Assembly: GCA_009885955.1 (NCBI GenBank)
Contig: VFJS01000055.1
Location: forward strand, 62,001 to 126,000
Reading direction: 5' to 3'
DNA from: Spirochaetia bacterium
Lineage (GTDB): Bacteria > Spirochaetota > UBA4802 > UBA5550
Length of the DNA: 64,000 bases
Positions within the stretch are counted from its first letter, which is position 1. Every line of letters begins with the position of its first letter. Position numbers and translations under genes: made by a program. The notes under the pieces are model-generated. The model did not search any database. It was not told the origin of the DNA and saw only the letters and a list, made by a program, of their open reading frames with translations. Shown one piece after another: positions 1-64,000 of the stretch.

Positions 1-181
1 GCTTCTCCTGGTCAGCAAGAAATTCCTGGATGGTCACAGCCCTGTATGTTGACCAGACGCCGCCGGGGCTCCGGAAATCGGAGATGCCCGATTCCGTTGA
101 AATGCCCGCGCCGGTGAGTACTGCCGCAGCTGCAGAGCCATGTACCATCTCCCTCATTTCTTCAATCGCCCTGTCCAACAT
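1..181 (-). CDS. Sir2-family NAD-dependent protein deacylase, N-terminal part
   Basis: The reverse strand reads into the window edge and encodes the first 60 residues of a sirtuin. The diagnostic NAD-binding motif GAGISTESGISDFRSPGG is visible at about residues 23-40. Sirtuins remove acyl groups from lysines using NAD. The zinc and catalytic His regions lie beyond the window, so only family membership is supported. The ATG at 181 sits directly against an AGGGAGG ribosome-binding site. The adjacent TTG codon has better spacing and may be the true start. Confidence 0.85.
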   Translation of the reverse strand, partial: MLDRAIEEMREMVHGSAAAAVLTGAGISTESGISDFRSPGGVWSTYRAVTIQEFLADQEK

Positions 182-213
182 GCCTCCCTGAATATTCAAA
201 TTGTATCATCATA

Positions 214-798
214 TCATAAATTCCCCAGTGCTTCACGTATGAATTTTACCCCCCAGGATATGGTCACCAGCCCGAGAAAGGTAGTGAGCACCCTGATTGT
301 TGTTTCATTGAGCACTTTTTTCAATTTTGACGACATGATAAAAAGCACCGCAGTCAGTACAAGCACGATGGCGATAGATGCACCGGTTGCAGCCTTGCCG
401 TAATCCCTGACTGAAATGATGATGGTGGTTATTGCAGCCGGTCCCGTGAGGAGCGGTGTACCGATTATGGATGCAATGGCATGGGAGGAAGTCTTCTTCA
501 TCATATCCTCCTGGGTGAAGGAGAGGCCCGATATCATCTTGATCCCCAGGATATTCAGGATTATCCCCGATGCCGCCTTGAAGTCATTCATTGTAACACC
601 GAAGAGATAGATTGTTTTCTCTCCGAAAAAAAGAAAAACATAGGATATGGATGCGGCAACGAATATGGACATGAAGGCGGTCTTCATCCTTTCCCGCGGC
701 TCCATCCCCCCGGTGGCCGAAAAAAACACAAGCATGCTTGCAAGGGGGTCAAAGATGACAAAAAACAGAATCGTAAGTTTAAGCAGGCTGTCGTCCAT
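214..798 (-). CDS. MarC-family integral membrane protein
   Basis: A 194-residue hydrophobic protein with about six membrane segments. It carries the MarC/UPF0056 family landmarks: an early FDPLAS segment (family: DPLG) followed by an FFSATGGM loop, and GTPLLTGPAAITT near residue 115, the repeat of the first half. Length is close to the usual 200-220. The molecular function of the family is unsettled; the old link to multiple antibiotic resistance was not upheld. The start is supported by GGAG five bases before the ATG. The gene lies just upstream of, and in the same direction as, the sirtuin gene, so co-transcription is possible. Confidence 0.85.
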   Translation of the reverse strand: MDDSLLKLTILFFVIFDPLASMLVFFSATGGMEPRERMKTAFMSIFVAASISYVFLFFGEKTIYLFGVTMNDFKAASGIILNILGIKMISGLSFTQEDMMKKTSSHAIASIIGTPLLTGPAAITTIIISVRDYGKAATGASIAIVLVLTAVLFIMSSKLKKVLNETTIRVLTTFLGLVTISWGVKFIREALGNL

Positions 799-952
799 TT
801 TTTCTCCGGTAACAGTTATGGTTAAATTTACCTATGGGCTGAAAATTTTTCAATAATATTTTGGTAGCTGAGCATCAGTGATGCAGAGAGACCTGCAGCC
901 ATGCCAAAAATTCCAATTTTAATATGTGCCATAATTTTTTCTTATATTTTTA

Positions 953-1615
953 TTATTTCACCTTCACGGTAATTGAAACCATGGTGCCGTCAGGGGGGAG
1001 AACCTCCCTGTTTCCGGTAAATGCCACCTCTTTCCTCTTCTCCACGGCGCCGTAGGTATATGCTGAATTGCTCACGATTCCCACAGGGCAGCTGTCGAGG
1101 CACATGAGGCAGCCGGAATTTTTATCATTGGCCATCTTTATATTCCCCCCGAACTTCATTTCCATGGGCTTTTTATTGCTGTCCCTGACTACCTCGTCGA
1201 GCCTGTAGGCCTTCGGGGCCCCGTCCCATGTAACTGTTATATCAAGTGAATCGCCGCTGACACTGGTCTTCTCCTTGTTCTCCATGGTCATGTTGTCGCC
1301 GGATTTACCGCCGATCTTTTTAAGGGCATCGTAGAATTCGGCATGGCCGGCCATGCTGGTGAATATGGACTTGGACCCATTGCTGCCGTCCTTGAACACA
1401 GCACAGTGCCTTGTGGGCTCAACAAAATATTTTCCGTTCACCCTGGCCATGAATGTCACTGTTTTGTTCTTCTCATCAACTATGAGCGGATTCGAGGGAG
1501 TCTCCCTGGATCCGCTGCCGATCTTTGGTGTCTTAGAATCGCCGCATCCGATAAATAATGCCAGTACAAGGATGAAAGCAATGCCTGCGGATATAAAATT
1601 TTTTACATAAACCAT
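953..1615 (-). CDS. YdjY-domain lipoprotein
   Basis: A 220-residue predicted lipoprotein with a signal peptide ending in LFIGC, the Cys being the likely lipidation site. The body matches the YdjY-type domain: HCAVF near residue 69, a DALKKIGGKSGDN segment, and a late Cys motif CLMCLDSCPVG that could bind metal or an Fe-S cluster. YdjY-domain proteins are often found with membrane ferredoxin-type redox genes. The start has AGGAG ahead of the ATG. It follows the TVP38-like gene by six bases and lies downstream of rnfC/rnfD on the same strand, which suggests a periplasmic redox-associated role. The function is not established. Confidence 0.7.
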   Translation of the reverse strand: MVYVKNFISAGIAFILVLALFIGCGDSKTPKIGSGSRETPSNPLIVDEKNKTVTFMARVNGKYFVEPTRHCAVFKDGSNGSKSIFTSMAGHAEFYDALKKIGGKSGDNMTMENKEKTSVSGDSLDITVTWDGAPKAYRLDEVVRDSNKKPMEMKFGGNIKMANDKNSGCLMCLDSCPVGIVSNSAYTYGAVEKRKEVAFTGNREVLPPDGTMVSITVKVK

Positions 1616-1621
1616 AAAGGC

Positions 1622-2350
1622 CTACTCCTTTATATTCGGTATAGAGCCGTGTAAAGGCTCCTTTCCGGAATTTTTTTCACGTTTCGCCTTTATCAGTAAA
1701 AGTATTTTTTTACCTATCACCGGCAGGATCCCTATGAGCACAAGTGAAACAAGTATTGACGGGGAAATTATTTCCGATACGGAATGTATCTTCCCCAATT
1801 CACTCCCTGCGTTTACAAACAGTATTGTCCCGGGGAGCATGCCCAACTGGGATACGGCATAGAACTTCCAGAAGGGCATGGCTGTCAGTCCCATGGCCAT
1901 GTTTGTAATAAAGAAAGGGAATAGCGGAATCAGCCTGAGCGTCAGGAGATAATATCCCCCCTCTGATTCCACACCCCTGTTAACCCTGGCAATTTTTTCA
2001 GGGAACTTCTTTACGATGAAATCCCTGAATATGTACCTTGCAATGAAGCAGCCTGCAGTGGCGCTTATACTGCTGATAAAACTGATAATCACTGTACCCT
2101 TCACCACACCGAAAATGGCGCCTGCCGCCAGCCCGAGTACTGCGGCGCCGGGAAGGTTCAGGCTTACCACGATTATGTATATCAGGCAGAAACCCCCTAT
2201 GAAACGGAAAGGGTCGCCTGTATATAGTGCATACAGACGTTCCTGCGACTCCTTGATATACCCCAGGGTAAAATAGTCCTCTATGCCCAGTATGAAATAC
2301 AGGGCCACGAGGCAAAGGATCAGGGAAATCAGCACGATTTTCTTTTTCAT
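1622..2350 (-). CDS. TVP38/TMEM64-family (DedA-like) membrane protein
   Basis: A 242-residue membrane protein with a VTT/DedA-type core: residues about 50-190 hold the glycine-rich segment LGLAAGAIFGVVKG and the typical LTLRLIPLFPFFITN motif followed by MGLTAMPFWKF. Some members of this superfamily act as lipid scramblases or transporters; the substrate of this one cannot be told from sequence. The gene is six bases upstream of the YdjY-like lipoprotein gene, so the two form a translational unit. A gap of 269 bp, AT-rich and without a recognisable gene, separates it from rnfD, so it may have its own promoter. Confidence 0.8.
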   Translation of the reverse strand: MKKKIVLISLILCLVALYFILGIEDYFTLGYIKESQERLYALYTGDPFRFIGGFCLIYIIVVSLNLPGAAVLGLAAGAIFGVVKGTVIISFISSISATAGCFIARYIFRDFIVKKFPEKIARVNRGVESEGGYYLLTLRLIPLFPFFITNMAMGLTAMPFWKFYAVSQLGMLPGTILFVNAGSELGKIHSVSEIISPSILVSLVLIGILPVIGKKILLLIKAKREKNSGKEPLHGSIPNIKE

Positions 2351-2619
2351 ATATTCATGGGTATTTTTTAAAACTAATAATTATATTTTATAAAACCAGA
2401 TAAAATTTATTAAATAGCCTGTCAATAATAAATCAAATTTATGAATACTAAAAATCTATATTTTTAATGAATATCCCGCTGCATTAAACTCCGGCTTATA
2501 CTATAATGGAGACGGCAGCTTTATCTATTGATTTGTTGAGATCGGAAAGGGATTATTAAACTAAGGGATGAAAGTCCGGTACTTTTTCCTATTATCAAAA
2601 GGGAAATAAAATTTAATTT

Positions 2620-3582
2620 CTATGCACCGAAAACCCTGGGCCTCATATACCTGTCTATAAGCGGAACAGCCCCGTTCATGAGAAGAATTGAATAGGAGAC
2701 CCCTTCGGGCCAGCCTGCGAGGAATCTTATTAAAAAGGAGAATAGCCCGCAGCCCATACCGAATGCCAGCATCCCGGCGGCTGTCACGGGGGTTGTAATA
2801 ATATCAGCGGCCATGAACAGGGCATAAAAAAGGGTCCCTCCGGAAAAAACGGTAGCCAGGGCGCAGGCTCCGGCCAAAGGAATGCCCGCAGCCTTGCAGA
2901 AGACAAATGCTGTGATGGCAACAGTTCCCATGAAAGCAAGGGGAATGCGCCATTTCATAATTCCCCTGGAGATTAAAAAAACCGCTCCCATGAGAACCAT
3001 TAGCGCCGATGCCTCCCCGGGCGCCGGACCCGTGCTGTCGAGGAGGAGTGACTTTATCAAAGCCGGCGTGATACCATTCAGGGCTTTATCATACACCTCT
3101 CCCTGAAATGCCGCCATATGATTTTCAGAAAAAATGTTCCACCCCGATTTCAAGTAAACCGGCCAGAGAGCAGCCATCACCACCCTGGAACACAGGACCG
3201 GATTGAAAACATTCCGGCCCAGCCCTGTGAAAATCAGCCTGGATGCGATGACTGCAAAAAGTGATCCGAGAGCCGGCAGCCACAAAGGGGCGCCGGCAGG
3301 GATGCTCAGGGCAACAAGGAGGCCGGCTACAACCGCAGAACCGTCCTTAATAGTGACGGGCTTTTTAAACAGGAGACTGTACATAAGTTCTGCCAATACC
3401 GCACTTGAAGCTGATACCAGTATAGATCCCAGCGCAATCAACCCGTAGAGATAGGATGAATAGATGATAACAGGAAGGAGCGCGGCTGCAATACTCCACA
3501 TGATCCGGGGAATGGAACCGCCGGAATGTATATGGGGCGGCACGGTTAAAAACAGGTTTGATGTCCCCTTTTGTTCTGTCAT
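2620..3582 (-). CDS. rnfD: Rnf/NQR electron-transport complex subunit D
   Basis: A 320-residue multi-spanning protein of the RnfD/NqrB family, near the usual 310-350. RnfD carries covalently bound FMN and takes part in ion translocation by the ferredoxin:NAD oxidoreductase. The segment LNGITPAL at about residue 170 aligns with the family's SGAT-P FMN-attachment motif, with the acceptor threonine kept but the flanking residues changed. Further landmarks are GRNVFNPVLCSRVV, the PGEASALMVLMGAVFLI loop and the C-terminal GMLAFGMGCGL segment. It starts 22 bases after the rnfC stop. The usual downstream partners rnfG, E, A and B are not present next to it. Confidence 0.88.
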   Translation of the reverse strand: MTEQKGTSNLFLTVPPHIHSGGSIPRIMWSIAAALLPVIIYSSYLYGLIALGSILVSASSAVLAELMYSLLFKKPVTIKDGSAVVAGLLVALSIPAGAPLWLPALGSLFAVIASRLIFTGLGRNVFNPVLCSRVVMAALWPVYLKSGWNIFSENHMAAFQGEVYDKALNGITPALIKSLLLDSTGPAPGEASALMVLMGAVFLISRGIMKWRIPLAFMGTVAITAFVFCKAAGIPLAGACALATVFSGGTLFYALFMAADIITTPVTAAGMLAFGMGCGLFSFLIRFLAGWPEGVSYSILLMNGAVPLIDRYMRPRVFGA

Positions 3583-3604
3583 ATCAGGCTGTCCGGATTT
3601 GATT

Positions 3605-4923
3605 TCATAGCGCTGGCAATTCCAAGGCCAGTTTTATATACTGGCTCATGGGTCTCTTCGCGGGGCATACATAGGAGCATGCGCCGCATAGTATGCAGTC
3701 ATGGATGCCGAGTCTTTCCATGTAATCGAATGAACCTGAATTCATCTTCTCTATCCCATTCCCCAGTTCACAGGGCATAAGCCCTGCCGGGCATACATTG
3801 ACACAGCTGCCGCACCTGATGCATGGATGAAACGGGCCTTCATACACCTGGTCCCTGGAAAGAAAGATAATACCGGTAGTCTCCTTGGTAACCGGCATGT
3901 CGGTATCATGAATTTCATAACCGCTCATGGGGCCTCCTGAAATTATCCTGGCAGGCTTGCCCGTCAGGCCGCCGCACTCCTCGATCACACTTGAAATCCT
4001 TGTCCCGATCCTTATCTTATAATTTCCCGGATTTCTTATAAGGCTTCCGGACACGGTGACATACCTCTCAAAAAGGGGCTTTCCCGTGACCACTGCCTCC
4101 CTGACGGCATGGACAGTCCCGATGTTAAAAATGGCCGCATGTATATCTGCCGGAGCCCCTTTTGAAGGGACCTTTCTTCCGGTCAGGGAATAGATAATGT
4201 TCTTTTCCGCGCCCTGGGGGTATTTCGTCTTCAACATGACTATGGAGATATGTTCAGGAGGGGCCGTTTCCGTTATGGCATCGGTAAGTTTTTTTGCCGC
4301 TGCCATCTTATTATCCTCGATGCCGATAAGAGCCCTGGATATTCCCAGCGCCTTAAGAATTATCCTTATGCCTGTTACGACCTCGAACGGGTAGGTCTTC
4401 ATGAGCATATCATCTGCGGTAAGGTAGGGCTCGCTTTCACATCCGTTTATTATGAGCGTGTCTATGCCGCTGCCCTTACCTCTGGAGAGTTTTACATGGG
4501 CTGGAATGGAGACTCCTCCAAGTCCGACGATACCCGCATTACGGATGATTTTTATAATATCATCACAGGTCAGCTTATCCCAGTCTTCTTCTCTCTTCAT
4601 TCTCCCGGAAGACGGGAAAGCCCCTTCGGCCTCAATTACGACAACAGGTGTTTTTTTTTTCCTACAGGGAGTTCAATGATTTCAATAACTTTTCCGGGGA
4701 CTGAAGCATGGACATTGGCGCTGTTAAAACCGTCGGCAGCCCCTATGAGCTGGCCCTCAGTGACCATGCTCCCCACTGACACAACCGGTTTTGCCGGAAT
4801 GCCGATATGCTGAAGCATGGGGATATAACAGAATTGAGGAATGGGAAGATTGACAAAATCAAGATTTTCCGTTGTAACCTTATTACAGGGCGGATAGATT
4901 CCGCCTCTGAAGGTTAGAGCCAT
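3605..4923 (-). CDS. rnfC: Rnf complex subunit C, interrupted by a one-base shift in an A10 run
   Basis: Two overlapping-in-homology reading frames make one RnfC. The first (4636-4923) starts MALTFRGGIYPP and ends VGKKKHLLS-stop. The second (from 3605) continues with the NADH/FMN-binding glycine motif GLGGVSIP and two ferredoxin motifs, CIRCGSCVNVCP and CILCGACSYVCP. The frames switch at ten consecutive A residues (minus strand, 4651-4660). Adding one A restores an uninterrupted product of about 439 residues with the expected TPVVVIEAEG join. RnfC is the peripheral NADH-side subunit. Either the gene is functional through slippage at the A-run, or it is phase-off, mutated or misread. The start follows a small Cys-rich gene by two bases. 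Confidence 0.85.
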
Positions 4924-4925
4924 GA

Positions 4926-5210
4926 TTAGAATTCCTTGGTTGAGTATATCTCGTCTTTTATCGGCAGTTCTTTTCTTAAATTCTTGATATAAGGGAACAA
5001 TTCACCGGCTTCAGTATAATATTCACATTCATCGATTATTCTTCTGGCAACGGTGAAATATTTATAGAGTTTTTCCTCGCCTGAACGCTTTACCCATTTC
5101 TTCTTGAGACATTTTACCCTGAGGACATATCTGTCCGGTTCCGATTCATACTGCCTTATCACAATACAGAATACACAGTTTGAACAAAAAATCTTATCTT
5201 TTGACATCAA
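4926..5210 (-). CDS. Small Cys-rich protein upstream of rnfC
   Basis: A 94-residue soluble protein with no family that I recognise. The N-terminus has three cysteines in CSNCVFC, spaced like a metal-binding knuckle, followed by a basic middle and an aromatic helix (KYFTVARRIIDECEYY). It ends two bases before the rnfC ATG, so it is the first gene of the rnfC/rnfD transcript and is probably co-translated. The start is preceded by AAGGAGATG. It could be an accessory factor for the Rnf complex, but that rests only on position. Confidence 0.6.
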   Translation of the reverse strand: MMSKDKIFCSNCVFCIVIRQYESEPDRYVLRVKCLKKKWVKRSGEEKLYKYFTVARRIIDECEYYTEAGELFPYIKNLRKELPIKDEIYSTKEF

Positions 5211-5278
5211 ACATCTCCTTGAAATAATGGGGGAATAATTGCCCGGTCTTAGTTGACTTATCTATAATTTATTAATAT

Positions 5279-5305
5279 TTTGCAATAAAAAAATTTTATT
5301 GCAAA
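5279..5305. promoter_or_regulatory. Perfect palindrome, operator candidate upstream of the rnf genes
   Basis: Two perfect 12-base arms (TTTGCAATAAAA and its complement) flank a three-base A spacer, 69 bases upstream of the first gene of the rnfC transcript. Symmetry of this length in a promoter region suggests a dimeric regulator site. It does not match the Rex, FNR or Fur consensus as I know them. It is not followed by a T-run that would make it a terminator. Confidence 0.4.
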
Positions 5306-5512
5306 TCAGTCAAGAAATTTTATCTTGCTTTTTATAAAAAAAGGTTTTTTTGCTGTTGATTTCATTTTTTCACAGTAAATTTCAGGTTTTTCCCTGCCAT
5401 TACATATAAACACTCATAAATAGTCCTTATCCGGACATATCCGGCAATATCTGACTGATTAATTAAAAAACATCCGCAGCAGGTATAAATTTTAAAAAAA
5501 TAATTTTTTTAA

Positions 5513-5541
5513 TTGAAATAAACTATGTGCCGGATTATAGA
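5513..5541 (+). promoter_or_regulatory. Candidate sigma-70 promoter for the P83/100-like gene
   Basis: TTGAAA, a 17-base spacer and TATAGA lie about 67 bases upstream of the start codon. The -35 matches 5 of 6 and the -10 matches 4 of 6 consensus positions. The gene itself has a strong AGGAGG ribosome-binding site. In such AT-rich DNA chance matches are likely. Confidence 0.35.
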
Positions 5542-5607
5542 TTTACTGCTATAAATAAATTCTGATTTATAAAATTAAAACAAATTCCCGCATTTTCAGG
5601 AGGAAAT

Positions 5608-7335
5608 ATGAAAATCCTTTTTCAATCAGTCTGTTTATTGATTATCTGCATATTCACCGGAATCCCCACACTTGGCCTGGAGGTGGATGTGGATGAGGTA
5701 AGAACCGGTAAAAAAGTTGAATTTGAAAACTACAGGGGGGCCTATCAGTACCAGGATACTGAGAAGGATATCAAAAACATCGGGGCCGATCTCTCCGTAG
5801 GGCTTGAAAAAGCAGGCGACAACGTCCTGTTCAGGCTGCAGATGAAATATTCAGTCATCCATGCAGTATCAAAGGATGAGCCGGAAAAATACTCCGCGGA
5901 TATCATCTCTATAGACAGGGACGCAAGCATAGGCCATATAAATGCCATCAACCTCATCATCTCGGGATATCTTGAAAAAAAATATGCCTACTCCCGGGAG
6001 AATGCAAAGGCCCTTTCCCTATTCATTACATATTATAATGCGGTGTACCGGGGCAACACGGGCTACTTCGGCTCAAAATATAAAAAAATTGTCATGGACC
6101 AGGTGACAGCCGGCAATGCCGGTTTATCAACAAAGTATTATCAATGGCCCGGCGCATCAAAAATAATTATACCCCTGACGGAAGAATCAAAAAAGGGGAA
6201 ACTGGACAGCATTGATCCCTTTATTATTTCCGACAAAAACGTTACGGACAAAGTCAGAAAGGATGATAAAAATATTGAGGATAGAAAGACCATCATAGCG
6301 ATCAAGGAGGATGTGGTAAAGAAGGAGAAGGAGGATATAGTAAAGAATAAAAAAAAGGCCGACGAGGAGAAGAAGGAAATTGACACCGGCAGAAAAATCA
6401 TAGATGAAAAAAAAGATAAAATCATCATCGAAAAAAAGGAAATTATAAAGGAGAAGGAAGAGGTAAAAAAAATAAAGGACGAAATAATAAAGAAGGAAAA
6501 AGAGGGTGAACTGGTCAAAAAAGAGGAGAAAATTAAAGAGGCGGAAAAAACTATTAAAAAAGAAGAGAATACCCTGAAGGAGAAAGAGGGCGATTTAAAG
6601 AAAAAAACAGAGGTGATAAAGGATAAGGAGAAGGAGACTTCCAAAAAGGAGGAAACCGTTAAGGAAGAGAAAAAGGTTGTCGAAAAGGATGAATTGAAAA
6701 AGGATATAGAAAAAAATCCTGAAAAGGCAAGGGAAAAACTTGCAGAGAAATCGGAAAAACTGGAAAAGAAAGAGAAGGAACTGGAAAAGAAAGAGGAGGC
6801 CCTGAAAGAAAAAAAACCCAGCAGGGACATTGAAGGCGAAAACCTCTATTATATTAAGACCGATGAATGGGTGAAAAACGGGCATTACAACAATGAATTA
6901 TTCCTGATACATGTAACCACGATGAAAATTAAACTGAAATCACCGGTACCCAATATCGGCGGAAGAAAATTCGACATCTTCGCCGGGGGCATTGTAATCA
7001 TTACCCGCACCGGCCCCGTTGATTCAAAACACAGGCTGACCCTCCTCAACAAGGACTCCCTTGAGGCAGTTACATTCGGAACTGACGGTATTTTCTTCAG
7101 AAGTTTTGTCGAGATAAGGGAAAATTTCATCTACGCTGTCATCATGGAGAATGACAAATTTTACCTGGGGAAATTCGATGAAGGCCTGAAGCTCAAGTCA
7201 AAATCAAAGGAGGAGGTGCACGGGGACACCTTTATTACCTTTTTCAATGAATACATCTATATGAACAACAGGGATAAAAGGATCATCGTATTGAAAAAGG
7301 AGGATCTCTCCTTTGTTGACCTGATAAAGCCATGA
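5608..7335 (+). CDS. P83/100-family exported coiled-coil protein
   Basis: A 575-residue protein with a cleavable signal peptide (residues 1-23). Residues about 25-195 match the N-terminal domain of the Borrelia P83/100 antigen family, including the GHINAINLIISGYL and LSLFITYYNAVYRG segments. Residues about 205-405 are an extremely Lys/Glu-rich stretch with heptad-like repeats, predicted as a long coiled coil or single alpha-helix. The C-terminal 160 residues look like a beta-propeller-type fragment. The family is essentially restricted to spirochaetes and its biochemical role is unknown; a periplasmic or surface location is expected. AGGAGG four bases before the ATG fixes the start. The gene stands alone. 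Confidence 0.8.
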   Translation: MKILFQSVCLLIICIFTGIPTLGLEVDVDEVRTGKKVEFENYRGAYQYQDTEKDIKNIGADLSVGLEKAGDNVLFRLQMKYSVIHAVSKDEPEKYSADIISIDRDASIGHINAINLIISGYLEKKYAYSRENAKALSLFITYYNAVYRGNTGYFGSKYKKIVMDQVTAGNAGLSTKYYQWPGASKIIIPLTEESKKGKLDSIDPFIISDKNVTDKVRKDDKNIEDRKTIIAIKEDVVKKEKEDIVKNKKKADEEKKEIDTGRKIIDEKKDKIIIEKKEIIKEKEEVKKIKDEIIKKEKEGELVKKEEKIKEAEKTIKKEENTLKEKEGDLKKKTEVIKDKEKETSKKEETVKEEKKVVEKDELKKDIEKNPEKAREKLAEKSEKLEKKEKELEKKEEALKEKKPSRDIEGENLYYIKTDEWVKNGHYNNELFLIHVTTMKIKLKSPVPNIGGRKFDIFAGGIVIITRTGPVDSKHRLTLLNKDSLEAVTFGTDGIFFRSFVEIRENFIYAVIMENDKFYLGKFDEGLKLKSKSKEEVHGDTFITFFNEYIYMNNRDKRIIVLKKEDLSFVDLIKP

Positions 7336-7442
7336 CGGCGGTTTATTTTTTCTGATGCCTCAGCAGAAATTAAGATAGCGCACCGGATATTCACGGATAA
7401 ACATGAGTAAAATCAAGGGAACCTCGGATAATTAAAATTTTC

Positions 7443-7513
7443 TTTCCAGGAATTTCCACGTATAAATGAGAAAAGCAGACCCCGGAAATCATTAAAAAAA
7501 TCAGTAAGTATTT
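7443..7513. repeat. 71-bp direct repeat, copy 1
   Basis: This 71-bp stretch recurs in the same orientation at 8496-8566 with only a few differences. It begins with CTTTCCAGGAATTTCC (first base just outside) and ends with TCAGTAAGTATTT. The two copies bracket the toxin-antitoxin pair. A degenerate third version, sharing the CTTTCCAGG start and CCCCGGAAATCG end, lies at 8621-8672 against the ompA-like stop codon. Confidence 0.75.
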
Positions 7514-7602
7514 CATAAGACCTCCCATTTATGAGACAAATAGCATCTTATAAACACCGATTTTATGATGAATAAAAAGATTTATGGGGTTGTCTTAAAA
7601 TT

Positions 7603-7857
7603 TTATTTATAAGCATCTTTCCTATGACGGATATAAAAAACGGTTAAACAATTAATGTCATCATCAACCTGGTATATAATTCTATAATCGCCAACCCGCA
7701 AACGATAGGTATTATCAGTATCTGCAAGTTTTAATGAATTTCTGGGATGGGGTTCATCTTTAAGTTTTTCAATTTTATTGATAATTTTTTCGATAAATTG
7801 GCGATCAATTTTCTTTAAATCTTTCTCAACTTGCCGTTTAATTATAATTTCATACAC
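7603..7857 (-). CDS. RelE/ParE-family mRNA interferase toxin
   Basis: An 84-residue protein with the RelE/ParE toxin fold pattern: an N-terminal strand (YEIIIKRQVEKDLKKI), two helices, then RLRVGDYRIIYQVDD and a C-terminal basic strand IRHRKDAY that supplies catalytic residues in RelE-type ribonucleases. It begins with GTG six bases after the antitoxin stop, the normal antitoxin-first order. RelE toxins cleave ribosome-bound mRNA and are neutralised by the partner. Translation from GTG with a weak ribosome-binding site would keep toxin output low. Key residues appear intact, so it may be active. Confidence 0.85.
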   Translation of the reverse strand: MYEIIIKRQVEKDLKKIDRQFIEKIINKIEKLKDEPHPRNSLKLADTDNTYRLRVGDYRIIYQVDDDINCLTVFYIRHRKDAYK

Positions 7858-7863
7858 TACAGA

Positions 7864-8040
7864 TTACTTCAACTTCTTTCTCAGTTCTTTGAGAGATATA
7901 GTATCATCACTTTTTCTTTCAGCAATTTTTGTAAGATCATGAATATCTTCCATAAGGTTATTATATTGCTCAATTGGCAATATAACAGCACTTTTCTTTC
8001 CTTTATTATCAACAATGAATTTTTCATTCAAAGCAGGCAT
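7864..8040 (-). CDS. Phd/YefM-like antitoxin
   Basis: A 58-residue protein, too short for routine ORF calling, read from the ATG at 8040. The sequence MPALNEKFIVDNKGKKSAVI followed by LPIEQYNNLMEDIHDL is typical of Phd/YefM antitoxins: a short DNA-binding N-terminal domain with the ILP-EY pattern and a charged C-terminal tail that wraps the toxin. It sits directly upstream of the RelE-like gene on the same strand. GGAG precedes the ATG. By family precedent the antitoxin, alone or with toxin, represses its own promoter. Confidence 0.82.
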   Translation of the reverse strand: MPALNEKFIVDNKGKKSAVILPIEQYNNLMEDIHDLTKIAERKSDDTISLKELRKKLK

Positions 8041-8167
8041 ACAAAACTCCTTTTTTCATTATATAATAAATACTTAAAATAAAACGGAATTTAGCAAGAA
8101 ATTTTTTTGATAAAATCAAAAATAGTGATGCGGCTAAAAACTGTTTATCAAGCAGAAAAATATACGA

Positions 8168-8194
8168 GCAATCCGGCGCAAAGCGCCGGATTGC
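8168..8194. repeat. Perfect 12-bp hairpin
   Basis: GCAATCCGGCGC, a three-base AAA loop and the exact complement form a very stable hairpin. No uninterrupted T-run follows on either strand; on the minus strand a broken TATATTTTT follows eight bases later. It lies at the 3' side of a decayed minus-strand coding region and could be an old terminator or a REP-like element. Confidence 0.6.
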
Positions 8195-8211
8195 GAACAA
8201 TACTCAATCCC

Positions 8212-8495
8212 CTAAAACTCCACATACCCCTCAACCTTCTGAATCACCGCCGCAGGTTTTGATGCGCCGAAGTTTTCAATGGAAGACAATCTTTTTTCTA
8301 TGACGTCGATGCAGAATTTGAGCTCTGAGTTTTCCATGCGTTACATTGAGCTCTCACTACCTTTTTCCGATTTGAGTCCATTCTTTTCAACTTTTAATTC
8401 CTTATGGTAGTGAAGTTAATTTGCCTTAAGTAATAGCCCTGAACTCCCCATCAGTTGATACCGCCTCATGAATTACTTTTTCAACTTCCTTTGCC
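8212..8495 (-). pseudogene. Remnants of short coding sequence between repeats
   Basis: Three coding-like fragments lie on the minus strand with stops between them. A 41-codon frame (8212-8337) encodes MENSELKFCIDVIEKRLSSI and ends GYVEF. Before it is a piece ending KGSESSM-stop, and another, running out of the 71-bp repeat, ends STDGEFRAIT-stop. The composition looks protein-coding but no family is recognisable. I read this as a decayed gene or genes in a repeat-rich insertion zone. Confidence 0.3.
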
Positions 8496-8566
8496 TTTCC
8501 AGGAATTTCCGCGTATAAATGAGAAAAGCAGACCCCGGAAATCGTAAAAAAAATCAGTAAGTATTT
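8496..8566. repeat. 71-bp direct repeat, copy 2
   Basis: Same orientation and same length as the copy at 7443-7513, differing at a few positions (for example GCG for ACG near base 16 and a shifted A-run). The spacing between copies is 1,053 bp and encloses the toxin-antitoxin genes and the decayed coding remnants. Confidence 0.75.
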
Positions 8567-8673
8567 AATTGATTAGCTTCCCATAGGGCAGAATGAACTA
8601 TATCGGAACTAAATTTTTCTCTTTCCAGGGATTTTGCACTTAAGAATATCGGTGCAGCGTCCCCGGAAATCGA

Positions 8674-9867
8674 TCAGTTGAGCTTGATGATAAGATCCAC
8701 ACGCCTGTTTTTACGGCGGCCTTCATCGATGCTGTTGTCCGCGATGGGCTTGTCAGCGCCGAAGCCCTTGTAGGAGAGCTTGTCGGTTCCGCCTTTTGAT
8801 TTCAGATACTCGGCAGCAGCCCTGGACCTGTTCATAGAGAGGTCCAGGTTGTATTTGGCTTCGCCTGTACTGTCAGTATGCCCCTCAACAATGACCTCCC
8901 TGTCAGGGTACCTGGATTTAATGATACCCAGCGCGGTATCGAGGATTTTCCTTGATTCGCTATTAAGTTCAAAGGAGTTTACATCGAAAAGCACTTCTCC
9001 GATCCTGAGGACCAGGCCCCTCTTTTCCGTATCAATCTTAATTCCGCTGTCTTTTGGCAGGCTTTTCTCTATATCCTTCCTTGCCCTCTCCTTCTCATCA
9101 TCATTTACCGCCGGGTAAACCTTCGGCCTGCTCTCAATGTTCATCTTAAATTCAATACTGCCGAATGCCCCCCTTTCGCCGGCGAAGACGAACATAATGT
9201 TGTACCTCTCCTTCATTTCGCCGGGAGAATTTCCCTTCAGGTCCCATTCAATTATCCCCGAACTCTGGCCGAAAATTTTCACCGGATAGTCTCCTGGATA
9301 TTTACCGCCGGTGAGGTCCTTGTCTATGATGAAATGATAATTGATGAGCGCTGTTTCGCGTCCGTCAGATTTTTTTACCGACAGGAGGGTGTATGAAGCT
9401 TCAAGATTAAGATTAAGGGGAACGGAAAAATCCCTTAACAGCAGATTTACAGGCGCGGTCCATGTATCTCCCGGATGTATATCCTGTGCAGGGAATGTGG
9501 GCAGGTGCCTCATATTGGGGAGCATATATTTTTTATCAACATGCATCCTGCCGGTCCTCTCGATCCTGAAGTCCGATGAATACTCCTCCATGAGCAGGAA
9601 CACGGCATCGTCCAGGTCCTTTCTGAATATGGAGAACATGGCTTTGACCGCGCTGGACCCCTCCTCCCTGCCGGTGCAGGTGAGGTTTATGATATTCCTT
9701 TCATTATAGACGCGGGTGAGTTTTGAGTTTATAAGATATTTAATATCGGCAGTTCTGACAATTTCAACACGATCGCTTATATTCATTTCCCATTTGAGGG
9801 AAACCGCGGAAGCAGATGCCGGGAAACATATGCAGAATGCAAGGCTGATGTATAGAATTGGCTTCAT
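8674..9867 (-). CDS. OmpA-family peptidoglycan-associated outer-membrane protein
   Basis: A 397-residue exported protein with a signal peptide (about residues 1-21, cut after ASA). Residues about 285-397 are an OmpA C-terminal domain: EVLFDVNSFELNSESRKIL, the EGHTDSTGEAKYNLDLSMNR peptidoglycan-binding motif, and GFGADKPIADN followed by GRRKNRRVDL. The conserved Asp and Arg that contact diaminopimelate are present. Residues 25-270 are beta-rich and of no recognised family. It probably anchors the outer membrane to the wall. It is a single gene; its stop codon abuts a degenerate copy of the 71-bp repeat. Confidence 0.85.
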   Translation of the reverse strand: MKPILYISLAFCICFPASASAVSLKWEMNISDRVEIVRTADIKYLINSKLTRVYNERNIINLTCTGREEGSSAVKAMFSIFRKDLDDAVFLLMEEYSSDFRIERTGRMHVDKKYMLPNMRHLPTFPAQDIHPGDTWTAPVNLLLRDFSVPLNLNLEASYTLLSVKKSDGRETALINYHFIIDKDLTGGKYPGDYPVKIFGQSSGIIEWDLKGNSPGEMKERYNIMFVFAGERGAFGSIEFKMNIESRPKVYPAVNDDEKERARKDIEKSLPKDSGIKIDTEKRGLVLRIGEVLFDVNSFELNSESRKILDTALGIIKSRYPDREVIVEGHTDSTGEAKYNLDLSMNRSRAAAEYLKSKGGTDKLSYKGFGADKPIADNSIDEGRRKNRRVDLIIKLN

Positions 9868-9901
9868 GATACAGGTTTTATTATGGGCTTACTCTTTTAT
9901 T

Positions 9902-10107
9902 GTTACTACTCAGCTATAAATAATAGCTCAGGCCTTCACGCGGATATTCACGGATTTTTTTTAATATCATTATAAGAAACTTATTCTCATTTTAGGTTTA
10001 TTTTTTTAATGCAATACTAAATTTTCATTTTTATCTTATTTTTACCAGTGTTTACCCGTGCTAAGACCTGAGCAAAATTTTTTCCTATTTTTCGGCTGAG
10101 TAGCTAC
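9902..10107. repeat. Imperfect inverted-repeat element of about 206 bp
   Basis: Ends GTTACTACTCAGC (9902-9914) and GCTGAGTAGCTAC (10095-10107) are near-perfect inverted repeats. Inside them GCTCAGGCCTT near 9927 mirrors AAGACCTGAGC near 10062, and the CACGGAT/CCCGTG segments also pair. The centre is T-rich. It occupies nearly the whole gap between the ompA-like gene and cheX. Size and structure suggest a non-autonomous mobile element. Part of its inner sequence (GGATATTCACGGAT) recurs at 7385-7398. Confidence 0.5.
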
Positions 10108-10176
10108 CTTTTATTGGTACAAAACTTTCATGCTGACGGTTGACAACAGTACGCATTAACTCTTCAGCCTGACGGC

Positions 10177-10641
10177 CTATTTCAACGCGATGTTCATCTC
10201 GAGCTGGCCCATTGGGCTGTAAAGATTTATTCCCAGAGTTGTCTGCTTTATCATTGTTATAGTAAAGCTTTTCCCTTCCACCACTGTGGGGGTAGTGATA
10301 TCTATTGTCTTGCCCGATGTTGCAAAAAGGTTCATGGCATTGCCGGTGATCATATTTGCAAGCTCTCCAACAATGTCCTTGTATTCAACTTTTATCTGCT
10401 CCTCGGAAAGTCCCGGGGCAAGTATGCTTGCTATCTTATATACCATGTTAAATTCCATGCTGTACACGACTTCACCGGTTATACCCCCTGTAATGCCGAT
10501 AATTATTGCCACATTCATAGATGGGATGGGACTCTCCTTTATTACCAGTTTGCCCCTTCTCAGATCAACATTGAGGATTGATTTAAAAACGGCACTTGCT
10601 GCTTCAAGGAAAGGATTTACATACTCGGCATTTATGTTCAT
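10177..10641 (-). CDS. cheX: CheX-type CheY-P phosphatase
   Basis: A 154-residue protein of the CheC/CheX/FliY superfamily in its CheX form. The catalytic pattern E-x2-N is visible in DIVGELANMITGNAMN at about residues 89-104, and the N-terminus AEYVNPFLEAASAVF is typical. CheX dephosphorylates CheY-P and in spirochaetes is the main signal-termination enzyme for motility. The start is fixed by AAGGAGA before the ATG. It stands apart from other chemotaxis genes in this window but within reach of the flagellin cluster. Confidence 0.88.
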   Translation of the reverse strand: MNINAEYVNPFLEAASAVFKSILNVDLRRGKLVIKESPIPSMNVAIIIGITGGITGEVVYSMEFNMVYKIASILAPGLSEEQIKVEYKDIVGELANMITGNAMNLFATSGKTIDITTPTVVEGKSFTITMIKQTTLGINLYSPMGQLEMNIALK

Positions 10642-10788
10642 TTTTATTAAATGTCTCCTTAATTAAGTATTAATTCTAAAATACCGGTTATCCCGTAACC
10701 TGCGCCTGATTCCAGTATGATAAACGATTGCTATAATAAAAAATATTCAATGGAATCTGATCAATTATACGAGGTTCCCTTATAAATA

Positions 10789-11940
10789 TCAATCAGTTTT
10801 TAAATTTTTTACAATTTTTGATTTTTCACTCAGACTGGTCATCATATTTCTTGTAATGGCATCGAGCATTTCATATCCGATTATTCTTTCAAGGCTGGCG
10901 TAATCGGATTCCCCGGGCTTTTTAAGATTCACATCAAGCATAACAGGAGTGAAAATATAGAGTCCGGCGCCTGACTCTATCACCTTTGACGATGCCCCTT
11001 TTTTAAGTGACAGGCAGGACTCTCTGAATACCATGGAATTTGAAATATCTGTCAGGGGATTTTCCTCTTTTCCTTTATTATCAAGGACCTCGTCACCCAT
11101 TTTAAAAACCTTCGACTCTCCTGTCATTCCCTTGAGTAAATCCGCAACCATATTGAAATCACCGTTTTTCTCAACCGCGGAATTCAAGTCGGCAACAAAT
11201 CCTTTGATGCTTTCATCGAGCTTTTTCTTTTTCAGCTTATCCTTGATCCTGAGCCTGTCGGTATTCGGGTCCTTGAGTTCACCTGGGTTTTTCCCCAGGT
11301 CCTCGGTAATTTCACTTTCGGTGACATTTATTCTGCCGGAAAAACGCTTTTCCATTTCATTCCTTGCAAGATAGGCGTATTTAATCTGGATTTTTGAATT
11401 ATTTGCCGTATATTCGATATTTATATCATCAGGTGAAACGGCTGTGCCCATCTGAAGATATCGGAAAAGGTCCTCTTTCATTAAGCTGTTCCGGACCATT
11501 TTTGTAAAATTTACTGTACTCATATTGGTCTGCCTTAATATCATCCTGTACCTTTCCATGTCAAACCTGCCGGTAGCCTGGTTCTGGAACTCCTGCATGC
11601 CCCTGATATACCGTAATATCCTCTCCTCAGTGGCATCAATGCCCAGATCTTTTGCTTTCTGCAATATGAGGATTTCCCCGATAAAATTTCTAAAGACGGT
11701 ATTTTCCATATTCTGTTTATCAGAAGATTCTTTAGACAGGAGATCCTTGTACCTGTCACGGAACCGGTAATAATCAAAGGCATGTATTTTCTCACCGTTT
11801 ACAATGGCCACAGTGGTATTATCGAGGCCCAGCTTGGAAACAAAATCGGGCATGCCAAAGGAGATTACTATGATGAGGCCGAAAAACCCCATGATAAAAT
11901 ATCCCACAGCTTTAACTAATTTGGACTTGGAATCAAACAT
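10789..11940 (-). CDS. PpiD/SurA-like membrane-anchored periplasmic chaperone
   Basis: A 383-residue protein with one N-terminal membrane anchor (about residues 10-32) and a SurA-N/PpiD-like helical chaperone domain (about 40-185), beginning at NTTVAIVNGEKIHAFDYYRF. Residues 190-330 are charged and include a Lys-rich linker. No PPIC rotamase motif is visible, so it is better called a chaperone than an isomerase. It would assist folding of exported or outer-membrane proteins. It sits between cheX and a Trm112-like gene on the same strand. Confidence 0.72.
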   Translation of the reverse strand: MFDSKSKLVKAVGYFIMGFFGLIIVISFGMPDFVSKLGLDNTTVAIVNGEKIHAFDYYRFRDRYKDLLSKESSDKQNMENTVFRNFIGEILILQKAKDLGIDATEERILRYIRGMQEFQNQATGRFDMERYRMILRQTNMSTVNFTKMVRNSLMKEDLFRYLQMGTAVSPDDINIEYTANNSKIQIKYAYLARNEMEKRFSGRINVTESEITEDLGKNPGELKDPNTDRLRIKDKLKKKKLDESIKGFVADLNSAVEKNGDFNMVADLLKGMTGESKVFKMGDEVLDNKGKEENPLTDISNSMVFRESCLSLKKGASSKVIESGAGLYIFTPVMLDVNLKKPGESDYASLERIIGYEMLDAITRNMMTSLSEKSKIVKNLKTD

Positions 11941-12049
11941 ATCGCACCTGCTATATTAGTATTTCAACATTTTCATGGATACAGGCCCCGGGCCTGAAAA
12001 GCACAACTTGGAATTTTTTTATTTTGCTGAAATTTGTCAATGAGAATAA

Positions 12050-12211
12050 TTATTTTTCAGCTTCATCGATAAGCATAATCGGAATACCTTCTTTTACAGG
12101 ATATTTTCTATTGCATTCGATACATATAATCTTTTCATTCCTTGCATCATATTCCACATCACCCTTGCATGCCGGACATGCAAGAATTTCAAGGAGCTTT
12201 ATATCTATCAT
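12050..12211 (-). CDS. Trm112-like zinc-ribbon protein
   Basis: A 53-residue protein read from the ATG at 12211: MIDIKLLEILACPACKGDVE at the N-terminus, then CIECNRKYPVKEGIPIML. This is the Trm112/YcaR (UPF0434) pattern with two CxxC pairs for zinc and the KEGIP motif. Eukaryotic Trm112 activates methyltransferases; the bacterial role is not settled. GAGG precedes the start. It is upstream of the PpiD-like gene and may be co-transcribed with it. Confidence 0.85.
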   Translation of the reverse strand: MIDIKLLEILACPACKGDVEYDARNEKIICIECNRKYPVKEGIPIMLIDEAEK

Positions 12212-12533
12212 AAAAACCTCTTTTTTCTGGTATTTTTTAAAATTATCCTTAAAACGCTGATTTCGTCAATAAAAATAAATATATTTCCACTGTTTCTACG
12301 ACAATTTTTCCTTTCTTAAACTGAATGACCTCGCCTTCCCTCTCTCACAATAGGGCTAACCACTACCAACATTTTCCATGTGTGTAAATGGAGACTATAT
12401 ATCCCCCTATCCCCCTATCTCATATATTTGTGAGTAGAAGTTCAAAATGGAATAATGAACCAAATTTTTATAATTTTTCATAGACCCTGTAATTATTACT
12501 TGAAATTATGTCCCATGGAGAAATGATCAGGAT
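12212..12533. other. Intergenic region before dnaE
   Basis: A 322-bp divergent gap. It contains a pyrimidine-rich plus-strand stretch around 12310-12430 with two CCCCCTATC units. I see no gene, strong hairpin or confident promoter. Confidence 0.4.
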
Positions 12534-15500
12534 ATGAAATTCATTCATCTGCATAACCATTCCGACTATTCCATTCTTGACGGCGGTATCACCATAGACC
12601 GGCTCATAGCCCGCGCAAAGGACCTGGGAATGCCCGGAGTTGCAATTACCGACCACGGCAACATGTTTGGGGCCATAGAGTTCTACCAGAAGGCTAAAAA
12701 GGCCGGGATTAAACCGATTATCGGCCAGGAATTCTATATGTCCCCCGGTTCAAGGTTTAAAAAGGAATCGGCGAAAGCAGAAGGGGGCGAAAATGCCTAC
12801 CACCTGATCCTGCTTGCAAAAAATGAGGCTGGATACCGCAATTTATTGAAGCTCTCTTCTATCGGATACACCGAGGGTTTTTACTATAAGCCCAGGATAG
12901 ACATGGAGGTTCTTGAAAAATATTCCCAGGGCCTTATATGCAGCACAGCATGCATAGCAGGGCAGATTCCCGTGCATATCCTCAAAGGTGAAAACAGCAT
13001 GGCCATTGAGATGGCCGGCAGGTTAAATGAAATTTTCGGCAGAGATAACTTTTACCTGGAAATGCAGTACCATAATATCCAGGAACAGGCCGTGGTAAAT
13101 AAGGAACTGATAAAGATGTCATCGGCCCTGGGCATTCCTCTCATCGCCACCAATGACGCCCACTACCTCACAAGGGAGGACTCCTTCTCACACGAGGTGC
13201 TCCTCTGCATTCAGACAGGAAAAACCCTTGAAGATAAAACCCGCATGAAGTTTTCATCGGATGAATTCTACGTGAAAACCACGGAAGAAATGGCAGCACT
13301 ATTCCCGGATAATCCCGAAGCCCTTGCCAACACGGTTAAGATCTATGAAATGACAGACCTGGCCCTTGATCTCAACAACGTTGTACTCCCCCATTTCGAT
13401 GTCCCGCAGGGATATGACCTGAACACCTATCTGAAAAAGCTGGTATTTGAAGGAGCGGCAACACTCTACGGCAAGAACCTTCCGATCCATGTGGTGGAGA
13501 GGATAGAGTATGAAATCTCGGTCATAGTAAACATGAAATTTTCAGGGTATTTTCTCATTGTTTGGGATTTCATCAAACAGGCGAGAAAAATGAGTATAGC
13601 CGTAGGCCCGGGAAGGGGATCGGCCGCGGGCTCCATTGTATCGTACTGCCTGGGCATTACCGCCCTTGACCCGCTGAAATACAACCTCCTCTTTGAGAGG
13701 TTCCTTAACCCCGACAGGAATGAGATGCCCGACATGGATCTGGACTTCTGCGCGGACAGGAGGGAGGAGGTTATCGACTATGTACGGAAAAAATATGGCG
13801 ATAACCATGTGAGCCAGATAATCACCTTCAACAAGATGACTTCAAAGGCAGTAGTCAAGGATGTGGCCAGGGTGCTCAACATCCCCTTTGCCAAGGCCAA
13901 CGATATTAGCAAGCTCATCGAAAAGGAGACCCTTAAGGAGAGTATAGATTCCTCGCCGGAACTTAAGAAATTATATAAGGACGAAGAGGTGGGGCACCGC
14001 CTCATAGACATTTCCCTTAAGCTGGAAGGCCTTATTCGCTCGGCGGGGAAGCATGCGGCCGGGGTGGTCATCTCAAGGGGGCCCCTCTGGGATTATGTAC
14101 CCCTCTACCGGGACTCCAAGGAGGGGACCATCTCGTCCCAGTACGACAAGAACACCCTTGAGAAGGCGGGGCTTGTCAAGATGGACTTCCTGGGCCTCAG
14201 GAACCTGACCATTATTGAGAAATGCGTGGGCCTTATCAAAGAGAATGCGGGAATAGATCTGGATATAACCACGATACCGCTGGATGATAAAAAAACCTAC
14301 AGGCTGCTGCAGAGAGGTGATACAAAAGGGGTATTTCAGCTTGAAAAAAGCGGGATGCAGAACCTCCTCAAACGGATTGCGCCTACATCATTCGAGGAGA
14401 TAATCGCAATTGTCGCCCTGTACAGGCCGGGCCCCCTGAAATCAGGAATGGCCGATGACTTTGTCGCGAGGAAAAAAAACACCTCGCTTGTGGCATATCC
14501 CCACCCCTCCCTGGAGCCAATACTCAAAGATACCCTGGGTGTTGTCATATACCAGGAACAGGTTATGCTTATTTCGCAGGTCATGGGGGGGTTCACTCTT
14601 CCTGAAGCTGACAAGCTCCGGAAGGCCATGGGCAAGAAGAACATGGATATTATCAACAGCCTTGAGGCTAAATTCCTGGCAGGTGCGGAAAAAAATAAAA
14701 TCGGCCGGGAACTGGCTTCCAAGGTCTACCGGATGATAGAAAAATTCGGCGAGTACGGATTTAACAAGTCCCACTCGGCCGCCTATGCCCTGGTATCATA
14801 CCAGACGGCATATCTGAAAGCAAACTATCCCCTTCAGTACATGACAGCCCTCCTCTCGGCCCAGCCGGATAACCAGGATGATGTTGTACAATACACAAAC
14901 GACTCCAGGGCCGCGGGCATAAACGTCCTTCCCCCGTCAATAAATGAAAGCCTCTTTGACTTCTCTATCGAGGGGAGCTCAATACGGTACGGCCTCGGGG
15001 CAATAAAAGGGCTCGGCAAAAAGGCCATTGAGGACATTGTATCTGCAAGGATGAAGATAAAAAAATTCAGCAGCTTCAGAGACTTCCTGGAAACTACCGG
15101 CTCCCTGTCGATAAACAGGGGGGTGCTGGAATCTCTCATAAAATCCGGGGCCTTTGACGCGCTTTATCCCAACAGGGCTGCGCTGTTCAATTCCATTGAC
15201 ATCCTCATTGACACTGCAAAAAAAATGCAGGAGGATCGGCTTTCCGGCCAGGGAAACCTGTTCAGCCCTGCTCCCGGCTCCGGGGAGAGGGACGGCCTGG
15301 ATATAGCAGACTTCGCCGATTGGACCGATAAAATTAAACTGGGGTTCGAGAAAGAGGCGCTCGGTATGTACATATCGGGCCACCCCCTGATGAAATATGA
15401 GAACGAGATTAAAGCGCTGTCTTCAGTTAACCTGTCAAACCTCACGGAAGAACTCAAGGGGAAAGATGTCACGATAATCGGAATTGTACGCGACTTTGAA

Positions 15501-15974
15501 ATTAAGAGGTCGCAAAAAAACAATAACCGTTACGGTACAGGAATCCTTGAAGATCTCTACGGCACAATTGAAATTATTATTTTTTCATCGGTTTTAAAAA
15601 AGTATGAAGATATGCTCTCATCAGACGAACCCCTGGCTGTCACCGGCACTTTTGAGTTTGACGACGACAGGCCTAAAAAAATCATTGTTACAAGCGTGAA
15701 AAGCCTAAGGGAGTTCCGGCGCCAGGCAATATCAGCCCTGCATATAAAACTGGACTCCCCTGAAATAGATGAGGATATGCTCAATACACTTAAATCAGCT
15801 TTTCTGAGGAACAGGGGGGACTGCCCTATTTTCTTTCATGTAAATGAAGAGAAAGGCGAAAAAATAATAAAGGCCCATTCAACCTTTAACATAAGCCCCT
15901 CGGAAAGCCTGGTAAAGGACATCTCAGAAATATTAGGCGGGGAGTCGATACGGTACACCGTGGGTAATCTTTAA
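12534..15974 (+). CDS. dnaE: DNA polymerase III alpha subunit
   Basis: A 1,146-residue replicative polymerase of the DnaE1 type, near the usual 1,160. The N-terminal PHP domain starts with HNHSDYS and ITDHGNM. The palm carries GPGRGSAAGS and the catalytic aspartates D400 and D402 in PDMDLDF; the third, D551, lies in KMDFLGLRNLT. The tau/clamp-associated C-terminal part includes helix-hairpin-helix (GLGAIKGLG) and an OB fold (about 960-1060). It is complete and has no inserted intein. AGGA precedes the ATG. Its 3' end overlaps the convergent rdgB gene by four bases. Confidence 0.97.
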   Translation: MKFIHLHNHSDYSILDGGITIDRLIARAKDLGMPGVAITDHGNMFGAIEFYQKAKKAGIKPIIGQEFYMSPGSRFKKESAKAEGGENAYHLILLAKNEAGYRNLLKLSSIGYTEGFYYKPRIDMEVLEKYSQGLICSTACIAGQIPVHILKGENSMAIEMAGRLNEIFGRDNFYLEMQYHNIQEQAVVNKELIKMSSALGIPLIATNDAHYLTREDSFSHEVLLCIQTGKTLEDKTRMKFSSDEFYVKTTEEMAALFPDNPEALANTVKIYEMTDLALDLNNVVLPHFDVPQGYDLNTYLKKLVFEGAATLYGKNLPIHVVERIEYEISVIVNMKFSGYFLIVWDFIKQARKMSIAVGPGRGSAAGSIVSYCLGITALDPLKYNLLFERFLNPDRNEMPDMDLDFCADRREEVIDYVRKKYGDNHVSQIITFNKMTSKAVVKDVARVLNIPFAKANDISKLIEKETLKESIDSSPELKKLYKDEEVGHRLIDISLKLEGLIRSAGKHAAGVVISRGPLWDYVPLYRDSKEGTISSQYDKNTLEKAGLVKMDFLGLRNLTIIEKCVGLIKENAGIDLDITTIPLDDKKTYRLLQRGDTKGVFQLEKSGMQNLLKRIAPTSFEEIIAIVALYRPGPLKSGMADDFVARKKNTSLVAYPHPSLEPILKDTLGVVIYQEQVMLISQVMGGFTLPEADKLRKAMGKKNMDIINSLEAKFLAGAEKNKIGRELASKVYRMIEKFGEYGFNKSHSAAYALVSYQTAYLKANYPLQYMTALLSAQPDNQDDVVQYTNDSRAAGINVLPPSINESLFDFSIEGSSIRYGLGAIKGLGKKAIEDIVSARMKIKKFSSFRDFLETTGSLSINRGVLESLIKSGAFDALYPNRAALFNSIDILIDTAKKMQEDRLSGQGNLFSPAPGSGERDGLDIADFADWTDKIKLGFEKEALGMYISGHPLMKYENEIKALSSVNLSNLTEELKGKDVTIIGIVRDFEIKRSQKNNNRYGTGILEDLYGTIEIIIFSSVLKKYEDMLSSDEPLAVTGTFEFDDDRPKKIIVTSVKSLREFRRQAISALHIKLDSPEIDEDMLNTLKSAFLRNRGDCPIFFHVNEEKGEKIIKAHSTFNISPSESLVKDISEILGGESIRYTVGNL

Positions 15975-16561
15975 TGGCCCGGCCCCATGAGAATTTCCGC
16001 CGCCTTCCCAAGGGCCATGGCCCTGTGGCTGTGTCTGTTTTTCTCCTCAATTGTTAATTCTGCCATTGTTTTCCCGAGTGCGGGGATGTAGAATATGGGG
16101 TCATATCCGAAACCCATGCCTCCCCTTGGCTCCCGGGTGATTTCACCTTCACAGGTCCCCTCTGCGGCCTTCCAGGTTCCGTCAGGGAAGGCCAGTACAA
16201 TGACACACACGAACCTGGCCCGCCTCTCCTCAATGCCCCTCATCTCGCGAAGGATCAGACTGTTCCTTCCTGCATCATCGAGCCCCTCCCCCCCATATCT
16301 GGCTGAATAGACGCCCGGTTTCCCGCCCAGAGCGCGAACCTCCAGGCCTGAATCATCGGACATTGCAGCCATCCCTGAATAATCTGAAATGGTCATGGCC
16401 TTTTTAAGGGCATTCTTTTCAAAGGTGTCCCCGTCTTCAATTACCTCAGGAGGATTTTTCAGGGAGGATAGGGGAAAAAACTCAAAATGATGCAAATCAA
16501 TTAATTTATTTCTTATCTCAATAATTTTATTTTTGTTGTTCGTTGCCAGAATAACCTTCAC
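15971..16561 (-). CDS. rdgB: XTP/dITP pyrophosphatase (RdgB/HAM1 family)
   Basis: A house-cleaning enzyme that hydrolyses dITP, XTP and related non-canonical triphosphates to monophosphates. The start motif LATNNKNKIIEI, the central DSGLEVRALGGKPGVYSARY and the late GFGYDPIF motif are intact. I choose the GTG at 16561, giving 196 residues starting at KVILATNN, because AAGGGAAAGGG sits just upstream. An ATG at 16603 would add 14 unconserved residues. The gene converges on dnaE with a four-base overlap. Confidence 0.92.
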   Translation of the reverse strand: MKVILATNNKNKIIEIRNKLIDLHHFEFFPLSSLKNPPEVIEDGDTFEKNALKKAMTISDYSGMAAMSDDSGLEVRALGGKPGVYSARYGGEGLDDAGRNSLILREMRGIEERRARFVCVIVLAFPDGTWKAAEGTCEGEITREPRGGMGFGYDPIFYIPALGKTMAELTIEEKNRHSHRAMALGKAAEILMGPGH

Positions 16562-16846
16562 AATACCCTTTCCCTTATAAATGATACTATTTATCTGATA
16601 CATTCCTTAACAAATAATCATCCTTTTTTTTAAATTAGTATTTGCAATATTTCCCTGTATTATATTATTTTATATACAAAGAACAATGAGGTATGTCAAT
16701 ATATTAATGTAATCATATATATTACATTCTTCATAGCGCTCATAAATAAATGAAACTATCATTGCAAAATCATCTTCAAAGTACGCCATTTCCCAATGGT
16801 CATTGAGACATACATGAAATAACCTTAACACAAAAAGCGAGATGAA

Positions 16847-18886
16847 ATGAAAAGGGACCTGAAACTTCTGGCTGTATTGATATCATTCTGCATACCCGAT
16901 ATACTATTATTATTATTCATTATCTGGTTTATACGGCAGCCGGTTCATGACGATATGATGATCCTGATGCCGGTCTGCTCATCTCTTTTGATACTCCGGT
17001 ATGCCTTCATGATCATCTACTATAAATATTTTTATTCGGCACGTATGAATATCATCGATGAGATAATTTCCGATTTCAGAAAGGGGAAATTCTCGGTGAA
17101 ACACCCGGAGGAAATCGGCAGTGGTGTTTTCAGGAAAATAATGAAGGAGCTGACATTAACCGGGAAATATCTTGATGAGATTGTAACTGTTCAGAAAAAT
17201 GAGATCGACACGCTTCATGAATTCTATAACAGCATTGTGTTTTCAATCAGCTCTTTTTTCATGGTACTGGGGGATGATGAAAAAATAGTGTATGCCAACG
17301 ACGGATTTTGCAAAAAATTCAGGTTCGACAGGGAGGAACTGGTCGGAAAGAGGATAGATGACATTTTCTATTTTGTAAATGCCAGGCTCAAAGGGGCCAT
17401 CATGAAGGTAAAATCCATGAACAAGCCGGTTGTTCTTGAACAGACCCATCTGTTATCGGTCAATAAAATATCTATCATATCTGATATCAAGATATCAAAA
17501 ATTCTTGTGCGCGGGAAAAACCAGATCGTGGTAATCCTTGACGATGTGACGACCAAATTAAAAAAGGATTACCAGATAACACTCATGAGCCATATATCGG
17601 GCTCCTTCCAGAAGGATCTGAAAATAGAGATGGTACTGTACAATATTCTTACTGCCGTTACATCAGGGTCGGGGCTGGGGTTTAACAGGGCAATGCTCTT
17701 TCTCATTGATGAAGAAGGTAAGGCACTGACCGGCATGATGGCAGTGGGGCCCGACTCTCTTGAAGAGGCAATTGAAATATGGAGCTCCATATCCAGCCAG
17801 GATATAAAAAGCCTCAACTACGAAAGCTCCCCCAGGGAGGGGAAAAAACTGCTCAACAGTGTACTGTCTGCGAATTTCTCCATGAATGAGGACAATATCT
17901 TCATCCGATCACTTAATAACAGGGAGATTATACACATCTATGACTCACTCATGGACGAGAATGTTGACAATGGGATCAAAGAGCTTATGGACGTCAGGGA
18001 ATTCATCATTGTCCCCATGATGGCGATGAATAATCCCATAGGACTCATTGTGGTTGACAACAAGTTCAACCTGGTTCCCATAGGAAACGACAGTGTCGAA
18101 CTCCTGGGGATATTCGCGTCACAAGCCGCCTTCTCCATTGAAAGCCATAACAAGCTGAAGATGGTTGAGCAGGAAAAAAACAAGATAGAACAGAGGATCG
18201 ACGGAATTGTGGATACTGAAAAAATGGCCGCGGTGGGAAGAATTGCCGCGCATATATCCCACGAAATAAGAAACCCGCTGGTCACCATGGGGGGATACGC
18301 GCGGAGGATCATGCTTCAGAGCAAAGGGGGCGCCACAAGCCAGAATGCGGAAAAGTATGCCGAAATCATATTAAAAGAATCGGAAAGGCTTGAAAAAATC
18401 CTGTCCAATGTGATGGATTTCACGAAACCCTCGAAATCAATCAGGGCATTCAATAACATAAACAACATTATTGAGGATACAGCCAATCTTCTCAAAAACA
18501 TATTTCTTGAAAAGAGGATAGAACTAATCCTGAAACTTGAAAAGGATATTCCCTTTGTAAAATCCGATTCTATCCAGCTCAAGCAGGTAATGCTCAATCT
18601 TGTCCAGAATTCCATTGAGGTAACCGACCCGGGGGGAATAATTGAGATAATATCTGAACATGACTCAGAGCATGCTGTCATCAAAGTCCGTGACACAGGT
18701 TCAGGGATCAATGAAAAGGACCCCAATATTGTATTTGAGCCGTTTTTTACCAACAAGATAACCGGCGTGGGTCTGGGGCTTGCCATAGTAAAAAAAATAA
18801 TCAATGAGCATAATGGAAAAATCGAAGTAAGGAACAGGGAATTCTGCGGAGTTGAATTCACGATCAGGCTCCCCCTTCCTGTTTAG
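16847..18886 (+). CDS. Membrane sensor histidine kinase with PAS and GAF domains
   Basis: A 679-residue kinase. Two N-terminal membrane helices (about 8-30 and 40-60) are followed by a PAS domain (about 130-240, with VYANDGFCKKFRFDREELVG), a GAF domain (about 255-430), and a transmitter. The phosphorylated His is H472 in AHISHEIRNPL. The ATP-binding N box (MLNLVQNSIEV), DTGSGI and GVGLGLAIVKKII are present, so it should be active. The response regulator gene follows 98 bases downstream, making a likely cognate pair. The input signal is unknown; there is no extended periplasmic domain, so the PAS or GAF domain probably senses a cytoplasmic ligand. Confidence 0.9.
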   Translation: MKRDLKLLAVLISFCIPDILLLLFIIWFIRQPVHDDMMILMPVCSSLLILRYAFMIIYYKYFYSARMNIIDEIISDFRKGKFSVKHPEEIGSGVFRKIMKELTLTGKYLDEIVTVQKNEIDTLHEFYNSIVFSISSFFMVLGDDEKIVYANDGFCKKFRFDREELVGKRIDDIFYFVNARLKGAIMKVKSMNKPVVLEQTHLLSVNKISIISDIKISKILVRGKNQIVVILDDVTTKLKKDYQITLMSHISGSFQKDLKIEMVLYNILTAVTSGSGLGFNRAMLFLIDEEGKALTGMMAVGPDSLEEAIEIWSSISSQDIKSLNYESSPREGKKLLNSVLSANFSMNEDNIFIRSLNNREIIHIYDSLMDENVDNGIKELMDVREFIIVPMMAMNNPIGLIVVDNKFNLVPIGNDSVELLGIFASQAAFSIESHNKLKMVEQEKNKIEQRIDGIVDTEKMAAVGRIAAHISHEIRNPLVTMGGYARRIMLQSKGGATSQNAEKYAEIILKESERLEKILSNVMDFTKPSKSIRAFNNINNIIEDTANLLKNIFLEKRIELILKLEKDIPFVKSDSIQLKQVMLNLVQNSIEVTDPGGIIEIISEHDSEHAVIKVRDTGSGINEKDPNIVFEPFFTNKITGVGLGLAIVKKIINEHNGKIEVRNREFCGVEFTIRLPLPV

Positions 18887-18984
18887 TTTAATTTGATTTT
18901 TTTTCACAAAATTAAAAAAAAATTTGATATTTATCGCAAAGTTTCTGATTATTATTATAGGGACGGTAAAAATGGGGGTATGTC

Positions 18985-19350
18985 ATGAGCAGATTACTTA
19001 TCGTTGAGGATGAAAAGAACCAGAGGGAGCTATATGCCCTGGAATTACAGGATGAAGGATATGAAGTTGACCAGGCGATAAACGGCAAAGAGGCCGTGGA
19101 CATGGTGAAGAACAACAAATATGATGCGGTAATCATGGACATACGGATGCCGGAAATGGACGGGATTGAAGCCCTGGGAAAAATTCTTTCAAGGGACAAG
19201 AAGATCCCCATAATCATCTATACTGCCTATTCCAATTACAAAAGCAATTTCATGACATGGACTGCTGACGCGTATATAACAAAATCGCTTAATATGAATG
19301 AACTCAAGGATAAAATACGCGAAGTAATAACAGCAAGGGCCGAGGCATAA
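18985..19350 (+). CDS. Single-domain response regulator
   Basis: A 121-residue CheY-like receiver with no output domain. The acidic pair is in LLIVEDEKNQ, the phosphoacceptor is D52 in IMDIRMPEMDG, and the conserved Lys is K100 in YITKSLNM. A GGGGG ribosome-binding site precedes the ATG. With the upstream histidine kinase it forms a two-component pair whose output must go through protein-protein contact, for example a phosphorelay, as no DNA-binding domain is attached. Confidence 0.9.
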   Translation: MSRLLIVEDEKNQRELYALELQDEGYEVDQAINGKEAVDMVKNNKYDAVIMDIRMPEMDGIEALGKILSRDKKIPIIIYTAYSNYKSNFMTWTADAYITKSLNMNELKDKIREVITARAEA

Positions 19351-19416
19351 TTATCCCCCTATCATATCAATTGCAAATTAATCCCATTCTGATATTACTA
19401 TTTTTCCAGGGCCTGA

Positions 19417-20451
19417 TCAGATAAAGCTGGAAAGATGTTTTGATATCACTTCAATCTCTTTTTTTGTCAGTGTAGGATAGAGGGGTATTGTAAATAGTTT
19501 CCTGGAATACCTTTCGCTGTTCGGGAAATCCGAGGGGCTGAGGCCCAGGAGCCTGTGCATCGGAAAGCCAATTGGATTTATCACCTCAATTTTATTCTTT
19601 TTCCAGTATTTCTCAACCCTGTCCGATGGAGTATCAAATATGACTGGAAAGGACTGGAAGGCAAAATTCTCATTATATAAAAAAGGGGTTTTGTGCGGGC
19701 TCCTCTTAACAGCATCATAATATACCCTGGCGATATCCCTTCTCCGGACCAGAAGTTTGTTCAATTTTTTCAATTGCGTAACGCCCATTGCCCCCTGAAA
19801 GTCGGTCATTGTGCAGTCAAGGCTGATCTGGTCAGCTTTATTGCCGCGGAGATCCCTCATGACAGAATAATGCCGGGAGTTTCCTGTAAGCACCATTCCT
19901 CCGTTTCCCGTTGTTATTATCATTGAAGGCTCAAAGGAGAGCACGGCGAAAGCGCTTCCTGAACCTACAGCTGCATCGTCATTCAGGGTTCCCACGGAAT
20001 GGGAAATATCTTCAATAACGGGAACATTGAACATTCCCAGCGCTTTCACATCGAAATGAGAGCCAAACATATGGCCGGCAACAATTGCCCTGGTATTTGT
20101 GGTTACCTTTTCCCTGATACTTTCCAGAGACGGGAATAAGGAATTTTCATCATTATCCACAATGACAGCCTTCCCGCGGCAGAGTGACAGGGCGGAGAGC
20201 GGCGCCTGGCTGAAATATGAGGGTATTATCACTTCACTCCCTTCATCGATATCAAGGGCCCTGAATACAAGGTGGTATGCCGATGTCAGGCTGTTTACGG
20301 CAAGGGAATATTTAAGCCCGGCGAGGCCTGCAGCGGCCGCTTCAAAATTTTTAACCGATGCTCCTGAGCTCAACTCATCATTAATCAGGGACTCAAGCAC
20401 CCCTTCCAGGTCATCCCTGGTTATTGTAGGTTTATTCAATATAATACTCAT
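19417..20451 (-). CDS. DegT/DnrJ/EryC1-family protein lacking the PLP lysine
   Basis: A 344-residue sugar-aminotransferase-fold protein from the ATG at 20451; a GTG at 20493 would add 14 residues. Family landmarks are FEAAAAGLAGLKYSLAVNS, the EDISHSVG segment carrying the Asp that contacts the PLP pyridine nitrogen, and IPLYPTLT near the end. The Schiff-base motif, normally S-F-x-x-x-K followed by GEGG, reads SFEPSMIITTGNGGM: the lysine is Met (codon at 19921-19923) and the Glu is Asn. Loss of the lysine should abolish normal transamination. ColD-type dehydrases replace it with His; Met is not a known substitute to me. It may be a binding or regulatory protein, or dead. Confidence 0.82.
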   Translation of the reverse strand: MSIILNKPTITRDDLEGVLESLINDELSSGASVKNFEAAAAGLAGLKYSLAVNSLTSAYHLVFRALDIDEGSEVIIPSYFSQAPLSALSLCRGKAVIVDNDENSLFPSLESIREKVTTNTRAIVAGHMFGSHFDVKALGMFNVPVIEDISHSVGTLNDDAAVGSGSAFAVLSFEPSMIITTGNGGMVLTGNSRHYSVMRDLRGNKADQISLDCTMTDFQGAMGVTQLKKLNKLLVRRRDIARVYYDAVKRSPHKTPFLYNENFAFQSFPVIFDTPSDRVEKYWKKNKIEVINPIGFPMHRLLGLSPSDFPNSERYSRKLFTIPLYPTLTKKEIEVISKHLSSFI

Positions 20452-20639
20452 GTATACCGGACCGGCCTTCTTAGATAAATTTTCAGGAACCACCAGATTT
20501 AATGATTCGAGGTACCCTTATATTTATAACCTGCTGCCATTCGTCAATAAAAATTTATATGCATTCAGGTATTAGATTAAATCATTTTGATATTTAACCT
20601 GATTTCTGCTGAAAACTATTTGACAATAAATATTTCAAG

Positions 20640-21452
20640 ATGCAATTTTTAAATATGGAAAAACAGGTATTCACCGTACATATAAACGGCAGAGACATGG
20701 GATTATCTGCAAAAATAAATCATGGCAGAGATGACATGCTCCTCTTTATCCACGGGCTGGGCTGCGCAAAGGAATCCTTTGATGACCTCTGGGGATTTCC
20801 TGAATTCATGAAATATTCAATCATTACCTTTGACCTGCCTGGATTCGGCGATTCATCAAAACCTGAGGATTTCAGCTATGACATGCAGGACCTGGCAGAT
20901 GTATGCCTGCAGCTCCCGGGTATCGGGAGCGGCGGGCAGGTTCATATCATTGGGCACAGCATGGGTGGGGCCGTGGGCCTCCTGCTGGCATACCGGCTGG
21001 GCAGGAGGACGGAATCGTTCATGAATGTGGAGGGGAACCTTTTCAGGACTGACTGCAAAATCAGCAGGGGCGCCGCATCGGCCCAGGATTTGGAGAAGTT
21101 CAAGGAAAGGCTCTTTGCAAACCTTAATTTTTTTTCTCCCCTGAAAAATGAAAAGGGCCCCGCGCTCTGGGCCAGGTGGATTGAAAAGTCGAGCCCTGAG
21201 GCCTTCAATAAAAGCTCTGCCTCACTTGTGAAATGGACTGACAGCGGAGAACTACTTAAAAAATTCATGGAACTGGAATGCAGAAAGGCATATATCTGCG
21301 GTGATAAAAATGCCGGAAGAAAAATATTGACCTATCTGACCGGGATAAAAAAAGTCAGCATCCCGGGCAGCGGCCATTTCCCCATGAACGATAACCCAAA
21401 GGAATTCTACAAAACCCTGTATGGCCTCCTGAACAGGAGAGATGAAACATGA
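20640..21452 (+). CDS. Alpha/beta-fold hydrolase
   Basis: A 270-residue enzyme with a complete hydrolase core: oxyanion-hole FIHGLGC, DLPGFGDSSKP, nucleophile S107 in IGHSMGG, acid in YICGDKNAG and catalytic His in IPGSGHFPMND. No signal peptide is seen, so it is cytoplasmic. The substrate cannot be assigned; esterase or lactonase activity are both possible. Its stop overlaps the start of the LytTR regulator gene by four bases (ATGA), so the two are translationally coupled. Confidence 0.85.
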   Translation: MQFLNMEKQVFTVHINGRDMGLSAKINHGRDDMLLFIHGLGCAKESFDDLWGFPEFMKYSIITFDLPGFGDSSKPEDFSYDMQDLADVCLQLPGIGSGGQVHIIGHSMGGAVGLLLAYRLGRRTESFMNVEGNLFRTDCKISRGAASAQDLEKFKERLFANLNFFSPLKNEKGPALWARWIEKSSPEAFNKSSASLVKWTDSGELLKKFMELECRKAYICGDKNAGRKILTYLTGIKKVSIPGSGHFPMNDNPKEFYKTLYGLLNRRDET

Positions 21453-22279
21453 GGGCTCCGGAATTTCTTCAAAATTCATGGAGGAGCATTCTGCTTTGGA
21501 TCATGATCAACACTGTCCTGGGCACAATAATAGCATCATTCCTTTCAGCCGGCAGGCCCGGCTCATTCACTGACAATTTTATAAAATCCCAGATCAACAC
21601 CCATATTATTTCAACTCTGGCAAATATTGCAGGGTATCTCATTGGAAAAAAAACCGGCGGAATGAATGTCATAAAAAGAATCATGTATATCATGCCGGGT
21701 ACTCTCACTGCGGCGTTGATCGGAAACCTGCTGGGAATTATTGCCACCGGCAGTATTCATGGGAACAGCCGGTCCATCCCGGTTGGCGAACAGTATACAA
21801 TGCTGCTGCTGCCCGTTATCATCATCACCCTCCTGATAACAGCAATCTATGTATCATTTGAATTTCTGAAAGAAAGCAGGATGAAACTCCTTAGGGAGCT
21901 GGAAAGCGCAGTACAGTCACGAAAGGAGAGTAATGATAAAAAAATCAATGGATCCATAACCATAAAGGAAAAAGAAAATTATTTCGTAATCAGCTACGAA
22001 GAGATCATATATCTCTCATCATCGGGGAAAAAGACGTTGCTGCACACTGAAAAACGGGATTACGAAACCATGCAGCTACTGAAAGAAATTGAAGAGAGGC
22101 TGCCCGATGAAATCTTTATGAGGATACACAAGCAATTTATCATCAACATCAATTTCATTTCAAGGATCCAGTATTATGAAGGAGGAAGGTACATGGTCCA
22201 TTTGAAAGATGAGGATGAAACCATTCTCCCGGTGAGCAGAAAAGTTACCCTTATTCTGAAAGAAATGCTCAGTATATAA
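21449..22279 (+). CDS. Membrane-bound LytTR-family transcription regulator
   Basis: A 276-residue protein. Residues 1-145 hold about four membrane helices; residues about 175-276 are a LytTR DNA-binding domain, with EEIIYLSSSGKKTLLHT, FMRIHKQFIININFI and LPVSRKV. There is no receiver domain, so sensing must occur in the membrane part or through a partner. It is coupled to the alpha/beta hydrolase upstream. Immediately downstream lies a tandem sequence repeat with a 21-bp period in front of the next operon's promoter, the expected geometry of a LytTR site, so the probable target is the 22463-26666 operon. Confidence 0.85.
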   Translation: MRAPEFLQNSWRSILLWIMINTVLGTIIASFLSAGRPGSFTDNFIKSQINTHIISTLANIAGYLIGKKTGGMNVIKRIMYIMPGTLTAALIGNLLGIIATGSIHGNSRSIPVGEQYTMLLLPVIIITLLITAIYVSFEFLKESRMKLLRELESAVQSRKESNDKKINGSITIKEKENYFVISYEEIIYLSSSGKKTLLHTEKRDYETMQLLKEIEERLPDEIFMRIHKQFIININFISRIQYYEGGRYMVHLKDEDETILPVSRKVTLILKEMLSI

Positions 22280-22280
22280 T

Positions 22281-22314
22281 ACCTTTCATTCCCGTAATAC
22301 TACCATTCATTCCC
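22281..22314 (+). promoter_or_regulatory. Tandem LytTR-like operator
   Basis: Two 13-base direct repeats, ACCTTTCATTCCC (22281-22293) and ACCATTCATTCCC (22302-22314), differ at one base and start exactly 21 bases apart, two helical turns. LytTR regulators typically bind paired direct repeats with about this period just upstream of the -35 box. Here the second copy ends six bases before a perfect TTGACA. Confidence 0.55.
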
Positions 22315-22320
22315 CAGCTA

Positions 22321-22349
22321 TTGACATGTATTTACCTATCCAGTATCAT
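22321..22349 (+). promoter_or_regulatory. Strong sigma-70-type promoter for the flavoprotein operon
   Basis: TTGACA (22321-22326), a 17-base spacer and TATCAT (22344-22349) match the consensus at 11 of 12 positions with ideal spacing. Transcription would start near 22356 and leave an untranslated leader of about 107 bases before the ATG at 22463. Confidence 0.65.
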
Positions 22350-22462
22350 ATTCCCATGAATTGGCCGGTTTGATTGATTTTACAACCTGCACGGAAAACA
22401 ACATCCAGGATAAAAAATGACAGCTGGTCCATGAATTTTAAATAAATTAAGGAGCATTTCAA

Positions 22463-24310
22463 ATGAAGTCCCAATCTATATTCACTGTCATCTTTTTTTC
22501 ATCAATGCCTTTTATTCTTTCCGGTTTTTTTAACGGCATTACAAAATCATTCTACGCTGATAACCAGCCTGTAATGAAGGTCCTTACTGCATGTTTTCTC
22601 GCTGCATCCGCCCTCATGGTACTCGCACAAAGGGTGATAAAGGACAGGCACTACTTCCCTGCCGCAGTGCTCATGGTATTCACCATCCTGGCACTTCCGG
22701 TTTTTTTTATATCTGCAGAAAATTACGAAACCCTGGTGGGGTCAAATATCATCCTGCACCTGATGTTCTCAAAGCCCCAGGTAATCGTATATGGAGGGAT
22801 GGTCATAATGTCTGCCATGCTCCCGCTTTTCAAAATTGCCCCCTTCACTGAATATTTTGCAAGGAGAATGACTCCCGAAGCCTTTCACGGTACAAAATTA
22901 TTCAAAACCATAAATCTCTACATAAGCCTGTTCTGGGGATTTCTCTTTGCCCTGTCCATGGGAGCACAATTCCTTCCCTGGCAGCGGGCGCAGATAGCCC
23001 TTCCGATCATTTTTCAGATAGGCATCGGGCTGCCTGCAACAAGATTCATCATACCCTTTTTACAGGGAAAACTTGCCCCTATCCAGGGCAATGAACCCAG
23101 GGACTATCTCAAAAAGGCCTATGATGCCATATCCGGGATGCAGTATGTTTTTAATAAAAAAGCAGCGCAAGGAGTCAACATGATATTTCAGTTCGAAATC
23201 CATGGCCGGGAGGAGTTCCAGGGCTATCTCGAAGTCAAAGATAGGAAATGCCTCTACCATAATGGAAGGCACAGCAGCCCCGGCCTCATAATCAGTGCTG
23301 ATGCAGATATCTGGCTTAAAATAGCAAGGGGCGAGATAAAGGGGGCCGATGCCTTCATAAAAAAATTATACACAGTACAGGGAGACCTGTCCAACCTGGC
23401 CCTGTTCTCCATTCTTTTCGGATCAGGGACAGACGGAAATCCGGAAAAAAATGAATCACAACATGCAATAGAATTGAAAGGATTTTTCGGCAGGGACACG
23501 GTATACAGCACTATTGAACCGGGATCGATAAAGAAAGTTCTCGTCCTCCATGGGAGCCCGAGAAATATCGGCACCTCAAAGACCGAAATTCTTACAAGGG
23601 CATTTAGTGATGGATGCATCGAGGCCGGGGCTGAAGTTGAGACAATATACCTGAAAGATAAAAAAATCAGCCACTGCACCGGATGTTTTACCTGCTGGAC
23701 AAAGACGCCCGGCACCTGCATTTTCAGGGATGACGTTACGGAAATCATGAAGAAACACCAGGAGGCAGACCTGGTTGTATTTGCATCGCCCCTCTATCAT
23801 TTCGGGATAATTTCCATCCTGAAAAAATATATGGAAAGGACGCTCCCCATGCTTAAACCTGACTTAGTGGACGGAAGAAACGGAAACACTGCGCATCCGT
23901 TAAGGGATGGTTTCAAGCCGACCAGTGCAGTTGTTATTGGAGTCTGCGGGTTCCCCGAGGCAGATCATTTCAGGGCCTTTTCCATGAATTTTCATCTCAT
24001 GGCGGAAACAGGCAGCGGAATGAAGATACTGGGCGAGCTCTACAGGCCCGGATCGGAAATATTAAACAATCCCTTTTTTACCGGGGAAACAACCCGGGTT
24101 TTACATGCGGCAAAACAGGCTGGCATGGAGGCAGTGGCCACCGGAAAAATCAATAAGTCTCTCATGGCTGAAATTGCAGAGATGAAAGTGGCCAGGAGCG
24201 AGTTCATCGGCAACGCCAATGCCGCCTGGGCGCAATGTATTGCCGAGGGTAAAACAATGCCCCAGCTTCAGGATGAGTTTATAAAAAGCTTGATAAAAAC
24301 TGCAAGCTGA
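22463..24310 (+). CDS. Membrane / SCP2-like / FMN-reductase fusion protein
   Basis: A 615-residue three-part protein. Residues 1-210 have about six membrane helices. Residues about 215-325 resemble an SCP2 sterol-carrier domain (FEIHGREEFQGYLEVKDRKC, ARGEIKGADAFIKK). Residues about 350-545 are an NADPH-dependent FMN reductase/iron-sulfur flavoprotein-type domain with the FMN-phosphate loop LVLHGSPRNIGTSKTEIL, a CTGCFTCWTKTPGTC segment and FASPLYHFG. The architecture suggests reduction of a lipid-like substrate at the membrane, but that is inference. AAGGAG precedes the ATG. It is the first gene of the operon that continues with a CCG-type Fe-S protein. Confidence 0.75.
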   Translation: MKSQSIFTVIFFSSMPFILSGFFNGITKSFYADNQPVMKVLTACFLAASALMVLAQRVIKDRHYFPAAVLMVFTILALPVFFISAENYETLVGSNIILHLMFSKPQVIVYGGMVIMSAMLPLFKIAPFTEYFARRMTPEAFHGTKLFKTINLYISLFWGFLFALSMGAQFLPWQRAQIALPIIFQIGIGLPATRFIIPFLQGKLAPIQGNEPRDYLKKAYDAISGMQYVFNKKAAQGVNMIFQFEIHGREEFQGYLEVKDRKCLYHNGRHSSPGLIISADADIWLKIARGEIKGADAFIKKLYTVQGDLSNLALFSILFGSGTDGNPEKNESQHAIELKGFFGRDTVYSTIEPGSIKKVLVLHGSPRNIGTSKTEILTRAFSDGCIEAGAEVETIYLKDKKISHCTGCFTCWTKTPGTCIFRDDVTEIMKKHQEADLVVFASPLYHFGIISILKKYMERTLPMLKPDLVDGRNGNTAHPLRDGFKPTSAVVIGVCGFPEADHFRAFSMNFHLMAETGSGMKILGELYRPGSEILNNPFFTGETTRVLHAAKQAGMEAVATGKINKSLMAEIAEMKVARSEFIGNANAAWAQCIAEGKTMPQLQDEFIKSLIKTAS

Positions 24311-24385
24311 AGATGCTTTCTCTTGACAAAAAAAGGGTTCTCCTACTTTTTTATTATTCAATGAGAAGCAGGAGAATATATTATT

Positions 24386-25549
24386 TTGAACCAGAAAAGC
24401 AGTACAACCATGAAATCTGTAAACCCGGGGATGGAAGTAGAATTACCTGATCCCCTTGAGGAAATAAAAAACAGGTGCACGGAATGCGGCAACTGCGTAA
24501 TTGACTGCCTGTTTCTCCAGAAACATGGGACGCCAAAATCGATAGCCGATGCCTCTTCCCCGGGCAGCTCTGTGATATCCTATGAATGCAGCCTGTGCGG
24601 CCTCTGCTCAGTCCGGTGCCCCGAGGGCCTGGATCCGTCCCGGATGTTCCTGAAAATGAGGCAGGAGTCCGTAGACCTGGGCAATGTTGACCTGAAAAAA
24701 TATGCCGGGATACTGAACTATGAAAAAAAAGGGGTATCGAAACTGTTCACATGGTACTCCCTGCCTGAAAATTGCGACACCATCCTCTTTCCGGGATGTT
24801 CCTTCCCCGGGACAAGGCCCGACGGACTCATGAAACTCTTCGAACATATGAAAAAAACCATTCCAGCGCTGGGCATAGTTCTTGACTGCTGCACCAAGCC
24901 TTCCCATGACCTTGGGAGGATGGACTTCTTTAAAGCGCACTTTTCCGAAATGCACCGGTTCCTGACATCCAGCGGCATAAAGAAAATTTATGTCCTTTGT
25001 CCCAACTGCTACAGGATATTTTCAGACTATGCGCCTGAATTACAGGTGAAAACAGCATATGAATATCTATCAGCTGAAAGGAGTATCAGCAGAGGTACAT
25101 GTAGTGAAACACTAACCATTCATGATCCATGCATATTAAGAAACAACAGCGTCATTCAGCAGAGCATACGGAAAATTGCCGGCAACAGGGGCTTTACAAT
25201 AAAAGAGATGCCGCACAGCAGGGAAAAGACCCTGTGCTGCGGAGAGGGCGTTTCCACAGGTCTCATCTCGCCTGATCTGCCGCGCAAATGGAGGGAGATG
25301 CGGAAAATCGAGGCAGGAGGGATGAGGATACTGGCTTACTGCGCAGGCTGTACCGGGCTCCTTGATATGGTGACACCTGCGAGCCATATTATCGATCTCT
25401 ACTTTGATCCTGAGAAGACTCTATCGGGAAGATTCAAAGCATCAAAGGCCCCATTTACATACATCAACAGGCTGATCCTGAAATGGAAGATTAAAAGAAA
25501 TGAAAAAGCCGGCATAACAAGAGAAAGGAATCCCGGGAGTATAAAGTAA
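24386..25549 (+). CDS. CCG-domain Fe-S oxidoreductase (HdrD/GlpC-like)
   Basis: A 387-residue protein with two N-terminal [4Fe-4S] motifs, CTECGNCVIDC and CSLCGLCSVRCP, and a C-terminal half with cysteine-rich CCG-type segments: DCCTKPSHDLG, CPNCYRIF, ETLCCGEG and AYCAGCTGLLD. This is the arrangement of electron-transfer subunits related to heterodisulfide reductase D and GlpC. The start is TTG at 24386 with GGAG upstream; ATG at 24410 is an alternative. It probably passes electrons to or from the flavoprotein encoded just upstream. The 3' end is five bases before the next gene. Confidence 0.82.
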   Translation: MNQKSSTTMKSVNPGMEVELPDPLEEIKNRCTECGNCVIDCLFLQKHGTPKSIADASSPGSSVISYECSLCGLCSVRCPEGLDPSRMFLKMRQESVDLGNVDLKKYAGILNYEKKGVSKLFTWYSLPENCDTILFPGCSFPGTRPDGLMKLFEHMKKTIPALGIVLDCCTKPSHDLGRMDFFKAHFSEMHRFLTSSGIKKIYVLCPNCYRIFSDYAPELQVKTAYEYLSAERSISRGTCSETLTIHDPCILRNNSVIQQSIRKIAGNRGFTIKEMPHSREKTLCCGEGVSTGLISPDLPRKWREMRKIEAGGMRILAYCAGCTGLLDMVTPASHIIDLYFDPEKTLSGRFKASKAPFTYINRLILKWKIKRNEKAGITRERNPGSIK

Positions 25550-25553
25550 CAAT

Positions 25554-26666
25554 ATGATCAAAAATCGCGAATCAGTTTTCATACATTCCCACAGTGAATA
25601 CTTGTCAGACAGAAAAGTATGCGGCCTCTATCCCCTGGAAAGGCTCATCAATGTCCTGGCCGCTGCCGGTTTTAAAAAAATATTTATCAGCCTCAGTGAA
25701 AAAGAATCATCATTTTATCACGACAGGATCGCCAGGCACCTGAAAAAAATTACGGCTGCTGAGATTATAGAGGTTAATAAACTCCCTACCATAAAAGATT
25801 TGCTGCGGATACCGTCTGGCATGTTCATGCAGCCCCATTATTTTGATATGCAGTCCGTCTATTTCAAAAAAATAAAAAATTCCATTGTACCGGTTGAAAG
25901 GGATGACCAGTTTATCATCGATGATAAAGCCGGCCTGAAAAAAGCTGTCAGCCTGATAGAAAAAAGGCTCATCGACACTACTCAGGGATACATCGCGAAA
26001 AACATAAATAAAAAAATATCCGTCCCCATGAGCGCCGTCATCTCTGCAACAAGGATTCATCCCAATACGCTGACACTGATAAACTTTATCATAGGCTCCT
26101 ATGGAACATACCTGGTTTTTTTAAACACCCACTGGAGCATGGCCCTTGGCGGAACGCTCTTTCAGCTTGCCTCGGTATTTGACGGAGTTGACGGTGAAGT
26201 AGCCAGATTCACGTTCAGGTCTTCAAAACTGGGGGGATGGCTCGACACAATCTGCGACCATGTAATTCTTCTGTTCATGCTGGCAGGGGTAACGTATCTC
26301 TTCTCACTGGAACATGGCATTGCGGCAGCGGCAATATGCCTGGGATTTGCCGTCCTTGGATTTCTCATGATGGTATATTCCAACTCGTCCTACCTGGCAA
26401 TGTTTAAAACATCACAGTCAATGAAGGCCTATGATACAGAGTTCATACTAAAGCTCCCCTCAAGCGATTTAAAAGTCGCATTTATTCTTAAGACAAGATA
26501 CCTTGCAAAAAAGGAGTTCTATTCAATTGTATTCTTTTTTGCCGGTGTTTCAGGGAACATCCACATAACCCTCCCGATCTTTTCCCTGGTATGCTTTGTC
26601 GGATCAATAATTTTACTGAGGATAAACCGGCAATATTTTCCTGTATTTAAGGAAATGATAAAATAG
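25554..26666 (+). CDS. CDP-alcohol phosphotransferase with N-terminal extra domain
   Basis: A 370-residue integral membrane enzyme. The family motif is complete: D210, D213 and the GEVAR step, then G228 and D231, D235 in LGGWLDTICDH, which bind metal and the CDP-alcohol. Five to six membrane helices span about 170-365. Residues 1-130 resemble the rear part of a nucleotidyltransferase domain (PLERLINVLAAAGFKKIFIS) but lack a glycine-rich nucleotide motif, so this half may be degenerate. The layout recalls bifunctional inositol-phosphate cytidylyltransferase/synthases. The product, probably a phospholipid or phosphodiester solute, is unknown. It is the last gene of the operon. Confidence 0.78.
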   Translation: MIKNRESVFIHSHSEYLSDRKVCGLYPLERLINVLAAAGFKKIFISLSEKESSFYHDRIARHLKKITAAEIIEVNKLPTIKDLLRIPSGMFMQPHYFDMQSVYFKKIKNSIVPVERDDQFIIDDKAGLKKAVSLIEKRLIDTTQGYIAKNINKKISVPMSAVISATRIHPNTLTLINFIIGSYGTYLVFLNTHWSMALGGTLFQLASVFDGVDGEVARFTFRSSKLGGWLDTICDHVILLFMLAGVTYLFSLEHGIAAAAICLGFAVLGFLMMVYSNSSYLAMFKTSQSMKAYDTEFILKLPSSDLKVAFILKTRYLAKKEFYSIVFFFAGVSGNIHITLPIFSLVCFVGSIILLRINRQYFPVFKEMIK

Positions 26667-26681
26667 CAGTGGGAAAGCCTT

Positions 26682-28109
26682 CTATGAATCTGTTCCAGGA
26701 GAGGAATCCATTTCATCAAGCCATTTCCTGATATGCTTCAGCTGTTTGCCGATCTCTTCAGTAGATGTGCTGCCTGAAGATTTTTTTCTCTCCGTGGAAG
26801 CTGCAGGTGATAATACCTCGACGGCATCCTCTGCAAAAACATCGGAAAAGCCCCTGAGCTCATCAAGCGTGAGCCTGAAAAAATCGAGTTTCTTCTCTTC
26901 ACAATGACGGACTATTTCGCCGGTTATTTCATGGGACTTTCTAAAGGGGACGCCTTTCCGCGCAAGGTAATCTGCGAGGTCCGTTGCCGTGGAAAAGTTT
27001 TTATATATTGATTCCCTCATCCTCTCTTTATTGAGCTCAACTGAAGAGAGCATTTCACAAATGCCCTCAAGGGATAGCTTTACCGTGTCCACTGAATCAA
27101 AAAGACTCTCCTTGTCTTCCTGCATGTCCCTGTTGTATGTCATGGGAAGGCCCTTAAGAACGGTAAAAAGGGAAAAAAGATTGCCGAAGAGCCTCCCCGA
27201 CTTGCCTCTGATAAGCTCTGCCAGGTCCGGATTTCTTTTCTGCGGCATGATTGATGATCCCGTGGTCACATTGTCCGCAAGTCTGATATAGGCGAACTCT
27301 GTTGTTGACCAGAGTACTATCTCTTCGCACAGCCTTGAGAGATGCATGCCGAGAACCGACGCGAAGTAGAGAAAATCGAGAATAAAATCCCTGTCGCTCA
27401 CTGCGTCCATGGAGTTGGGAATCACCCTGGAAAACCCGAGCCTCGTTTTAAGGTATTCGCGGTCGCTGTCGTAATTAACTCCTGCAAGCGCGCCGCTCCC
27501 CAGCGGCAGGCCCATGCATGCCTCCCCGGCGGATAACAGCCTGCCCATGTCGCGCATGAACATCCAGCAGTATGCAAGGATATGGTGACTGAACCTGACG
27601 GGCTGGGCCACCTGGAGATGGGTATAGCCCGGCATGACAGCATCGATGTTGCTGCCGGCCATTTCCGTTATAAGTTCAATAAGGCCGCGCAATAATTTTT
27701 TTATTTCCTCTGTTTCATCCCTCAGATAGAGGCGCATGTCGAGGGCAATTTGATCATTCCTGGATCTTGCGGTATGAAGCTTCTTCCCAGCCTCGCCGAT
27801 TCTTTCCGTGAGGCTGGATTCAATATTCATGTGTATGTCTTCAAGGGAACTTGAAAAGACAAATATACCCCCGTCTATTTCAGCCTCTATCTCAATGAGC
27901 CCGCGGACAATTGAATCAAGTTCCTCATTGTTCAGAATGCCTATTCTATTAAGCATCTCGGCATGGGCTATTGATCCCCTGATATCATGCCTGTACAGCC
28001 TCCTGTCAAAATCAATTGAAGCTGAAAGCCTTTCCGTAATATCCGAAGATGAGCCGCTGAATCTTCCGCCCCATAGTTTCTTATTTTTTTCCCTGCCGGG
28101 CCCGGTCAT
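26682..28109 (-). CDS. argH: Argininosuccinate lyase
   Basis: Catalyses argininosuccinate to arginine plus fumarate, the last step of arginine synthesis. From the ATG at 28109 the protein has 475 residues and starts at MTGPGREKNKKLWGGRFSG; the longer frame to 28160 adds unconserved residues. Core landmarks are LHTARSRNDQ, the PGYTHLQVAQP segment and the fumarase/lyase signature GSSIMPQKRNPD. A C-terminal tail of about 35 residues, rich in Ser and Glu, follows the normal end. No other arginine gene is nearby. Confidence 0.95.
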   Translation of the reverse strand: MTGPGREKNKKLWGGRFSGSSSDITERLSASIDFDRRLYRHDIRGSIAHAEMLNRIGILNNEELDSIVRGLIEIEAEIDGGIFVFSSSLEDIHMNIESSLTERIGEAGKKLHTARSRNDQIALDMRLYLRDETEEIKKLLRGLIELITEMAGSNIDAVMPGYTHLQVAQPVRFSHHILAYCWMFMRDMGRLLSAGEACMGLPLGSGALAGVNYDSDREYLKTRLGFSRVIPNSMDAVSDRDFILDFLYFASVLGMHLSRLCEEIVLWSTTEFAYIRLADNVTTGSSIMPQKRNPDLAELIRGKSGRLFGNLFSLFTVLKGLPMTYNRDMQEDKESLFDSVDTVKLSLEGICEMLSSVELNKERMRESIYKNFSTATDLADYLARKGVPFRKSHEITGEIVRHCEEKKLDFFRLTLDELRGFSDVFAEDAVEVLSPAASTERKKSSGSTSTEEIGKQLKHIRKWLDEMDSSPGTDS

Positions 28110-28174
28110 ATTAATTCCGCCATGAAATGAGTCTGCACTTTGCCGGCATATATGCCGCATACATAAAATAACAA

Positions 28175-29176
28175 TTATTTTTTTTCAACATGACTGATAA
28201 GATTGCCAATATATGAATCAAGGCCCTGTGTCACCGGCATTATTTCATATTCAAGGATATCTGCCAGGCTGACAATATCATTATTCTCCATTGATTCAAT
28301 GACTTCATTCAGGAGTTCCATAATACTGGCGTTCTTATCCTCCAGAGTCAAGCCATCAACCGAAATATCAGCCGGATTTACGCCAAAAACCGGAACAACC
28401 TGATAGCATGTCCTGGTATACCTCAGCATGAAGTCTATGAAATAATTCATCTTTTCGGCAGCAGCGCTGTCCCTGCCTGACTGGAAAGAGATAGCGGCCT
28501 CTTCTATATCCTTTATGACTTTCGGCAGCTCTCCTGCAAGAGAATGGAGTGACTGAAGAAGAATATCCGGGGAATCAATGCTCTTAAGAATGAGATTCTT
28601 CATCTCACCGCTCATATGGATCATTCTGAAGAGTTCCTTCAATTCCTGGAAAAGAGCCGCATTCGCCTTCAAATACATTACCGCTTCACCGGTTTCCGAT
28701 CCGGATAATAATGACCCTGAGGTTTTCAGCCTCTCTATAAATTCTGAATATTTCTCATCCCGGTACCTGAATTCATGAATATTCAGCTCCATGAGCAGGG
28801 CAACTTTATTAAGCACTTCCACCAGCCACTCGATTCCTGAAATAATATTATTCACGTCATTCTGATCAAACCTTGCCCCGTCACCTGATAAACTGCTGAT
28901 AAATTCAACAACCCTGGAGCAGTAATAAACCCCCTCATCCACAGTTGAAAAAATCAGGTTATACCTTGATTCTATGACACAATTAATCATCTCTATTCTA
29001 CCGAAATCAATGCCTTCTATTTTATCAATAGAATATATATTATCATTAATAATCACATCTGTGAAAATGAGGCCTCTTTCTCCGGCCCATCCCGAAATGG
29101 ATGTGATAATCTCCGGAAGAGTGCTTTCCCCTTCCAGTTTAAAATCTACAGGATAATCGTTTATTAGGATCTCCAC
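28175..29176 (-). CDS. Uncharacterised protein between fliD and argH
   Basis: A 333-residue soluble protein I do not recognise. The N-terminal 70 residues have a beta-grasp-like pattern (MEILINDYPVDFKLEG, GLIFTDVIINDNIYSI); the rest is predicted helical, with acidic segments and repeated leucine spacings. It lacks a signal peptide and membrane segments. It lies downstream of fliD in the same direction, separated by 114 bases, so a link to flagellar assembly is suggested only by position. Confidence 0.55.
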   Translation of the reverse strand: MEILINDYPVDFKLEGESTLPEIITSISGWAGERGLIFTDVIINDNIYSIDKIEGIDFGRIEMINCVIESRYNLIFSTVDEGVYYCSRVVEFISSLSGDGARFDQNDVNNIISGIEWLVEVLNKVALLMELNIHEFRYRDEKYSEFIERLKTSGSLLSGSETGEAVMYLKANAALFQELKELFRMIHMSGEMKNLILKSIDSPDILLQSLHSLAGELPKVIKDIEEAAISFQSGRDSAAAEKMNYFIDFMLRYTRTCYQVVPVFGVNPADISVDGLTLEDKNASIMELLNEVIESMENNDIVSLADILEYEIMPVTQGLDSYIGNLISHVEKK

Positions 29177-29290
29177 CTGATGCCTCTTTATTTCATGATA
29201 ACATTAAACCGCCATGAGGGCCGATTATTCAGCAGATATAAATTGTATATTCACCACAGGAGGTATTGCAGAAAATGCGTAATGTATCCA

Positions 29291-31324
29291 TCACTTGCTG
29301 TTACCGCCCTGATTGTTCCCGAAATTATTATTCATCCAGTTGCGCTGGTTCTTTGCCCCGGACATCGCCTTTTCCATGGACCCGAACTTCTGTTTCAATT
29401 TTGCCTGGTAGGATTTGAGATGCTTTTCAATCTTCTCAATTCGTTCATTGGATATCTTTATTGATTCATCCTCCAGCTCAATCTTTGAAGCTATGATGTT
29501 TTTTCCAAAGGAGATATACGGCTTTAAAGTCCTTGTCATTTCAAAGGCCATGCCGCTGTCAGTTTTTGTATCCCCGTCCGTATCATGGCCGAAAAACATA
29601 CTGACGCCCTCGGGATTATCCCTGATAACCTCTTTTAAAACCTGTTCATCGATAATAAGCTTTCCTTCTTTGATTGTATCCCATGATGCATTGATTTTAC
29701 CGGTACTGATTCCAATTTCAGAAAGAAATTTTATCTGTTTCGCGGCATTGGATGAATAGGAAGAACCCATTACTTTTTTCAGGGTATTGTCGAGCCTTAT
29801 GATAACCATATCTCCCACGAACATACCCCTGAGAGGCCTTTTATCACCGTCTTTTAAGGGTTTTTCAATTTTATCAGCCTTAATCAAATCCTTGTTAAAG
29901 CCGAGATATGTGTTATATGCTTCAACAAACTCCTTAATCTTTTTTAAAGATTTTTCAACATCGGAATCGACTTTTACCGACACCGTTTCACTGCCCGAGG
30001 TTTTTTTAAGATTTAGAGAAACTCCTTTTATCGCATCATTAATATCGGTGTTTTTCTCTCTTTCAATGGTGATCCCATTGATCTTCAGCTTTGCATTCTC
30101 AGCTTTTGCTATAACATTTTTAGGAACCAGCTGGTCATCCTTTTTCTTTACCGGCGTAGAGAGCAGGGTATTCATAAAAACCGCGTCCCCGTCATTGCAG
30201 TAAAAAATAATTTTACTTACAGCCCTGTCCTTGAAATCCTTGCCAATCGGGATCTCCTGTTTTCCCTTGGAGTCCTTGTCTATGGGATAAATCTTTTCAA
30301 TCCTTTTGCCTTTATCTTCTGAAATTATCCCGATACCTAACAGACTGTCGATTTGTCTGGAATCCCTTTTTTTCAATGGCCGTATCCTTGAAACATTATA
30401 TCCCTTAAGTACAATCCCCTTAATATTGATTTTTTCTTCCGGCCCCACTTCCACCCTGTACGGAAGCGCCTCATCATCCTCTTCCTTCGTTTTGGAATAG
30501 GTAAAATCAAATTCTAGCATTGAATCGTCTTTTATCATTGCCTGGATCGGGAGAAGGTATTCCTGCCATAAAAGGCCCTTCACTTTAAAAGATTTTCCAT
30601 CTTTCCCCACATCAACTGATCCGTTCTGATTTTCAACTTTCTTTTCACCCATATACGATGTAAAATATCTTCCGTCAAAAACAATCTCAACTCTGTCTTT
30701 ATCAATATCTTTAGCCTTTCCATTAACCAGGCCTGCCTTTTTCAGGAGGTCAGTATCTCCGTAAATCTTTATTTCCCCCTTTTTTCCGTGGACCTTGGAT
30801 TCAAGTGTGAAAATATAATTTCCTTCAGAAATTTTCATGTAAGATGTTGATACAAAATCGGAAGCAGCTTCATCTATCTTTTCTTTCAAAGACAGGATAG
30901 TGCCCCCCTTGAAATTCACATTGATGGACTCTCCGTTTACTTCAATAGTGAATTTGCCTGAAGGAAGCTCCTCCTTTTCCGCAGTAGTGTCGGTTGCTAT
31001 TTTATGAGTGGACGCCATTTCAACTATTTCAACTTTATTGATGCCGTTATCCGCTGACTTTGACCCAATGGCCTCCAGTATTGATGTATTGGATGATTCC
31101 GCTAGTTTATCATTGTAAGATGCTCTGAACCCGTAAAGTTCATTCGTTTTGCTGCTAAGATCATTCAATTGTTTACTCAATAACTTCAAGGCATCCTTAC
31201 GGATTTCATTTTTCTTTTTGTCTTCCTGAAGTTTCTGAATTGGCCTGGCTTCAACTTCCATAAGTTTATCAATTATGGCATTCGTATTCATCCCGGAGGC
31301 CATACCGTCCATTGTTATCGGCAT
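29291..31324 (-). CDS. fliD: Flagellar filament cap protein FliD (HAP2)
   Basis: A 677-residue filament-capping protein. The N-terminus MPITMDGMASGMNTNAIIDK and the helical hook-associated start EVEARPIQKLQEDK are diagnostic, and the C-terminal coiled-coil region ends with the usual helices (about 600-660). The final 20 residues are Asn/Gly-rich. At 677 residues it is longer than most enteric FliD but similar to other spirochaetes. It caps the growing periplasmic filament and guides flagellin insertion. It has its own sigma-28-type promoter and is separated from flaG by a strong terminator. Confidence 0.93.
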   Translation of the reverse strand: MPITMDGMASGMNTNAIIDKLMEVEARPIQKLQEDKKKNEIRKDALKLLSKQLNDLSSKTNELYGFRASYNDKLAESSNTSILEAIGSKSADNGINKVEIVEMASTHKIATDTTAEKEELPSGKFTIEVNGESINVNFKGGTILSLKEKIDEAASDFVSTSYMKISEGNYIFTLESKVHGKKGEIKIYGDTDLLKKAGLVNGKAKDIDKDRVEIVFDGRYFTSYMGEKKVENQNGSVDVGKDGKSFKVKGLLWQEYLLPIQAMIKDDSMLEFDFTYSKTKEEDDEALPYRVEVGPEEKINIKGIVLKGYNVSRIRPLKKRDSRQIDSLLGIGIISEDKGKRIEKIYPIDKDSKGKQEIPIGKDFKDRAVSKIIFYCNDGDAVFMNTLLSTPVKKKDDQLVPKNVIAKAENAKLKINGITIEREKNTDINDAIKGVSLNLKKTSGSETVSVKVDSDVEKSLKKIKEFVEAYNTYLGFNKDLIKADKIEKPLKDGDKRPLRGMFVGDMVIIRLDNTLKKVMGSSYSSNAAKQIKFLSEIGISTGKINASWDTIKEGKLIIDEQVLKEVIRDNPEGVSMFFGHDTDGDTKTDSGMAFEMTRTLKPYISFGKNIIASKIELEDESIKISNERIEKIEKHLKSYQAKLKQKFGSMEKAMSGAKNQRNWMNNNFGNNQGGNSK

Positions 31325-31396
31325 CTATCCTACCCCTTAAATCTCATATTCCATTACAGATTAAAATTAACAAAATACATATATTTAATCAATTAA

Positions 31397-31424
31397 TTAT
31401 CGGTAAAATGCTGAATATTATTTA
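31397..31424 (-). promoter_or_regulatory. Sigma-28 (FliA)-type promoter of fliD
   Basis: On the minus strand TAAA (31424-31421), a 16-base spacer and ACCGATAA (31404-31397) lie 73 bases upstream of the fliD ATG. The FliA consensus is TAAA, about 15 bases, GCCGATAA, so 11 of 12 positions match. This fits late-class expression of the filament cap. Confidence 0.65.
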
Positions 31425-31450
31425 GAGATATTCCATGGGACATAATGAAA

Positions 31451-31533
31451 ATAAAAAAAGCCGCTAACACCAATAAATTTTTACAAGCCCTGAATCAGCA
31501 TTCTTATAAAAATTTATTAACATTAGCGGCTTT
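31451..31533 (-). terminator. Long bipartite terminator after flaG
   Basis: On the minus strand an 11-bp outer stem (AAAGCCGCTAA with its complement) and a 12-bp AT inner stem are separated by a symmetric four-base internal loop and capped by a 23-base loop. A run of seven T residues follows. It lies between the flaG stop and the fliD promoter, isolating the two transcripts. Confidence 0.8.
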
Positions 31534-31655
31534 CCTGTAACAAATTCCTGCTCATGCAAATGGAAAGACATAGGCCAGGCGTCTTTTGTAATTACATATT
31601 TTACAAAAAGCCTGAAAATCAGTCAAAAACTAAAAACGAACCAGGCAGCCAATCT

Positions 31656-31997
31656 TTACCTGGATTCATCGACGAGCATACCAATATATTTCTGAAGATG
31701 TTCGCTCAATTTTACTATTTCCTTGGGCGGGATTTCCCTTACAACTTCTTCAGTTTCGGTATTGACAACCTTGATGATAACCCTCTTATTCTTCTCATGA
31801 AAAGTAAATTTCAGCTTTTCATTTATGTTCTCCAGGGAACTGTTAAGCATGTTCAGTGAATGAAGGATATCATCCTTTTCAGGATCCGGTGAATCCATCC
31901 CGTTTTCATCGGATTTTATTTTCTGCGGATGATTTTCATTCACAGAAAACTTTATTTTAAAATTATCAATCCTGTCAATAATGCTTCCTATGTTCAT
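31656..31997 (-). CDS. flaG: FlaG-family flagellar protein
   Basis: A 113-residue protein with the FlaG domain in its C-terminal half: LKFTFHEKNKRVIIKVVN followed by TEEVVREIPPKEIVKL. FlaG proteins influence filament length; the mechanism is unknown. The N-terminal 45 residues are variable and acidic. AAGGAGG sits seven bases before the ATG. It lies between flaB and fliD, the standard place, and ends at a strong terminator. Confidence 0.9.
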   Translation of the reverse strand: MNIGSIIDRIDNFKIKFSVNENHPQKIKSDENGMDSPDPEKDDILHSLNMLNSSLENINEKLKFTFHEKNKRVIIKVVNTETEEVVREIPPKEIVKLSEHLQKYIGMLVDESR

Positions 31998-32054
31998 AGT
32001 GTTACCTCCTTGTTATAACTAACCTCCTCTTAGTGATCGTAATATTAAATAATC

Positions 32055-32114
32055 CTCCCCGGCCCGGAGGCCGGAGAGGCCCTGTGCGGCCAGCACTGTT
32101 TTGACCGCACAGGG
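32055..32114 (-). terminator. Tandem GC-rich hairpins after the second flaB
   Basis: Two hairpins follow the flagellin stop codon. The first has a perfect 10-bp stem (32080-32089 with 32105-32114, CCCTGTGCGG), the second a 10-bp stem with one mismatch (32055-32064 with 32069-32078). A T-rich tract follows the second on the minus strand. They could terminate most flagellin transcripts or protect the mRNA 3' end while letting some read through to flaG. Confidence 0.6.
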
Positions 32115-32125
32115 TTAACTTCCTG

Positions 32126-32971
32126 TCAATCCAGGAGCTTCATGATCAGCCTGGGCTTAAAATTAGCCTGGGCCAGCATGGCAACTCCGGTCTGAACAAG
32201 AATCTGGTCCCTTGTAAACTCAACCATCTGAGCCGCCATATCCACATCCCGCATCCTTGAATCAGAAGCCATAAGGTTCTCATGCGACCTTACAAGCGCG
32301 GAAATCGTATTCTCCATCCTGTTGTAGTAGGCGCCAAGATCTGCCCTCTGACGATTAAGCTTTTCTAAAGCCTGATCGATGTATCCTATCATGGCATTTG
32401 CCTGCCCCACTGATGAAAGCGTACGTTTGTTTTTGCCTGTATCATAGAGATTCAGCGCTTTCGCGCTGATTGTCTTGATATAGACCCTGATCCGCTGATT
32501 GCTGTTGGCTCCAACATGGAAAAACATGCTGCCGGATTTGCTGTTTCTGGCATAATTGCCGGTCAGCATTTTCATCCTGTTGAATTCTGCAGACGTTGAA
32601 ATCCTGTCGATCTCTTCAATAAGCTGAGATACCTCAACCTGTATCTGACTTCTGTCGCTGTTGGAATAAATTCCATTGGCCGACTGAACTGACAGGGTCC
32701 TTATCCTCATGAGTATGTCATTAACCTGCTGAAATGACCCCTCGGCGACCTGGATAAAAGAAAGCCCGTTCTGGGAATTCTTTTCAGCCTGGATTAGACC
32801 GTGTATCTGGGTCCGCATCTTTTCAGAAACGGCCAGACCCGATGCGTCATCTCCTGCGCGGTTTATGCTTTCTCCTGAGGCAAGCTTCTCTATGTCTTTG
32901 TCAAGACGTGAAGACACCGTCTGCATCTGCCTGTTTGCAAATATTGCGCTCATGTTGTGATTGATTCTCAT
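32126..32971 (-). CDS. flaB: Flagellin FlaB, second copy
   Basis: A 281-residue core flagellin of periplasmic flagella starting MRINHNMSAIFANRQM at 32971, where GGGAGGG lies just upstream; the longer frame to 33052 is not needed. The N-terminal D0/D1 helices ([20 protein letters not shown]) and C-terminal D1/D0 helix (MAAQMVEFTRDQILVQTGVA) are conserved and there is no D2/D3 insert, as usual for FlaB. The last residues FKPRLIMKLLD depart from the common ending SVLQLL and from the neighbouring copy. Confidence 0.93.
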   Translation of the reverse strand: MRINHNMSAIFANRQMQTVSSRLDKDIEKLASGESINRAGDDASGLAVSEKMRTQIHGLIQAEKNSQNGLSFIQVAEGSFQQVNDILMRIRTLSVQSANGIYSNSDRSQIQVEVSQLIEEIDRISTSAEFNRMKMLTGNYARNSKSGSMFFHVGANSNQRIRVYIKTISAKALNLYDTGKNKRTLSSVGQANAMIGYIDQALEKLNRQRADLGAYYNRMENTISALVRSHENLMASDSRMRDVDMAAQMVEFTRDQILVQTGVAMLAQANFKPRLIMKLLD

Positions 32972-33146
32972 AAGATCCCTCCCTTGGTTTACTTCGGAAA
33001 TGCCGCTTGTGATAATTTTTGAGCAATTCCGGTTTTTCAGCTCCATCATCATGATGTGGCCGGAACCGATTTATAGGTCCAAAGGTTTTCTCCTTGTACT
33101 GCTGCCCGGACTGCCCATAGTCCGTACAAACAGCGGCACCGGAATC

Positions 33147-33188
33147 TCCGGCAGCCGGCGAGGCCTCCCGACCTCGCCGGCTGCCGGA
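33147..33188 (-). terminator. Perfect 17-bp GC-rich hairpin between flagellin genes
   Basis: The arms at 33147-33163 and 33172-33188 are exact complements (TCCGGCAGCCGGCGAGG) around an eight-base loop, in a locally GC-rich island. It follows the first flaB by about 150 bases on the minus strand. No T-run follows, so it is a stabiliser, partial terminator or repeat and not a standard intrinsic terminator. Confidence 0.55.
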
Positions 33189-33338
33189 AATAGCGCCGTC
33201 CTGTCATACAGACCGGCAGGGCAGCCGGGAAAACAGTTAACCAGGCCAGCCTGTTACAGCCGGCCGGAAAGGGATGTTGATGAGAATCAACAATCAAGTT
33301 TCCAAAGAACAGATAATCTCTTAAGGGATATAATCAAA

Positions 33339-34193
33339 TTACATAGCACCCAATAGTTTCAAGGCCGACTGAGACTGTAGATTCGCCTGGGCCAGCATGG
33401 CTGTACCGCTCTGAACAAGGACATGGCCTTTGGTGTATTCCACCATTTCATCAGCCATATCCGCATCCCTGATCCTTGACTCGGCTGCCTGAATATTTTC
33501 AAAAGCAGTCATCAGACCTCTTGCGGAATTATCGAGCCTGTTGTAATAGGCGCCAAGGTCGGCTCTCTGTTTAGAGAGCTTGGTAAGCGCCGTATCCAGC
33601 GTCCCGATTGCGTTATTCGCGCCAGAGGGAGATGAAAGGGAAATTATGACCTTATTCGTGGCATCCCTGAATTTGAATGCCGCTGCAGTCATGGTTTTAA
33701 TGAAAACCCTTTCTCTCTGGTTCTGATTTGGTCCGAGGTGGAACCACATGCTGGCCTTTGGATTGATACTGGAGAATTCACCGGTGAGAATCCTGAACCG
33801 GTTAAACTCCGCAGTTGACGCTACCCGGTCAACCTCATCAACAAGGGCCGAAACCTCAACCTGAATCAGCTGCCTGTCGCTATTGGAATAAATTCCATTC
33901 GCCGACTGGATTGCCAGAGTTCTTACCCTCTGGATTATCGTGGCAGTCTGAGCAAGGTATCCTTCTGCTGTCTGGACAAAAGACATTCCGTCTTCTGTGT
34001 TCCTTTCAGCCTGTTTCAGACCCTGTATCTGAGTCCTCATCTTTTCTGATACAGCAAGGCCCGATGCATCATCTCCTGCCTTGTTGATCCTTTCACCGGA
34101 GGATAATTTTTCCATGCTGGCTTTTATCCCCCAGCTGTTAAACTTCAACGTCCTGTTGGCGTTGATTGCGTTCATGTTGTGATTAATAATCAT
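33339..34193 (-). CDS. flaB: Flagellin FlaB, first copy
   Basis: A 284-residue flagellin starting [18 protein letters not shown] at 34193, with GGAGTG ahead of the ATG; the frame extends 29 codons further upstream without support. The N- and C-terminal helices are typical ([40 protein letters not shown]). It and the next gene are about 60-65 percent similar by eye and probably form the core of the filament together. A long untranslated region of about 600 bp lies upstream. Confidence 0.94.
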
Positions 34194-34789
34194 TTTTACA
34201 CTCCATTGTTTCTGTATATTTTTTTGGCTTCCTTGCCAACCCGTTTCAAAGGGCAGTTTGAACCGGATTATAAATACCAACTTTTCGGTTGAGCTAAGTC
34301 AGCAACAACCAGTGGTAATGGTCTCTTCCAGGCTTGTATCTGGGCTAATACAAGACTAAAATACCCCTTACCGGAATGACCAGAATTCCGGAGGAATGCA
34401 TTTTACTGCAAAAAGGGTAACCATATTAAATCAACCCCGTGCTATGTAAGTTTTCAAAGATCCCTTAAGATTAGGGAGATTTATCCCTACTCGAAAATTC
34501 GTCACCATAGGGTGAGATATTTAGCTTGATGAGAATTATATATTAGCGTTTAGAGGCAGTTATTACAAAATACAATTAAAAATCAGCACTAAGATACTAA
34601 ATATTGATTTTTTTCAAAATTTTGAATTTTTTTCAACATTTTGCTTTAAAATCACTATCATTAATAAATATTTTGATAAATATAGAAAATTGTCTATATA
34701 TTTATTAAAATAATTAATTTTAATAAATATATTTTTATCACTGAATCAGTAAAATTGTGAGGAATAATGCGCAGGCACACAAAGTAAAT
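34194..34789. other. Long AT-rich leader/promoter region of flaB
   Basis: A 596-bp stretch without a gene, between the TPR gene and the first flaB. The half near flaB has several short inverted repeats (CTTGTA/TACAAG near 34335; CCGGAAT/ATTCCGG near 34371-34392). The half near 34560-34740 is almost pure A/T. A TATAAT box lies on the minus strand at 34269-34274 but without a convincing -35, and no FliA-type promoter was found. Confidence 0.4.
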
Positions 34790-36820
34790 CTACTTTACCA
34801 GTTTTGCCCTTCGTCTTTTAAGGGGAAAAACCTGATCGCTTGCGAATATCTGTTCCAGGTCGCTCTTCTTCTCAGGGAGCGCTGAGGAAATAAGCGTATC
34901 AACCCCGCTTACCGTAAAAATAAGTTTTTGTTTTACCCCTTTGCTCCCCTCGGAAGAATTATTGTATTTGTACACGACATATTTATCCCCTGGGCTTATA
35001 CCATCATACAGGCCCAGGTTTACAATAATGCCTTCATCATTCAATTTAAGGATCCGCCCCTTATAGGGTATGATATTGTACATTCTTCTTACAGCCCTGA
35101 GGGAGAGTTTGAGCAGGCTATCCTTGCCGGATTCTGACATGCTGAATTCATCAATGACCACACCCCTTGAAAAATCAATTAATCTGATATTCAGTGATAT
35201 ATAGCTGTTTCTCTCATAATAACTGCCATACACAATATAGTCAACGGGCTCAAGCTTCCCTGAACGTACGCGCGACCCGATGCTCTCCATGCTTTTCATC
35301 AGATGGTTTTCATTTCCTGAAAGCCCCCTCACCGTATCAACTCTTTTCCTGAAACCGGCCGTACTCATGCGCCCAAACTGGTTCATGGTAAATGTGAGCG
35401 CGTTTGCCATGACCTCGCCGGCATCGGGATGTTCCGAAACCCCCTCTGAAGAATCAAAGTTCATCACGAGAATACGGGGGACATCCCTGACGGGAAACTC
35501 CGATGAGAACCCCTCCCGGTGATACAGCCTCTCCCTCCTCTTCATCACCGCCATTTCCAGCATATCCTGATATTTTTTTTCAGGATACATTCTGAGCAGG
35601 TTCTTCAGTTCATCAATGTAAAACCTGTTGTAATCAAGTGCGGAGTAGTATCCTATCAAAGCCTCCCTGGCCCCCCTGTCCATGGGGTTCAGAAGCAGGG
35701 CCCTCCTGAGATACAGTATTGAATCATCTGCAAGGTTTCTTTCCATACTTCTGGCAGCGAGTCTGAAATTTTCCTTGTTGAGCATGTCCCTGGAAGGATG
35801 CCCTATTTTAATATCCCTGAAAACGAGAAAATCTTCAAGCCTTCCGATGAGGATGGGGTCAAAAGGGGCCTCTTTCAATGCAAGAAGAAAATATTCCAGA
35901 GCTGAGTCAGCATCACCATGGCGGTCATAGGCGGCTGCAAGGCTGTACAGCATGGCAGGGCTGTTTACGGCTTTTCTGGAAATCTTATAATAATGTATTG
36001 CCTCCTGATAATTATCCTGGTCCGCGCTTTTATCGCCCCCGCCCATGTTTCCCTGGTAAAAATATATATTCCCCATGATCCTGCCGGCATGGTAGCTGGC
36101 AGGCTGGATGGAGAGCGCGTTTTTCAGGGCATCAACGGCGCTTTCAAGGGATTCCTCCCGGTCATTGCTGATGTAATCCCTGAACAGTATCTCACCGAGC
36201 TTGACATAGCCCCGGGGAGACTCACTGTTCACATCAATGGCCTTTTCCACATACTTCCTTGCATCGGCCAGCCTGTTGTCGCGGATCTTCAAATCTGCCA
36301 TGAGGAACAGGGTATCAGTATGATAGGGATGAATTTTCAGTATGCCGTCAACTTTTCTCCTGGTCCAGGTAAATTTTTCCATGTTATAGTAAAGGTTCGC
36401 GATGCCGTATTTCGCATCCGCGTTCTCTTCCGAGATCTTCACGGCATGATTGAAATATTCCATGGCAAGGGTAAATTTCCCAAGCTGCGTAAAAATGAGC
36501 CCCAGTCCAATCATTGCACTATCGGAATTTTTATCAATCTTCAGGGCCTGGGAATACATGTCGATGGACGGTTCAAGGGCGCCAACTTCATAATATGCCC
36601 GTCCAAGGCCGAGAAGGGCATCCCGGTATTTTGAATTTTTGTTCAACGCGTTTTTAAAGCTGAATATGGCCTTATAACTGTCACCCTTTTTTAAATAGTC
36701 CCATCCTTCACTATTCAATGATATAGGATTTTTAATTTCAGCTCTGCCGGTATTCAAAAACAGAACAACGGTAAAAAAAATTAATAGCATTTTATTGAAA
36801 AGATGGTTTTTATTTTTCAT
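34790..36820 (-). CDS. TPR-repeat protein with CsgG/FlgT-like C-terminal domain
   Basis: A 676-residue exported protein with a signal peptide (about 1-27). Residues about 35-420 hold roughly nine or ten tetratricopeptide repeats (for example ALLGLGRAYYEVGALEPSI). Residues about 445-640 resemble a CsgG/FlgO-FlgT-type domain: RILVMNFDSSEGVSEHPDAG, VDYIVYGSYYERN and a final beta part KGRILKLNDEGIIVNLGLYD. Such domains build outer-membrane or periplasmic assemblies. Its place upstream of the flagellins suggests a cell-envelope role near the flagellum, but this is inferred. Confidence 0.75.
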   Translation of the reverse strand: MKNKNHLFNKMLLIFFTVVLFLNTGRAEIKNPISLNSEGWDYLKKGDSYKAIFSFKNALNKNSKYRDALLGLGRAYYEVGALEPSIDMYSQALKIDKNSDSAMIGLGLIFTQLGKFTLAMEYFNHAVKISEENADAKYGIANLYYNMEKFTWTRRKVDGILKIHPYHTDTLFLMADLKIRDNRLADARKYVEKAIDVNSESPRGYVKLGEILFRDYISNDREESLESAVDALKNALSIQPASYHAGRIMGNIYFYQGNMGGGDKSADQDNYQEAIHYYKISRKAVNSPAMLYSLAAAYDRHGDADSALEYFLLALKEAPFDPILIGRLEDFLVFRDIKIGHPSRDMLNKENFRLAARSMERNLADDSILYLRRALLLNPMDRGAREALIGYYSALDYNRFYIDELKNLLRMYPEKKYQDMLEMAVMKRRERLYHREGFSSEFPVRDVPRILVMNFDSSEGVSEHPDAGEVMANALTFTMNQFGRMSTAGFRKRVDTVRGLSGNENHLMKSMESIGSRVRSGKLEPVDYIVYGSYYERNSYISLNIRLIDFSRGVVIDEFSMSESGKDSLLKLSLRAVRRMYNIIPYKGRILKLNDEGIIVNLGLYDGISPGDKYVVYKYNNSSEGSKGVKQKLIFTVSGVDTLISSALPEKKSDLEQIFASDQVFPLKRRRAKLVK

Positions 36821-36885
36821 CTGATTATCATACCCCGATATTTAAATACATCCATACATTAAATTCACCAGTCAGGGAATTAAGG

Positions 36886-37599
36886 TCATTGGCGGAATAG
36901 CCTGAGGTCATTGACCATTATTCCATGGACCCATCCCGTCCCTGCCAGGAGATCCATGTCTTTTCTGCTCTTCGCAACCCATGGATATATTTTATAACCC
37001 GCGTCACTGGCCCATTTGAGTTCAGATGTATATGCCGAATCGATTCCGGGATGCAGGGAATATACATCAAGTTCACGGATTTCTTCGCGGAATTTAATCC
37101 ACAGCGAATCGTACAGCATCCCGGTTTTTATGTTACGGTTAATCCCTTTCATGCGGAGAAGGGAGTGATGGTCAAAGGATGATATAACTGCCGATTCAAT
37201 AGAATCAAATTTTGTGAGTGTTTCAACAAGTTCTTTTTCAATGCCGGCGTAATTATTCGGGCAGTTTTTAATTTCAATATTCAGCAAAATTTTTCCTGCT
37301 GAAAGTTCCAGGACCTCTTCGAGGGTGGGAATTTGTATCATCCCCTTCCCGAAATTAAAACTGTAATCATATTCCCGTAACTCATTCAGGGTAAAATCTT
37401 TAACCATTCCGGTACCATTGGAGGTCCTGTCTATGGAATCATCATGGATAACCACTATCCGTCCGTCCCTTGACAGGTGGATGTCAAATTCAATCATGTC
37501 TGCGCCGAATTCAATGGCCTTGATGAATGCCGGGATTGTGTTTTCAGGATACTTTTCTGAATAACCCCTGTGCGCAATTTTTAATATTCTGTCTGTCAT
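36886..37599 (-). CDS. Glycerophosphodiester phosphodiesterase
   Basis: Hydrolyses glycerophosphodiesters to glycerol-3-phosphate plus alcohol. From the ATG at 37599 the protein has 237 residues starting MTDRILKIAHRGYSEKYPENT. Catalytic landmarks are HRG, the EFDIHLSRDGRIVVIHDD metal site and DRTSNGTG. Only weak ribosome-binding sites are seen, so a start at 37626 or 37686 cannot be excluded. There is no signal peptide, so it acts in the cytoplasm. Divergent from the MBL-fold gene. Confidence 0.9.
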   Translation of the reverse strand: MTDRILKIAHRGYSEKYPENTIPAFIKAIEFGADMIEFDIHLSRDGRIVVIHDDSIDRTSNGTGMVKDFTLNELREYDYSFNFGKGMIQIPTLEEVLELSAGKILLNIEIKNCPNNYAGIEKELVETLTKFDSIESAVISSFDHHSLLRMKGINRNIKTGMLYDSLWIKFREEIRELDVYSLHPGIDSAYTSELKWASDAGYKIYPWVAKSRKDMDLLAGTGWVHGIMVNDLRLFRQ

Positions 37600-37730
37600 A
37601 AAATAGTGATTATCAGGATGTGCCATTCTCACTTGATTGCATAATTTAATAAATGCGACATAATTTTTCAAGTAAAATTTGTTCAATTATTCCAGGTTCT
37701 CTTAAAAAAAATTAACTTGCAATTTATTCA

Positions 37731-38414
37731 ATGGCTAAATTTATAAGTGCTATCATGAAAATAACATCAAACATATTCCAGGTAGGCGGTCAGGCGCTGT
37801 CCCATCAAAGCGATGCAGCGGTCTACCTGATCAAATCCGGCGATGAGGCGGCGCTGGTCGATGCCGGCACGGGAAAAGGATCTGAGGATTTATTCAGCAA
37901 TATCAGGGAAACCGGAACGGAACTGGAATTCATTAAGTACATCTTCGTTACGCATTGCCACTATGACCATGCAGGCGGGATAAACCAGATCCGGGAAATC
38001 ACCGGGAGCCGGGTAGTAGCCCATGCCCTCGATGCCCCCTATATAGAATCGGGAGATCCCGAAATGACTGCTTCGTCATGGTACAGGGAGGACATGGACC
38101 CTTCGTGGGTCGATATAAAAATCCCGGAAAATGAAAAAAAGTTTACCATCGGCAGCCTGGAAATTTCATTCATCCACACACCGGGCCATACCCCCGGCTC
38201 CTCGGTAATCACCCTGATATCCGACGGGCTGCTTATCCTCTTCGGCCAGGATATCCATGGCCCGCTCAATGACCTGTTCAGGTCAGACAGGCAGGAGTAC
38301 GAAAAATCGCTGAAATTTCTCCTCACGTTGAACGCGGATATACTTTGCGAAGGACATTTCGGCATCTATAAGGGGAGAGAAAGGGTAAAAGATTTTATTG
38401 AATCATTTTTATAA
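37731..38414 (+). CDS. MBL-fold metallo-hydrolase
   Basis: A 227-residue metallo-beta-lactamase-fold enzyme with the zinc motif THCHYDHAGG, a second ligand region in FIHTPGHTPGSS and Asp/His in FGQDIHGP and CEGHFGIY. The family hydrolyses thioesters, lactones or related bonds; the substrate is unknown. An ATG at 37755 is an alternative start. The next gene starts nine bases after the stop, so the two are probably co-transcribed. Confidence 0.86.
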   Translation: MAKFISAIMKITSNIFQVGGQALSHQSDAAVYLIKSGDEAALVDAGTGKGSEDLFSNIRETGTELEFIKYIFVTHCHYDHAGGINQIREITGSRVVAHALDAPYIESGDPEMTASSWYREDMDPSWVDIKIPENEKKFTIGSLEISFIHTPGHTPGSSVITLISDGLLILFGQDIHGPLNDLFRSDRQEYEKSLKFLLTLNADILCEGHFGIYKGRERVKDFIESFL

Positions 38415-38422
38415 CTCACTTC

Positions 38423-39334
38423 ATGAATAACAAAATTTTAAAATCTACGGCAGAAAAAAAAAGAAACAGGTTCACAGCCTTTTTCGTTTCAATCATTTTC
38501 ACCGGGTTCGGACAGATCTATAATGGAAACCTTTATTCCGGTATAGTCCTGCTTATCATACGGTCAATTTCGCTGATGATCATCCCTGTATACCTGCAGA
38601 TACATCCGGGGCATGACAGTTTAGACCTGGCGCTGTCGTCCATTTTTTTCAACGCAGTTATTTTTATCTATTCACCTGCCGAAGCATTGTATTCATCAAG
38701 CAGGGTAAGAATTATCAAACTGAAAAAATGTAATTCAATTTTTGCTTATGCTGTCTTTATTATTTCAAATATATTCCTTACATCACTTTCATTTTTTATT
38801 ATTATGAATTTCTTTGACATACGGGAAATCCGCGAAACGTCATCAATATTGTTCAGAAAGGGGGACAGGGTGCTTGTCCTCAAATTAAAAAAAGAAGGCT
38901 TCCAGCGGGGAGAAATGGTTGAATACAATGAGTCGGGCGCTTTAAAAACAGGAAGGATAATCGGGGCGGGAGGCGATACTGTGAAGCAGGAGAACTACAC
39001 TTTTTCAGTAAACGAAATCCCGCTGGGCATCGGCACCTTCGATGAGAACGAGATGGCCAGGCTGGCTTTAGGCGATTACAATAAAATCCTGTCCGAATCA
39101 TATCATAAAATAAAATACCCCGTTAAAGTGGATATAGAAAAAAATATCCCCGGTAAAGCGGAGCCAGGAAATCTTATAAAAAATGGTGAGTTCCTGATCG
39201 CCGCGGACAACAGGGAAACAGGGAATTTTTACAGAATCATAAAAAAAGAATCCATAACCGGAAGGATTGAGGGGGTATTGTTCTCCCGTGATTTCAAGAG
39301 GATGCTGATTAAACCGTATCTGACTAAAATATAA
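38423..39334 (+). CDS. Signal peptidase I-like membrane protein without catalytic residues
   Basis: A 303-residue protein. Residues 15-135 have about four membrane helices beginning with a GFGQIYNGNLYSG motif. Residues about 140-295 have the S26 fold pattern: KGDRVLVLKLKK, GRIIGAGGDTVKQ, a short VNEIPLG and GEFLIAADNRETGNFY. In active enzymes S-M-x-P-T precedes GD; here the equivalent stretch is TSSILFRKGD, with no SM-P, and the general-base Lys before R-x-x-x-x-x-GD is Gly. It is therefore probably inactive as a protease, or uses shifted residues. Confidence 0.7.
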   Translation: MNNKILKSTAEKKRNRFTAFFVSIIFTGFGQIYNGNLYSGIVLLIIRSISLMIIPVYLQIHPGHDSLDLALSSIFFNAVIFIYSPAEALYSSSRVRIIKLKKCNSIFAYAVFIISNIFLTSLSFFIIMNFFDIREIRETSSILFRKGDRVLVLKLKKEGFQRGEMVEYNESGALKTGRIIGAGGDTVKQENYTFSVNEIPLGIGTFDENEMARLALGDYNKILSESYHKIKYPVKVDIEKNIPGKAEPGNLIKNGEFLIAADNRETGNFYRIIKKESITGRIEGVLFSRDFKRMLIKPYLTKI

Positions 39335-39344
39335 TCAGCTGAGG

Positions 39345-40091
39345 CTATGGAGTAATCAAATCCAGGACACCGTTGATAAAGGCCAGGGGATGGACCGGGT
39401 TCCCAGGCACATACAGGTCAATACGGTTATTATCAGCAAACGCCCTGTTTAACGCGCCGGTTCCGGCAAATATCCCGCCGCTTATCGCGTCGGTTCCCGC
39501 AAGAATGATGATTTTAGGATGGGGGACGGCTTCATAGCATATCCGGAGCGGTTCTGCCATGTTCTCGGTGATGGGGCCTGTGATGACAATTCCATCGGCA
39601 TGCCTGGGGGAAGCAACAAATTCAATGCCGAAGCGCCCCATGTCAAAATTTACATTTCCGCAGGCATTGAGCTCAAGTTCACAGCTGTTATCCCCGCCGG
39701 CAGAGACCTGACGGAGCTTGAGCGACCCTCTGAAAAACCGGTGGACCTCGCTGCGGATGTTACCCCTGTCAACTGAAATGGGCCTGTCCTCATTCTCCCT
39801 GACCACAAGCATGTCACGGTCATTGGATGCCAGCCTGTAATCCGCGGTGAACATTATCTTCCCGGGGAATGCGAAAGAGCATTCGCCGCAGAATGTGCAT
39901 TTCCCCAGGTCCAGGGACACCGGCCCGGTAGAGATGGCATCAACCGGGCAGATACCGGCGAGCTTTTTTTCATTAATCCTGATTCCCGAAATTACCGGCC
40001 GCCCCTTAAAAATCCCCGGGACTGCGGCCTTAGTCACGTCGGGGATATATTGCTTCCCCTGATGCGCGAGTATAATAAAATTTTTTATCAT
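39345..40091 (-). CDS. Ehr complex ferredoxin/NuoB-like fusion subunit (HyfH-HyfI-like)
   Basis: A 248-residue fusion. Residues 30-85 are a ferredoxin-like domain keeping only the ligands of one [4Fe-4S] cluster: C48 plus C65, C68, C71 in CTFCGEC; position 75, normally Cys, is Phe, and the first CxxCxxC is absent. Residues 115-248 are a NuoB/HycG-like domain (FGIEFVASPRHADGIVITGP). Of the four ligands of the proximal N2-type cluster only C137 remains: the others are Asp, Asp (GTDAISGG) and Asn (GNPVHP). It is the last gene of the operon and starts 12 bases after the large-subunit stop. Confidence 0.85.
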   Translation of the reverse strand: MIKNFIILAHQGKQYIPDVTKAAVPGIFKGRPVISGIRINEKKLAGICPVDAISTGPVSLDLGKCTFCGECSFAFPGKIMFTADYRLASNDRDMLVVRENEDRPISVDRGNIRSEVHRFFRGSLKLRQVSAGGDNSCELELNACGNVNFDMGRFGIEFVASPRHADGIVITGPITENMAEPLRICYEAVPHPKIIILAGTDAISGGIFAGTGALNRAFADNNRIDLYVPGNPVHPLAFINGVLDLITP

Positions 40092-40103
40092 CTATCACCC
40101 TTC

Positions 40104-41603
40104 CTAAAGATCATGGCCGCAATATGACAGGCTGAAGCTCTTATTGCAAATGGGAAAATCTGATATCTCATTATTCCTTACCGCCAGCGCAAGGGCGAGC
40201 CAGTTATGAAAGGAGGGGTCCTTTATTTTGTATGATACAAGTTCCCCCTTACCCCCGGTAATTGCGCAGTGGCATATCTCCCCCCTCCAGCCTTCCACCA
40301 GTGAAATTGAAAATGTATCCGGGTCCGGTGATTTTAAATTTTCCCTCTTATTATCAGCAGGCGGGATATCTTTCAGCAGCTCCCGTATATGGGCAATGGA
40401 CTGGCTTATTTCCTCCCTGCGGACCTGCGACCTGGAACATACATCCCCATGGTACTTTATCACAGGCTCATGCCCCAGCTTTTCATACATATCGTGGGGA
40501 TGGGAAGACCGGATGTCCCTTTTATTATTGGATGCCCTGGCCGCCATTCCCACAACTCCCAGGAGCCTTGAGCTTTTAATATCTACCACGCCGGTCTTTT
40601 CGAGCCTTGCAAGGACACTCGATGACTTGAAGAGCCTGTCGCTCATTTCATTGAAATCGGGCTCATATTCATCAAATAATTCAATCAGCCTGCTGCCGAG
40701 CTCACCGGTAAATTGATAATTGGTTTTACCCGCTCTGATAAGGCCCTTAGCAAGCCGGTTGCCGCACCATTCCTGAAAATAATTTATCACCGGTGTGCGG
40801 AGTCTGCCGAACACAGAACTCCCCAGCTGGTAGGCTATGTCTGTGCATATGGCGCTGAGGTCGCCAGTGTGCATGGCAATCCTTTCAAGCTCAAGTGCAA
40901 GAGTGCGCTGGAACATGAGGCCAAAATCGGGCACAAATCCGCAGAGCCCCTCCCAGAGATTGACAAATGCCGCTGAATGGCCGGCCGCGGTGTCTCCGGC
41001 TATGGATTCAGCCAGGGTGCTCCGTTGGAGTATTTTTTTCTTTTCAAGAAATAACCTCTCGATTCCCCGGTGCTGGTACCCGAGCTGTATTTCCAGATGG
41101 AGAATCTGTTCGCCGTTGCAGATAAATCTGAAATGGCCGGGTTCAATAATACCGGCGTGTATCGGGCCCACTCCCACTTCGTGAAGTTCCTCGCTCTCCG
41201 ATGAGAAAAATGGATAATTCAAAACCCGGGCCGGCCTGTCGGCCCTGTCTGATGAATAACGTACCGGCTTGAGCCATGGATGATCCGGATAGGTTATGCC
41301 GAAATTTTCATGGATCTCCCTCTCGAATTTCTCAAAGGCCGGATTATGGGCTGCAAAGGAGCTGAGCTCTTCCGATGAATTCACCAGGGCCGATGATACA
41401 TATATATCATGTGTCTCATCGGCGGCGATTGCGCAGAAAAGCCTGACCTTCCCGCCGGCTGGACAGCCGAAATAACTGACGCAATGATTGTTCACATTGT
41501 CAGACATTATACTGACATTGGCCTCCATGAACCTGCTATATGGCGCTACAGGTATTTTTTTCAATGAAACAGATGAGTTGTTTTTTAAGGTTATATAATT
41601 CAT
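40104..41603 (-). CDS. Ehr complex large subunit (NuoCD/HyfG-like) without NiFe ligands
   Basis: A 499-residue protein with a NuoC-like N-terminal part (about 1-120) and a NuoD/hydrogenase-large-subunit body. HAGIIEPGHFRF and GYQHRGIERLF are typical. The L1 CxxC motif of NiFe hydrogenases is replaced by ESIAGDTAAGHS, and the C-terminal DPCxxC region reads DFPICNKSFSLSYCGHDL. No NiFe centre can be bound, so this is neither a hydrogenase nor a standard complex I. It belongs to the energy-converting hydrogenase-related (Ehr) group. Confidence 0.87.
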   Translation of the reverse strand: MNYITLKNNSSVSLKKIPVAPYSRFMEANVSIMSDNVNNHCVSYFGCPAGGKVRLFCAIAADETHDIYVSSALVNSSEELSSFAAHNPAFEKFEREIHENFGITYPDHPWLKPVRYSSDRADRPARVLNYPFFSSESEELHEVGVGPIHAGIIEPGHFRFICNGEQILHLEIQLGYQHRGIERLFLEKKKILQRSTLAESIAGDTAAGHSAAFVNLWEGLCGFVPDFGLMFQRTLALELERIAMHTGDLSAICTDIAYQLGSSVFGRLRTPVINYFQEWCGNRLAKGLIRAGKTNYQFTGELGSRLIELFDEYEPDFNEMSDRLFKSSSVLARLEKTGVVDIKSSRLLGVVGMAARASNNKRDIRSSHPHDMYEKLGHEPVIKYHGDVCSRSQVRREEISQSIAHIRELLKDIPPADNKRENLKSPDPDTFSISLVEGWRGEICHCAITGGKGELVSYKIKDPSFHNWLALALAVRNNEISDFPICNKSFSLSYCGHDL

Positions 41604-41643
41604 ATTCAGACGTCTCTAAAAATCAGATTTTTCATCCCCCTTT

Positions 41644-43071
41644 TTATTTCGGCAAATACTGTATCGCTTCCCTGATCATTAATGTGAACTGCACCGGCGG
41701 ATTCAGCCCCAGGTACATGGCGATCCCGAGCAGGATGAACTGGGACAGTGACTCCCATGGATTGCTCCTTTTCACTTTTGAGTCATCGAATCCCTCCACG
41801 GGAATAAAAAGGAGCTTCATCATATTAGCGCCGAAGCTCCATATGATCACCGATAAAAATACCAGGACCAGGATCAACACGGCAAAGTAACGGGCCTCAA
41901 AGAGCGACCTGAATATCATGAACTCGCTTACGAAGAGTCCCGACGGCGGCATGGCCGTTGCAGAGATGAATCCAAGGAGGAGGACCGCGGCGCCTGCCCT
42001 GTTATACCTGAAATAATTTCCCGTGTCATAGATGCTCTTGCTCTGGAATACCCGGTACACATAATTGTACTGGAAAAAGAGGGCGGGCTTGATGAGGGAG
42101 TGGAGGATGATGTGAAGTATGGCGGCGTAATACCCGGCCCCTCCTGCAACGAGGCCGAGCATGACAATACCCATGTGCTCCACACCTGAATAGGCGAAAA
42201 TTCTTTTTATGTTTTTTACCTTTGCCATGTAAACCATGGCGACAAAGATGGAACAGAGAGCCGCGATGAGTATAACATTGTTCGCCCATGCATGGAGCCC
42301 GGTATTTGAGACAATCACATAGACCCTGAATATGCCGGTAAAGCCCATGGTCATGAGGACGCTGGAAAACAGGGCCCCTGCCGGGGCCGGGGCCTTGTCC
42401 TTGGCATCAATACCGGCCGTGTACATGGGGAATAAACCGAGTTTGGCCGTATATCCGGTAAATATGAATATGAAGGCCAACTTCAGCCAGACCTTGTTCA
42501 TCCCCGGCGCATTGGCCAGAAGGGTGTCGAAAAAAAGGTCCTCGGTGCCCGCATGCTGCAGCGACAGGCTCAAAAACAGGATGCCGATGAAGACAAAGGT
42601 TATGCTGATGGCGCATATGAACACATATTTCCATGCGCCCTCTAGCGACCTCCTGTTCCGGTGGTGATAGATAAGCGCCGATGCGCACAGGGTGGTAATT
42701 TCAACAAAGATCCAGATGACCGCGATGTGGTTTGAAAGATAGGCAGCGCCGGTGGCGGTAATGAGCGCCGTCATGGCTGAAAAAAATATCGCCCGTGTCC
42801 TTGGGGTCTCCCGGTGCGTTGCGATGTAGATGCGGGCATGGTATAATGCCGGGACGGCGATGATGCTCAGGGCTCCCATGAAAAGCATGGCAAGGGGGTC
42901 AAAGCAGAAATATACAGCTTCCGTTACATTAATATGAGTAAAGCCATAGGCGGTAAAACCGAGCTGGACCGCGGCAAAGAGGGCCATGAGCGCATAATTC
43001 GCGATTTTGTTTCTGTTTATGAAAATCAGGATGCTGATGATAAATTCCAGCGCTATAAATACTCCTGCCAT
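41644..43071 (-). CDS. HyfF-like proton-pumping antiporter subunit (NuoL/M/N family)
   Basis: A 475-residue protein with about 14 membrane helices. The proton-antiporter core is visible: VEITTLCASALIYHH carries the TM5 Glu, KLAFIFIFTGYTAKLGLFPM the TM7 Lys, and FAYSGVEHMGIVMLG the broken-helix region. It is closest to hydrogenase-4 component F. It is in the expected place after the HyfE-like gene and before the large subunit, with 16 bases between genes. Confidence 0.88.
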   Translation of the reverse strand: MAGVFIALEFIISILIFINRNKIANYALMALFAAVQLGFTAYGFTHINVTEAVYFCFDPLAMLFMGALSIIAVPALYHARIYIATHRETPRTRAIFFSAMTALITATGAAYLSNHIAVIWIFVEITTLCASALIYHHRNRRSLEGAWKYVFICAISITFVFIGILFLSLSLQHAGTEDLFFDTLLANAPGMNKVWLKLAFIFIFTGYTAKLGLFPMYTAGIDAKDKAPAPAGALFSSVLMTMGFTGIFRVYVIVSNTGLHAWANNVILIAALCSIFVAMVYMAKVKNIKRIFAYSGVEHMGIVMLGLVAGGAGYYAAILHIILHSLIKPALFFQYNYVYRVFQSKSIYDTGNYFRYNRAGAAVLLLGFISATAMPPSGLFVSEFMIFRSLFEARYFAVLILVLVFLSVIIWSFGANMMKLLFIPVEGFDDSKVKRSNPWESLSQFILLGIAMYLGLNPPVQFTLMIREAIQYLPK

Positions 43072-43087
43072 GGCTCCTGCCTGCCCC

Positions 43088-43717
43088 TTAATCCTTCAGA
43101 TGCCGTAACTGGTGGACATCGGCATCCTTGATCACATTGCCTATTTTATTGAGAAAGATGCCGAGTATCAGCACGCTTGCAAAAATATCGAGCATGATGC
43201 CCATGTTCAGCAGCATGGGCATTTCATTCCCCACGGCAATGGACAGGACAAAAACACCGTTTTCAATAATCAGGTACCCCATGACATGGGTGATAATCTT
43301 GCTCCGCGTGGCGATGATGAAAAGCCCGATGAACAGCGTAGACAGGGCAACAACAAAATAGATCTTCTTGATAAAGGTATCGGAAATATAATATGATAAA
43401 ACTATAGTCGCGACTATGATACAGGTGATTGACATGAGGGATGTAAAGTTATGGAGGAACGGCTCCGCGTCCCTGGTCATTTTATTTTTTTTAATCAGGT
43501 GGACCAGGAAGGCCGGCACTGCAACAGTCTTGAACACGATGGTTTCAATGAGAATGAATACAAGGTTTCCAGTGCTCATGTCATGGAGCTCCAGCAGGGT
43601 GACCCAGAACAGGATGAAGCTCTGAAACGCGATTATCGTGATGAATGTCAGCAGCCTGTTCGCGATTCCCAGGTAAACCAGGGAGATAATAAATACAATG
43701 AGAAGTACATTTGTCAT
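43088..43717 (-). CDS. HyfE-like membrane subunit (NuoK-related)
   Basis: A 209-residue protein with about six membrane helices, matching hydrogenase-4 component E in length and in the segment RSKIITHVMGYLIIENGVF, whose Glu is the NuoK-type proton-channel residue. It links the antiporter modules to the membrane arm. Gaps to its neighbours are under 20 bases, so it is part of the Ehr operon. Confidence 0.87.
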   Translation of the reverse strand: MTNVLLIVFIISLVYLGIANRLLTFITIIAFQSFILFWVTLLELHDMSTGNLVFILIETIVFKTVAVPAFLVHLIKKNKMTRDAEPFLHNFTSLMSITCIIVATIVLSYYISDTFIKKIYFVVALSTLFIGLFIIATRSKIITHVMGYLIIENGVFVLSIAVGNEMPMLLNMGIMLDIFASVLILGIFLNKIGNVIKDADVHQLRHLKD

Positions 43718-43735
43718 AGGCTGTTCAATATCCCT

Positions 43736-44641
43736 TCAGCTGAATTTTCCAATAACCAAAAGCACTGCAAAAAAAATGAGGAGCGATACCGATGAAAGTA
43801 TGAATATGAACTGGGGATTGTGATTCATCCTGAACCGCGCCATAAATGACTCTATGGCCCCCACGGTAACCGCGAATATAACCTGAATCGCAAAAAATAT
43901 GAGAATGGTGATATATTCACCAAAGCCGGGAATGAAGAGGTTGGCGATTAAAGCGCCGTACATGGCAAACTTGAGGTTGACGCCGTGCATTATGAGGGCC
44001 AGGTCGAAACCGCTGTTATCCAGGACCATTACTTCATGTATCATGGTAAGCTCAAGGTGGGTCCTGGAGTCGTCCACGGGCATCCTGCTGTTTTCGATCA
44101 TTGCAATCATCACGAGGACAAAGGTCGTTAGGGCCCCCAGGGCAATGTTGATATGGGAGCCGAATTTCAGCGTTGAAAAAATACCGCTGAACGATGTATT
44201 CCCGGTGAGGAGGGCCAGGGAGCCCATGATGATAAAAAAAGCCGGTTCCGCGAGCATTGAGAAAAGGGCCTCGCGGCTGGCGCCCATCCCTTCAAAGCTG
44301 CTCCCGGTATCAAGGGCAGCAATGATCATAAAAAACTTACCAGCCGCAAGTACGTAGGCAAAAAAAACAAAATCCCCGTCAAAGGATATGAGCCCCCGGT
44401 ATTCCCCCACGGGCATGATACATATCCCCATGAGGATTGACGCGAAATATATGACCGGCGCAATCTGAAATATGATGCTCGTTGTATCGCTGAATACGGA
44501 ACCCTTTTTTAACTGCCTCAAAATATCCTTAACCGGCTGGAATATCCCGGGGCCCTTCCGGCCCGAGGCAATGCTCCTGGCCCGTATCACAATGCCGGAA
44601 AAAAACATGGCTGCTGTCAGTATGAGTATCAGGCTTATCAT
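43736..44641 (-). CDS. HyfC/HycD-like membrane subunit (NuoH-related)
   Basis: A 301-residue protein with about eight membrane helices. NuoH-family landmarks are GPGIFQPVKDILRQLKKGS after the first helix and the acidic loop SRMPVDDSRTHLELTMIHE, which contacts the large subunit. This is the connection between the soluble module and ion pumping. It starts two bases after the HyfB-like stop, so the two genes are tightly coupled. Confidence 0.9.
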   Translation of the reverse strand: MISLILILTAAMFFSGIVIRARSIASGRKGPGIFQPVKDILRQLKKGSVFSDTTSIIFQIAPVIYFASILMGICIMPVGEYRGLISFDGDFVFFAYVLAAGKFFMIIAALDTGSSFEGMGASREALFSMLAEPAFFIIMGSLALLTGNTSFSGIFSTLKFGSHINIALGALTTFVLVMIAMIENSRMPVDDSRTHLELTMIHEVMVLDNSGFDLALIMHGVNLKFAMYGALIANLFIPGFGEYITILIFFAIQVIFAVTVGAIESFMARFRMNHNPQFIFILSSVSLLIFFAVLLVIGKFS

Positions 44642-44643
44642 AT

Positions 44644-46677
44644 CTATAACCGGTCAATAAATCCTAAAAATGAGATCATGATATCATATAACACAGGGCC
44701 CGTCATAACCAGCATAATGAAGACCAGGCCGTAAAGGATATAGTACTGGAGGTTGCCGTTCTGCAGGAAAGAAAAAATATCCGTCACCCTGCCGATGAGA
44801 TTCAGGAACCTGTCGATGAATATTCCTTCAATTTTATCATAGGGATGGGATTCCTGGGAAACAATTTTCGGGAAAATACCGGTTACGCCCTTTTTCCTGA
44901 TCTCAATAGACAACAGGGGTTCCGCAAGCTTGCGGTAATTCCGTATAAATGAGCTCGCCGTATACTGCAGTTTGCCGCCCGTAGCCGCATAACCGCATCC
45001 CCATGTCGGCCCGGCGCTTACAATCCTCCGCTTCATTATCATCCGCCGTATCAAAAAAAGAGACCCGGCAAGGAGATAAAATCCAAGGGAGCACCGGGCA
45101 ACGGATTTCATGATTCCCAGGAGAGGAAACTCATGGGACCTGAAATTGAATCCGCTTCCGCCGAAGAATAAATTAACCGGTTCACTGAGCACTTGTATGA
45201 TGATATCGGGAAAAATTCCAATGGCAACAATGGGCAGCATCACAGCTCCCATGGGGATCAGTCTGCCTATCCCCATCTCCACGGGTTCCCGTTCCAGTGC
45301 GGCCCTCGGTATGCCGAGGAACACCGTTCCGAAGGCCTTTGTAAAACAGATAATTGCCAGCCCCCCGATGATGACAAGGCCCAGGATGGAAAAAACAAGT
45401 ATCAGGAGAAAGGGGAGCCCTGCCGAGCTCAGACCCCCGAACATGGCCGAATATATCAGGAATTCCGAGATGAAACCGTTAAAGGGCGGAAGCCCGCAGA
45501 TGGCAAGCGCGGCAATAAGAAACATGAATGCCGTGCCGGGCATCCTCTTTATCAGCCCCCCCAGCTTTTCTATATTCATGGTCCCCGCGGCCTGGTACAC
45601 ATTCCCGGCAGCATAAAAAAGCAGAGATTTAAAGAGGGAGTGGTTCAACACATGAAGGAGGGCGCCGGAAAAGCCGAGAAAGGCGAGCATCCGGTTTCCG
45701 GTCCCCAGGCCGATGCACCCCAGGCCTATCCCCATGCCGATGATGCCGATATTTTCAATACTGTGATAGGCAAGGAGCCTCTTAAGATTATGCTGGATAA
45801 TCGCGAGCATAACGCCGTAAAGCCCTGACATAACCGAAATGATGAGAATGATATACCCCGCTGTGAGATAATCGAGCTGTATCAGAAGGAGCATCCTCAT
45901 GATGCCGTAAATGCCGATTTTGATGATAACACCGGACATGATTCCCGAAATATGGGACGGCGCGGCAGGATGGGCATGGGGGAGCCATGTGTGAAAAGGG
46001 ACAAAGCCGGCTTTGATGGAAAAACCGATAAAAAAACAGAAGAAAAGCCCAAGGTTGATTATCCCAGGCGATGACGCTGAAAAATTCCGCACCGCATCAA
46101 AGGAGAAGGAGTTCATTTTCACTGCCACCCATATGAAACCGGTCATGATGAACAGGACACAGATGTGCGACTGGACAATGTAGTTTATGCCTGCCCTGAT
46201 CGTCTCCTTCCTGTAATGCTCGAACATGACAAGGATAAATGCCGAAAGGGCCATTATTTCCCAGGCAATGAGAAAGACAAAGCCGTTCTGGATTGAACAA
46301 ATGGCAATGAGCGACGACAGGGCAAGGATAAATGATATGCAGTGCAGGGAGTATATGACCGGATCGACCCTGGACAGGTATGCCTTTAAATACTGGAATC
46401 CGTAAAAGGCCCCGGTGAGGAATGTAAAATTTATGACAAGGATAAAAAAGCCTGACAGGGCATCGATCCTTAATGGGATCTCCCCGGTAACAATGGAACC
46501 GGCAAAGAGAAATTCAGTATTGGAACCCATGAGCGACAGAACCGCGGGATATGCGCTCACGGCAGTAATAAATGTTACCGCAGCTAAGGTGATTATGCCT
46601 TTTATCCTTATGCTGAAAAAAGGGATCAATACCAGGGATGCGGCGGTACCGGCAATAAACAGGTAAAAAATGTTCAT
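44644..46677 (-). CDS. HyfB-like antiporter subunit (NuoL family)
   Basis: A 677-residue protein with about 16 membrane helices and the antiporter signature: AWEIMALSAFILVMFEH (TM5 Glu), FFIGFSIKAGFVPFHTWL (TM7 Lys) and LLAYHSIENIGIIGMG. The length fits hydrogenase-4 component B. It carries a C-terminal extension of two or more helices. It is the second gene of the operon, 36 bases after the MFS transporter stop. Confidence 0.9.
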   Translation of the reverse strand: MNIFYLFIAGTAASLVLIPFFSIRIKGIITLAAVTFITAVSAYPAVLSLMGSNTEFLFAGSIVTGEIPLRIDALSGFFILVINFTFLTGAFYGFQYLKAYLSRVDPVIYSLHCISFILALSSLIAICSIQNGFVFLIAWEIMALSAFILVMFEHYRKETIRAGINYIVQSHICVLFIMTGFIWVAVKMNSFSFDAVRNFSASSPGIINLGLFFCFFIGFSIKAGFVPFHTWLPHAHPAAPSHISGIMSGVIIKIGIYGIMRMLLLIQLDYLTAGYIILIISVMSGLYGVMLAIIQHNLKRLLAYHSIENIGIIGMGIGLGCIGLGTGNRMLAFLGFSGALLHVLNHSLFKSLLFYAAGNVYQAAGTMNIEKLGGLIKRMPGTAFMFLIAALAICGLPPFNGFISEFLIYSAMFGGLSSAGLPFLLILVFSILGLVIIGGLAIICFTKAFGTVFLGIPRAALEREPVEMGIGRLIPMGAVMLPIVAIGIFPDIIIQVLSEPVNLFFGGSGFNFRSHEFPLLGIMKSVARCSLGFYLLAGSLFLIRRMIMKRRIVSAGPTWGCGYAATGGKLQYTASSFIRNYRKLAEPLLSIEIRKKGVTGIFPKIVSQESHPYDKIEGIFIDRFLNLIGRVTDIFSFLQNGNLQYYILYGLVFIMLVMTGPVLYDIMISFLGFIDRL

Positions 46678-46713
46678 GATACTATTTTTTTCTATTCCCT
46701 CTTTATGTATATC

Positions 46714-48336
46714 CTAATGGTCGTGCGTAATGATATCCCTGTCTTTAGTCTCTTTCAAAAATATGACGCCTATAACCACTGTTATGAGGGAAACGATAAT
46801 CGGATACCAGAGCCCGTAATAGATGTCTCCTGTAGCGGCTGCCATGGCAGTCGCGAGCAGGGGCAGCATTCCGCCGAACCAGCCGTTCCCAATATGATAG
46901 GGGAGCGATATGGAGGTGTAGCGTATCCTTGTAGGGAAAAGCTCAACAAGAAACGCGGCGATAGGTCCGTAAACCATGGTAACATATATAAGAAAAATGA
47001 AAAGGATAAGCAGGGTCATGGGATAGTCGATTTTATCCGGATCGGCGCTGCTTTTGTACCCCTTGTCTTTCAAAGCGCTGTCCACGGCAGCCTGGTCCCA
47101 GTAGTCGATCTGTGTATCCCCTATTTTCACCGTTACTTCCCTTCCGTCAATCTCCTTCTCCATGGAGAAGCTCAAACCCTGCCTCGTGAGATGATCCTTC
47201 GCCCTGTCGCACGTGGAGAATTTACTCCATGGGCCTACAAATATATGAAAATTACAGTTATTTGCATCTGTGTGGATCGATATCCTGGTTTTTTCAGAGA
47301 AAGCCACAAGTTCAGGGTTTACATAATTCGACAGTGCCTTGAAGAGCGGAAAGTATGTTACCGCCGCGATAAGGCATCCGGCCAGGATTATCTTAAGACG
47401 GCCGATCCTGTCGGAGAGCCATCCGAAAAAGATAAAAAACGGCGCCCCCATGAGCAGGGATGATCCTATGAGAATATAGGTCGTCAGAAAGTCGACTTTA
47501 AGGGTAATCTGCATGAAAAACATGGCATAGAACTGCCCTGTGTACCATACAACGCCCTGCCCCATTGTTGCCCCCAGCAGCGCGAGGATGACATATTTAT
47601 TGTTCGGATATTTCAGGAAACTGTCGGTAAGGGGCGCTTTGGAGCCCTTACCCTCATCCTTCATCTTACTGAAGATCGGCGATTCTTTGAGCTTCAGCCG
47701 TATATAGACTGAAAAGGCAAGGAGTATTATGGAAAGCAGAAAAGGGATCCTCCAGCCCCAGTCTTCGAAAGATTTTTTGCCGATATAAACCCTGCATAAT
47801 CCGATGACAAGAAGGGCCATAAAAAAACCGATGGTGGCTGTTGTCTGTATCCAGCTGGTATTGTAACCCCTCCGTTTTGGGCCTGAATGTTCCGCGACAT
47901 AGGTTGCAGCGCCGCCGTACTCCCCTCCCAGTGCAAGGCCCTGCATGAGCCGCAGGAAAACAAGAATAACCGGGGCGCCCCAGCCCAGTGTGGCAAAGGT
48001 GGGGAGCAGGCCCACGTAGAATGTAGCCATTCCCATTACCACGATGGTCACAAGAAAAGTATATTTCCGCCCGATGAGGTCTCCGATTCTTCCGAATACC
48101 AGGGCGCCGAAGGGCCTTATTAAAAAACCTGCGGCATACATGGCAAAAGCGGAGAGGAGAGCTGCGGTTTCATTGCCCTTGGGGAAAAACAGCGCTGCAA
48201 AAAAAGGCGCAAGGGTGGCATAGAGATAAAAATCATACCACTCAAAAACTGTTCCAACTGACGAGGCAATAATGACCAGCCGCTCTTCCCTGGACATCGG
48301 CGCGTTTCCTTTAATTGGTTCTGTTGTAATGCTCAT
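46714..48336 (-). CDS. MFS transporter, metabolite:H+ symporter (MHS) family
   Basis: A 540-residue transporter with 12 membrane helices. MHS motifs are ASSVGTVFEWYDFYLYATLA in helix 1 and FGRIGDLIGRKYTF in loop 2-3, with GGEYGGAATYVAEH in helix 5. An extra hydrophilic loop of about 80 residues (about 345-430, with conserved cysteines) is inserted between helices 9 and 10. The family carries dicarboxylates, osmolytes or aromatic acids; the substrate is not predictable. AGAGGA precedes the ATG. It leads the Ehr operon, which hints at functional linkage. Confidence 0.88.
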   Translation of the reverse strand: MSITTEPIKGNAPMSREERLVIIASSVGTVFEWYDFYLYATLAPFFAALFFPKGNETAALLSAFAMYAAGFLIRPFGALVFGRIGDLIGRKYTFLVTIVVMGMATFYVGLLPTFATLGWGAPVILVFLRLMQGLALGGEYGGAATYVAEHSGPKRRGYNTSWIQTTATIGFFMALLVIGLCRVYIGKKSFEDWGWRIPFLLSIILLAFSVYIRLKLKESPIFSKMKDEGKGSKAPLTDSFLKYPNNKYVILALLGATMGQGVVWYTGQFYAMFFMQITLKVDFLTTYILIGSSLLMGAPFFIFFGWLSDRIGRLKIILAGCLIAAVTYFPLFKALSNYVNPELVAFSEKTRISIHTDANNCNFHIFVGPWSKFSTCDRAKDHLTRQGLSFSMEKEIDGREVTVKIGDTQIDYWDQAAVDSALKDKGYKSSADPDKIDYPMTLLILFIFLIYVTMVYGPIAAFLVELFPTRIRYTSISLPYHIGNGWFGGMLPLLATAMAAATGDIYYGLWYPIIVSLITVVIGVIFLKETKDRDIITHDH

Positions 48337-48534
48337 ATTTCCTCTTTAATCATTCCCGCAAACAATTCCATCAAATGCTCAGAGTAAATTTGCTGCACCT
48401 TATGCCAAAAATAGAATTTGAATATATACAAATATGACAATATATAAGCATCATTCAATAATGAAATCAGGTAAATCAAGCAATTTATAAAAACAAAATA
48501 TTTTTTTTAATTTATGGGATACTCGAATAATAAT
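48337..48534. other. AT-rich region upstream of the transporter-Ehr operon
   Basis: This region between the transporter start and the first MITE is A/T-rich and probably holds the operon promoter. I could not pick out a convincing -35/-10 pair on the minus strand. Confidence 0.3.
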
Positions 48535-48759
48535 GCCCTCACCCCCGGCCCCTCTCCCGGAATAGGGAGAGGGGTGCTAGTTATATTTATAATTCCTTAT
48601 AAAACATATAATTATATGAACACTTGGAGTCACTTATTATATAGTAAAAACTTTTTTTGTTAATTATTTTTGGGAAAAGATGTTTATAAAGAAATATTTA
48701 TGATATATACAAAAGCCCTCTCCCTACTGGGAGAGGGCGCGCAGAGCGCGGGTGAGGGG
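48535..48759 (+). mobile_element. MITE-like element, copy 1
   Basis: A 225-bp non-coding unit. It has terminal inverted repeats GCCCTCACCC and GGGTGAGGGG, always flanked outside by AT, a left hairpin arm (CCCTCTCCC paired with GGGAGAGGG, to 48576), a right arm with the same motif plus a GCGC hairpin (48715-48759) and an AT-rich core of 138 bp. A copy of exactly the same length, with a clearly related core, lies inverted at 49556-49780. The arms belong to a widespread class of palindromic repeats in bacterial genomes, but the complete two-arm unit is what defines it here. Confidence 0.8.
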
Positions 48760-48867
48760 ATTGGATTTATTAATATAAAGCCGATAGATAAGAAGTGTAG
48801 AAAAAATTTCAGGGAGCCTGAAATTAATATCCACAAGCTCCCCGATTATTGAATGCAGGTATAAAAT

Positions 48868-49203
48868 CTATTTTTTCAATGTAAATGTAACGGTGGTTGT
48901 GCTTGCAGTAGTATAAGCACCTCCTTCGCATTTCAATGAGACCTTGTCGGCGCTCTGCTTGCAGCTTGCGTTCTTGCCGCCGGCCAATTTGATATATATC
49001 TCGCTGGCATCAGCGCCGTATTCCCAGGGGAAAGTGCCTATCGGCCAGCCGGATACTGCTTTGGGGCCGGCAGCAACTGTTCCGCCGCCGAAATCAAGGC
49101 AGTAGGCATCATCTTTGGAACAGTATTTTCCCACTCCGCCGCAGGAAATGATAAATGCAAATGAAACCAACACCAATACTAATTTGACTGAATTTTTAAA
49201 CAT
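48868..49203 (-). CDS. Small lipoprotein, 111 residues
   Basis: From the ATG at 49203, preceded by GGAGGCACAG, the product is a lipoprotein with signal peptide and lipobox FIISCGG. The mature part is about 90 residues with four further cysteines that may form two disulfides, and it is rich in Gly, Ala and Thr. I know no family for it. It stands alone, bracketed by two inverted copies of the 225-bp MITE-like element, so it may have been carried or isolated by them. Confidence 0.7.
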   Translation of the reverse strand: MFKNSVKLVLVLVSFAFIISCGGVGKYCSKDDAYCLDFGGGTVAAGPKAVSGWPIGTFPWEYGADASEIYIKLAGGKNASCKQSADKVSLKCEGGAYTTASTTTVTFTLKK

Positions 49204-49555
49204 CTGTGCCTCCATCTAAAATAAAAAATTTTTTTATTATTAAGCGAATGCTTTCCGTTTTCCTTAATTACAGGGATGTATGCAGCCCGGGCAAATTGCC
49301 CATTCTCAATGCATGCTGATCGGCCGGAACTGCCCTGAATGGGGAAAACTATTATTAAACTTATTTTGAATTTATATATGAAAAAGGCAACAAATTTTTT
49401 ATATTAAAAGGAAATCAAATCCCTGGGATTAACTTAAAAAAGGCAGCCACAGAGGCACTGAGGCACAGAGAATTATGGAATATAATATTATTAATAAATT
49501 TGGCTCTTTCCGAATTATTGGTAAAACATTAAATTTTATTATCACCGAACTGCAT
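49204..49555. other. Non-coding stretch with a CACAGAG-type repeat
   Basis: This 352-bp gap holds a small repeat CCACAGAGGCACTGAGGCAC at 49447-49466, related to the longer element at 60840-60949. The lipoprotein gene's upstream region lies here but no convincing promoter was seen. No gene is evident. Confidence 0.5.
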
Positions 49556-49780
49556 GCCCTCACCCGCGCTTCGCGCGCCCTCTCCCAGTAGGGCGAGGGC
49601 TTGTATACATGTCAATAATACAAATCAATAATCATCTTTTTCTAAAACATTTAACAAAAAAAAGTTTATTCTCTATAATTAAGTGACCTCAAATGGTTAT
49701 ACGATAATATATTTTTAAGGAATTTTAAATATAACAATCACCCCTCTCCCTATTTCGGGAGAGGGGACGGGGGTGAGGGC
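49556..49780 (-). mobile_element. MITE-like element, copy 2 (inverted)
   Basis: Read on the minus strand this 225-bp unit aligns end to end with copy 1: left arm differing at about three positions, an AT-rich core with shared blocks such as AATTCCTTA, GTCACTTA and AACTTTTTTT, and the right arm with the CTACTGGGAGAGGGCGCGC motif. The terminal repeats are GCCCTCACCC and GGGTGAGGGC with AT outside. It sits six bases beyond the stop codon of the truncated antiporter gene. Confidence 0.8.
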
Positions 49781-49785
49781 ATCAT

Positions 49786-50172
49786 CTAAAAGAAAATGAA
49801 GGTTATTATGATAAAAAGCACCACGAGGAATGGAATCGAGTACTTGAACATGTACCCGAAAAAGCTCGGCATTTCGATCCCGGCCTCTTCTGCTATGGAC
49901 TTTACCATGAAATTCGGCGCGTTCCCGATATAGGTATTGGCCCCCATGAAAACGGAACCCATGGAGATGGCAAGCAGATAATTTGGATTTTCTGTTATGA
50001 GCCTGGTAACAGCAACAGCCTCCGGCACACCGGGATAGAGTTTCCCCAGGGCGCTGGAAAAGAATGTCAGGTACGTGGGCGCATTGTCAAGGAAACTGGA
50101 AAGGCTGCCAGATGCCCAGAAATAGTGGGCCGGTGTTGATACATTCAAGGGCTGACTTGACAGTAGGGTCCA
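49786..50172 (-). pseudogene. 5'-truncated sodium:proton/ion antiporter
   Basis: Only the C-terminal 125 or so residues remain: SLSSFLDNAPTYLTFFSSAL, GSVFMGANTYIGNAPNF, then KSIAEEAGIEMPSFFGYM and a last membrane helix. These are the conserved end of NhaD/citrate-transporter-like (ion transporter superfamily) proteins, which are normally 400-450 residues. The reading frame runs upstream into an IS66 fragment and stops. The missing N-terminal part is not found on the far side of the insertion, so a deletion accompanied the event. Confidence 0.82.
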
Positions 50173-50518
50173 TCAAGTTGCGCCTGAAGGGCATCTCGGT
50201 AAGGCTATCGGCTATGCCTTGAAGGAGCGGCCCAAACTCCTTGTCTATCAGACCGATGGAAGGGTATACATTGACAACAATCTCATCGAGAATGCGATCC
50301 GTCATTTCGTAATCGGCAGGAAAAACCGATTTTTCTCCGGCAGCCCTGACTGTGCAAAGGCAGGCACAACGTTCAAAAGCATTATCGAAACTACCAAAAC
50401 AACTGGTCTCGATCCCTACTGGTTCCTGCGTTACCTCATTGAACATCGCCTCTTACCTGTGGACTCAATGAAATGCGAGACCTCCTGCCTCAACGTATTG
50501 ACCCGGCAAAGTCGTTAA
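50156..50518 (+). pseudogene. IS66-family transposase fragment (C-terminal end)
   Basis: The plus-strand frame encodes GHLGKAIGYALKERPKLLVY, then DGRVYIDNNLIENAIRHFV, IGRKNRFFSGSPD and TTGLDPYWFLRYLIEH. This is the C-terminal end of an IS66 transposase including the final catalytic Glu region. No upstream two thirds, no companion TnpB and no terminal repeats are present. Its first bases overlap the reading frame of the antiporter remnant on the other strand, marking the junction. Confidence 0.85.
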
Positions 50519-50581
50519 AAAGTGATGGTTTGGTTCCTTTTCCAGGGCGAAATATTCAATTGCTATATAGAGGCTATCAGA

Positions 50582-52363
50582 TCAAAAAACCAGGCCAATA
50601 ATTGCTAAAATAATAAAAAGCCCCAATACTGTCAGGATGAGAGTTTGTGTGGCAGGGCGATAACGATCGGGACTATAGGCGGTATCCCCTTTTTTATCTT
50701 TAGTCATAATAAGCAGCGGATTTTTACCGAATTCAGCCAGGATACCCGCCAATTTATAAAACTGTGCCTCTATTACGTCAAAAGATTTATCCCAGGGATC
50801 GACTATATATTTACGGGTGAATTTTGCCGGTCTACGATAAAACCAATCCACATCGAGGGCAATTTTAGTATTTGGGGTAATGATTCCACGCATCAGCCAG
50901 AATACAATAAAAGTAAAAACCAGGATTTGAACGGTTTCGACGAAATGATGCAGTGTGAAGGGGTTCCATTCGACGGGAAAAGGCAGCCATTGATAAAGAT
51001 GTTTGGGATATAACCCGTGGAAAATACAGAAAAAAGCCACAATAATCATTCCGATATGCATATTAATGGGCGGATTTTCTACTTTTAGATCAGCCGGTTT
51101 ATCTTTAGCGAGCCAGGTGAAATAGGGGAGTTTTAAGCCGACACCAAGGAAAGTACCGACAGCAGCAAGCGTCATTAATAGCATAGCCCATTCATGGTGA
51201 GCTTCACCGGCAGCGGCAACGGTCATGCTTTTGCTGATGAAGCCATTGAACAGCGGAAAACCCGAAATGGAAAAAGCAGCAATCATATAAAGCCAAAAAG
51301 TCAAGGGTTGTTCTTTCCTCAAGCCGCCGATTTCGGTTAATGTACTCTTCCCGGTAGTGTGCAAAACAACGCCTGCACCCATGAAGAGCAGGGCTTTATA
51401 TAAGATATGACTGAAGGCATGGGAAACTGCGCCATTTATAGCCATGGCAGTACCGATACCGACTCCGGCTAACATGTAACCTACCTGGCTGATGATGTGG
51501 TAAGCAAGAATACGTCGGATATCATTTTCCAGGAGAGCGTAAACAACCCCATATATAGTCATAACGGTACCGAGAATCAGGAGAATTTCCAGGCCGGGAA
51601 ATACCCTGGCCAGGACGTATACGGCAGTTTTCGTGGTAAAGGCACTGAGAAAAACAGCACCGGTAACTGTGGCTTCTGGATAAGCATCGGATAACCAGGC
51701 ATGGAACGGAGGGACTGCGGCATTGATTATGATTCCCAGCAGCATTAACCATACTCCCGGGCCCATTTCTGGTTTGAGCTGGGTAACCATGATGTTTGCT
51801 CCGGGTCCCGATAAATATAGTAGTATACCGGCAAAGAGTAATCCGCCTCCAAGTACATGGAACAATAAGTAACGCAGGCCGGCCTTTTGTGATTCGCTGG
51901 TGCCTCTGGACCAGATCAGGTATGTAGAAGAAACAGCCATTATTTCCCAGAAAATGAAGAGAGTGAAAAAATCACCGGCAAAGGTTACACCGAGAGCTCC
52001 GCCAGCATATAAAAGAGCAGCGCACTGTTGACCGGTTTCTTTAATGTGGAAAGAATAAATGCCGCCAGCAGTGGCAATAAAAGCAAAAATTATCCCGAAA
52101 ACACGGCTCAGTGCATCCATCTTCAAGATAATTAATTGATAGTTCATAGTTGATACAGTGAGAATAGCACCGTCTTTCATGGTAAGAATGAGAATCAAAG
52201 ATGCCAGGGAAAAGAAAATAAAGGCATAAGAGCGTGTCTTCTGCGGCAGAACAGGGAGCATGAGAGCCCCGGCCAACAAAATAAAGGCTGGTGGTATAAT
52301 CAACTCAATCATTATAGTAATCCTCTTTTTTCTCCACGATAGGACCGAAAAGTTTCTTTCCAA
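50582..52363 (-). CDS. Mrp-type antiporter subunit D-like, third copy, with extended C-terminus
   Basis: A 593-residue NuoL/M/N-family protein with about 15 membrane helices. ISSTMT-type motifs are TFAGDFFTLFIFWEIMAVSS (TM5 Glu), INAAVPPFHAWLSDAYPEA and ILAYHIISQVGYMLAG. The C-terminal 100 residues have an amphipathic stretch (RKYIVDPWDKSFDVIEAQFY) and one last helix, as in NuoL-like subunits that form a lateral piston helix. It is the last gene of the operon. Its first 19 codons overlap the end of the 72-residue gene. Confidence 0.85.
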   Translation of the reverse strand: MERNFSVLSWRKKRITIMIELIIPPAFILLAGALMLPVLPQKTRSYAFIFFSLASLILILTMKDGAILTVSTMNYQLIILKMDALSRVFGIIFAFIATAGGIYSFHIKETGQQCAALLYAGGALGVTFAGDFFTLFIFWEIMAVSSTYLIWSRGTSESQKAGLRYLLFHVLGGGLLFAGILLYLSGPGANIMVTQLKPEMGPGVWLMLLGIIINAAVPPFHAWLSDAYPEATVTGAVFLSAFTTKTAVYVLARVFPGLEILLILGTVMTIYGVVYALLENDIRRILAYHIISQVGYMLAGVGIGTAMAINGAVSHAFSHILYKALLFMGAGVVLHTTGKSTLTEIGGLRKEQPLTFWLYMIAAFSISGFPLFNGFISKSMTVAAAGEAHHEWAMLLMTLAAVGTFLGVGLKLPYFTWLAKDKPADLKVENPPINMHIGMIIVAFFCIFHGLYPKHLYQWLPFPVEWNPFTLHHFVETVQILVFTFIVFWLMRGIITPNTKIALDVDWFYRRPAKFTRKYIVDPWDKSFDVIEAQFYKLAGILAEFGKNPLLIMTKDKKGDTAYSPDRYRPATQTLILTVLGLFIILAIIGLVF

Positions 52364-52523
52364 ATAAGATCAATACTACACTTCCTCCAGCGCCAAACCA
52401 GATCCAAAACAGGGGTATTTTAAACGGCAAATGGCTAACTTCACCATGCTGTCCGGCAAATTCCGCCACTATGGAGGCAACGGTTACTAATCCCAATATA
52501 ATCCAATGCCATAATTTCATCAC
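52305..52523 (-). CDS. Small membrane protein within the Mrp operon
   Basis: A 72-residue protein with two membrane helices (LWHWIILGLVTVASIVAEFA; FKIPLFWIWFGAGGSVVLIL) and a charged tail KKEDYYND. Its start overlaps the stop of the upstream antiporter gene and its end overlaps the start of the next, so it is translationally coupled to both. No family is recognised. A small assembly or lipid-contact subunit of the complex is plausible from position. Confidence 0.65.
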   Translation of the reverse strand: MMKLWHWIILGLVTVASIVAEFAGQHGEVSHLPFKIPLFWIWFGAGGSVVLILFGKKLFGPIVEKKEDYYND

Positions 52524-54019
52524 TTCACTCCAACTATACTGGCTGCAATACTGGAAGCCAGCTTAAAAAAATTAAAAAATAAGTCAGGATAAATACCCAG
52601 GAGCACCGAAAGAAGAGCGGTAACAACAATAGGAACTACCATAATCGCCGGGGCTTCACCAAGGCCTTCGAGTTTCTCCCCTTTACGGAAAAAAACAGTG
52701 TATATAATAGGAAAAAAATATGCCGCATTGAGCAGACCGCTCAACACCAGGATGGCCAGCGGGATAATTTGGCCCGATTGGACTGCACCCATGCCAAGGT
52801 ACCATTTGCTGACAAATCCATTAATCGGAGGAATACCAGCAAGACCAATAGCACTGACAGTAAAGGCGCCCATGGTCCAGGGCATTATCCGGCCAATACC
52901 GTTTAGCTGGCTGATGTTCTCCCGGTGGAGGTTGACATAAATAGCACCGGCAGCAAAAAACAGGGTAATCTTCATGGTGGCGTGGAAAGCAATGTGTAAC
53001 ATACCCCCGGTAAACCCGGCCGGAGTTAATAGGGCAGCTCCTAAAACAATGTAAGAGAGATGCCCGACAGTAGAGTAAGCCAGCAGCCGTTTGAGGTTAT
53101 CCTGTCGTAATGCTATGAAAGATGCTACAATTATTGTAAATCCAGCAACTGCCAGCAAAATGTTATTCAAACCAAATTGACTCATTATTGCAGGTCCGAA
53201 AACAAAACCAACAACTCTGATAACACCAAAGACGCCAGATTTAACAACTGCAACAGCATGGAGTAGTGCACTTACCGGCGTTGGGGCTACCATGGCTGTA
53301 GGCAACCAGCTATGCAATGGCATGATACCCGCTTTAACACCAACACCGCCAAGGAATAAAATAAAAAGAATTACTGCACGCTGTGGAGTTAATACACTTT
53401 CCCCAAACATTCCACCGGCTTTGAAATCTAGTGTTCCGGTTAATTTGTAGATCCAGGCAGAGGCAGCAATCAGGAGAATGCCTGCAGTAAGAGTGTAGAC
53501 AAGATATTTGCGGCCGCCATAAATTGCTTCTTTGGTTTCTTTATGTATAACTAATGGATACGTGGCTATTGTAAGAATTTCATAAAATACAATGAACGTC
53601 AGCAGGTTGGCGGAAAATGCAATACCCATCGTAGCGGAAAGGCAGATTGCAAAACTGGCAAAGTACCTGGTCTGTTTATGTTCGTGAGCGCCCCGAACAT
53701 AGCCAATCGAATAAAAAGAAGTCAAAATCCATAAGCCGGAAGAGATAAGGGCGAAGAAAACTCCAAATTGATCAGCTTTCAGTGCCAGGGCAACACCGGG
53801 AAATATATCCACGATATTGATCACTGCTGATTTGTTCTCCAGGGCATTGGGCAGCAAAAATATTACCACAAGCCCGAATTTGATAAAAGATGCTATAATT
53901 GTCCAAAACTCACGAAGATTTTCATGCTTTGAACTCAACAGAATCAACGGCACCGCCGCTAGGGAAACCAAAACGGTCAACAGCGGGATAATCGATGTAT
54001 AGGTCTCTGGAATTGTCAT
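52520..54019 (-). CDS. Mrp-type antiporter subunit D-like (MnhD/NuoN-related), second copy
   Basis: A 499-residue proton-antiporter-family subunit with 14 helices. Core motifs are NLLTFIVFYEILTIATYPLV (TM5 Glu), GVKAGIMPLHSWLPTAM (TM7 Lys) and LLAYSTVGHLSYIVLG. It is standard in length for MnhD. Separated from the first D-like gene by a 99-bp AT-rich gap, the largest in the operon, so a secondary promoter may exist there. Confidence 0.9.
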   Translation of the reverse strand: MTIPETYTSIIPLLTVLVSLAAVPLILLSSKHENLREFWTIIASFIKFGLVVIFLLPNALENKSAVINIVDIFPGVALALKADQFGVFFALISSGLWILTSFYSIGYVRGAHEHKQTRYFASFAICLSATMGIAFSANLLTFIVFYEILTIATYPLVIHKETKEAIYGGRKYLVYTLTAGILLIAASAWIYKLTGTLDFKAGGMFGESVLTPQRAVILFILFLGGVGVKAGIMPLHSWLPTAMVAPTPVSALLHAVAVVKSGVFGVIRVVGFVFGPAIMSQFGLNNILLAVAGFTIIVASFIALRQDNLKRLLAYSTVGHLSYIVLGAALLTPAGFTGGMLHIAFHATMKITLFFAAGAIYVNLHRENISQLNGIGRIMPWTMGAFTVSAIGLAGIPPINGFVSKWYLGMGAVQSGQIIPLAILVLSGLLNAAYFFPIIYTVFFRKGEKLEGLGEAPAIMVVPIVVTALLSVLLGIYPDLFFNFFKLASSIAASIVGVK

Positions 54020-54118
54020 TGTTTTATCTCATCACCTTTTAAGGAAATTAACACATCCAACCGGTATTAATAGTAATTATTTTCTGTTCTGTATCTTTAT
54101 CGTTAATTAAATTATATA

Positions 54119-55660
54119 TCATAAACCTTTGGGAATAATATATTTAATAACGCCATCGACTATAATTGCATTCAATATACCCAGGACAACCAATGCAGCA
54201 GCCAAGGTAAGTGTCGGGAACAACATCGATGGACTTACTTCATCACGCTTAACAGTCTCTTCATTTTCTTTAACTGAATGATCATGATAGGTACCCTGTT
54301 CATGGGTATTCGACGATTGTGAATCAATAGGTTTCATGTAGACTTTTTCCAGGATGCGGAAAAAATAAACGGCATTGAGCAATGTACTGACCAGGATTGC
54401 AGCGAGGAACAGCCAGTTTCCTTTTTCAATCGTACCGAGAGCCAGATACCATTTACTAAAGAAACCTGCCATCGGGGGTAAGCCAACCATGGATAACGCT
54501 GCAATAGTGAAAGCAGCCATCGTCCAGGGCATTTTTTTACGGATGGTATTATCCAGTTTGAAAATATTGGAGTGCCCTAATTTTAAACGAAAGTTGCCGG
54601 AAACAAGAAATAAACACGCTTTCATGACTGCATGGTTTAAGATGTGAAGAACGGCCCCAATTAATCCAAAGGGATTCGCCAATCCAATGCCTAAACCGAT
54701 GTAACCCACTTGAGCCACAGTGCTGTATGCCAGCATCCGTTTCAGTTCTTTCTGGGCGATCGCCATGATCGATCCATAAATAATTCCGACTACAGCTAAC
54801 CAGCTGATGATATCTGCCACAGGTAAAGTTTTACTGACAAACGTAATGCCAAAAACAAAGTAAAAGATTCGAATTAATACGTAAGAGGCAACCTTGGTCC
54901 CAGTAGGCGCAATAAGAGCAGAAGAAACCGAGGGGGCATAGGTATATGCATCGGGTAACCAGCCATGTAAGGGAAACAATGCCATCTTAATCCCTAATCC
55001 GAGGGTCATAAAACATAAGCCAATGACAACAGCCGGTTGATCCAGCATGAATGGCAGTATTGCCCTGACATCGGCCATGTTTAGAGAACCGGTTTTAATA
55101 TATAAAAAACCGACACCCAGCAGATAAAAACAGCCTGCAATAGTTCCCATAATGAGATAGGTAAAAGCGGCCATGGAGGATTTTTTTTCGCCAACGGCAA
55201 TCAACCCATAGAGAGTCAATGAGCAGATTTCCAGAAAAACATAGAGGTTAAAGAGGTCGCCGGTGATCATCATGCCGTTAAAGCCGCAAAGCATCAATAG
55301 GACCGATGCGTAATAAGGAACTTCTTTGCCGGGCAATTCGGATTCAATACTTTTCTTAGCATAAATCAGTACCAGGAAGGCAATCGCGTTGATTACCAGG
55401 ATTACAAAGGCACTTAAGTGGTCCAGAACATACTCGATACCCAGTGAAGGATTCCAGTTGCCTAATTTATAGTGAATGGGTTTACCGACATTTATAACCC
55501 GGATCAAATTGAAAATAGATAGAGCAACGGAAGCAGCAGATGCCCCCAGGGCTATCCAGCGGGCCAGCCATTCTTTTTTCATGGCCAGCACCGGGGTCAT
55601 TATTCCTGTAGAAAGAAACAGCAATGGAATTAAAACTGGGGAATTATTTGTCAGATTCAT
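54119..55660 (-). CDS. Mrp-type antiporter subunit D (MnhD/PhaD), first copy
   Basis: A 513-residue subunit with 14 helices; landmarks are GDLFNLYVFLEICSLTLYGL, GLGIKMALFPLHGWLPDAY and MLAYSTVAQVGYIGLG. A His-rich charged loop (HEQGTYHDHSVKENEET) lies before the last helix, which is unusual and may bind metal. Its start overlaps the MnhC-like stop by 17 bases, as is normal for mnhC-mnhD. Confidence 0.9.
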   Translation of the reverse strand: MNLTNNSPVLIPLLFLSTGIMTPVLAMKKEWLARWIALGASAASVALSIFNLIRVINVGKPIHYKLGNWNPSLGIEYVLDHLSAFVILVINAIAFLVLIYAKKSIESELPGKEVPYYASVLLMLCGFNGMMITGDLFNLYVFLEICSLTLYGLIAVGEKKSSMAAFTYLIMGTIAGCFYLLGVGFLYIKTGSLNMADVRAILPFMLDQPAVVIGLCFMTLGLGIKMALFPLHGWLPDAYTYAPSVSSALIAPTGTKVASYVLIRIFYFVFGITFVSKTLPVADIISWLAVVGIIYGSIMAIAQKELKRMLAYSTVAQVGYIGLGIGLANPFGLIGAVLHILNHAVMKACLFLVSGNFRLKLGHSNIFKLDNTIRKKMPWTMAAFTIAALSMVGLPPMAGFFSKWYLALGTIEKGNWLFLAAILVSTLLNAVYFFRILEKVYMKPIDSQSSNTHEQGTYHDHSVKENEETVKRDEVSPSMLFPTLTLAAALVVLGILNAIIVDGVIKYIIPKGL

Positions 55661-56057
55661 TATCCTTTATCATCCTTTCAATTAAAACTGCTTCATCGAG
55701 GGTTTTGTAACGTTTAAAGATACTAATACTCAGGGCGAAAGCTACGCCGGTTGTAGCTACACCTACTACGATGGCTGTCAGCATTAAACAGTGCTGCAAG
55801 GGGTTGATATATTTCGAAGTATCGGCAATACTAATATTCAGGTCCAGGACAGGTACGGTTCCACCCCATTTTACCGCTGTTGAGACATAGAAAATAATGA
55901 TCGAGACTTGAAAGATATTCATGCCAATCAGTTTTTTTACCAGATTTTTTTTCATGGTCATGCCGTAAAAGCCGATCATCATGAGGATAAACGTGAACCA
56001 GTATGCATAGTGTCCGATGATATAATCAGTCATTCGGTTCTCCTTCCAATAGATCAT
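55644..56057 (-). CDS. mnhC: Mrp antiporter subunit C (MnhC, NuoK-like)
   Basis: A 137-residue three-helix subunit homologous to NuoK. Conserved features are GFYGMTMKKNLVKKLIGMNI and the third helix with PLQHCLMLTAIVVGVATTGV. It mediates ion passage between antiporter subunits. Overlaps both the MnhB-like gene upstream and the MnhD gene downstream, so translation is coupled. Confidence 0.9.
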   Translation of the reverse strand: MIYWKENRMTDYIIGHYAYWFTFILMMIGFYGMTMKKNLVKKLIGMNIFQVSIIIFYVSTAVKWGGTVPVLDLNISIADTSKYINPLQHCLMLTAIVVGVATTGVAFALSISIFKRYKTLDEAVLIERMIKDNESDK

Positions 56058-56463
56058 CGTAAATAGCTACCAGAATACCCATAACAGCCAATCCGACACC
56101 GATTTCTATGGACAAAATCCCCCAGCCGCGAGTGACTGGAGCTTCTAACCCGAGCGGAAGAAAGGAGTAGTCCAGGTAATTACCGCCCATCAATAAAGCT
56201 AAGAAACCGGTGAAAAAATAGATAAAAACTCCTACGGAACCAACAGGTGTACCCCAGCTTTTTTTGAATTGCAATTGGGATATTTCGCGTCCGGCAGCGA
56301 GACGGATTAACAAAACCGCTGCAGCCAGCATTGTACCGCCCTGGAAACCGCCTCCAGGACTGTAATGGCCATGGAAAATGACATACAACGCAAACAGCAT
56401 AATAAACGGTGAGACTATACGGCTGAGAAGAGATACAATGGGATTATTATCTTTTCGTGTCAT
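56026..56463 (-). CDS. mnhB: Mrp antiporter subunit B (MnhB)
   Basis: A 145-residue four-helix subunit. The family motif FHGHYSPGGGFQGGTMLAAA is intact at about residues 28-47. It starts with MTRKDNNPIVSLLSRIVSPF, typical of stand-alone MnhB. Overlaps the MbhE-like gene and the MnhC gene. Confidence 0.92.
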   Translation of the reverse strand: MTRKDNNPIVSLLSRIVSPFIMLFALYVIFHGHYSPGGGFQGGTMLAAAVLLIRLAAGREISQLQFKKSWGTPVGSVGVFIYFFTGFLALLMGGNYLDYSFLPLGLEAPVTRGWGILSIEIGVGLAVMGILVAIYDDLLEGEPND

Positions 56464-56761
56464 CGGTTTTCCTCCTTTTTCTCAGCAGCAGGTAACAAAT
56501 CAGACCGGCGGTCAGGATAACCGTTTCTTCACCCAGGGTGTCATAGCCTCGCCAATCGGCCAGTATGACTGTTACCATGTTATCTGTATTTGAGTCGGTC
56601 TTAGAGTTCTGGATGTAGTAGTAGGCAGCTCCCTTAGAACCTGCCGGGCTTATTTCTCTATTCGCCGGAGCATTGGCATCGCCGCGGTTCGGCAGGTTGT
56701 CTGAAGCGGCGATCATGAGCCCCGCAAACACAACCAGGATTAAGTAATTCACGTATTTCAA
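56447..56761 (-). CDS. MbhE/MrpA-C-terminus-like subunit
   Basis: A 104-residue protein with two helices flanking the conserved loop: YYYIQNSKTDSNTDNMVTVI then LADWRGYDTLGEETVILTAG. This segment corresponds to the end of MrpA or to MbhE of archaeal membrane-bound hydrogenase. Here it is a separate gene, as in group 2 Mrp systems. Its termini overlap its neighbours. Confidence 0.85.
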   Translation of the reverse strand: MKYVNYLILVVFAGLMIAASDNLPNRGDANAPANREISPAGSKGAAYYYIQNSKTDSNTDNMVTVILADWRGYDTLGEETVILTAGLICYLLLRKRRKTDDTKR

Positions 56762-57003
56762 TCTGAACTCCTTCTCGATGTCTTAAAGATAAGGACTATA
56801 AAAAGTATACCGCTCACACCCCCTCCTACTACTGCTTCAGTGAACCCTACATCCACCGCCCCCATTACTATATAGAGCAAGGCTGAGATGAAACTGAAAA
56901 CGCTCAGGGTTACTACAGCCACCAGGAGGTTCTTCACGTCGAGGGCGATAAATGCAGTTGTGATAAGTACAATAAAAAAAACGATTTCCAATTGCCAATG
57001 CAT
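56758..57003 (-). CDS. DUF4040/MbhD-like subunit (NuoJ-related)
   Basis: An 81-residue, three-helix protein. TAFIALDVKNLLVAVVTLSV and the Asp/Glu-bearing AVDVGFTEAVVGGGVSGILF are the NuoJ/MbhD features that line the ion path. In classical Mrp this unit is fused into MrpA. It overlaps MnhG by one base and the MbhE-like gene by four. Confidence 0.88.
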   Translation of the reverse strand: MHWQLEIVFFIVLITTAFIALDVKNLLVAVVTLSVFSFISALLYIVMGAVDVGFTEAVVGGGVSGILFIVLIFKTSRRSSD

Positions 57004-57350
57004 TAGTCTTCCTCTTCTTCCTGTTTTGTATTTACGGGATTTCCTTTGTCATTTTTAAACCAGGGGATTAATCGGCAATGGTATGCAGCTTTCAGCATGA
57101 CGTTAGTCCCGACCGGGCTCGTCAAGCCGATAAATGCAATGATGATCAACAGTTTGGCACCGTTGATGGTAAAACCCTGGGTTAAAAATAATCCGAAAAT
57201 AATTAGCATCATTCCAAGGGTATCAGCTTTTCCCTGGGCATGGGCGCGGGTGTAAAAGTCCGGCAGGCGAAGCAGTCCAATACTCCCGGCCAGCAGGAAA
57301 AAAGCACCCAGACTGACAAAAATACCTGCGAATACGTAAAGGATTTCCAT
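57003..57350 (-). CDS. mnhG: Mrp antiporter subunit G (MnhG/PhaG)
   Basis: A 115-residue, three-helix subunit. The family core GSIGLLRLPDFYTRAHAQGK and the later FIGLTSPVGTNVMLKAAYH are intact. Located 14 bases after MnhF on the same transcript. Confidence 0.92.
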   Translation of the reverse strand: MEILYVFAGIFVSLGAFFLLAGSIGLLRLPDFYTRAHAQGKADTLGMMLIIFGLFLTQGFTINGAKLLIIIAFIGLTSPVGTNVMLKAAYHCRLIPWFKNDKGNPVNTKQEEEED

Positions 57351-57364
57351 TATTTCTTTTTACC

Positions 57365-57619
57365 TCATGATTCCAGGTATTTAGCAATGGCGACGGTACT
57401 GATAAAATTGAGGATGGCATACGCCATCGTGATATCAATAAACATATCCAGTCTATTGAACACCATACCGATCATCAGGATCAATACCATTGTCTTGGTA
57501 GCAACAGCGCCGGCACCGAGAATCCGGTCAAATAAGGTAGGACCGGCAATCACCCGGTACAAGGGCATTACTATAATTATCGTAAGAATGATTGATAAGT
57601 AAATAAAATACTTTTCCAT
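57365..57619 (-). CDS. mnhF: Mrp antiporter subunit F (MnhF/PhaF)
   Basis: An 84-residue, three-helix subunit with the motif YRVIAGPTLFDRILGAGAVA at about residues 21-40. Its start overlaps the MnhE stop by one base. Confidence 0.92.
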   Translation of the reverse strand: MEKYFIYLSIILTIIIVMPLYRVIAGPTLFDRILGAGAVATKTMVLILMIGMVFNRLDMFIDITMAYAILNFISTVAIAKYLES

Positions 57620-58206
57620 TAGAAAACCTCCGCTCCTGACTTGATGATCGTGGATTCACCTACTACCTGTTCCGGTTTTTTCTCATAAAGTTTGGCCACT
57701 TCTCCCGGCAGCGAACCGTCCAGAATTCCACCGAACGAAGCATCCATCAGGGAATGCACAAGAAATACATCGTCTTTTATTTCTATGGTGATGGTGCCAG
57801 GGGTTAAAGTAATGGAATTACCTAAAATTACTTTAGCGCTGGTATTGGGGAGTTTCGTCTTGAATCTGATGAGAGCGGGGTCAATGGGCATTTTGGGATT
57901 TAATACTGCCGCTGCGACCTGTAAACTGGCAATGACGATTTGCCACATTAACCAGAAAACGTAATAAACCAGGCGGCCAAAGCGCAACTGCACCGGGTCA
58001 AGATGTTTTGCCTTAGCCCTGGCTTCCTTAACTTCTTCTTCATGGAAATAGTATTTTCTTAATCGGAGGTGAAGTAATACCACGATTGTCGATGATAATA
58101 CCCCCATTGCGATATGAGTGAAATCATATATTCCACTCAACAGAAGCCACACAACCATCAATAAAACAAACTGAACAGCGGTCTTAATGAAAAAAATTCG
58201 TTTCAA
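57619..58206 (-). CDS. mnhE: Mrp antiporter subunit E (MnhE/PhaE)
   Basis: A 195-residue subunit with two or three N-terminal helices and a cytoplasmic domain. Family features are LPNTSAKVILGNSITLTPGT then IEIKDDVFLVHSL. It is the first gene of the operon; the 200 or so bases upstream probably hold the promoter. The operon as a whole reads E-F-G-DUF4040-MbhE-B-C-D-D-small-D and lacks any hydrogenase or dehydrogenase subunit, so it is expected to exchange Na+ (or other cations) for protons. Confidence 0.92.
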   Translation of the reverse strand: MKRIFFIKTAVQFVLLMVVWLLLSGIYDFTHIAMGVLSSTIVVLLHLRLRKYYFHEEEVKEARAKAKHLDPVQLRFGRLVYYVFWLMWQIVIASLQVAAAVLNPKMPIDPALIRFKTKLPNTSAKVILGNSITLTPGTITIEIKDDVFLVHSLMDASFGGILDGSLPGEVAKLYEKKPEQVVGESTIIKSGAEVF

Positions 58207-58833
58207 TTGGGTACCTCATCCAACAAAGCTATCCTCTGAATTTTGTTGAAAATTGAACCATTATTATAATAACTTCTTTCATCGATGTTAACATCCATGT
58301 CAAGTCGATTTTTTTTAGCATCAAAAAAATAGCCGAACTTACTTTATCCGAGGGATTAATCAATTACTCAATTGAACCTGAATTGGACACATTTTATCCT
58401 GATTGACCGGATTAATCATTCCTTCATGGAGTTTTCCATAAATCAGGTTGTCGATTTTTTCTTCCAACAAGGTTTTATTTTCATTAAAAACCCCATCGAA
58501 ACAATTTTTCTAAAACCTTCACTTTGTCACTATTTCTCTTATCCCATTTGCTGCATAACTGCAAATTATTATACTGCAGTCTGTAATCCACACCCGATTT
58601 TAAGAATATAATAAAGCATACACAGCAATGACATTTCCATTCCGCATCCCTTTTAAAATTAAAATTTTAATCAAAAATTTTAATTTTTCCCTATGTTTAC
58701 GCCTTCAAGGGAACCGGAAATTTTAATTATGCGAGGATCCCTTATTTATAACCGCAACCCGGCAAAATTATTGCAGCAATAATAATTGCATAACCGGATG
58801 TCTATTATTATTCATCGGGCCGGATTAAAAAAT
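58207..58833. other. Non-coding, AT-rich region upstream of the Mrp operon
   Basis: About 630 bp with no credible gene. It contains AT-only palindromic stretches near 58650-58690 and presumably the minus-strand promoter of the Mrp operon. No conserved regulatory motif was recognised. Confidence 0.4.
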
Positions 58834-59073
58834 GCCCTCACCCACTTCGACAAGTGCTACACTGAGCTATGCCGAAGTGCTCAGTGCATCGCCCGTCTCG
58901 TCGAGCGCTTTTCGGACCTCGTGTCCGCGCTCGACACTAAAGCATCCTGCTTGTCGCCTCTCCCGCCCCTCGACTTCGCTCGGGGAACGTGAGAGGGGTG
59001 GTAGTAAAAAATAATTCTTGTAACAGAAACCCTCGCCCTACCGGGAGAGGGTGCGCGGAGCGCGGGTGAGGGC
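58834..59073. mobile_element. MITE-family element with nested repeat insertions
   Basis: Terminal repeats GCCCTCACCC (58834-58843) and GGGTGAGGGC (59064-59073), each with AT outside, are those of the 225-bp elements. The left arm is interrupted by other palindromic repeats built from CACTTCGACAAGTGC and CCCCTCGACTTCG blocks. The core is only about 29 bp and the right arm (59030-59073) is intact. It is either a different family member or a deleted one that attracted further insertions. Confidence 0.65.
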
Positions 59074-59105
59074 ATCAGATTTATGACACAGAGAAATTAT
59101 TCCAA

Positions 59106-59135
59106 TAAAAATGCCCTTTTCAGAAGAAAAGGGCA
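59106..59135 (-). terminator. Intrinsic terminator of the 156-residue gene
   Basis: On the minus strand TGCCCTTTTC pairs with GAAAAGGGCA across a four-base loop and is followed by TTTTTATT. It begins 47 bases after the stop codon of the gene at 59182-59652. Confidence 0.82.
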
Positions 59136-59181
59136 ATAGAGAGATATTTCTGATAATTTAAATTGATGAAAAGCAGAAAAT

Positions 59182-59652
59182 CTATTTCTGCATCTCTTTT
59201 GTTATATAGAGGAGCTTCTCAACCATCTCTTTTGAATCAACAACGATTATCTTTGAACCATCAAGCTCAGTCTGGAAACGGGGGGCAGATTTATATTTTT
59301 CAGAAAGGCTTCGTATTGCACCCATATACTTGCCTATGGTGGGCTTATCCATTTTTTTTGAAATCACATAATCCTTGAAATCTAATTCGCTATTGCCGTC
59401 TTTCCAGGTGAATGCAAACACCTCCGGCGGGGTCCCGATATAAAGAAACTGGCTGTTTCCAGAGGCAACAACCTCGATCCAGCTTTTTTCGCCGATCCTG
59501 TGGCTCTTTGACACATCCTGGGACTGTTTGTACTGCTGAATGGTTTTTTTTATAAAATCTTTGGCCTTGTTATATTCGGCAGACACCGGATCGGAATCCT
59601 TTAATGGCGCGTACTGCGGCTGTTTACCCAATAGTTTATCCATGAAACCCAT
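59182..59652 (-). CDS. Uncharacterised 156-residue cytoplasmic protein
   Basis: A soluble mixed alpha/beta protein with no recognised family: an N-terminal short hydrophobic start (MGFMDKLLGK), a helix (YNKAKDFIKKTIQQYKQS), a beta part SWIEVVASGNSQFLYIGT and a C-terminal KIIVVDSKEMVEKLLYITK segment. The start is well supported by AGGAGG eight bases upstream and the gene ends at a clear terminator, so it is a real monocistronic unit. Confidence 0.7.
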   Translation of the reverse strand: MGFMDKLLGKQPQYAPLKDSDPVSAEYNKAKDFIKKTIQQYKQSQDVSKSHRIGEKSWIEVVASGNSQFLYIGTPPEVFAFTWKDGNSELDFKDYVISKKMDKPTIGKYMGAIRSLSEKYKSAPRFQTELDGSKIIVVDSKEMVEKLLYITKEMQK

Positions 59653-59932
59653 GACATTTTCCTCCTCTTGTTTTTTTTATGCCGGCCTGTTTTATTCACC
59701 GGATTCCAGAATCATTATATTTATTACCCATAATCCCCGGGGGTTCTTATAAAATCTATCTCACTCCCGCCGGTATTGGGAGGGAGTGAGAACGGTATAA
59801 CAAAAAGAAACCCTATATTATGAGTAGTTAAACCTATTAAATAATAAATTTAATTAAATTGTCAACTTTTTTTCATTGTCAATGCAAAAAAATATGAAAC
59901 TTTACAGTTAAATTTAATATCAACCATTGTAA

Positions 59933-60490
59933 TTATAAAATAACCGGGGGCATCCCTGAGATTAAAATTTTTGAGTTAACCTTTCCATTATTTTTAATTC
60001 TACAGGGGACAAAGGACTTAAAATTCAGTGAATCCCCTTCGCCCATGATAAAGGACTCTGCCCCGTCAATAATGGCTTCAACAGACCCGTTCATGATATA
60101 TATGAGCCTTTCGCCATTGATCTCGATGTTCAGGGTTGCCACTTCCAGAACCGATCCCGGGTTCAGCTCAACAAGGAATGTTTCAAGGGTGTTATTTTCG
60201 AGCTTTGACGCAAGGAGTGTCAATGTGAAGCCGAATTCCGAATTTACGATTGTTTCTGTTTCGCTGCTTTTAATGAAGATATGCCTTGTCTGTTCAATCT
60301 GCCTGAAAAAATCTGAAAAATTTACCGCGTAGAACCTTAATAGATCCCCCAGGGATTTCATGGAAGGGTCGGTTTTCGTGTTTTCAATCTGGGATAAGAG
60401 GCTTACGGAAATATTCAGCCTGCTGGCTACTTCAGCCAGGGTGTACTTCTTTTCCAGCCTTATCTTTTTTAATTGGCTCCCAATATCCAT
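59933..60490 (-). CDS. XRE-cupin transcription regulator
   Basis: A 185-residue regulator: an XRE-type helix-turn-helix at residues about 5-62 (KKYTLAEVASRLNISVSLLS) and a C-terminal cupin domain at about 95-182 (LNPGSVLEVATLNIEINGER, FIMGEGDSLNFKS). This architecture senses small molecules in the cupin barrel, as in PuuR- and SutR-like regulators. The usual cupin histidines are reduced to none or one, so metal binding is doubtful. It follows a small membrane protein gene by six bases. Confidence 0.88.
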   Translation of the reverse strand: MDIGSQLKKIRLEKKYTLAEVASRLNISVSLLSQIENTKTDPSMKSLGDLLRFYAVNFSDFFRQIEQTRHIFIKSSETETIVNSEFGFTLTLLASKLENNTLETFLVELNPGSVLEVATLNIEINGERLIYIMNGSVEAIIDGAESFIMGEGDSLNFKSFVPCRIKNNGKVNSKILISGMPPVIL

Positions 60491-60496
60491 GGCTCT

Positions 60497-60661
60497 TTAT
60501 TTATTGAATACAAACTTCATTACTATGAGAACTCCGGCCATGATGATAATACCGATAATTATTCTGACCCAGTCTATACTGGGAATTTCCTGTTTATTCT
60601 CTTTATTATCATTATGCTTATTTTCATTATTATCCGGATTATCTGGATTTAATTTGTACAT
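60497..60661 (-). CDS. Small tail-anchored membrane protein
   Basis: From the ATG at 60661 it has 54 residues: an Asn/Asp/Lys/Glu-rich hydrophilic N-terminal half of low complexity and one C-terminal helix (VRIIIGIIIMAGVLIVMKFV). A start at 60694 would add 11 residues. The function is unknown. Its place six bases upstream of the XRE-cupin gene suggests co-transcription, perhaps as a target or partner. Confidence 0.5.
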   Translation of the reverse strand: MYKLNPDNPDNNENKHNDNKENKQEIPSIDWVRIIIGIIIMAGVLIVMKFVFNK

Positions 60662-60694
60662 AACTTTTTTTTCACACACCTGGAAAGAATTCAT

Positions 60695-61102
60695 ACAAAT
60701 AGTATGATCTTGATTAGACTTATTTAAATCTAAATTGTTTTACATAATTTTACTGTAGCTTAAAAATGTCAATGATAATTTCAATTTTATTGTAATATGC
60801 CCGATTCCGTTAAAAGCATTTACAAGATGTTGAATAAAGATTTGCCACAGAGACGCAGAGACACAGAGGTATATTAATGGAATTTATGTTTGGCACAAAA
60901 TTCAGGATATATCAATAATGTATAATTATATTACCCTCTGTGGCTAAATTATCAGTAAAATAATATCAGAGCTTTTCAATGGCATCTATTTTTTATTGAC
61001 AGAAAGCCCTTTCATTCACAGGGTTACTGGAATATGGTTTTACGATATCTTTTATCGATCCGAACCGGAATAAAAATTAGAATGCTCAGGAGCGGTTAAA
61101 AA
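60695..61102. other. Non-coding region with a CCACAGAG element
   Basis: A divergent gap of about 408 bp. Apart from the 110-bp inverted-repeat element listed separately I see no gene. The AGGAG before the GTG start of the next gene lies at its right edge. Confidence 0.45.
60840..60949. repeat. 110-bp element with CCACAGAG inverted ends
   Basis: Ends ATTTGCCACAGAG (60840-60852) and CTCTGTGGCTAAAT (60936-60949) are near-perfect inverted repeats. The left end continues with the tandem-like ACGCAGAGACACAGAGG. This repeat vocabulary is seen in many bacterial genomes. A left-end fragment of the same type is at 49447-49470. Confidence 0.6.
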
Positions 61103-62167
61103 GTGAACTTAAAAAAATTTTTTAAATATTTCTTATTAATGTTCGGCTTATTCCTCACCATGTATACTCTGAAGATCATGTACCAGCAGAAATATATAGC
61201 TACCCTGGATATTAAGGAGATTAAAGGCAAAACATTAAACATAATGACCTCGTCCCTCTTTTCCGAGCGGAACCTGATAGAAACTTTCGGTTCAAGGTTT
61301 AAATCAAATATCAAGTATACTATCGAAGAGAAAAATGAAAAGTATTTTAATATAAAAAATGATGAAATACACGCCCTCATATACCCCTCGTTTACCTACA
61401 GACAAGAAGGAACCGGAAAGGGATATCAGGCCATGGACGAAAGCAAACTTCCCAATCTCCTTAATATTGATGATAATCATGTGGAATATATGAGAAAGCT
61501 TTATACCATTTCCGGGAAACTCTATGCAGCTCCCGTGGCCTATGTCCCCTATGCAATATTTTTCGACAAGGAAAAGATCAAACCCTCTACAACAGGGAAG
61601 AGCTATTTTACAGGGAATATTAAGGTTGCCCTGTCAGGGGACTATGGAAGTTTTCTCGCGCTGGTGAAGATATTGGGCCTCAAGCCCGACATGGCCTCGG
61701 TGGCTTCAATACAAAAAACCCTGGGAAAAGGGAATGTAATTCTCTTTGATCCGGATAAGCTCGACGCGGCCGCAGACCTGATTAAAAAAGAGAAATCCCT
61801 TATCGTTATTGCCCCGATCTATCTCAAGAGCTACATGGAAACCCGGGTCGAACTCAATGAAGTAATCCTTCCTGACGAAGGGACCTATGCAACCCTGTAC
61901 CTGGTGTCTATCGTCGGGGATGGAGAGCTGGAGCTCTCCCATATATTTGTGAACCATGTCATAGACCCGTCCATTCAGAAAACACTGTGCGATATCCTCG
62001 GTTACCCGGTGATTAACAAGCTCGCCCTGAAATCCATGGAGCCGCTGCAGTACAATACCCTTAAGATGAACACTCCGGAATATTTCAAAAATCTGCTGGT
62101 GCTTAAAAACAGGAAAGAATTTGATAACGCAGTAAATCTCTACAATGCTTTCATTAAAGGGCTGTAA
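61103..62167 (+). CDS. Membrane-anchored substrate-binding-like protein
   Basis: A 354-residue protein with one N-terminal membrane anchor or uncleaved signal (about 7-28) and a periplasmic binding-protein-like body. Suggestive segments are TLNIMTSSLFSERNLIETF at the start of lobe one and MRKLYTISGKLYAAPVAYVP followed by YAIFFDKEKI, as in PotD-like family 1 binding proteins. No permease or ATPase gene is near. The start is GTG at 61103, with GGAG upstream. It may be a sensor or scavenging protein instead of a transporter component. Confidence 0.6.
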   Translation: MNLKKFFKYFLLMFGLFLTMYTLKIMYQQKYIATLDIKEIKGKTLNIMTSSLFSERNLIETFGSRFKSNIKYTIEEKNEKYFNIKNDEIHALIYPSFTYRQEGTGKGYQAMDESKLPNLLNIDDNHVEYMRKLYTISGKLYAAPVAYVPYAIFFDKEKIKPSTTGKSYFTGNIKVALSGDYGSFLALVKILGLKPDMASVASIQKTLGKGNVILFDPDKLDAAADLIKKEKSLIVIAPIYLKSYMETRVELNEVILPDEGTYATLYLVSIVGDGELELSHIFVNHVIDPSIQKTLCDILGYPVINKLALKSMEPLQYNTLKMNTPEYFKNLLVLKNRKEFDNAVNLYNAFIKGL

Positions 62168-62175
62168 TCTAGCAG

Positions 62176-63618
62176 CTATTGCACGCGGATAAGGTTGAGC
62201 TGGAACCTCTCCACAAGGAGCCTGTGGAGCTTTCTGGCTGCCTTTATTCCGACCTTAACCCGCTTCAACTCGACGCTGTTCAGGTCAGCGGGGTCAATAA
62301 AATTTGACGGCTTTTTCCCCCTGGATATCTCCGTGAGATTATTCCTTAGCCTCATCTGGACAAAAAAATTGTAGCTCGATTCTATTTCAATGAGATCATC
62401 CTTGGACATAACGTTCTGGTAGGCAAGCATATGCATCTTGTCCGTTGTGCTGCCGTCCATTATCCCTGACTCCAGGGCCAGAACTTTTATCCCTTCGGTA
62501 ATGGGGAATATGCCCACCTTTTTTACATCCATCTTTCCCATGTCATCGCCCGATTTCTCATGGGGCAGGCCTCCAAAAATTCCCAGGGACGGGGTGTACC
62601 GGAGTATATTTTTTACCATGTACAGGAGAAAAAGCCTGTTCTCGCCTGCAAGAGTTTTTATCTCATCCTTCATCCTCTTTTCATATTCGGGATTTCCGTA
62701 CAGTGTCCTGAGATCGGAAAACATGCTGTAGTTCAGAATATTTTCAGGCGTGGGTACCGAAAGCCACTTGAGGAGGGTCTCCTTCCAGTCGTCAATGCTC
62801 CTGCGCCAGATCACATTTTTCGCGGTTGTTCCGCCGGGGCACTCGGGAATTCCTATAAATATGAGGGCGTCGATAAGTTTAGTAGCGAACTCCTCAAGGA
62901 CATTTTCCCCGGCTTTGTCCAGTCCCTCGTAAACAATGGCATTGTCCTGGTCGGTTTTCAGGGTCTGCTCCATCCTCCCCTCGCTCCCGAGCACGAGAAA
63001 GGAAAAACTCCCGGGAAGAGAGGAGCCGAAGGGGGCCTTGATAATATCAATGGCCTTCGTTATGATGGAATCATTGATATTGGATATGAGCTTCACCACC
63101 TCCCTGGTCCTGGTGCCGGACTTTATGAGGTAACCCACGAGCTCTTCCACCTTGCCGTTAAGCTTTTTCAGGGTGTCCAGGTTGTCGGCGTATTCAAGGT
63201 CCCGTATGACATAGAGGGGCGTGTCGGCATGGTGCTTTATAATATCGGTGTCGGTGATAATCCCGGTAACTCTGCCGGTATCGCCGGTAACCACAAGGCG
63301 GTGGATGTTGTTCTTGGACATACGGAAAATGGCTTCAAAGGCGTAGTCGCTCTCCTTAATGGTTATCAGGGGAAAGCTCATGATGGTCTTTACAGGAACA
63401 GTTGAGGGATTTATATCAAGGGGGATAACCTTTTTCCTGAAGTCTCTGTCAGTAATGATACCTACGGGCACGTCATTCTCAGTGACTATGATCCCGGAGA
63501 CATTGTTGGTATTCATGATGCCTGCGGCATTCCTGATGCTCTCTTCGGGACTGCAGGTATATATCTTTGTACTGGTGAATTCTTTGACTTTAATGGTAAA
63601 AAGTATGTCTTCAAGCAT
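62176..63618 (-). CDS. CBS-pair / DUF294 nucleotidyltransferase-like protein
   Basis: A 480-residue cytoplasmic protein. Residues about 15-130 are two CBS repeats (GIIVTENDVPVGIITDRDFR; LVVTGDTGRVTGIITDTD), which bind adenine nucleotides. Residues about 195-320 are a DUF294 nucleotidyltransferase-like domain with the motif GSEGRMEQTLKTDQDNA, whose Gly-Ser and Asp residues match active nucleotidyltransferases such as GlnD. A C-terminal helical domain (about 330-475) follows. Homologues include proteins that lack the usual cyclic-nucleotide domain, as here. It probably modifies a target protein in response to energy status. Confidence 0.87.
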   Translation of the reverse strand: MLEDILFTIKVKEFTSTKIYTCSPEESIRNAAGIMNTNNVSGIIVTENDVPVGIITDRDFRKKVIPLDINPSTVPVKTIMSFPLITIKESDYAFEAIFRMSKNNIHRLVVTGDTGRVTGIITDTDIIKHHADTPLYVIRDLEYADNLDTLKKLNGKVEELVGYLIKSGTRTREVVKLISNINDSIITKAIDIIKAPFGSSLPGSFSFLVLGSEGRMEQTLKTDQDNAIVYEGLDKAGENVLEEFATKLIDALIFIGIPECPGGTTAKNVIWRRSIDDWKETLLKWLSVPTPENILNYSMFSDLRTLYGNPEYEKRMKDEIKTLAGENRLFLLYMVKNILRYTPSLGIFGGLPHEKSGDDMGKMDVKKVGIFPITEGIKVLALESGIMDGSTTDKMHMLAYQNVMSKDDLIEIESSYNFFVQMRLRNNLTEISRGKKPSNFIDPADLNSVELKRVKVGIKAARKLHRLLVERFQLNLIRVQ

Positions 63619-63638
63619 TGTATTGTAACACCTTTGAT

Positions 63639-63683
63639 GCCCTCACCCGCGCTCTGCGCGCCCTCTCCCGGTAGGGCGAGGGC
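63639..63683 (-). mobile_element. Single right arm of the 225-bp MITE family
   Basis: On the minus strand it reads GCCCTCGCCCTACCGGGAGA, then a GCGC hairpin, ending GGGTGAGGGC with AT outside. It matches the right arm of both full-length elements in sequence and in orientation relative to its terminal repeat. It lies 56 bases downstream of the DUF559 gene stop. A left arm would be expected upstream of that gene, beyond the window. Confidence 0.7.
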
Positions 63684-63739
63684 TTCCTTTTCCTGAATTT
63701 TTTTTGCTTCAATTGCCTTTACTCAAAACCCTCTTTTAA

Positions 63740-64000
63740 TTAGGGAGTTAGGTTATTTTGTATTACAACGATCTTATCAAATAATTTATTAATATCCGTC
63801 ATTACCTCTTCGTTGGTAACTCTGATAAATGTCACACGGTCTTTTTCAATCAATTCCTGTCTCAATCGATCATAATCCATTTGTTTATTATGAATTTCAC
63901 CATCAATTTCAATCGCTAAACGTAATTCATGAGAATAAAAATCAACAATAAAGCCATTAAGCTCATGTTGACGCCGAAATTTTAAACTATTAAATTTTCT
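63740..64000 (-). CDS. DUF559 (Vsr/restriction-endonuclease-like) protein, C-terminal part
   Basis: The minus strand is open from the window edge to the TAA at 63740-63742 and encodes 86 residues: FRRQHELNGFIVDFYSHELR, LAIEIDGEIHNK and IRVTNEEVMTDINKLFDKIV. This is the C-terminal half of a DUF559 domain of the PD-(D/E)xK nuclease fold: the FIVDF...LAIEIDG pattern carries the catalytic Asp and Glu-x-Asp residues. Such proteins resemble very-short-patch repair endonucleases; a function is not established. The start lies beyond the window. Confidence 0.85.
   Translation of the reverse strand, partial: RKFNSLKFRRQHELNGFIVDFYSHELRLAIEIDGEIHNKQMDYDRLRQELIEKDRVTFIRVTNEEVMTDINKLFDKIVVIQNNLTP

Follow-up and report, generated by a model that had tools for sequence, protein, structure and literature searches.

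A DUF559 nuclease gene between hairpin arms as a probable autonomous transposable element and source of MITEs in a spirochaete genome

Bacterial genomes commonly contain GC-rich palindromic repeats that are orphans, with no transposase known for them. DUF559 proteins are widespread, and are annotated merely as being of "unknown function" or as a "Vsr-like endonuclease". Several described systems resemble the locus analysed here, in which a DUF559 gene is bracketed by such repeats. In the pairing of REP sequences with RAYT/TIRYT transposases, which are related to IS200/IS605 (covered by De Nocera 2013, PMC3733652), a small nuclease gene likewise lies between hairpin ends, many gene-less copies are dispersed and target-site duplication is not seen. 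However, the RAYT enzyme is a Y1 HUH transposase whereas the protein here is a PD-(D/E)XK (Vsr/EDxHD) nuclease, and the foot of the RAYT/REP hairpin carries a GTAG tag whereas the ends here start GCCCTCACCC and the RAYT genes here have other repeats. DDE insertion sequences share with our locus the combination of an autonomous copy and internal-deletion MITEs with common ends, but the DUF559 element is only ~430-650 bp long and has neither a DDE transposase nor a target-site duplication. EDxHD homing endonucleases (I-Bth0305I) and Vsr resemble DUF559 in fold and sequence, including E20, D49, H66 and D73 plus E60-x-D62; unlike them, DUF559 is free-standing in hairpin-ended elements, with no known intron, at unrelated sites and with MITE derivatives.

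A nuclease gene has been connected with MITEs before. PD-(D/E)XK_2 (PF12784, Rpn/YhgA) elements were suggested as the source of the hupL MITE of Ca. Thiomargarita nelsonii, a proposal that rests on sequence similarity in one genome (PMC4853749); a PD-(D/E)XK gene is the proposed MITE source there as well, but the nuclease family is a different one. The Type II MITEs of the cyanobacterium Anabaena sp. 90 are abundant, and an insertion sequence with the same ends was not found for them (PMC3542288), which makes them a possible parallel. For DUF559 itself, one paper proposes Vsr-type mismatch repair for a Caulobacter protein (PMC12907096), and another places a DUF559 gene in the EDxHD homing family (PMC9403480). 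Within the open-access literature that was covered, no link of DUF559 to repeats was found.

The element at the window edge and its kin in the genome

The window, by which we mean the whole 64,000-nucleotide stretch that was analysed (G000:C31:62001-126000), ends inside a DUF559 gene, and locus L009 spans this edge (window position = L009 position + 61999). On the window scale, the features are the following.

63639-64146 (L009:1640 to L009:2147), minus strand: whole putative autonomous element, 508 bp, with arms at both ends
63639-64000, minus strand: in-window portion of the 508-bp element, the remaining 146 bp lying past the edge
63639-63683, plus strand: arm A, exact match, outer end GCCCTCACCC and then a double GC-rich hairpin, on the 3' side of DUF559
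63740-64000, minus strand: 3' part of the DUF559 (PF04480) endonuclease gene, full ORF 63740-64087, 115 aa
64102-64146 (L009:2103-2147), inverted: partner arm B, upstream of the DUF559 ATG
48535-48759, no strand assigned: MITE copy, 225 bp, arm B to arm A, last base C>G
49556-49780, no strand assigned: MITE copy, 225 bp, arm A to arm B, without a DUF559 ORF
58834-59073, no strand assigned: MITE copy, 240 bp, arm A at right, another palindromic repeat in the left arm

A preliminary description of this DNA had placed an arm of the MITE family on the 3' side of the edge gene, and this holds: positions 63639-63683 are an exact arm, GCCCTCACCCGCGC...CCCTCTCCC...GGGCGAGGGC, and the gene product matches PF04480 at E 2e-27 (residues 6-108 against profile positions 4-106 of 109). 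The minus-strand ORF starts 57 bp beyond this arm, runs past the window edge and occupies 1741-2088 in L009 coordinates. The left arm that had been predicted just past 64000 is present as the inverted arm B, which reads GCCCTCACCCCCGGCCCCTCTCCCGAAATAGGGAGAGGGG on the opposite strand and is separated from the DUF559 ATG by 14 bp. Within the 508-bp element, whose boundaries are inferred from the arm ends, DUF559 is the sole ORF of at least 60 aa, and the ends are the same as those of the local MITEs. Beside it, at L009:2238-2351, lies a 114-bp gene-less copy with the same ends.

Two end types can be distinguished, arm A (GCCCTCACCCGCGC..., a double or branched hairpin) and arm B (a single hairpin, GCCCTCACCCCCGGCCCCTCTCCC-loop-GGGAGAGGGG). 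Both fold better than shuffles (z -2.1 to -4.0), and arm A at 63639-63683 forms a branched hairpin at -12.8 kcal/mol (z -2.1). In the window GCCCTCACCC has 6 occurrences, where 0.15 would be expected. The MITEs of the window are probably internal-deletion derivatives of the DUF559 element. On two points the preliminary description needs correction: it had counted two full-length copies where there are actually three, and it had oriented the 63639 arm like their right arm, whereas this is an A arm in plus reading, like the left end of the 49556 copy. An exact search misses the right end of the 48535 copy because of its changed last base. In the 240-bp copy, the left arm is filled over 58834-58990 by another palindromic repeat, CTTCGACAAGTGC.../CGTCGAGCGC..., which has relatives within the arms at C70 and C94; repeat families are nested here.

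Genome-wide, GCCCTCACCC occurs 168 times in 4.77 Mb, compared with 5 occurrences of the reversed control, and among 100 of the 168 occurrences that were listed, 76 make up 38 inward pairs with a spacing of 86-508 bp. PF04480 has 11 matches in this genome; two of them, at the C70 end and the C83 start, are overlapping parts of one element split by the assembly, since their translated ends have 34 residues in common. Nine of the ~10 DUF559 genes lie between matching arms, which belong to two unrelated types. Six genes (C31, C83:14048, C83:15542, C94, C102 and C70/C83) have GCCCTCACCC arms on both sides; another three, of which C69 has two and C92 one, are flanked by CCCCTAAATCCCCC arms. The 4.77-Mb genome contains just 10 copies of CCCCTAAATCCCCC, and five of them are at these three genes. 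The tenth gene, on C74, lies at a contig end and has GACCTCACCC arms on its upstream side only. The expected enrichment of the repeat beside DUF559 genes over controls is thus strong in this genome, as it is across phyla (below). In two of the six GCCCTCACCC-armed genes the coding sequence is degraded to 32 and 43 DUF559 residues, inside elements of 272 and 242 bp; a MITE would arise in this way. The paralogue at C83:14048 reads in frame into its arm, ending ...MTPLALFRERGRG, in keeping with the preliminary description, according to which DUF559 proteins often end in residues encoded by such repeats.

Mobility, deletion derivatives and copy number

Copies of the element were found at different loci. 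L126 and L146, which belong to one genome, are 91% identical over 487 bp and have unrelated flanks, and between two Anabaena species an identity of 95% is limited to 649 bp. In five congeners the genes to either side of the L126 locus are retained, with 53-178 bp between them in place of ~520 bp; the five lack the insertion at these orthologous sites, although a base-exact junction could not be fixed because the empty sites are intergenic and their flanks too diverged. With L192 as the empty-site query, a syntenic flank match was absent among the congeners. These comparisons show that the gene and its arms form one unit, which occurs at different loci and is missing from orthologous sites.

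Derivatives that lost the middle of the element and kept both ends number in the dozens and are confined to G012 and G018; one internal deletion is repeated at two loci of G012, and another at no fewer than 10 loci of G018. These are the two congeners that have the DUF559 subtype of L126, and the outer repeat ACTCGAGTTAGGCGA is matched 71 and 85 times there, compared with 3-6 matches, the control level, in four congeners without that subtype. Among 36 inward end pairs of G012 and G018, only two exceed 420 bp, and both are DUF559 elements (474 and 482 bp); inward end pairs 0.7-6 kb apart numbered zero in these two genomes, and neither another gene nor a larger helper was found between those ends. 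Deletion derivatives with intact ends do multiply, and the arm type goes with the DUF559 clade.

That the copy number of the repeat would track the presence of DUF559 was confirmed among 296 genomes of the phylum, and also within one genus. In the phylum, carrying at least 3 arm-pattern copies was associated with DUF559 at an odds ratio of 15-22, a value inflated by shared ancestry, and in the family of the window's genome the arm-pattern counts were 0-151 (median 15) with DUF559 and 0-4 without it. Many DUF559 genes of the phylum sample have no arms of this pattern. Two genomes, G080 and G132, have 27 and 11 type I arm matches and zero PF04480 matches; these arms are possibly relics after loss of the autonomous copy.

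At the ends of 33 elements, direct repeats of 3-8 bp were not above shuffles, giving no sign of a target-site duplication, and the flanks have in common only a terminal T or AT and an A+T-rich stretch.

The DUF559 protein and its arms across phyla

Seven residues of the protein are invariant in 46 sequences (E20, D49, E60, D62, H66 and D73, and likewise R76), and they fit the active site of EDxHD/Vsr enzymes, so that a PD-(D/E)XK nuclease activity is predicted. The structure model (pLDDT 88) has its best PDB matches in NGO0050 (3hrl) and I-Bth0305I (3r3p), then in AbaSI and Vsr, and a profile search agrees with it (NGO0050, I-Bth0305I, then Vsr). For most close DUF559 pairs, copies within the same genome included, dN/dS was 0.06-0.28; the nearly identical pair L051/L056 is uninformative in this respect. 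Judged by these ratios, the DUF559 copies are under purifying selection.

Flanks were compared in a sample of 80 DUF559 loci, with one genome per species and a bias to relatives of the window protein. The 75 loci with enough flank were scored by the highest-scoring local inverted match of the left 300 bp of flank to the right 300 bp (threshold, at least 14). The sample covers more than 15 phyla, with hosts from Spirochaetes, Margulisbacteria, Ignavibacteria/Bacteroidetes, Chloroflexi, Cyanobacteria, Patescibacteria, Armatimonadetes, Gemmatimonadetes, Nitrospirae, delta- and betaproteobacteria and others. Matched inverted arms were found at 41 of the 75 DUF559 genes. On the same contigs, 400 random positions yielded none, and of 126 other ORFs only 4 had them (P 1e-17). 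Extra copies of the arms within 3 kb of their own locus were seen for 10 of the 41 arm sets and in 1 of 410 cross-checks. The other 34 of the 75 genes lack a clear arm pair, so mobility does not extend to every DUF559 member; in E. coli, for example, ycjD occupies a fixed locus.

Between hosts of different phyla, arm similarity climbs with protein similarity (Spearman 0.21), arms being shared at a score of at least 18 by 46% of the closest protein pairs and 2% of the distant ones, whereas flanks 900 bp further out show no such similarity. The arm type also clusters on the protein tree (33 changes against 55 when shuffled), in a test that used four coarse arm types and in which 52 of 120 loci, many of them with C-rich arms, were typed "none" by simple patterns, which limits it in part.

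Candidate mobilisers and elements in defence genes

In our judgement the edge gene is quite probably the one ORF in a small transposable element that is autonomous and has the layout arm A - DUF559 - arm B, with the MITEs as its non-autonomous derivatives, in a family driven by the nuclease. The preliminary description had suggested that DUF559 nucleases travel inside such elements or are their mobilisers, in the manner of RAYT and REP. The first part is shown by the comparisons above; as to the second, that DUF559 is the mobiliser is the best-supported reading, since it is the sole ORF found, it is under purifying selection, the arm type tracks its clade and a helper was not found. In its logic the system resembles REP/RAYT and also homing endonucleases, with an enzyme other than RAYT and without a known intron. 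DUF559 is thus the likely engine that spreads arm-ended "empty" repeats in bacterial genomes.

In the mechanism that we envisage, the DUF559 protein would recognise its own arms, possibly as extruded hairpins, and would cut at the arms and/or at an A+T-rich target, after which an element copy would be joined or copied into the A+T-rich site without target-site duplication, host repair or replication probably completing the reaction. The copies of 90-250 bp in the window and the genome are probably internal-deletion products of the DUF559 element, spread in trans. A point against this reading is the joining step, since PD-(D/E)XK nucleases are not known to perform strand transfer unaided.

An alternative that we hold to be unlikely makes DUF559 passenger cargo that benefits the host or the element otherwise, for example in defence, with another transposase (a RAYT/TIRYT tyrosine or a DDE enzyme) moving these ends in trans. 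Tyrosine transposases with terminal repeats and a GGGGWSAS motif, which GGGGTGAG fits, are described by De Nocera 2013 (PMC3733652), Y1 transposases are common in the genomes analysed here, and DUF559 elements of cyanobacterial plasmids lie in or beside defence genes. But CCTCACCC arms were present at none of 38 Y1 loci of the same or related genomes, 8 of which have inverted repeats of a different kind, so RAYT/Y1 was rejected as the owner of the arms; moreover, Y1 genes occur in all 5 congeners tested, of which just two have the repeats. The pair spacings in G012 and G018 led us to reject a larger element that would combine these ends with a different transposase, and the one 2.6-kb arm pair that was checked in the window's genome has no recognisable transposase in its interior. 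Cargo status would also leave unexplained why the arm type follows the DUF559 clade across phyla. The closeness of the protein to I-Bth0305I, an EDxHD homing endonuclease, and to the DUF559 protein NGO0050 invites another reading, in which DUF559 is a homing endonuclease that copies the element into allelic empty sites only, the arms being by-products and dispersal a matter of rare ectopic repair. A DUF559 gene has already been assigned to the EDxHD family in one paper (PMC9403480), and one PglX-type gene site is occupied in Synechocystis by a DUF559 element, in Pseudanabaena by a MITE. We consider this improbable too, and a weaker rival than cleavage at hairpin ends with host-assisted joining: dozens of copies lie at unrelated sites whose common flank is merely short and A+T-rich, the same deletion derivative has spread repeatedly, and no group I or II intron was found in 13 loci, where Rfam at the gathering score returned zero families and hence no known intron.

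GC-rich hairpins are common between genes and the arms do fold stably, so one may ask whether they are ordinary terminator- or REP-like intergenic hairpins that flank a small gene by chance. Matched arms are lacking at control ORFs and positions of the same contigs, however, and the gene with both arms recurs as a unit at unrelated loci and is missing at orthologous sites, observations that refute chance as a general account and leave it next to no probability. Returning to the nuclease-driven element, we lean, with less assurance than for the edge gene itself, towards regarding DUF559 elements as a new class of prokaryotic transposable element, whose sole encoded protein, a PD-(D/E)XK EDxHD nuclease, would act on hairpin ends with no recombinase of the DDE, HUH, serine or tyrosine type, and would serve as the helper of many orphan GC-rich MITE/REP-like families across bacteria. 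The link would give DUF559 a function and the orphan repeats a source, and it points to nucleases of the restriction/homing fold as possible drivers of dispersed transposition.

The Y1 (RAYT-like) genes at L160-L162, L172, L174 and L179 have their own, different terminal repeats, e.g. GGCTCTGACCCC and CTGATAGGGTGGGG, so that a second repeat system runs in parallel.

The elements also bear on annotation, since DUF559 proteins can end in translated arm sequence and entire elements lie in frame inside defence genes such as PglX. On plasmid pPg_02 of Pseudanabaena galeata (L211:379-3279), an armed DUF559 element is in frame inside a PglX-type methyltransferase ORF, DUF559 making up residues 373-474 with PglX-like parts on either side, directly before a DPACGSGHF motif. 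The PglX-type site shared by Synechocystis B12 and Pseudanabaena holds a DUF559 element in the former (L205:1385-1836) and a ~100-bp MITE with in-frame read-through in the latter (L212:925-1023). On other cyanobacterial plasmids (L206:1393-1895, L209 and L210), armed DUF559 genes are located within the genes for DUF1156 methyltransferases at defence loci or immediately ahead of them, and at the L206 site the linker is uninterrupted in four homologues.

The E. coli sapF-ycjD-fabI locus was rejected as a strain-level empty site, two ycjD-less strains having efflux-pump genes there (allelic replacement). At this locus (L208:1821-2044), the DUF559 gene ycjD ends arm-like and an arm, CCCTCACCCTAACCCTCTCCCC, lies downstream; ycjD may be a domesticated element. 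The 41-bp arm stretch of E. coli is also matched between ypfG and tkt in strain KE48.
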